22,336 nt of DNA from a virus: positions 1-22,336 of the IMG/VR virus record IMGVR_UViG_3300033146_006257. One strand, given 5' to 3'. The first letter of the stretch is position 1. Every line of letters begins with the position of its first letter. A program made the position numbers and the translations under genes. The notes under the pieces were generated by a model. It worked only from the letters and a program-made list of their open reading frames with translations. It did not search any database and was not told where the DNA came from. Below, one piece after another: positions 1 to 22,336 of this stretch.

Positions 1-32
1 CCAATAAATGTTTCTCTGTTTCCGATTATCAT
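1..32 (-). CDS. Start of a further gene, cut by the window edge
   Basis: Only the first ten codons and two bases are inside the window (MIIGNRETFI). The ATG at 32-30 follows a GGAG at 43-40 with a seven-base spacer, so the start is well supported. An exact TATAAATA element lies 62 bases upstream, and a perfect 10-bp hairpin sits in the leader. It continues the leftward tail gene series, so it is probably another structural gene, but ten residues are too few to identify it. Confidence 0.6.
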   Translation of the reverse strand, partial: MIIGNRETFI

Positions 33-58
33 CTTATATCTCCATTTTAGATTATTTT

Positions 59-86
59 ATAAATACAGGATGTATTCTGTATTTAT
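59..86. repeat. Perfect 10-bp inverted repeat in the leader of the left-edge gene
   Basis: The arm ATAAATACAG (59-68) is repeated exactly as its reverse complement CTGTATTTAT (77-86) around an 8-base spacer. The element lies between the endonuclease stop and the next ATG. If the TATAAATA at 102-95 is the promoter, the transcript would begin close to the hairpin, so it would be a 5'-terminal stem-loop. No T-run follows on the - strand, so it does not look like an intrinsic terminator. Each arm also contains ATAAATA, the late promoter core. Confidence 0.6.
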
Positions 87-94
87 GTTATTTT

Positions 95-102
95 TATTTA
101 TA
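95..102 (-). promoter_or_regulatory. Late promoter TATAAATA before the left-edge gene
   Basis: Exact TATAAATA on the - strand, overlapping the TAA stop of the endonuclease gene and 62 bases before the ATG at 32. The long leader holds the 59-86 hairpin. A second near-match (CATAAATA, 87-80) lies inside that hairpin and could be used instead. Confidence 0.5.
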
Positions 103-1513
103 AAGCATATTTAAAGTTTCCACAATCATATATTTCCCAAATGTTATTATCATGGCAATTCTCTATTGCTGTTTTATTTTCGTCAAATATAGGTAGTGAA
201 CCTTTTAATTTATGCTTTTGATAAGCCTCTCTCGATTTCAAAGTCATGCCTTTTATCCAAAAGTGATTAATATCTGTTACCCCAATATATTTACCAAATT
301 TTTCATAAATATTATTCTTTGAAGAAAATCTCCTATCTGCGAATGTAATTATACCTTCATTGTGATTTTTTTTAGCGTGTTTTAGTAATCTACCAAATCC
401 ACCTATTACAATATAATCCAATTTACTGGCACTTCGTTTTAACTCAAGATACTTATCCTTGCTTCTATGACTTCTTTTTAATGTAAAAATTTGAACAAGC
501 TCATCATTATGATATAAACCATATCTAAATGGGGCATTATCTTTTCCTTGTATATGATTATCTTCTAAGAATTTATTAGATTCTTTACTGGGCACTTCTC
601 TTATTGTGCATTTTCTGGCATATATTTTTTTATTTGAAAACCCTAATTTTGCTTTTATAATACTTTTGACAATACTTTGTTTATTGATCCATTCGCTCTC
701 AAATATATGTATAAGTTGTATATCATTTTTTTCTGCTATTTCTGTTTTATTTAGATGATACTTTTTATCTTTGAATTTGGCACTATGCCAATATAAGCCA
801 TTGTATTCTATTGCTATACTTAATTCAGGAATAAATATATCAAATTCCACACCCGAACTTCTATCATTTTCTAATATCTTTCCTTTATATATACTTCTAA
901 TATATTCAAGAACCTCTTTTTCATGAATAGAAAATCCTGATATTTTTGGAATACACTCTCTACAAATTATTCCATTGACAATAGTTGCTTGGCTCCATTC
1001 ATTATTGCATTTTAAACATCTAAAACTATTTTCATTCTTTATTCCATTAAATTCTGTCGTCAATTCAATCTTGAGGGCTGCTAAAGTATTTTTTAATTTT
1101 TTGTTTATAAAATTCTCATTTCTTGATTTCACTTTATTTTCTGAGTTTATCTTATTAGAACAACCTGAACTACATGTACTTAAATACTTCAAATCTTCTT
1201 TTTTGAACCTAGTTTCTTTGCCACAACTTTCACATAATGGTTTTTTTGAGATTCCATTCTTAATCCAATATACGGCTTCTTTATATGAGTCTAAATTATT
1301 TATTAGTATATATCTTTCAAGAAATTTTTGAACTTCTTTATTTTTATATAAAGCCCTTTCACCTAATTCTTGTTCGATATAATTTATATATTCTAGTGGT
1401 TTTAGTTGTAGTATGTCATTTGAGTATAAAAGGAACTTTTTATATTCCCTTTTATATTTTTGTCGGTCTTTAATAGGTAAAGACTTAATTTCATTTTCTG
1501 ATAGTTTTTTCAT
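98..1513 (-). CDS. Free-standing homing endonuclease, Hef/Vsr-like (PD-(D/E)XK fold)
   Basis: A 471-residue predicted DNA endonuclease. Two Cys4 clusters resembling zinc fingers occur at C94-C97-C114-C118 and C166-C169-C184-C187. They are followed by a Vsr/EDxHD-like nuclease core: hydrophobic strand with D225 (EFDIFIPE), E236 in IEYNG, W242-H243, and a later strand ending HIFESEW (269-275). The C-terminal 170 residues match the extension I recall from Hef-like phage endonucleases and probably bind DNA. Such genes cut alleles that lack them and spread between phages; they play no part in building the tail. The ATG has AGGAGT seven bases upstream and its own TATAAATA 23 bases upstream, so it should be expressed late as a separate unit. 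Active-site residues look intact, so I read it as functional. Family placement is from motif recognition. Confidence 0.8.
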   Translation of the reverse strand: MKKLSENEIKSLPIKDRQKYKREYKKFLLYSNDILQLKPLEYINYIEQELGERALYKNKEVQKFLERYILINNLDSYKEAVYWIKNGISKKPLCESCGKETRFKKEDLKYLSTCSSGCSNKINSENKVKSRNENFINKKLKNTLAALKIELTTEFNGIKNENSFRCLKCNNEWSQATIVNGIICRECIPKISGFSIHEKEVLEYIRSIYKGKILENDRSSGVEFDIFIPELSIAIEYNGLYWHSAKFKDKKYHLNKTEIAEKNDIQLIHIFESEWINKQSIVKSIIKAKLGFSNKKIYARKCTIREVPSKESNKFLEDNHIQGKDNAPFRYGLYHNDELVQIFTLKRSHRSKDKYLELKRSASKLDYIVIGGFGRLLKHAKKNHNEGIITFADRRFSSKNNIYEKFGKYIGVTDINHFWIKGMTLKSREAYQKHKLKGSLPIFDENKTAIENCHDNNIWEIYDCGNFKYAL

Positions 1514-1536
1514 ATAATAAACTCCTATGTTTATTA

Positions 1537-1544
1537 TATTTATA
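1537..1544 (-). promoter_or_regulatory. Late promoter TATAAATA before the homing endonuclease
   Basis: Exact TATAAATA on the - strand in the 43-base gap between the 205-residue structural gene and the endonuclease, 23 bases before the start codon. There is no recognisable -35 element, as expected for T4-type late promoters. Confidence 0.65.
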
Positions 1545-1556
1545 TTTTACTTAATA

Positions 1557-2174
1557 TTAAAAAATTATTGACCAAGTAATTTCAAATTTAACGGTATCCT
1601 CTTTAACTCTAGCAGGGAACGTTTTCATGCTAAAAATGTCAGGGCCACTGTAAAGTGCGGCTTCAGTATATGCAATAACAGATGTTCCAGAGTCACTATT
1701 ATTACCACTAGCATCAGGCACGGTAATAACATATGTGCAAGTTCTTTCAGATACAGTTCTTTTAACAGTACAAGACTCTTTAGTATTAGTGTCATTACTA
1801 TTATAAGCAGTATCTATATTAACAGTTTTATCCCTTCCCGAACTTTCAATAGTGTCTCCTCCAGATGTTATAAAAGGAATGATGTAGTGTTGAGCACCAG
1901 AACTTTCAGAAAATAGTTTAGTTCTAGTTGAATCAAAACCATCAGAACCCACTTTTTTATAATCAAGAATATCATCACCAATGTGACCTTCAGTTCCCAG
2001 AACAAATTTATTAATAGGTTCACCTGCTGACCAGCCTCCAACTAATTCTGCCATGTTCCATCTAGCCTTATCCATAATGAGGTTTTTATCTTCATACTCT
2101 TCAATTGAACCATCTTTTTTGTATATTTTTATTCCAAAATATCCTATGAAATCAACTTTATCTTTTAGATTCAT
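1557..2174 (-). CDS. Tail/baseplate-associated structural protein, unidentified
   Basis: A 205-residue soluble protein with no signal peptide or membrane segment. The N-terminal part contains KNLIMDKARWNMAELVGG (30-47), which resembles small phage proteins found beside tail-fibre and baseplate genes. The middle is rich in Ser, Thr and Gly. The C-terminus has an alternating beta pattern (AALYSG...FSMKTFPARVK...FEITWSIIF) that I recall from virion proteins of several large myoviruses, but I cannot name the family securely. It follows the gp6-like and gp7-position genes, where T4 has gp8 and gp9, so a peripheral baseplate or fibre-attachment role is inferred. The ATG is supported by AAGGAG seven bases upstream and a late promoter 27 bases upstream. 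Confidence 0.7.
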   Translation of the reverse strand: MNLKDKVDFIGYFGIKIYKKDGSIEEYEDKNLIMDKARWNMAELVGGWSAGEPINKFVLGTEGHIGDDILDYKKVGSDGFDSTRTKLFSESSGAQHYIIPFITSGGDTIESSGRDKTVNIDTAYNSNDTNTKESCTVKRTVSERTCTYVITVPDASGNNSDSGTSVIAYTEAALYSGPDIFSMKTFPARVKEDTVKFEITWSIIF

Positions 2175-2201
2175 TTTATTTCTCCTTGTTTTTAATATAA
2201 T

Positions 2202-2209
2202 TATTTATA
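2202..2209 (-). promoter_or_regulatory. Late promoter TATAAATA before the 205-residue structural gene
   Basis: Exact TATAAATA on the - strand in the 60-base gap after the 894-residue gene, 27 bases before the ATG at 2174. Confidence 0.65.
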
Positions 2210-2234
2210 AGAGTTATTTAGTTTCTACTTCATA

Positions 2235-4919
2235 TTAGCTTGCAGCAGAAACATTATTATCCTCCAGTAAAATATAATTACCATCTCCATCGTTTTTCCA
2301 AACACCCATTTCCCAGTTTTCTTCATCTGAGAAAATATCAAAATCACCAACATTCATATAAGACTCTTCATCTCTTCTTGTATAAGTTACCAATCTTGCT
2401 TTAATATAAGAATTTCCAATTGTTCCTTCTCCTATATATAAAGCAGAGTCTACAACAAGTTCCGTATTTGAATTATTACCCATAAGGATTTGAGTATTCA
2501 CTTTATCCTCATCAATAATATTGACTAATTCTCCTCCAACACAGAAAATTTGTCCTTCATCAGAGTTATCTAGTGTTCCACCAATAACTATGCCTTGACC
2601 TATAAGGGTATCGGTATTTCTAAGGTTATATTCATCAAATGTTTCTTTATGAGTTTGAACAGTATTATGTTTTTCCTCCGCAAACACATTTTCTGTTGTG
2701 CCATCTGACTCATTTACTGGTTGAGTATAATCGTTCACAGGCTCCTCAAACCTTTTTTCCTCGTTTATTTGCTCTATATTATCAGAATCTTTTTCATATG
2801 TATTCCAAACACCTTGATAAACCTCAAATGTTCCTGTTTCAGAATAAATATGCCCACCAATTTCACTACCATCACTGATAATAAATTCACCTATATCTCC
2901 TGTGGCATTACTGAAATTATTATATTCAAGAGTGGTTTCTCTATCCATTTGAATATAAGGTATAATATTTTTTAATTCATGTGCAGTATATGTCTCATTA
3001 CCTATATTTTCTCTTTCGTATATAGCAGGTGTTGCTGTTATTTCCAAAGTGGAATGTCCACTTTGAACTCTTGCCTTACTTAAATCAGATAAATCTTTAT
3101 ATGTACTTGGCTTAAAATATACTTCATTTCTCCACACTCTTTCATCATTGACATTACCAGGGTCAAGCTTAACAGGAAGTCCTCGGTAATCCTTTGTTTC
3201 ATAAGTACTATAAATATCTGCATCAATACCAAGAAAATCATCTATACCTTTATCCATAGGATTAATAGAATTTGCACCAGCGATTGTAAATAAACCTATT
3301 TTACCCAATGCGCTCAGATCTCCAATCTTAATACCAATATTATTAGGATCTAGTCTTGCCCAATTATCGAATGTTTCTTTTTGGTTAAATTCCTGTATTG
3401 TATTCTCATCATTATCTTTATAGTTAGGATTATTTAATTGCTTTAATGCTTCTGCTTTCCTGATATTTGATATATAATCACTAACATCAGACGTCGTTAC
3501 TTCATAGGTATAATCTATTTCATAAGTAAGCTTACAGTTCATTCCCCTATCTTTGATAACCCTACCATAGAATTGCTCAGCAGACCCTCTGATAATGTCT
3601 TTTCTACTAAAATCAACATTTTCAAAAAACTTTTTATTAGAGGAAATTACCTTATTTTTTAATTCTAATAATGAATAATTCCATAGTCTATTTTGGTCTG
3701 TTAATTCCTCACCCTGTGCTAATGGTGTTCCACCTATAAAAGAGTACCTCATTTTAACTTCAGAAAGATTAAAGATACTATATTCTTTGAACCTAACATC
3801 AGTAATTACTTCAACTTCTCGACCGAGTATAATTTTCTTTCTCTTAAATACCTCAAGCTCACCTTGTCTTTTATCTACAAGCTCAATCTTTTCCAATTCA
3901 AGATTTATTATTTCTTCTTCGCCATCTTGATTAGTATAAAGAATTTCATCTTGTCTTTCAAATATTACAACTCTTCCATCATAATCTCTTAGTAGTCTAT
4001 AACCATTCTGTTTGGTATTATCTGATGGGCAAGGCCTTGTGCTGTAAAAATCTATTATAACTTGTTCTCTACCTTCTTGATCTTTTGCTATATAAAAATT
4101 CTTAACAGAACCAAACTCACCAGAAGTAATAGTTTTAACATTTGAAGGATCTAGTGATGATTTTAGCAATACTTGTCTTGATATATCTTCTTTATTTGTT
4201 AAAGAATAACAAGTCAATACTAAGTCTGTTATTGTTTTGATTTCAATTAAGCCGAAATAATCAACTAAAGTGAGGTACAATAGCCTAAAAAAGTGCCAGT
4301 TAAATCCCACAGGGTGGGATAGTGGCAATATTGTTTCCCGAAAAACTTCTTTATATAGAGATGCCTTAACTGTATAAGCATAAGGCACACTCAAATCACC
4401 ATCAAGACCCTCTTCTATATGGAAATAAGGATCAGAGTTTAGTGGGTCAATATTTACCTTATTAATAATATCATTTATAAAGAAGAAACCTGCTTTAGTT
4501 CCTTTCTTCGCTTTATATGAATTTGAAGCAGTGATATACTCATCATTTATTTCATCATCAAGATTAAAATCAACTTTTAATGAATCTGTGGGTATGTTCA
4601 GTGTCGAATATACCTCTTTATATTTTTCATATATTTTATCGTTGTCCTGAACATCCTCAAATATTTTATATATCTCATCAAGATGTATTTTAAAAAGTTC
4701 TGATTTAACATCCTTATAACCAACTCCTTTGGCTCCTTCATCATTTTTTTTAATAAGGTAATTGATATCAAGTAAAATTACAGGGTCTTCAGAAATCTCT
4801 TGTTGGCCCCGCAGGTTTAAGAAGTATAATTCTAATAATTTGTCAATAGCTTCGTTATCTTTCAATATCTGTGGTGAGATAATATCTAATGATGTTTCTA
4901 GTTCAGATTTTATAGCCAA
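2235..4919 (-). CDS. Large baseplate protein in the gp7 position (TTG start)
   Basis: An 894-residue acidic protein directly after the gp6-like gene. T4 has gp7 (1032 residues) there, so I infer a baseplate wedge role from position and size only; I see no decisive motif. The first 120 residues are helical and charged. The middle mixes beta-rich stretches. The last 200 residues hold an acidic, Glu/Asn-rich linker (about 720-780) and a Gly-rich beta region (IGQGIVIGGTLDNSDEGQ) that may be a surface domain. The start is TTG at 4919-4917: GGAGGGG lies at 4934-4928, the upstream ATG at 4936 is in another frame, and no in-frame ATG occurs near the N-terminus. A late promoter lies 26 bases upstream. 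The open frame is certain, the role moderate. Confidence 0.7.
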   Translation of the reverse strand: MAIKSELETSLDIISPQILKDNEAIDKLLELYFLNLRGQQEISEDPVILLDINYLIKKNDEGAKGVGYKDVKSELFKIHLDEIYKIFEDVQDNDKIYEKYKEVYSTLNIPTDSLKVDFNLDDEINDEYITASNSYKAKKGTKAGFFFINDIINKVNIDPLNSDPYFHIEEGLDGDLSVPYAYTVKASLYKEVFRETILPLSHPVGFNWHFFRLLYLTLVDYFGLIEIKTITDLVLTCYSLTNKEDISRQVLLKSSLDPSNVKTITSGEFGSVKNFYIAKDQEGREQVIIDFYSTRPCPSDNTKQNGYRLLRDYDGRVVIFERQDEILYTNQDGEEEIINLELEKIELVDKRQGELEVFKRKKIILGREVEVITDVRFKEYSIFNLSEVKMRYSFIGGTPLAQGEELTDQNRLWNYSLLELKNKVISSNKKFFENVDFSRKDIIRGSAEQFYGRVIKDRGMNCKLTYEIDYTYEVTTSDVSDYISNIRKAEALKQLNNPNYKDNDENTIQEFNQKETFDNWARLDPNNIGIKIGDLSALGKIGLFTIAGANSINPMDKGIDDFLGIDADIYSTYETKDYRGLPVKLDPGNVNDERVWRNEVYFKPSTYKDLSDLSKARVQSGHSTLEITATPAIYERENIGNETYTAHELKNIIPYIQMDRETTLEYNNFSNATGDIGEFIISDGSEIGGHIYSETGTFEVYQGVWNTYEKDSDNIEQINEEKRFEEPVNDYTQPVNESDGTTENVFAEEKHNTVQTHKETFDEYNLRNTDTLIGQGIVIGGTLDNSDEGQIFCVGGELVNIIDEDKVNTQILMGNNSNTELVVDSALYIGEGTIGNSYIKARLVTYTRRDEESYMNVGDFDIFSDEENWEMGVWKNDGDGNYILLEDNNVSAAS

Positions 4920-4945
4920 CTTTTCTTCCCCTCCATTTTTAATAT

Positions 4946-4953
4946 TATTTATA
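4946..4953 (-). promoter_or_regulatory. Late promoter TATAAATA before the gp7-position gene
   Basis: Exact TATAAATA on the - strand in the 61-base gap after the gp6-like gene, 26 bases before the TTG start. Confidence 0.65.
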
Positions 4954-4980
4954 AAGGGAAGAAAAGTCTATTATTTAAAA

Positions 4981-7900
4981 TTAATCTAAAAATTTAACCT
5001 CTCTTAGCCTAGGAAAGACATTCTTTGTGAAGGCTATATTTTTATTTTTAGGATTTATAGATAGAGTTCTAATGGTATTCATAAAGTAATCTCTAGGCAA
5101 TGCTATTTCCTTTACTATATTATCAACAGGCACACTATCTATTGTTTTTGTTCCTATCGTTTTTTCTGGTATATAGATATTTTCAACTGCTCCTGCATCA
5201 GGTTTATCTGGGTCTATTGTGTTTGAATCTATATGAACCCTAGGATTTAGGATATTTAATTTCCCGTGAGTATTAATATTCAATAAGATTGTACTCTCAT
5301 TCCTTGAAATAACATAGCTACCAACCTTAAATTCTGTTCCTACAGGTATTGTATATGTATTATGACCATCATTAAGGTCTAATTGAAATCCTGTTTTATA
5401 CATTACACAGATTTCAATTCTTTCTGAACTTGATGTTGCTTGTGGCTCTTGGACACCGTCTTTATCTAAAGCTACGAAAGTTCCATCATCTAGTTCCATA
5501 TATAGGCTACCAAAACAAAAATTTTCGGTATCACAATTCGTAATATTTTGTGTATTCATTGTGCCCCTTTGAATGATACCAGCATCTATTACAAAGTCAT
5601 CATCAAATAAATCTTCTAATGGCATCTCAATAGGCATTTCAAAAACCCATTCATCATTATATCCAGTATAATTAATCCCCGTATATGTAGGATTAGATGT
5701 AGGTACATCTGGTATTGCCAGATTAGTCATAGTTTTATTTTTGAATGTTCCATCTTCAGGTTTTTCATAGCTATCATATAAATCAACACTAAAAGATATG
5801 TCTGCATTCAGACCATAGTTATCACCTAAATCAGCATCTATATGTCTGATCAAAGAGGAGAGATAGAAAGTGCTATCAAATTGTTCAATTTGTTTAACCA
5901 TAAAAGTCCTTGTGCTTTGGAACATTTGTTCATTTGTCTCTAGTATCGTTTGATCAAATTTATATTTTAGCACATCAATGGAGACTTTCATATCAATATA
6001 TATTGCTTTTGTATAATTTAATTGCAAAGTAATAATTTTGTAATTCTCAAGAACACTAAATAAAATATTTTTGTCATCTTTTCTCATAATGCTTATATCT
6101 GCATAAGATTCTTTTCCTGTTATTTGAAAATAACTAGGGAAGAATAACTCATTTTCTCCTACATTATCTAATTTATATGCACTCAAATCTCTCACAAAAG
6201 TACAAGGTTTTGAACAAGGTATAATAGCAAAATAAATTTGCCCATACCTTTTCCCTAATGTATCACCAACTCTTGTTGCTGGTACCTCTTCACCACCCCA
6301 AACCTGAGCCGAAGAGATAAAAGGCTGAGCTTCACAGATTGTTTTATAATCAGCTTTTGTTACAGCCCTATTTGATGTGTTACTAAATTGTGGAGCATTT
6401 TTCCTAATACTATCTGTTGACTCAAGGTCTGTGCCTTCAGTATAAAGGACATAAGGAGTCATTGAACTTTCAATATAATATTTAGCTTCAAACTCTTCAC
6501 TATCAATAGGTTCAATTAGCCCTGCTGCTTTTCCTTTTAGGCCTTTTGAGTCAAGAATATTCATTTTTATGGTAAAGTCAGGAGTCATAGCGACACCAGT
6601 ACCAGCATATTTAGTATAAACATTAATATAATCTTCATATTCAAGATTAGATTGAATAACAAAGCTCTCTTCAACCCTTTGCCTTTGCCATAAAATCAAG
6701 GCTGTTTGATATTCATCATCTATCTCATAATCTGACGAAACAGGTTTTGCTGATTGGTTTGTATCTGTATTTTCGGCCAATAAATAATCCCTTTGAACCC
6801 AAGGAGCATCATATTCTACCGAACCATCAGGCATAATCCTTGTTACAAACATTTCCAAGCCATTGTGCTCAATATTAGGAGCAAATATGGTAAAATATCC
6901 TTGTTCTGCCATTGCCTCATTTACCTTAACGATAAGCTCAGGATATAATAAATTACCTTCATCATCAGTAGCATTATACCTTTTCATGTTTCCTTCTTTG
7001 ACAATTACCTCCAATTCATCCTTTCTACTTAATAAGTTAACAGAAGCAAAGCATGTGTCTGGGACAGGACTATATATCTCATTTCCATCAATATCAACTG
7101 TCTTTTTGGCATAGAACATTCTAGTTTTCTTGAAGGGTGTTTTCATTGCTTTATCCAAAGGCAATGCTGGAAGAAATGTATTATCATCATCAAGTATTTC
7201 AACATATTCATTATGAAAACCCAAAAGATTTCCATCTTCATCATATCTTTTTGAAACATCAAAATAAAGAACATTGGTCTCTGAATCAAAATCAGAAGCA
7301 TAGAAACCACTCCAACCGTGAGGGTTTGTATCTGATTTGAAGGTTTCATTCCATATATATTCACCCCTAAGGTCACTAAAATAAAATCTCTTATCTAAAT
7401 AACCATCAGCACCTTTATCGTAAGAATAATCAACAACAGCAGAAAAATCTGTTATATCTTTTATATAAGCGTGATCTATTGTTATGTTATATTTAGTCAA
7501 ATCTTCTATATTATCATAATCTATTTCTGCACTATATCCATCATCATATTGATTATCCTTATTTCCATCAGAGTCTAAAATAGTTACTGTATTGTCAGTA
7601 AAACTAAAATAGTTGATAGTAAATCTTTCTCCAGTGTCATTATTTATCACAGTAATATACTTAACACTTTTAATAGTATCATCTACTGTTATTTTAGCAT
7701 CAACAATAACATCATTATCATCTGTATCTATTTGTTCTGAAACCTTAGGTGTATTAATTTCATATATTCCCACTTTATTATTTTCATAATCTACACTAAG
7801 GTCTTCGGTTTTTATGATCATAATTCTTCCATTGAAGTCGATAAGTACATCGACTAGAGAATTTGTAATCATCTCATTATAAGGAGTAAAATATGTAACA

Positions 7901-8910
7901 GTATTTACAAGTTCACCGTCATTAAGACCTGTATCTGCATCAACTTTATGTTTCTCACTGGCATTGATAATATTGTCAGGAAATAAGACATTATTATCAT
8001 AATTAGCTCCATCATGAATGTATTGAAGTTCAGAAACATCTACATTAATTATATCATTATTATCATTAGGATTAGTTAAAACTATTGAATTAATGTACCT
8101 AATTGGTTGAGTAGTAACATCTTCCAATTTATTGTCAGTGATAGTGGTGGAATATTCAATAGTACTAAAGATTGGGAATATAACTCCATCCTCAATCGTT
8201 ATCTGAACCTTGAACATATTAGTGGCATCATCTCTAAGGAATGTATCCACTGTACCCACTTTTATAAAATTCCTATATCCCGTTGGTGACATATTATCAT
8301 ATACATAAACCTCTTGTGTTAATTTCTCAGATAATTGTGGGATTAAATCCCCTGATAAAGTTTGTAAAAGAAGTTTTGTTGTGCCAGCGGTTGATTTATC
8401 AATCACCTTTAATGGTATATTTTCTTCGGTAATAACTATATCGTCAACAACAAGGTCTTTATATAATGTAGAGGCATCATTATTATATTCATTTATTAAT
8501 TCCTTAATATAAACATAAGTTCCATAAGTATCTGTAACATCTTCCTCAAGATAAACATAGTTATTTCCATTACTGGTGAAATTTGTATATTTCTGAAGCG
8601 TTAATTTCCCTTCTTTTCTTGTTTTTAATTTTATTTTATACTGAAATGAGAAATTTCTCTTATGTGTATAACCCATCTGTCTAGCATGTTTAATAACATT
8701 TTTTCTGTCAATAGCCTGAGAAATAAACATTTCATTTAATCCATAAGATAAATTTGTGTTATTCATAAGTGTTGAATAAGCCAATAAATTTATTAACTGA
8801 CTTATATTTGAACCTTCATACTCGGCATCAACCAATCCAAGTTCGTCAATGGCTTTTCTTTTTAGCTCATTTTTGATTTCTTCTAATTCATATGGAACTA
8901 TAGGTAACAT
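4981..8910 (-). CDS. Baseplate wedge protein, T4 gp6-like / baseplate J type, enlarged
   Basis: A 1309-residue protein, about twice T4 gp6 (660 residues). The N-terminus has the gp6-like opening: a helical region with NLLAYSTLMNNTNLSYGLNE (41-60) followed by AIDRKNVIKHARQMGY (66-81). Near residues 847-875 comes NRAVTKADYKTICEAQPF then a VWGGEE strand, the signature that recurs in gp6 and baseplate J proteins. The additional length lies between these two landmarks as Asp/Asn-rich beta segments and probably forms inserted domains. In the particle gp6 dimers make the inner baseplate ring that links wedges around the hub. It lies next to gp25, its usual partner. The ATG has GGAG upstream and a late promoter 21 bases upstream. 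Confidence 0.8.
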   Translation of the reverse strand: MLPIVPYELEEIKNELKRKAIDELGLVDAEYEGSNISQLINLLAYSTLMNNTNLSYGLNEMFISQAIDRKNVIKHARQMGYTHKRNFSFQYKIKLKTRKEGKLTLQKYTNFTSNGNNYVYLEEDVTDTYGTYVYIKELINEYNNDASTLYKDLVVDDIVITEENIPLKVIDKSTAGTTKLLLQTLSGDLIPQLSEKLTQEVYVYDNMSPTGYRNFIKVGTVDTFLRDDATNMFKVQITIEDGVIFPIFSTIEYSTTITDNKLEDVTTQPIRYINSIVLTNPNDNNDIINVDVSELQYIHDGANYDNNVLFPDNIINASEKHKVDADTGLNDGELVNTVTYFTPYNEMITNSLVDVLIDFNGRIMIIKTEDLSVDYENNKVGIYEINTPKVSEQIDTDDNDVIVDAKITVDDTIKSVKYITVINNDTGERFTINYFSFTDNTVTILDSDGNKDNQYDDGYSAEIDYDNIEDLTKYNITIDHAYIKDITDFSAVVDYSYDKGADGYLDKRFYFSDLRGEYIWNETFKSDTNPHGWSGFYASDFDSETNVLYFDVSKRYDEDGNLLGFHNEYVEILDDDNTFLPALPLDKAMKTPFKKTRMFYAKKTVDIDGNEIYSPVPDTCFASVNLLSRKDELEVIVKEGNMKRYNATDDEGNLLYPELIVKVNEAMAEQGYFTIFAPNIEHNGLEMFVTRIMPDGSVEYDAPWVQRDYLLAENTDTNQSAKPVSSDYEIDDEYQTALILWQRQRVEESFVIQSNLEYEDYINVYTKYAGTGVAMTPDFTIKMNILDSKGLKGKAAGLIEPIDSEEFEAKYYIESSMTPYVLYTEGTDLESTDSIRKNAPQFSNTSNRAVTKADYKTICEAQPFISSAQVWGGEEVPATRVGDTLGKRYGQIYFAIIPCSKPCTFVRDLSAYKLDNVGENELFFPSYFQITGKESYADISIMRKDDKNILFSVLENYKIITLQLNYTKAIYIDMKVSIDVLKYKFDQTILETNEQMFQSTRTFMVKQIEQFDSTFYLSSLIRHIDADLGDNYGLNADISFSVDLYDSYEKPEDGTFKNKTMTNLAIPDVPTSNPTYTGINYTGYNDEWVFEMPIEMPLEDLFDDDFVIDAGIIQRGTMNTQNITNCDTENFCFGSLYMELDDGTFVALDKDGVQEPQATSSSERIEICVMYKTGFQLDLNDGHNTYTIPVGTEFKVGSYVISRNESTILLNINTHGKLNILNPRVHIDSNTIDPDKPDAGAVENIYIPEKTIGTKTIDSVPVDNIVKEIALPRDYFMNTIRTLSINPKNKNIAFTKNVFPRLREVKFLD

Positions 8911-8931
8911 TGTTGCTCCTTCTTTTTAGGG

Positions 8932-8939
8932 TATTTATA
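8932..8939 (-). promoter_or_regulatory. Late promoter TATAAATA before the gp6-like gene
   Basis: Exact TATAAATA on the - strand within the 39-base gap between the gp25-like and gp6-like genes, 21 bases before the ATG. The predicted leader is just long enough for the GGAG at 8920-8917. Confidence 0.7.
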
Positions 8940-8949
8940 GAATGAAACT

Positions 8950-9312
8950 TTACTCTAGTTCCTGTTTGTAGATATAATCATACTCGTTACTTTTAACATC
9001 ATTCATTATGGTATATTTTATCTTAATAACAATCCTATTATAATCTGGATCATCATTAATTTCTATTTCTGTAACTTTTATTCTTTCTTCCCATCTATTT
9101 ATGGCATACATAATTTCACCTTTTATTGCCTCTTTAACCATTGGGTCCATTAACTCAAAAATATATCTGTCCATCCCACAACCAAATTCAGGATGTCCAG
9201 GTACACTGCCTTTTGGTGTAGATATAATATTATTTAGTGCATTAAATATGGCTGATTCATTGATTGCCCGTTTGTTTGAATTCAAATCTGATGATATATC
9301 TGTATAGTTCAT
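8950..9312 (-). CDS. Baseplate wedge protein gp25-like (GPW_gp25 family)
   Basis: A 120-residue protein close to T4 gp25 (132 residues). It has the family layout: an N-terminal helix (AIFNALNNIISTPKGSVPGH, 21-40), then PEFGCGMDRYIFEL (41-54), a helix, and RWEERIKV (73-80), equivalent to the family's conserved EPR segment, followed by paired beta strands. gp25 sits at the sheath-baseplate junction and helps start sheath assembly. The ATG at 9312 has AGGAG six bases upstream; that site overlaps the stop codon of the 328-residue gene, so the two are translationally close and share a promoter. A second ATG four bases upstream is in another frame. Confidence 0.88.
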   Translation of the reverse strand: MNYTDISSDLNSNKRAINESAIFNALNNIISTPKGSVPGHPEFGCGMDRYIFELMDPMVKEAIKGEIMYAINRWEERIKVTEIEINDDPDYNRIVIKIKYTIMNDVKSNEYDYIYKQELE

Positions 9313-9321
9313 TCATTTCTC

Positions 9322-10308
9322 CTAAAATAGATTATTAAAAGTGTCAGTCACTTTATTTGTTTCAGTATTAAGGACCTCTTTAAAGGGATTTTTATCATCT
9401 TCAATACCTTTTTTCTTAGCCTCTTGTGCCGCTTTTACCAAAACTCCATGCTTATCAGAAACATATTTGAAATACCTTCTCTCTATAACATCACATTGAC
9501 GCTGCTGATCTCTTGTTAAATATTCAAAGAATTTTCTTAATCTTATTCTCCCACTATTTATATCAATGGGAATAATAAATCTTTTTTTCTCGTCATCATA
9601 ATATAAAAAACTATCATCATAGAAATAATCTTCTAGTGGCTTACAATTATTTTTTAAACATTTGTAAATATCTTTCCACTCTCTATAATTATCTACAAAA
9701 TAAGTATCTTTTATAAATTTTTGAAAATTATCTAGCATTTCAAACAATTCTTTGTCACCTTTTGATACAATATTATTCATTGTCTTTTTCATAAATTTGT
9801 TGACCTCATTTATTCCCATATTAATATTATTTGTAAAAGAGTTTGCTGTTCCTTGTAATACTGGTGTGGCAGCTGATGTGAGGGAATTAATCTCATCTAT
9901 TGTGGAATTAAAAGGATCTAATATATCTTTCATTCCATTTGCTCCTGCAGTGCTGAGTGTATTAGTTATAGTATCAGACAAACATTTTGGAAGCGGGTCT
10001 ATTTTTGGGGCTGTTATCCTGTTTATACCCATATCAATGTTTATATCGCCTATATTGAGAATAGCAAATTCGGCTTGTTCAATCCCAAGCATAGGTTCCA
10101 TAACACTTCTTATTTTTGATATTAATAACATAGCTGTAAGAATTATACTTTGAAGTTTTAGTGATTTTGTGGTAAATAATGCTTGTTTTTCAACACAAGC
10201 AGTGAATAGTGAAAATGACTCAAAGTCAGTAACACCTGGTCCCACAAGAGATTCTATATCCGGCACATCTGGTAATCCTGGGACATCTATATAATCTGTT
10301 ATTGGCAC
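9322..10308 (-). CDS. Unidentified baseplate-region protein of 328 residues (GTG start)
   Basis: I do not recognise a family. The N-terminus is Pro/Gly/Asp-rich (YIDVPGLPDVPDIESLVGPG). A hydrophobic segment lies at about 49-75 (LKLQSIILTAMLLISKI), long enough for one membrane span or a buried helix. Amphipathic helices follow, then a charged domain with two Cys (YKCLKNNC) and many Tyr/Asp residues. It lies between the spike gene and gp25 and is co-transcribed with gp25, which suggests a hub or inner-baseplate role. The start is GTG at 10308-10306: GGAG is five bases upstream, and the overlapping ATG two bases earlier runs into a stop after three codons. Confidence 0.65.
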   Translation of the reverse strand: MPITDYIDVPGLPDVPDIESLVGPGVTDFESFSLFTACVEKQALFTTKSLKLQSIILTAMLLISKIRSVMEPMLGIEQAEFAILNIGDINIDMGINRITAPKIDPLPKCLSDTITNTLSTAGANGMKDILDPFNSTIDEINSLTSAATPVLQGTANSFTNNINMGINEVNKFMKKTMNNIVSKGDKELFEMLDNFQKFIKDTYFVDNYREWKDIYKCLKNNCKPLEDYFYDDSFLYYDDEKKRFIIPIDINSGRIRLRKFFEYLTRDQQRQCDVIERRYFKYVSDKHGVLVKAAQEAKKKGIEDDKNPFKEVLNTETNKVTDTFNNLF

Positions 10309-10320
10309 ATTATCTCCTTT

Positions 10321-10334
10321 TATAAATATTTATA
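10321..10334. promoter_or_regulatory. 14-bp palindrome holding two opposed late promoter cores
   Basis: TATAAATATTTATA reads the same on both strands. The - strand copy of TATAAATA (10334-10327) is 18 bases before the GTG of the 328-residue gene and is presumably its promoter. The + strand copy (10321-10328) points back into the 3' end of the spike gene, where no + strand gene starts. The same 14-mer occurs at the tube/gp26 divergence (20756-20769). Confidence 0.65.
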
Positions 10335-10341
10335 AAATATT

Positions 10342-11388
10342 TTAATTTAGCCTTATCACACCAGCTTTTATGGTTATTTGTGGTCCTCCATCTGTGTTTT
10401 GTCCTGCACTATATTTCTCATTAACAGCACCTGTTACTTTTTCATCAAGAGTAGCCTTATAAGTCCTTGTAACAGCCTTAGAGACAGTAGTAGTTTGAGT
10501 GTCATTATAAGTTTGAGTGACTGATTTATTTATTGTTTCTTCGTATTTTCTTCCTATAAGAATAAACTGGTCCCTACCTACTTTAAATTCATGGTCCCTT
10601 TGAACAGTTTGAAACTCATCCCTTTTTGTCAATTTTTTATAATCCCTATCCACTATACCGTACCTATCCCTCTTTACCTTTAGAGTATAATCACCTTCTT
10701 TTACTACCTCCCAATATGTTCCTGTATTGTGAAACCAGTGCATCCTTGAACCGTCTGTTTCATCAAATTCTATAAAAGATCCTCCAGTCGTCTCGTATAC
10801 AGTATTTTTAGGATATTTAACAGCAGAAGTTTTTTCTTTTGGTTCATCCCAAGTCTTTCCTGTTACAGTAGGAATACCCTTATCTCTATCAGGATCTTTT
10901 ATTTTTCCTATTAATGTATCTGACATTATTTTTCTATTTGCAGCATACCTATTAATGTCTGGTTCATTTAATCTACCTTTTTCTGGGTATTTTTTATCAG
11001 GGTCATGAAAGCCCCAAGTTTTTTTAGGGCCATCAGGACGTTCTATTGTGGATGTCCCTGATATAAGTCCTACTATTATTGGTTTATTCCAATCTCCACC
11101 ATCAAAAAATACCCAAACCCAAGAACCTTTTAGCGGGACAGCAGAGATTCCATAACCACTCATTCCTCCATGAAAGCTTGTAGGAACCATAAGCTCTGCC
11201 CAAGGCAATTCTTCTGTGGGCACTCCAATATTTTTCCCTGTTCTCTGAGCATTTACTGGATGTATGCCTAATATTCTTACCTGACATTTCCCGTGCTCTC
11301 CTCCATCGTCATTATTTTCAACAACAGCCCTATAAAATATGTTTTTATTTTGTATATTATTAATATTTTCCTGGTTCTCTAATATCAT
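10342..11388 (-). CDS. Baseplate central spike, gp5/VgrG-like, without lysozyme domain
   Basis: A 348-residue protein. Residues about 18-120 form an OB-fold domain of the gp5/VgrG type (YRAVVENNDDGGEHGKCQVR, LPWAELMVPTS, WVWVFFDGGDWNKPIIVG). After a linker, residues 234-329 are twelve unbroken octapeptides (YTLKVKRD, RYGIVDRD, YKKLTKRD, EFQTVQRD, HEFKVGRD and so on), the period of the three-stranded beta-helix of T4 gp5C. The protein ends QITIKAGVIRLN. T4 gp5 (575 residues) carries a lysozyme between these two parts; there is none here. The trimer should form the needle below the hub and puncture the outer membrane. The ATG follows AAAGGAT, and the gap to the hub gene is ten bases, so they are one operon. 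Confidence 0.85.
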   Translation of the reverse strand: MILENQENINNIQNKNIFYRAVVENNDDGGEHGKCQVRILGIHPVNAQRTGKNIGVPTEELPWAELMVPTSFHGGMSGYGISAVPLKGSWVWVFFDGGDWNKPIIVGLISGTSTIERPDGPKKTWGFHDPDKKYPEKGRLNEPDINRYAANRKIMSDTLIGKIKDPDRDKGIPTVTGKTWDEPKEKTSAVKYPKNTVYETTGGSFIEFDETDGSRMHWFHNTGTYWEVVKEGDYTLKVKRDRYGIVDRDYKKLTKRDEFQTVQRDHEFKVGRDQFILIGRKYEETINKSVTQTYNDTQTTTVSKAVTRTYKATLDEKVTGAVNEKYSAGQNTDGGPQITIKAGVIRLN

Positions 11389-11398
11389 ATATTATCCT

Positions 11399-12520
11399 TT
11401 ATTTGAAATACTTACTTCTACTCAAAGTAAGTCTTTGTATAAATTCAGGGGGCTTAATAATATCTATTACCTCTGTAACCATCCACAATCCTGTCATATT
11501 TTTCTCTGGTGTGCTTTGCAATAACCAATTGTCCATTTCTACCTCAACTATATCACCAATATTTGTGCCAAATTGTCCTGGAACAAGAAGTTCTAATTGG
11601 ACATCTTTATAGGCATTTTTCTTCCATTGATGTGCTGTGTGTTCTTTCACATGATAATCACTTTTATAAAAGTATTTAGCCCCTGTTCCTGGTTGGTCAT
11701 CAGATGTTAGACCAAAAGCGGGAGTTTGGTCTAACTCTCCTAATGCTTTCTTAAAGCTATTATCAGTGTGCTTACTATGTTTTTTTGATGGATCAAAAGA
11801 AGTGACTTTACCTGTTGGCTGCAAAACATTTGCTCCAAATAATTTCCCCATTTTTAGATTATATTCATAAACATTTCTTCTATACTGTTGATTAGGGGTT
11901 TTTAATCTAAATTTATCTCCTTTTTTTCCTCTTTTAAATAATTTATCTAAAGGTTGTATAATAAAAGCCTCCCTATTTTGAAAAAATGCAACATCGGCAT
12001 TTTTAGCCAACCAATGTATTACTACATTGAATGAAACATGCAACGGCATAACAAAATTTTTATGCTTTGGTAGTGGGGGACAAAAATCTTTTTTCTTTCC
12101 TATTAATGATGGTTTTAAAGTTTCAGCATGGTCTATAATCTCAATCATATCTGCCTCAGCCCATGACATTTCATTATACATCTGCATAGCTGTAACAGTA
12201 ACAGGATCTATAAGGTCCAATATTACAACTGGGTTTGTAACAGTTCTAGTTGTATTAACAGCACTCACTATAAATTTTTGTTTAGATACTACATCATCAA
12301 AATCTGTCATAGCCATAACAACTTCGTTTCCTCCTCTTATAGGAAGCTCTTCCACCAAACCTGTTAAATCTGTGAAATTAATCATTCCAATAACCTTAAA
12401 ACTATCCGTATCCCAGACAATATTCATATCATTTATTTGAGCATTTGTTAATTTTGTTCCATCTATTGATACAGAAAAATCTTTTAGTATATTACTTTGT
12501 ATACCACTTTTATATGCCAT
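11399..12520 (-). CDS. Baseplate hub protein, gp27/gpD-like
   Basis: A 373-residue protein, close to T4 gp27 (391 residues). The N-terminal beta domain (FSVSIDGTKLTNAQINDMNI, then FKVIGMINFTDLTGLVEELP) and the late segment with LLVPGQFGTNIGDIVEVEMD and GLWMVTEVIDIIKP match the hub fold, where two tube-like beta barrels let a trimer imitate the sixfold tube. It would join the spike to the tail tube. It is between gp53-like and gp5-like genes with ten-base gaps on both sides and no promoter, so it belongs to a four-gene unit starting at the gp54-like gene. The start is supported by AAAGGAT directly fused to the upstream TAA stop. Confidence 0.8.
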   Translation of the reverse strand: MAYKSGIQSNILKDFSVSIDGTKLTNAQINDMNIVWDTDSFKVIGMINFTDLTGLVEELPIRGGNEVVMAMTDFDDVVSKQKFIVSAVNTTRTVTNPVVILDLIDPVTVTAMQMYNEMSWAEADMIEIIDHAETLKPSLIGKKKDFCPPLPKHKNFVMPLHVSFNVVIHWLAKNADVAFFQNREAFIIQPLDKLFKRGKKGDKFRLKTPNQQYRRNVYEYNLKMGKLFGANVLQPTGKVTSFDPSKKHSKHTDNSFKKALGELDQTPAFGLTSDDQPGTGAKYFYKSDYHVKEHTAHQWKKNAYKDVQLELLVPGQFGTNIGDIVEVEMDNWLLQSTPEKNMTGLWMVTEVIDIIKPPEFIQRLTLSRSKYFK

Positions 12521-12530
12521 AAGTTATCCT

Positions 12531-13133
12531 TTATAGAACTTCGTCTTTATTTATAATAATATCTGGATTTATTTTGGGGCCCTCACTTACTATGTCCAGT
12601 TCACCCTCTAATTCTGCCATATCAGATACAGATAGATAATTTATTTTTCTGAATTTCTCATTCTTTTGGACCTCTTTTTCTAAAAGTTCAAGGTATTTCC
12701 TTTTTACTATTTCATCTTGGCTACCTTCTGCTTTTTCTAATACTATTTTTCTGCCTTCGTTTAATAAGTCAGTTAATTCTGTATATTGTTTATCAAGGTT
12801 TCTTGATACCATTAACTTCCCTGCATCCATCCAAATAGCTAATGATTTTCTTGCTCTTAATAATATAGTATCATAATTAACAGGCAGTTCTGCAACATTT
12901 CTAATTCCATTAAATTTCATCAATAAATCCCAATAATCAGTGTTTTCATATAATTCAAATGCTATATTCTCTATTAGTTGATTATCTCTTACCTCATATA
13001 CTAGTGTATAATTATTTGAATAAAATTTCTCAGGAATATCAGGGAGAATATTTATTTCTGTAAGTTTTCTCACAGGTACACCATTGAACATTATAGTCCC
13101 AAATTTCAAATATTTATTCTCCATTAACTTCAT
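12531..13133 (-). CDS. Baseplate wedge protein gp53-like (LysM-like domain)
   Basis: A 200-residue protein, close to T4 gp53 (196 residues). Residues about 46-95 have a LysM-like pattern typical of gp53: VRDNQLIENIAFELYENTDYW, then a helix with LLMKFNGIRN and a final INP-like VAELPVNYDTILL. The C-terminal half is a charged helical region (LEKAEGSQDEIVKRKYLELLEKEV). gp53 locks neighbouring wedges and the hub. The ATG at 13133 is preferred over the one three codons later because GGAG at 13145-13142 gives an eight-base spacer. There is a 16-base gap to the preceding gene and no promoter of its own. Confidence 0.8.
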   Translation of the reverse strand: MKLMENKYLKFGTIMFNGVPVRKLTEINILPDIPEKFYSNNYTLVYEVRDNQLIENIAFELYENTDYWDLLMKFNGIRNVAELPVNYDTILLRARKSLAIWMDAGKLMVSRNLDKQYTELTDLLNEGRKIVLEKAEGSQDEIVKRKYLELLEKEVQKNEKFRKINYLSVSDMAELEGELDIVSEGPKINPDIIINKDEVL

Positions 13134-13149
13134 AGTTTATTCTCCTTCA

Positions 13150-13860
13150 CTAAATAGGCAACCAATCTTTTTTGGTTTTGATTCCATATTCTTTAAATGT
13201 CATTGTCAGTGACATATGTTTAGGCATCATGTCACTATATGATGCGGCATAACCATTAGCAAAATAATTTATTGAATATGACTCTATTGCCATTTGATCA
13301 AATTGCATTGCCAAATGTATCATCGGATTACTAAATATTATTTTGAATACATATGGTTGTAGCAAAACTCCTATTTTATTGGATGATGCTCTATCTGGGG
13401 CTGCACAAAATTTTACATATGCCAATATTGCGGCACAGGCTACTGCTTCACCAAAACTTTGTGGTATCATTTGCCATTCTCCAGTAAAACTCCTTGATTG
13501 AGTGCCCATATATACCTGTGTTAATCTAGGATCTGGTGCCCTTCCCATTTTCTCAGCGGTATTTGTTAATACTCCTTTAGTTAATCCTGATGCAGCATCA
13601 TTAAAACTATTGGCTATTTTTTGACTTAATGCTCCCAAACCTGATGATTGAGAGTCATAATTATTAGTGGAAGCATCTATTAGTCCGCCATTTGGCATAG
13701 GTAACACAAATGGCATCCTTGGTGATAGCATATCTTTCGTTACACCATAAGCAAGACTCTTAGTTATATTATTCTCAACCTTATGAGGAAGAAATATTAT
13801 AAATGGTCTCATTGAATCTGTTGTTGGATCAGATGAAAATATATTTATAGGATATATCAT
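13150..13860 (-). CDS. Tail tube initiator / tube-baseplate junction protein, gp48/54-like
   Basis: A 236-residue protein. The signature is RLTQVYMGTQSRSFTGEWQM (about 115-134) followed by IPQSFGEAVACAAILAYVKF, matching the pattern of T4 gp48 and gp54 (fkg.sfR.F.f.wkl.P.s..EA..I..ii..fk), then a YVFKIIF strand and a C-terminal beta segment (HMSLTMTFKEYGIK). gp48 and gp54 (364 and 320 residues) cap the hub and start tube polymerisation; only one such gene is here. The start is ATG at 13860-13858, five bases after AGGAG (13870-13866). A GTG two codons earlier overlaps that ribosome-binding site and cannot be the start. A late promoter 19 bases upstream heads the unit gp54-like, gp53-like, hub, spike. 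Confidence 0.65.
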   Translation of the reverse strand: MIYPINIFSSDPTTDSMRPFIIFLPHKVENNITKSLAYGVTKDMLSPRMPFVLPMPNGGLIDASTNNYDSQSSGLGALSQKIANSFNDAASGLTKGVLTNTAEKMGRAPDPRLTQVYMGTQSRSFTGEWQMIPQSFGEAVACAAILAYVKFCAAPDRASSNKIGVLLQPYVFKIIFSNPMIHLAMQFDQMAIESYSINYFANGYAASYSDMMPKHMSLTMTFKEYGIKTKKDWLPI

Positions 13861-13879
13861 TGGCACTCCTTTTTAATAT

Positions 13880-13887
13880 TATTTATA
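13880..13887 (-). promoter_or_regulatory. Late promoter TATAAATA heading the baseplate hub operon
   Basis: Exact TATAAATA on the - strand, just beyond the tape measure stop and 19 bases before the ATG at 13860. The four genes downstream (gp54-like, gp53-like, hub, spike) have gaps of 10-17 bases and no other promoter between them. Confidence 0.65.
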
Positions 13888-13889
13888 TA

Positions 13890-16800
13890 TCAAAAAAGAG
13901 TGCCTATCATAGCGGCATCTTGGTTTTTAACATTTGTATTTCCAAGACTTAGAACAGGATCATCACTTGGAGTAGCTTGCGTAATATTATTTATTACAGT
14001 TGCAGGCTGTTGTTGAGATGCTTGGTGTCTACTTGATGTTTTTGCTGCCAGTTTCCTAGTGGCCTGCCCAACATCAGGATTACTCTCCCTTATAGGTTTT
14101 ATTTCTATTTCATCTTTAGATAAAGAGTCTTTTATTTGGTTTCCTGTTTTGTCGGTTTTCCTTATTTGAGGAAGTCCTGTCTCATTCGCTGCTTTTGGTA
14201 TTTCAACTGCAATACCAGGTTCTATCTCAGTTTTTTTATCTTCTTTCGATGCAAAAAGATTTGCTCCAAAACCTTTGGTTTTTTGTAATATAGAATTTCC
14301 AAAACTTTTAGCCTTCCCTAATCCTTCTAATCCTATTGACATGGCTTTTTGCACTGTATCACTACCTGCTATTTCTTTTGCTTTATCAGTTATACCATAT
14401 TTGTCCATTTTTCCTTTTATGGCAGAACCAGTATTTGCTATAGCATTTTTAACAGCCTTTCCTGTGTCTGGTGTAGTTAAAAATGTTAATCCTAGGGAAT
14501 TTGTTAATCCTCCTCCTAAACTACCCACAAGTCCCATAGCAGAAGATCCCAGAACTCCTCCCATATTAGATATTCTATCATCCCAAGATTTTCTGGTTTG
14601 TATCTCACTTTCCCCTTTTAGGTCATTTCCAAATCCTGTTCCATCTATTAAGCCAGTCAAAGCACTATTCCCAATTTCTGCTACAGAGCCTTCTCCTGTT
14701 AACATATTGAATGTCTTTTGAAGCATTAATGCAGCATCTTCACCCACTTTTCTTGATGTTATATATGTCTCTTCGGCAGCTGATATATTCCCATCAGAGT
14801 TTTTATCTGTTGCTAAGTCTCTAGCGAATTCATCATCTTCTTCTGTTGTTGTTCCATTTTCAATTCTTTCCATTAATCCAGGAAAATATTTTATCTTCTG
14901 TTCTAATATTTCTTTTCTATTTATGTCCTCTTGCGAAGCATTATCAATCTCTATTTTTTCATAAGCTTCTTTATATTCTTTTAATTTTTCTGGAACAATC
15001 TTAAATCTATTATCATACCTTTCTTTTCTCTTTAGTCCTACTTCTGTACTAGTATCGAATTTAGGAAAATCATTTAGGCTAACCTGTTGCGCAACAGGAT
15101 TGGCTATATCATCATTATCTAGGCTTTGTTCTATTGCAGTTGTTACATTTTTATTTTGGGTATCTCCTGAATCTCTTGTCTTTGATTGAGAATAAGATAT
15201 TTCTCCCTCATTGACAGGTTCCACAGATTTTCCTGAATCTCTAAATTTTCCTAATTGTATATCTTCTTCATTGAATGTGCCATTGGCATTAGCTTTTGCT
15301 AATCTATTCGCCATTCTTCGTTGCTCTTCGAATGATAGATTTTCGGGAACAATGTGCCAAGACTCATGCGCAAGAGGTCTTTTCAGCCCATATTTTTTGA
15401 ACAATCCCATTGATATTGCTTTATCTATTTTAGGTGATTTTTTTCCTCTACCGTGATATTCGATATCAACAGCCAATCCAGTATTATGAGCACTTCTGCC
15501 TGGAGGCGCAACCCAATGCCTTGCTTCTTTATATACTCTAGCATATGACCAATCAGGATGTTGCTTTTTTAAGGTCTTCATCTTATTATTAAATAATTTT
15601 GCTTGATGAGGAACACTCCTATAAGCTGAGCTTAAAGATAACTTCTCTCCTGTTGCTTTTGCATATTCATAACCCATTGCCTTAACATTATGTTTTTGAG
15701 CTTTGTTCATTTTGGCAAAACCACCATGTGCGGCTGAGCCACTTAAAGTAAATACATCAGAATCTTTTATTTTATCTATATCTAAAGCTTTCGGCTTTTT
15801 ATCAGGAGCACCAGCAGGCAATGAGACTTTTGCTGGTTTTATCTCAGGCTCTGAGGGGTTATCATATATAGGGGCTTCTTGCTTGGTTACCGAAGAAGTA
15901 ACCATTGATGAAACATCATAAGATTTTTTATATGATATTTCTCCTTCTTGAACCCCCACTGGAGCCTTTTTGCCTTCTTTCCATTTTCCTATTTTTATAT
16001 CTTTTGCTGCCTTAAAATATGCTTGTTGTGCTTCTGTTATTTCCTGTTCTTTTTTAAAAATCTCGGATGGATCAGCTTTCATTTTTAATAATGCTTGTTT
16101 TGCTTTTATAAGTTCTTTTTGCTTTAATTTAATAGCCTTAAGGTATGCGTCTTGCTCTTTTGTTAGATTTTGTATCTGAACTCTATCTCCTTCAAGAGAC
16201 ACATCTATTGAATTTCCAGTTAATTCAGTACGAGACTTATGTTTTATTATTTTAGGAGAAACAATACTACCTTCTTTTTTATTTGCCTTAGATAATGTAC
16301 TCGTCCTTCTCGTATCGCCTTGAATTTCAGGTAATACTATTTTATTATGTTTACCATTAAAATATGTATTATTCTCTATACTATCAAGCAAAGCCTGCAT
16401 TTTCTTATCTAGTTCCTCTGCTCTATCAAAATCAAAAGGGTCTATCCTTTGTTGTTCCTTATATAAAACCCGAATATCTCTCGACTGCGCTTTAGTTAAA
16501 TGAGAATATTTTTTGCCATTTATAGTATATTCATCAGATGTTTCCTGAGCATCCTCCTCTCTTTGTTTCATCAAGTCTTCTAATGCTTTTTTATATACCT
16601 CACCTTTTCCGCCTGACAGCCTTTGAATAGCATTATCTTTTTCACCTTTTTTGGTTACCGCGTCTAATTCCTGAAGCATTTCTTGATTAAGTACATATTC
16701 ATTCCTATGAACTATCCCAGCAATATCATCTTCTTTTCCTGTGCCTGTCCAACCACCATTAGCAAATTGAGTTAAGCCTAAATCTGCTGCAGCAGATTTT

Positions 16801-19052
16801 ACTGGAATGGCATCCTTAAGTTTTTTATCTGATGGTTTTCTAAGCTCCTCTAAAATTTGCATCCTTAGAGCTTCTTGCTCTTTAAGTAATATTTTGAATT
16901 TTTCATCATCATTAAAAGCAGAAATTAATTTAGATTGAACCTTGCTCATTTTAGCATTCTGCTCAGATGTAATTTGGACTTTTCCTCCTTTGCCATCATC
17001 CATATAAAATTCTTTCATTCTTACAGGAGGTTTAATGCCTTGAGTCTCCGTACTATTTGCAGGAACACCGTAATCCTTTTTCATTCCTGTTACTGTCCCT
17101 AAAGTTTCTTTTTTAGTTTTTTTGGCTTTTTCCCTTGCAGTCTCAGCATCAGAGTCTTCTTTCATTTTTCTATCAATAATTGCCTGAAGTTTTTTGTTAT
17201 CTTTATCACTAAAATTATCAGAATCTATAAATTGTTGCAGAACCTCAGGTCTATATTTTTGTACAGCTGACCAATCCTTAATTTCATCTTTACTCCAACT
17301 CCATGTGTTTTGTTCAATGGCTCCAGACTCACCTAATTCTTCTTGTGCTGTTTCAGCATCTGCCTTAGCCTTTTTTAATTTTTCGTACTCAGGATCTTTT
17401 CCAAAGATACTATCCACAATGGCATCAGGTATTAAATCATTATTTCTTAAAATATCTGCATACCCTTGTATAAGTTTTCCTATTTTTTCGCTTATCCACT
17501 CACCTATACCTGATACTGCTCCTTTTATAGTCGCCCAAATATCACCAGCTATTTCCTCTATTTTCTTAAGACTGAACATTGATTTTACTTCTGTCATAAA
17601 ATCAGGGAAAAATGTTTCTAATAAGTCCCAAACAGTCACAATAATGCCAAGGAATGGTATAATTTTTGCCAGTGGCTTTAAAACTTTTAAGACTCCTCCT
17701 ATTCCTTTTCCTATTTTCATACTGACACCAATTCCTTTTTCAACAAGTTTCGAGCCTATGTCTTTAACTTTTCCTGATACTTCTCCTATTTTTTCTCCCA
17801 TTCCTGAGAGTTTTTTACCAATTGTGGCTTTGAATGCCCCAAATTTCTCTGAAACAGTACTTGTTATGCCCTGCACTTTTTCTGACACTGTACCATTTAT
17901 CGCTTCAAATTTTTCACCTATTGTAGAGGTTATTCCTTTAATTTTTGAGGCTGCAGTAGTTAAACCATTCATTGCAAGGTCCTTGACTTTTCCTATTCCT
18001 GAAACAGCAAGGTCCTTAGCTTTTGACATTCCTTGTTTAGCTAAATCTGTAGCTTTGGCTAATCCTGTTTTTGCCATCGATGCTAATTCTGTTGCGCCAT
18101 CCAATGCAAGTTTTGTTGTTCCTTTAATAAGACTATATAGACCCTTTGCTGTAAATTTTCCTAATTTTAATGCTATATTGCTTAATGTCCCAAATGTTTT
18201 GGATAATCCTTTTACTAATAATTTTAGAGTGCCTATAGGATCCATTATCATTTTAGCTATACCTAGTCCAGTAATAATTTCTTTTAGATGTTCTTTAATA
18301 AACGGAAACACCTTTTCACCGATAAAAGGCCATAACCTTTTCTCAATTAGAGGCCAGAATGTTTTTAATAAATATGCCCCACCTAAAACTTTAGCAACCA
18401 TACCGAGAATGCCTGAGTCTCCTTTTACTTTTTGAGATATATTTTGTACTCCAGTTTTAATTATAGATGAGCCTTTTGATGCAGTTTTTTTGACTACATT
18501 TTTCAGTGTGTCTTTATATCTATGCTCTGCCCTATATTCTGCTTCTTTTTGCTCTTCCAAAGATTCTTTTTGAACTCTCAAAGCATCTTTATTAACATCA
18601 AGAATACCTTTATTTACCTGAACATTTCTGTCCATTATTTTTTTATTTGTATCATTTATGGTATCTATCTTTTTATTAATGGTATCTGAGAATCTTTGAA
18701 GTTCTTTGCCCAAAAAAGTTTTTAATGTATTTATTGTCTTAGGGAGGTTTTCATTATTTTTTTCTTTTTTAGGCTCTATAATAGAATTTTTAATACCCTT
18801 TTTTGTTTTTTCTATTTCTTCTAAGGCAGGAGTTTTGTCTGGTACTACTATAGCATTTTTGGCATTATTAGAAGCCATTACTCTGACTGTAGCAGTTAAA
18901 TCTGGTCCATTGTCTTGAACATCATTGTCTTGAACAGGGATTGCTTTTTTCTTTTCTTCGATATGAGTTCTAATATCTTCTGCTGTAATGTCTTTAGGTT
19001 TTTTTGCTTTATGTGTTTTTTTGAGAGCATTTTTAAGTAGTTTTCCTAACAT
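13890..19052 (-). CDS. Tape measure protein with internal M15 (VanY-like) peptidase domain
   Basis: A 1720-residue protein. In order: a charged N-terminus and helical coiled-coil region (about 110-200); hydrophobic segments at about 215-300; an 11-residue repeat region (313-433); a strong hydrophobic helix around 458-482 (IIPFLGIIVTVWDLLETFF); charged helices; the tape-measure motif FANGGWTGTGKEDDIAGIVHRNEYV (763-787); helical linkers; an M15 peptidase domain (about 1102-1260) with SAYRS, SAHNTGLAVDIE (zinc ligands H1189, D1196) and ESWH (E1230, H1233); then a long C-terminal part with Gly/Ala helices. The helical parts would set tube length. The peptidase would cut peptidoglycan peptides when the tape is ejected. 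It is far longer than T4 gp29 (590 residues), implying a long tail even after subtracting globular domains. The ATG follows GAGGAG by five bases. Confidence 0.88.
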   Translation of the reverse strand: MLGKLLKNALKKTHKAKKPKDITAEDIRTHIEEKKKAIPVQDNDVQDNGPDLTATVRVMASNNAKNAIVVPDKTPALEEIEKTKKGIKNSIIEPKKEKNNENLPKTINTLKTFLGKELQRFSDTINKKIDTINDTNKKIMDRNVQVNKGILDVNKDALRVQKESLEEQKEAEYRAEHRYKDTLKNVVKKTASKGSSIIKTGVQNISQKVKGDSGILGMVAKVLGGAYLLKTFWPLIEKRLWPFIGEKVFPFIKEHLKEIITGLGIAKMIMDPIGTLKLLVKGLSKTFGTLSNIALKLGKFTAKGLYSLIKGTTKLALDGATELASMAKTGLAKATDLAKQGMSKAKDLAVSGIGKVKDLAMNGLTTAASKIKGITSTIGEKFEAINGTVSEKVQGITSTVSEKFGAFKATIGKKLSGMGEKIGEVSGKVKDIGSKLVEKGIGVSMKIGKGIGGVLKVLKPLAKIIPFLGIIVTVWDLLETFFPDFMTEVKSMFSLKKIEEIAGDIWATIKGAVSGIGEWISEKIGKLIQGYADILRNNDLIPDAIVDSIFGKDPEYEKLKKAKADAETAQEELGESGAIEQNTWSWSKDEIKDWSAVQKYRPEVLQQFIDSDNFSDKDNKKLQAIIDRKMKEDSDAETAREKAKKTKKETLGTVTGMKKDYGVPANSTETQGIKPPVRMKEFYMDDGKGGKVQITSEQNAKMSKVQSKLISAFNDDEKFKILLKEQEALRMQILEELRKPSDKKLKDAIPVKSAAADLGLTQFANGGWTGTGKEDDIAGIVHRNEYVLNQEMLQELDAVTKKGEKDNAIQRLSGGKGEVYKKALEDLMKQREEDAQETSDEYTINGKKYSHLTKAQSRDIRVLYKEQQRIDPFDFDRAEELDKKMQALLDSIENNTYFNGKHNKIVLPEIQGDTRRTSTLSKANKKEGSIVSPKIIKHKSRTELTGNSIDVSLEGDRVQIQNLTKEQDAYLKAIKLKQKELIKAKQALLKMKADPSEIFKKEQEITEAQQAYFKAAKDIKIGKWKEGKKAPVGVQEGEISYKKSYDVSSMVTSSVTKQEAPIYDNPSEPEIKPAKVSLPAGAPDKKPKALDIDKIKDSDVFTLSGSAAHGGFAKMNKAQKHNVKAMGYEYAKATGEKLSLSSAYRSVPHQAKLFNNKMKTLKKQHPDWSYARVYKEARHWVAPPGRSAHNTGLAVDIEYHGRGKKSPKIDKAISMGLFKKYGLKRPLAHESWHIVPENLSFEEQRRMANRLAKANANGTFNEEDIQLGKFRDSGKSVEPVNEGEISYSQSKTRDSGDTQNKNVTTAIEQSLDNDDIANPVAQQVSLNDFPKFDTSTEVGLKRKERYDNRFKIVPEKLKEYKEAYEKIEIDNASQEDINRKEILEQKIKYFPGLMERIENGTTTEEDDEFARDLATDKNSDGNISAAEETYITSRKVGEDAALMLQKTFNMLTGEGSVAEIGNSALTGLIDGTGFGNDLKGESEIQTRKSWDDRISNMGGVLGSSAMGLVGSLGGGLTNSLGLTFLTTPDTGKAVKNAIANTGSAIKGKMDKYGITDKAKEIAGSDTVQKAMSIGLEGLGKAKSFGNSILQKTKGFGANLFASKEDKKTEIEPGIAVEIPKAANETGLPQIRKTDKTGNQIKDSLSKDEIEIKPIRESNPDVGQATRKLAAKTSSRHQASQQQPATVINNITQATPSDDPVLSLGNTNVKNQDAAMIGTLF

Positions 19053-19081
19053 TTATTCTCCTCATAGTTCTTATTTATGAA

Positions 19082-19089
19082 TATTTATA
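19082..19089 (-). promoter_or_regulatory. Late promoter TATAAATA before the tape measure gene
   Basis: Exact TATAAATA on the - strand in the 64-base gap after the second gp26-like gene, 29 bases before the tape measure ATG. A near-copy (CATAAATA) lies 11 bases closer to the gene. Confidence 0.65.
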
Positions 19090-19116
19090 AATGTAGGCTA
19101 TGAAATATAATATTGT

Positions 19117-19809
19117 CTAAGCCCAAAGGAGATTTGGTATATATGTATAATCTATTGTTTCCTCTTCACCACAACTAGGACAAATCCATTTATATTCAAT
19201 GTCTAACTCATCAACCATTTTTTGATAAGCATCAAAAATATCATCAAAAACCTTTGTGGGTAATGAATCTATAAAATCTTGAATTTCTCTCTTTGTTAAT
19301 TTATCATATACTTCACCGTCTTTTTCAATTGAATGAATGTGTAATAGAAAATCTTGGTAAATATATTCTACTAAACCATTTTTTAAAGATAGTTTTTCTT
19401 TATCTTTGTTCGATTTTAATTCACCAAAAGTTACCTTAATATTATGAGAATCAATGCTACCATAATTTGAAGGCTTGTAATTCATAATGTCTTTTAATTT
19501 TACTTTTATTTCATCCTCGGTATTACATTTTTTGCATGTATGTGTATCCTCAAGGAATTCAGAGATTGATTCTATTCTAATATCAATTAGCAACTTTTTT
19601 TGTTCAACACCAGACAATACAGTATTTTTATCTTCAATACAAGGTTTAATCAAAATATCATATAACATTTTGTCTGTTATATTATCTTCTTGTTTTTCAA
19701 GAAGTTTTAAGTATTGTCTCTCCTCTTTTGCTGTCCATTGTCTAAACTTAATTTCTTTTTCGCCTATTTTTGATACATATTCGTATCCACTCTCATATAT
19801 TAATGCCAT
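19117..19809 (-). CDS. gp26-like zinc-finger protein, second copy (baseplate hub or tail chaperone)
   Basis: A 230-residue protein, clearly paralogous to the gene just upstream: both begin MAL.Y...Y, contain KFR.WT.KE..YL, a CKKC pair, a long helical middle (LLHIHS) and end with a second C-x2-C pair and IPN.LW. Here the Cys pairs are CKKC (about 98-101) and CPSC, likely one zinc site. By motif it resembles the T4 gp26/'T4 baseplate' family. Its place directly before the tape measure is that of tail-assembly chaperones in many phages. Unlike its paralogue it has no slippery heptamer at the 3' end (AAT CTC CTT), and the -1 frame closes after about eight codons. The ATG follows AAAGGAT. Confidence 0.7.
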   Translation of the reverse strand: MALIYESGYEYVSKIGEKEIKFRQWTAKEERQYLKLLEKQEDNITDKMLYDILIKPCIEDKNTVLSGVEQKKLLIDIRIESISEFLEDTHTCKKCNTEDEIKVKLKDIMNYKPSNYGSIDSHNIKVTFGELKSNKDKEKLSLKNGLVEYIYQDFLLHIHSIEKDGEVYDKLTKREIQDFIDSLPTKVFDDIFDAYQKMVDELDIEYKWICPSCGEEETIDYTYIPNLLWA

Positions 19810-19823
19810 ATTTTTATCCTTTT

Positions 19824-19831
19824 TATTTATT
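19824..19831 (-). promoter_or_regulatory. Possible variant late promoter AATAAATA before the second gp26-like gene
   Basis: AATAAATA on the - strand differs from the TATAAATA core at the first base. It lies 14 bases before the ATG at 19809, closer than at the other genes, so it may be weak or not used; the gene could be read from the promoter at 20769-20762. Confidence 0.3.
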
Positions 19832-19887
19832 AAATATTAATTTTGTTTAATTTTAGTCATTATTGACTTGATTATAACCCACTAAGT

Positions 19888-20052
19888 CTATTTATTTTGT
19901 TCATCAAGAGTTTTGCTTAATAACCCAAAAAATATGTCCCTCTCAAAAGGCAACATATTATCAAGGTCTGTCATACTATAATGACCATAAAAATGCATAT
20001 TGTTATACCATTGATATAAACTCAGTAGGTCTGACTCACAAATCAAGTCCAC
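19888..20052 (-). CDS. -1 frame extension of the first gp26-like gene (54 codons)
   Basis: An open frame in the -1 register of the upstream gene, reading on from codon GTG at 20052 to TAG at 19890-19888. It encodes 54 residues, including NNMHFYGHYSMTDLDNMLPF and ERDIFFGLLSKTLDEQNK. The amino-acid content is balanced and protein-like, ending in an amphipathic helix. There is no ribosome-binding site before any possible start (TTG 20046, ATG 19998), so I infer it is made as a frameshift fusion of 281 residues. Chaperone extensions of this size are typical of the second domain in lambda G-T or P2 E-E' systems. Confidence 0.6.
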   Translation of the reverse strand: MDLICESDLLSLYQWYNNMHFYGHYSMTDLDNMLPFERDIFFGLLSKTLDEQNK

Positions 20053-20732
20053 AAAAAATTTGGTATATGGTCAAATTCTACATTATTTTCTTCATTACAT
20101 ATCATACAGTGTGTTGTTAATCCGAACTCAAGAGAACTTTTCATTGATTGGAACTCTTTATATACTTCATCAAAAATATATGTAGGCAAATCTTCTATAA
20201 ATTCTTTAAGCTCATCAAATGTGAATGTATCTTCAATACCTCCATTTATTTCAACCGAATGAATATGCAATAAAAAATTAATAAAAGCGTGTTCAACACT
20301 TGAATTAGTGGTGTTCAATCTTTCTTTAACTTTTTTTGATACTATAGGACCAAAGTTAAATGTAATATTATCAACCGTTACAGGTTTGAACTCATCAGGT
20401 TTGAATTTTATTATTTTATCAAACTCTACATCTAAATCGTTGACCTGTTTACACTTTTTGCATATGTACCTCATAGGGAATGTATCTCCGAGAGATTTCT
20501 TTCTTATCTCAATCATAAGCATTTTCTGTTCATTAACAGAAAATGCTACATCAGGGTCCTCAAGACAAGGTCTAATAAGAATATCAAATAATTTATCATC
20601 AGTGATTTCTTCCTCAGACTCTACCACTATCAGATAATCTTTTTCGTTTTTTGTGGTCCAGGGTCTAAATTTAAAAATCCTATCACCTATTTTTACTGTA
20701 TTGTTATACTCAACATTATACTTTAATGCCAT
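20043..20732 (-). CDS. gp26-like zinc-finger protein, first copy; likely frameshifted tail-assembly chaperone
   Basis: A 229-residue protein with KFRPWTTKNEKDYL near the start, a CKKC pair (about 99-102), a helical middle (INFLLHIHSVE) and a second pair CMIC, followed by FDHIPNFLWT and a TGA stop. The four cysteines probably bind zinc. Motifs and size suggest the T4 gp26/'T4 baseplate' family (T4 gp26 is 208 residues), an assignment from memory. Just before the stop the codons AAT TTT TTG contain the heptamer T TTT TTG in the correct phase for -1 slippage, and the -1 frame is open for 54 more codons. It is the first leftward gene, next to the tube genes. The ATG follows AAAGGAT, and a late promoter lies 29 bases upstream. 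Confidence 0.75.
   Translation of the reverse strand: MALKYNVEYNNTVKIGDRIFKFRPWTTKNEKDYLIVVESEEEITDDKLFDILIRPCLEDPDVAFSVNEQKMLMIEIRKKSLGDTFPMRYICKKCKQVNDLDVEFDKIIKFKPDEFKPVTVDNITFNFGPIVSKKVKERLNTTNSSVEHAFINFLLHIHSVEINGGIEDTFTFDELKEFIEDLPTYIFDEVYKEFQSMKSSLEFGLTTHCMICNEENNVEFDHIPNFLWT
20052..20058 (-). promoter_or_regulatory. Slippery heptamer T TTT TTG for -1 ribosomal frameshifting
   Basis: On the - strand the zero-frame codons AAT TTT TTG TGG ACT TGA place T TTT TTG exactly in the X XXY YYZ phase, two sense codons before the stop. After a one-base backward slip, reading continues GTG GAC TTG ATT into the 54-codon extension. As I recall, P2 uses the same heptamer in its E/E' tail genes. I see only weak potential stems downstream (4 bp), so any stimulator is not obvious. 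Confidence 0.6.
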
Positions 20733-20755
20733 CGTTTATCCTTTATATGTTTTTA

Positions 20756-20769
20756 TATAAATATTTATA
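20756..20769. promoter_or_regulatory. Divergent overlapping late promoters in a 14-bp palindrome
   Basis: TATAAATATTTATA is a perfect palindrome. The + strand copy (20756-20763) is 23 bases before the first tube gene; the - strand copy (20769-20762) is 29 bases before the first gp26-like gene. The two cores share the central TA, so two initiation complexes could not occupy the site together. It is the only divergent intergenic region in the window, 54 bases long. Confidence 0.7.
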
Positions 20770-20786
20770 AAATAGGAGGACGTATA

Positions 20787-21290
20787 ATGTCAGGTCCAAT
20801 GAACATAGCCGCAAAGCAACCAAAATGGCAAGACCCTAGTAAATTTAGCATAAGTATAGTAGGAGCAGGCGCTGGTGTATTGAGATTGCCTGCTCCAGAT
20901 GTGTTAAGTATGGCTTGTCAAGGCATTAGTTTGGCCGAACTTAATGCCACCCCAATTGAGGATTGGGTAGGAGAAGAATGGAGATTTGCCACAGGTAGGC
21001 TAGAGAATTATCAAATAACAATAACATTTAAGGATTATGATAATTTTGAGTTATACAGAAAATTTGCTAATGCTTTTCAGAAATTCACCAGAATGTATCC
21101 AGATGACCAAAAAATTGACCTTTTAATTGATACATCTGATGATTTTGGCGTTAATGCTTTTAAAACCATAGTGGAATTCAAAGATTGTATGATTATTGCT
21201 GTATCAGGAGCAACCCTAGATAATAGCGCTGTTGCTTCTGTGGCTGAATTCACCGTAACTCTAAAATGTAGTTATGTCACTACACATTAA
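20787..21290 (+). CDS. Tail tube protein-like, gp19 family, first copy (divergent)
   Basis: A 167-residue protein of tube size (T4 gp19 is 163). It has the family's general design: an N-terminal beta region ending in a short SMACQGISLAEL segment, a WRFATGRLENYQITITFKD strand pair equivalent to the IWNQGRLTV/GTWTVTFMD region of the next gene, a helix (LYRKFANAFQKF) and a final strand block (ASVAEFTVTLKCSYV). It lacks the N-terminal KLxQLKNTL motif shared by the next two copies and is the most diverged of the three, so it could have a special role in the tube. The ATG follows AGGAGGA by six bases. The stop lies 16 bases before the next gene and just before its ribosome-binding site, so the two are coupled. 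Confidence 0.7.
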   Translation: MSGPMNIAAKQPKWQDPSKFSISIVGAGAGVLRLPAPDVLSMACQGISLAELNATPIEDWVGEEWRFATGRLENYQITITFKDYDNFELYRKFANAFQKFTRMYPDDQKIDLLIDTSDDFGVNAFKTIVEFKDCMIIAVSGATLDNSAVASVAEFTVTLKCSYVTTH

Positions 21291-21306
21291 CAAGGAGTAT
21301 ATATTT

Positions 21307-21825
21307 ATGGGAAATAGTAAAATAAGTCAGTTAAAAAATACACTTGGTATGGGAGCCAGGGCAAATAAGTATAGAGTTATTATTAATGGTGTAGGTGGGG
21401 GTCCTGGTGGCTCAATAGTAGATACATTAGCAAAATCAACAGCAATACCAGGCAGAAGTTTTCATGAGGTAGAGATATGGAACCAGGGAAGACTTACAGT
21501 GATAGCGGGTGATGCCGATTTTAGTGGAACTTGGACAGTAACTTTTATGGACACTGAAGATCATTCTTTAAGGGGACAATTTATTGATTGGATGGAATTT
21601 ATAGACTCAGTTGCTAATAACTCAAGAGGTGCTGGAGATCATAGCTCTTATATGACAACGGCGATGGTTCAGCAATTAAGTACGATTGACAATCATGTGA
21701 TGGCCATATATACTTTTGAAGATATATGGCCAAAAAGTATATCTGATAGTTCATTATCAGATGACGGGACAGATATGATAGAGTTTAGTGTTGAATTTAA
21801 TTTCACATCCTGGGCAAAATCATAG
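21307..21825 (+). CDS. Tail tube protein gp19-like, second copy
   Basis: A 172-residue protein. It begins GNSKISQLKNTLGMGARANKY and continues TAIPGRSFHEVEIWNQGRLT, GTWTVTFMDTEDHSLRGQF, a helix, and a C-terminal TFEDIWPKSI...IEFSVEFNFTSW, the typical gp19 tube pattern. The start at 21307 has AAGGAG (21292-21297) nine bases upstream. The earlier in-frame ATG at 21274 lies inside the preceding gene without a ribosome-binding site and is rejected. Tube monomers stack as hexamer rings around the tape measure. It should be read from the divergent promoter together with the first copy. Confidence 0.85.
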   Translation: MGNSKISQLKNTLGMGARANKYRVIINGVGGGPGGSIVDTLAKSTAIPGRSFHEVEIWNQGRLTVIAGDADFSGTWTVTFMDTEDHSLRGQFIDWMEFIDSVANNSRGAGDHSSYMTTAMVQQLSTIDNHVMAIYTFEDIWPKSISDSSLSDDGTDMIEFSVEFNFTSWAKS

Positions 21826-21827
21826 TA

Positions 21828-21835
21828 TATAAATA
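21828..21835 (+). promoter_or_regulatory. Late promoter TATAAATA before the third tube gene
   Basis: Exact TATAAATA on the + strand two bases after the stop of the second tube gene and 58 bases before the next ATG, a longer leader than elsewhere. It would let the third copy be expressed separately from the first two. Confidence 0.6.
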
Positions 21836-21893
21836 ATAATGAGTTAAGTGATACTTTAAAAAAATCATAATATTAAAAATGGAGGAAGATGAT

Positions 21894-22336
21894 ATGGCTT
21901 CAAGCAAATTACAACAACTAAAAAACACTCTATCGATGGGCGCAAGAGGAAATAAATATAGAATTATGCTAGCAGCACCAGTAGGACCAACAGATGATTT
22001 CTTAATTGATACGGTAGGTAAAGGTGGGGCAATTCCAGCTAAAACAATAGGACAAATAGAGATTTGGACTCAAGGTAGAAAGCTTGTTGTTGCGGGTGAT
22101 GCTACATATGAGAATGCATGGAATCTTACATTTTGGAATACACAAGATTTGGCACTCAGGAACGCGTTTGACCAATGGTTACTTTTTATTGATGATATGG
22201 AGGCTCACTCAAGAGCGGCTACTGACCACGTTTCCTATATGACTGAAACTGCTCAAATTCACCAACTAAATACATCAGACAATAGTATGATGGCTCAATA
22301 TGAGTTCAGAAACCTATGGCCTACAGGAATTTCTGC
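21894..22336 (+). CDS. Tail tube protein gp19-like, third copy (3' end outside window)
   Basis: At least 147 residues are present; the gene runs off the window. It begins ASSKLQQLKNTLSMGARGNKY, then AIPAKTIGQIEIWTQGRKLV, AWNLTFWNTQDLALRNAF, HVSYMTETAQIHQLNTSDNS and FRNLWPTGI, aligning along its whole length with the second copy, with similar spacing of landmarks. The ATG at 21894 follows GGAGGA by seven bases. The two are clear paralogues by tandem duplication but differ at most positions, so the duplication is old and both are under constraint. Its own late promoter and strong ribosome-binding site suggest this may be the major tube subunit, which is inference. Confidence 0.85.
   Translation, partial: MASSKLQQLKNTLSMGARGNKYRIMLAAPVGPTDDFLIDTVGKGGAIPAKTIGQIEIWTQGRKLVVAGDATYENAWNLTFWNTQDLALRNAFDQWLLFIDDMEAHSRAATDHVSYMTETAQIHQLNTSDNSMMAQYEFRNLWPTGIS

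Follow-up and report, generated by a model that had tools for sequence, protein, structure and literature searches.

Does a gp26-like gene of this virus, which ends just behind a run of six Ts and is followed by an open frame, make one protein or two? The window, by which we mean the whole stretch of DNA analysed, comprises 22,336 nucleotides of the IMG/VR record IMGVR_UViG_3300033146_006257. The original prediction was that a programmed -1 frameshift near the end of this gene (gene A) makes a tail-assembly chaperone. In what follows we consider the gene itself, related loci, a tandem paralogue (gene B), and the chaperone systems already known.

Gene A and its two reading frames

The following features make up the junction.

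20043 to 20732, minus strand: gene A, a gp26-like TAC-N of 229 amino acids (PF12322, E=2e-26; PHROG 150, E=9e-22; AF2 model with pLDDT 88)
20052 to 20058, minus strand: slippery heptamer T TTT TTG (T TTT TTN in 154 non-redundant loci)
19888 to 20052, minus strand: -1 frame extension of 54 codons plus TAG, gp51 C-terminal domain (TAC-C; PHROG 634)
19888 to 20732, minus strand: predicted frameshift fusion, TAC-NC, of 281 residues (227 + 54), which aligns as one protein with relatives

The product of gene A belongs to the Pfam family T4_baseplate (PF12322) and to PHROG 150, annotated as "baseplate hub," and it contains two CxxC pairs. Its 3′ codons read ATA CCA AAT TTT TTG TGG ACT TGA, giving the C-terminal peptide IPNFLWT*. 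The heptamer had been placed two sense codons before the stop, which is exact to the base: T TTT TTG occupies 20058-20052, conforms to the pattern X XXY YYZ in the correct frame, and leaves two sense codons before the TGA at 20043-20045. In the -1 frame, 54 open codons (20052-19891; VDLICESDLLSLYQWYNNMHFYGHYSMTDLDNMLPFERDIFFGLLSKTLDEQNK) lead to a TAG at 19890-19888, a degree of openness observed in 0.1% of dinucleotide shuffles of the stretch downstream of gene A. What had been described as protein-like content is homology to the C-terminus of gp51, since the extension matches PHROG 634 ("baseplate hub assembly catalyst"; E=1.1e-11); gp51-annotated genes of Vibrio phages are 47-49% identical to it by tblastn. 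The extension has a further match to PHROG 150, at the C-terminal end of that profile (positions 235-280 of 282; E=0.003), which is consistent with PHROG 150 members having both parts fused. The extension was said to have no ribosome-binding site of its own, and indeed no SD-like motif stands ahead of it in the window sequence.

In the mechanism that we favour, most ribosomes would stop at the TGA, yielding the 229-residue gp26-like TAC-N. A minority would slip back one base with the Phe and Leu tRNAs on TTT TTG, such that T TTT TTG is re-read as TTT TTT; these would bypass the TGA and go on to translate the 54-residue gp51-type domain. Tandem slippage at the heptamer is calculated to give 227 + 54 = 281 residues, the predicted TAC-NC.

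Conservation of the heptamer and the extension

Six IMG/VR relatives that span the junction, 42-68% identical to gene A, form the window clade; L018 and L003 are one contig, as are L019 and L004, and L023, which ends before the junction, was left out. At the end of the gp26-like gene all six carry AAT or GGT, then TTT, TTG or TTA, and TGG, followed by one codon and the stop. Their open -1 extensions are 43-70% identical to that of the window, and none of the six lacks the heptamer or has a stop in the -1 frame.

A scan with a marine-type profile returned 80 loci (79 non-redundant), and TTTTTTC with an open -1 frame was present in all 79. Eight loci came from a profile scan of binned bacterial assemblies, these MAG contigs having heptamer and extension together in 8/8. 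When the extension only was used, blind to the heptamer, 73 non-redundant loci were retrieved, and T TTT TTN was located at the 3′ end of a long gp26 frame in 72 of them, a few being clipped where their contig ends. In L142, the exception, a stop precedes the extension match by 29 codons; this locus, around position 573, is the lone extension-bearing one without an upstream gp26 frame, and it looks like an internal deletion or a chimeric assembly. A scan of genome contigs with a single extension as the query returned no relatives.

The same arrangement is found in cultured phages with split gp26/gp51 (Kyanoviridae, Pelagibacter HTVC008M, Sinorhizobium phiM9 and phiM12, Rhizobium RHph_Y68, Caulobacter Cr30, and Vibrio F86): in 12/12 the gp51 frame is -1 to gp26 and open from the heptamer, and T TTT TTN stands 0-2 codons ahead of the gp26 stop. 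In T4, RB49, and Vibrio phiKT1024 the same extension is fused in frame within gp51. Contigs recur between these sets, so their counts are not additive, and the non-redundant pool amounts to 154 loci. The original prediction had asked whether heptamer and extension are conserved together in relatives; except for L142, they are in all of these sets. In Synechococcus phage DSL-LC03 the gp51-type extension (L015, 1501-1653) is wholly unannotated in the public record, and in many other public records the frameshift gene has been split or overlooked.

Synonymous-site constraint, proposed as a check near 20058, is found there. The third base of the codon before TTT TTN is T in 154/154 non-redundant loci, the adjacent columns being variable; because this set was gathered by requiring the heptamer, the unbiased figures are those of the sets of 12, 79, 73, and 8 and of the clade. 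The invariant T occurs across seven codons (AGT, TCT, GAT, AAT, GCT, GGT, and ACT), which encode Ser, Asp, Asn, Ala, Gly, or Thr. The Phe codon in the P-site is TTT in all 154, while elsewhere in the same genes TTT averages 72% of Phe codons. Since the loci are related, multiplying their single probabilities would not yield a true one.

These numbers also bear on the reading that an assembly or sequencing error in the homopolymer has split a normal, fused gp26-gp51 gene. Such a reading would agree with the error-prone nature of homopolymers and with the in-frame fusion of T4-type phages. The split, however, is present in well over a hundred independent contigs as well as in finished phage genomes, always into the -1 frame and with the 0-frame stop 0-2 codons (in a few, up to 8) downstream. 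With so many independent sequences, an error is refuted in practice, and we regard it as vanishingly improbable.

Paralogue B and the alternatives to the proposed ribosomal slippage

The best control for the constraint on the heptamer, being within the clade, is the neighbouring paralogue.

19117 to 19809, minus strand: gene B, a tandem gp26-like paralogue of 230 amino acids without heptamer or extension (PF12322, E=3e-30)

Gene B is 40% identical to gene A and adjoins it in five of the six relatives, L022 having a different next gene. The gene B copies keep the peptide N-(F/L)-L-W by means of CTC CTT, CTA CTT, CTT CTT, TTC CTC, or TTA TTA (in the window, AAT CTC CTT TGG); one of them has the identical Asn-Phe-Leu-Trp, but coded AAC TTC CTC TGG. 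Neither the heptamer nor an open -1 frame is present in any gene B copy (0/6), versus both in 7/7 gene A copies of the clade, and the -1 frame of gene B is closed within at most 13 codons. Co-conservation, synonymous invariance, this control, and the gp51 homology together support the programmed -1 frameshift that was proposed, and judging from the sequences the short and long chaperone forms almost certainly arise by a ribosomal slip at the T-rich heptamer.

Translational coupling would read the same junction differently, with ribosomes that end at the TGA restarting on the overlapping TTG, or on the ATG of relatives, to make a separate small gp51-type protein. Overlap-type coupling would likewise favour the -1 frame, and gp51 is annotated as a gene of its own in GenBank records. 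TAATG occurs at the junction in L018, L019, and L021, which would permit reinitiation there, and an ATG lies within 10 codons in 89 of the 154 loci. The stop in the window is overlapped by a TTG (cTTGa), and in formal terms a leaderless reinitiation start is not lacking. On the other hand, in four of the seven clade members (the window, L017, L020, and L022) the extension runs for 17 codons or more before any ATG, which disfavours reinitiation; the first ATG comes at about codon 18, by then inside the domain. In 49/154 loci, ATG, GTG, and TTG are all missing from the 10 codons after the slip codon. Coupling also leaves unexplained an invariant and synonymously constrained heptamer (154/154) and its absence from gene B. 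We consider coupling very unlikely to be the source of the long form; some members may make a little free extension by reinitiation, which does not explain the overall pattern.

The frame might instead be shifted by RNA polymerase slipping on the T6 run, and a homopolymer of 6-8 T is indeed present in every locus. Runs of this length are short for efficient polymerase slippage, and the run coincides exactly with an in-frame X XXX XXY unit that is mostly broken at the seventh base (TTTTTTC in 118/154 loci). Transcriptional slippage appears even less probable than coupling.

As for stimulators of the ribosomal slip, the downstream RNA in the window folds no better than shuffles (z=0.79), and no downstream fold is shared by the seven clade members, whose z-scores range from -2.9 to +0.8. 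The heptamer of dnaX has an SD-like motif upstream. No such motif precedes the heptamer in the window, and within the clade it is present in L021 only; outside the window clade it is common, and over all 154 loci it lies 8-10 bases upstream of the heptamer in 140. This frequency is no evidence of a stimulatory role, since synonymous resampling of the same protein expects 138.8 (sd 1.1) versus the 140 seen; the conserved Glu-Gly encoded there explains it fully.

The probable chaperone role and its relation to known systems

The surroundings of genes A and B are as follows.

13890 to 19052, minus strand: tape measure protein of 1720 amino acids, the expected client (PHROG 58, E=8e-8; VanY/M15 PF02557, E=9e-13)
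20756 to 20769, both strands: perfect palindrome TATAAATATTTATA, which sits between gene A and the divergent tube gene and reads as a T4-type late promoter motif in either direction
20787 to 21825, plus strand: two tandem tail-tube paralogues, divergent from gene A (PHROG 45, E=8e-9 and 3e-33)

The locus was originally placed between tube and tape measure genes. Gene A does lie between both, but the tube genes are divergent and on the opposite strand, and gene B intervenes before the tape measure gene. In T4, gp26 and gp51 are listed among the hub assembly chaperones, and gp51 is required, yet missing from the finished particle (PMC3004832). Homology to gp26/gp51, tape measure synteny, and the conservation of the frameshift lend support to the chaperone role that had been suggested for the gp26-like family. 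The AF2 model of the 0-frame gene A protein (pLDDT 88) gave a strong match to viral gp26-type proteins. In a fold search of the PDB with this model, 2OB9, the HK97 tail assembly chaperone, came out at rank 4; its probability (0.28) and TM-score (0.23 by query and 0.39 by target) were the highest of the list, but the match is weak and not significant (E=1.1). A sequence search of the PDB gave no matches.

Phage lambda G/GT, a system attributed to Xu, Hendrix and Duda (2004), reportedly consists of a short protein and a minority -1 frameshift fusion encoded beside the tape measure gene. Gene A would resemble it in having a short form and a predicted minority -1 fusion, encoded next to the tape measure; it differs in its CxxC-bearing protein of about 229 residues and in the heptamer, which is another one in lambda. 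Pfam and PHROGs scans returned T4-type families only. By analogy with lambda G/GT, TAC-N would coat the tape measure protein (13890-19052), and tube subunits would be recruited in tail assembly by the domain that TAC-NC has in addition.

On the strength of the sequence comparisons we conclude that gene A encodes a putative TAC-N and, by the predicted frameshift, TAC-NC, and its T4-type chaperone assignment appears well supported. That gene A makes both a 229-residue TAC-N and a 281-residue frameshift TAC-NC with chaperone action is in our view highly probable. What the sequences show is the architecture, its conservation, the synonymous constraint on the heptamer, and the homology to gp26 and gp51; from these we infer that the slip occurs in gene A, in a minority of ribosomes, and that its products act as chaperones in this phage.

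The abstract of Vladimirov et al. (2022) is said to report frameshifting conserved in several T4-like groups, with 26 and 51 as separate genes in T4. The novelty suggested in the original prediction, which knew of no such description for zinc-finger gp26-like proteins of T4-type phages, is not supported. T4-like TAC genes were identified by Vladimirov, Gautam and Davidson (Virology 2022), as relayed by PMC10885494 and PMC12846349; the latter credits them with the polyT slippery signals in TAC-N genes of T4-like phages, and the former mentions that some T4-like phages have a short gene and a fused long gene in place of frameshifting. Because it has already been reported for T4-like phages, a frameshifted chaperone is not new in kind. 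As these accounts present them, the T4-like TACs share with gene A the families, the order gp26, gp51-type domain, tape measure, and a polyT site in TAC-N. The window clade has T TTT TTG/A followed by a Trp codon, whereas the usual T4-like site is T TTT TTC/T, and unlike the T4-like TACs in these accounts it has a tandem paralogue without frameshift. The T TTT TTG/A heptamer and the non-frameshifting tandem paralogue are, among the sequences compared, what is clade-specific.

T4 gp26 and gp51 have homologous N domains, and gp51 has the same C-terminal domain as the window extension. T4, however, has a gene each for the short and the long form, and its gp26 ends without a heptamer; in the window the long form is not in one frame, the 0-frame stop intervening, and gene B has no extension. 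The TAC of Vandenendeviridae/Andersonviridae has a GTTTTT slippery site, as in phage Adele (PMC12846349). It is like gene A in its conserved -1 frameshift and in the T-rich site at the TAC-N end, but these are other phage families than the window clade, and the likeness is one of site type. Our larger, independent survey confirms that T4-type tail chaperones widely rely on frameshifting; what has long been annotated as a separate gene, gp51 or "hub assembly catalyst," would usually be the frameshift tail of gp26.

In the gp26 tree, where the Vibrio and Campylobacter rows are long-branched and unplaced, all gene B copies form one clade (99/100), with the A genes of the window clade and away from 26 and 51 of T4 and RB49. 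A common origin of gene B and T4 gp26 is rejected by this tree, and gene B is, on its topology, separate in origin from the T4 26/51 duplication. The window clade might represent a third arrangement, separate from that duplication, in which a frameshifting TAC gene is accompanied by a dedicated TAC-N paralogue, gene B, whose slippery site was lost or never arose; three chaperone species (short A, long A, and short B) would then serve one tape measure. We put this forward tentatively and lean slightly against it. If true, the A + B arrangement would be an intermediate solution between frameshifting and gene duplication. The A/B pair as such offers a natural control for asking what the phage needs the long form for.

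Several further observations concern the surrounding genes. Residues 1114-1199 of the tape measure protein are a VanY/M15 D-Ala-D-Ala carboxypeptidase domain. The plus strand carries at least three tube-like paralogues in tandem (20787-22336), the rest of the tail block being on the other strand; the third of them continues past the window end. The sequence TATAAATA occurs 17 times in the window versus 6.7 expected, often just upstream of genes, and a second back-to-back pair of late promoter motifs is located at 10321-10334. A homing-endonuclease-like gene (98-1513; PHROG 3339, E=3e-99) lies at the end of the baseplate block, and in the relative L017 an endonuclease-like ORF (106-1359) is found upstream of gp26.
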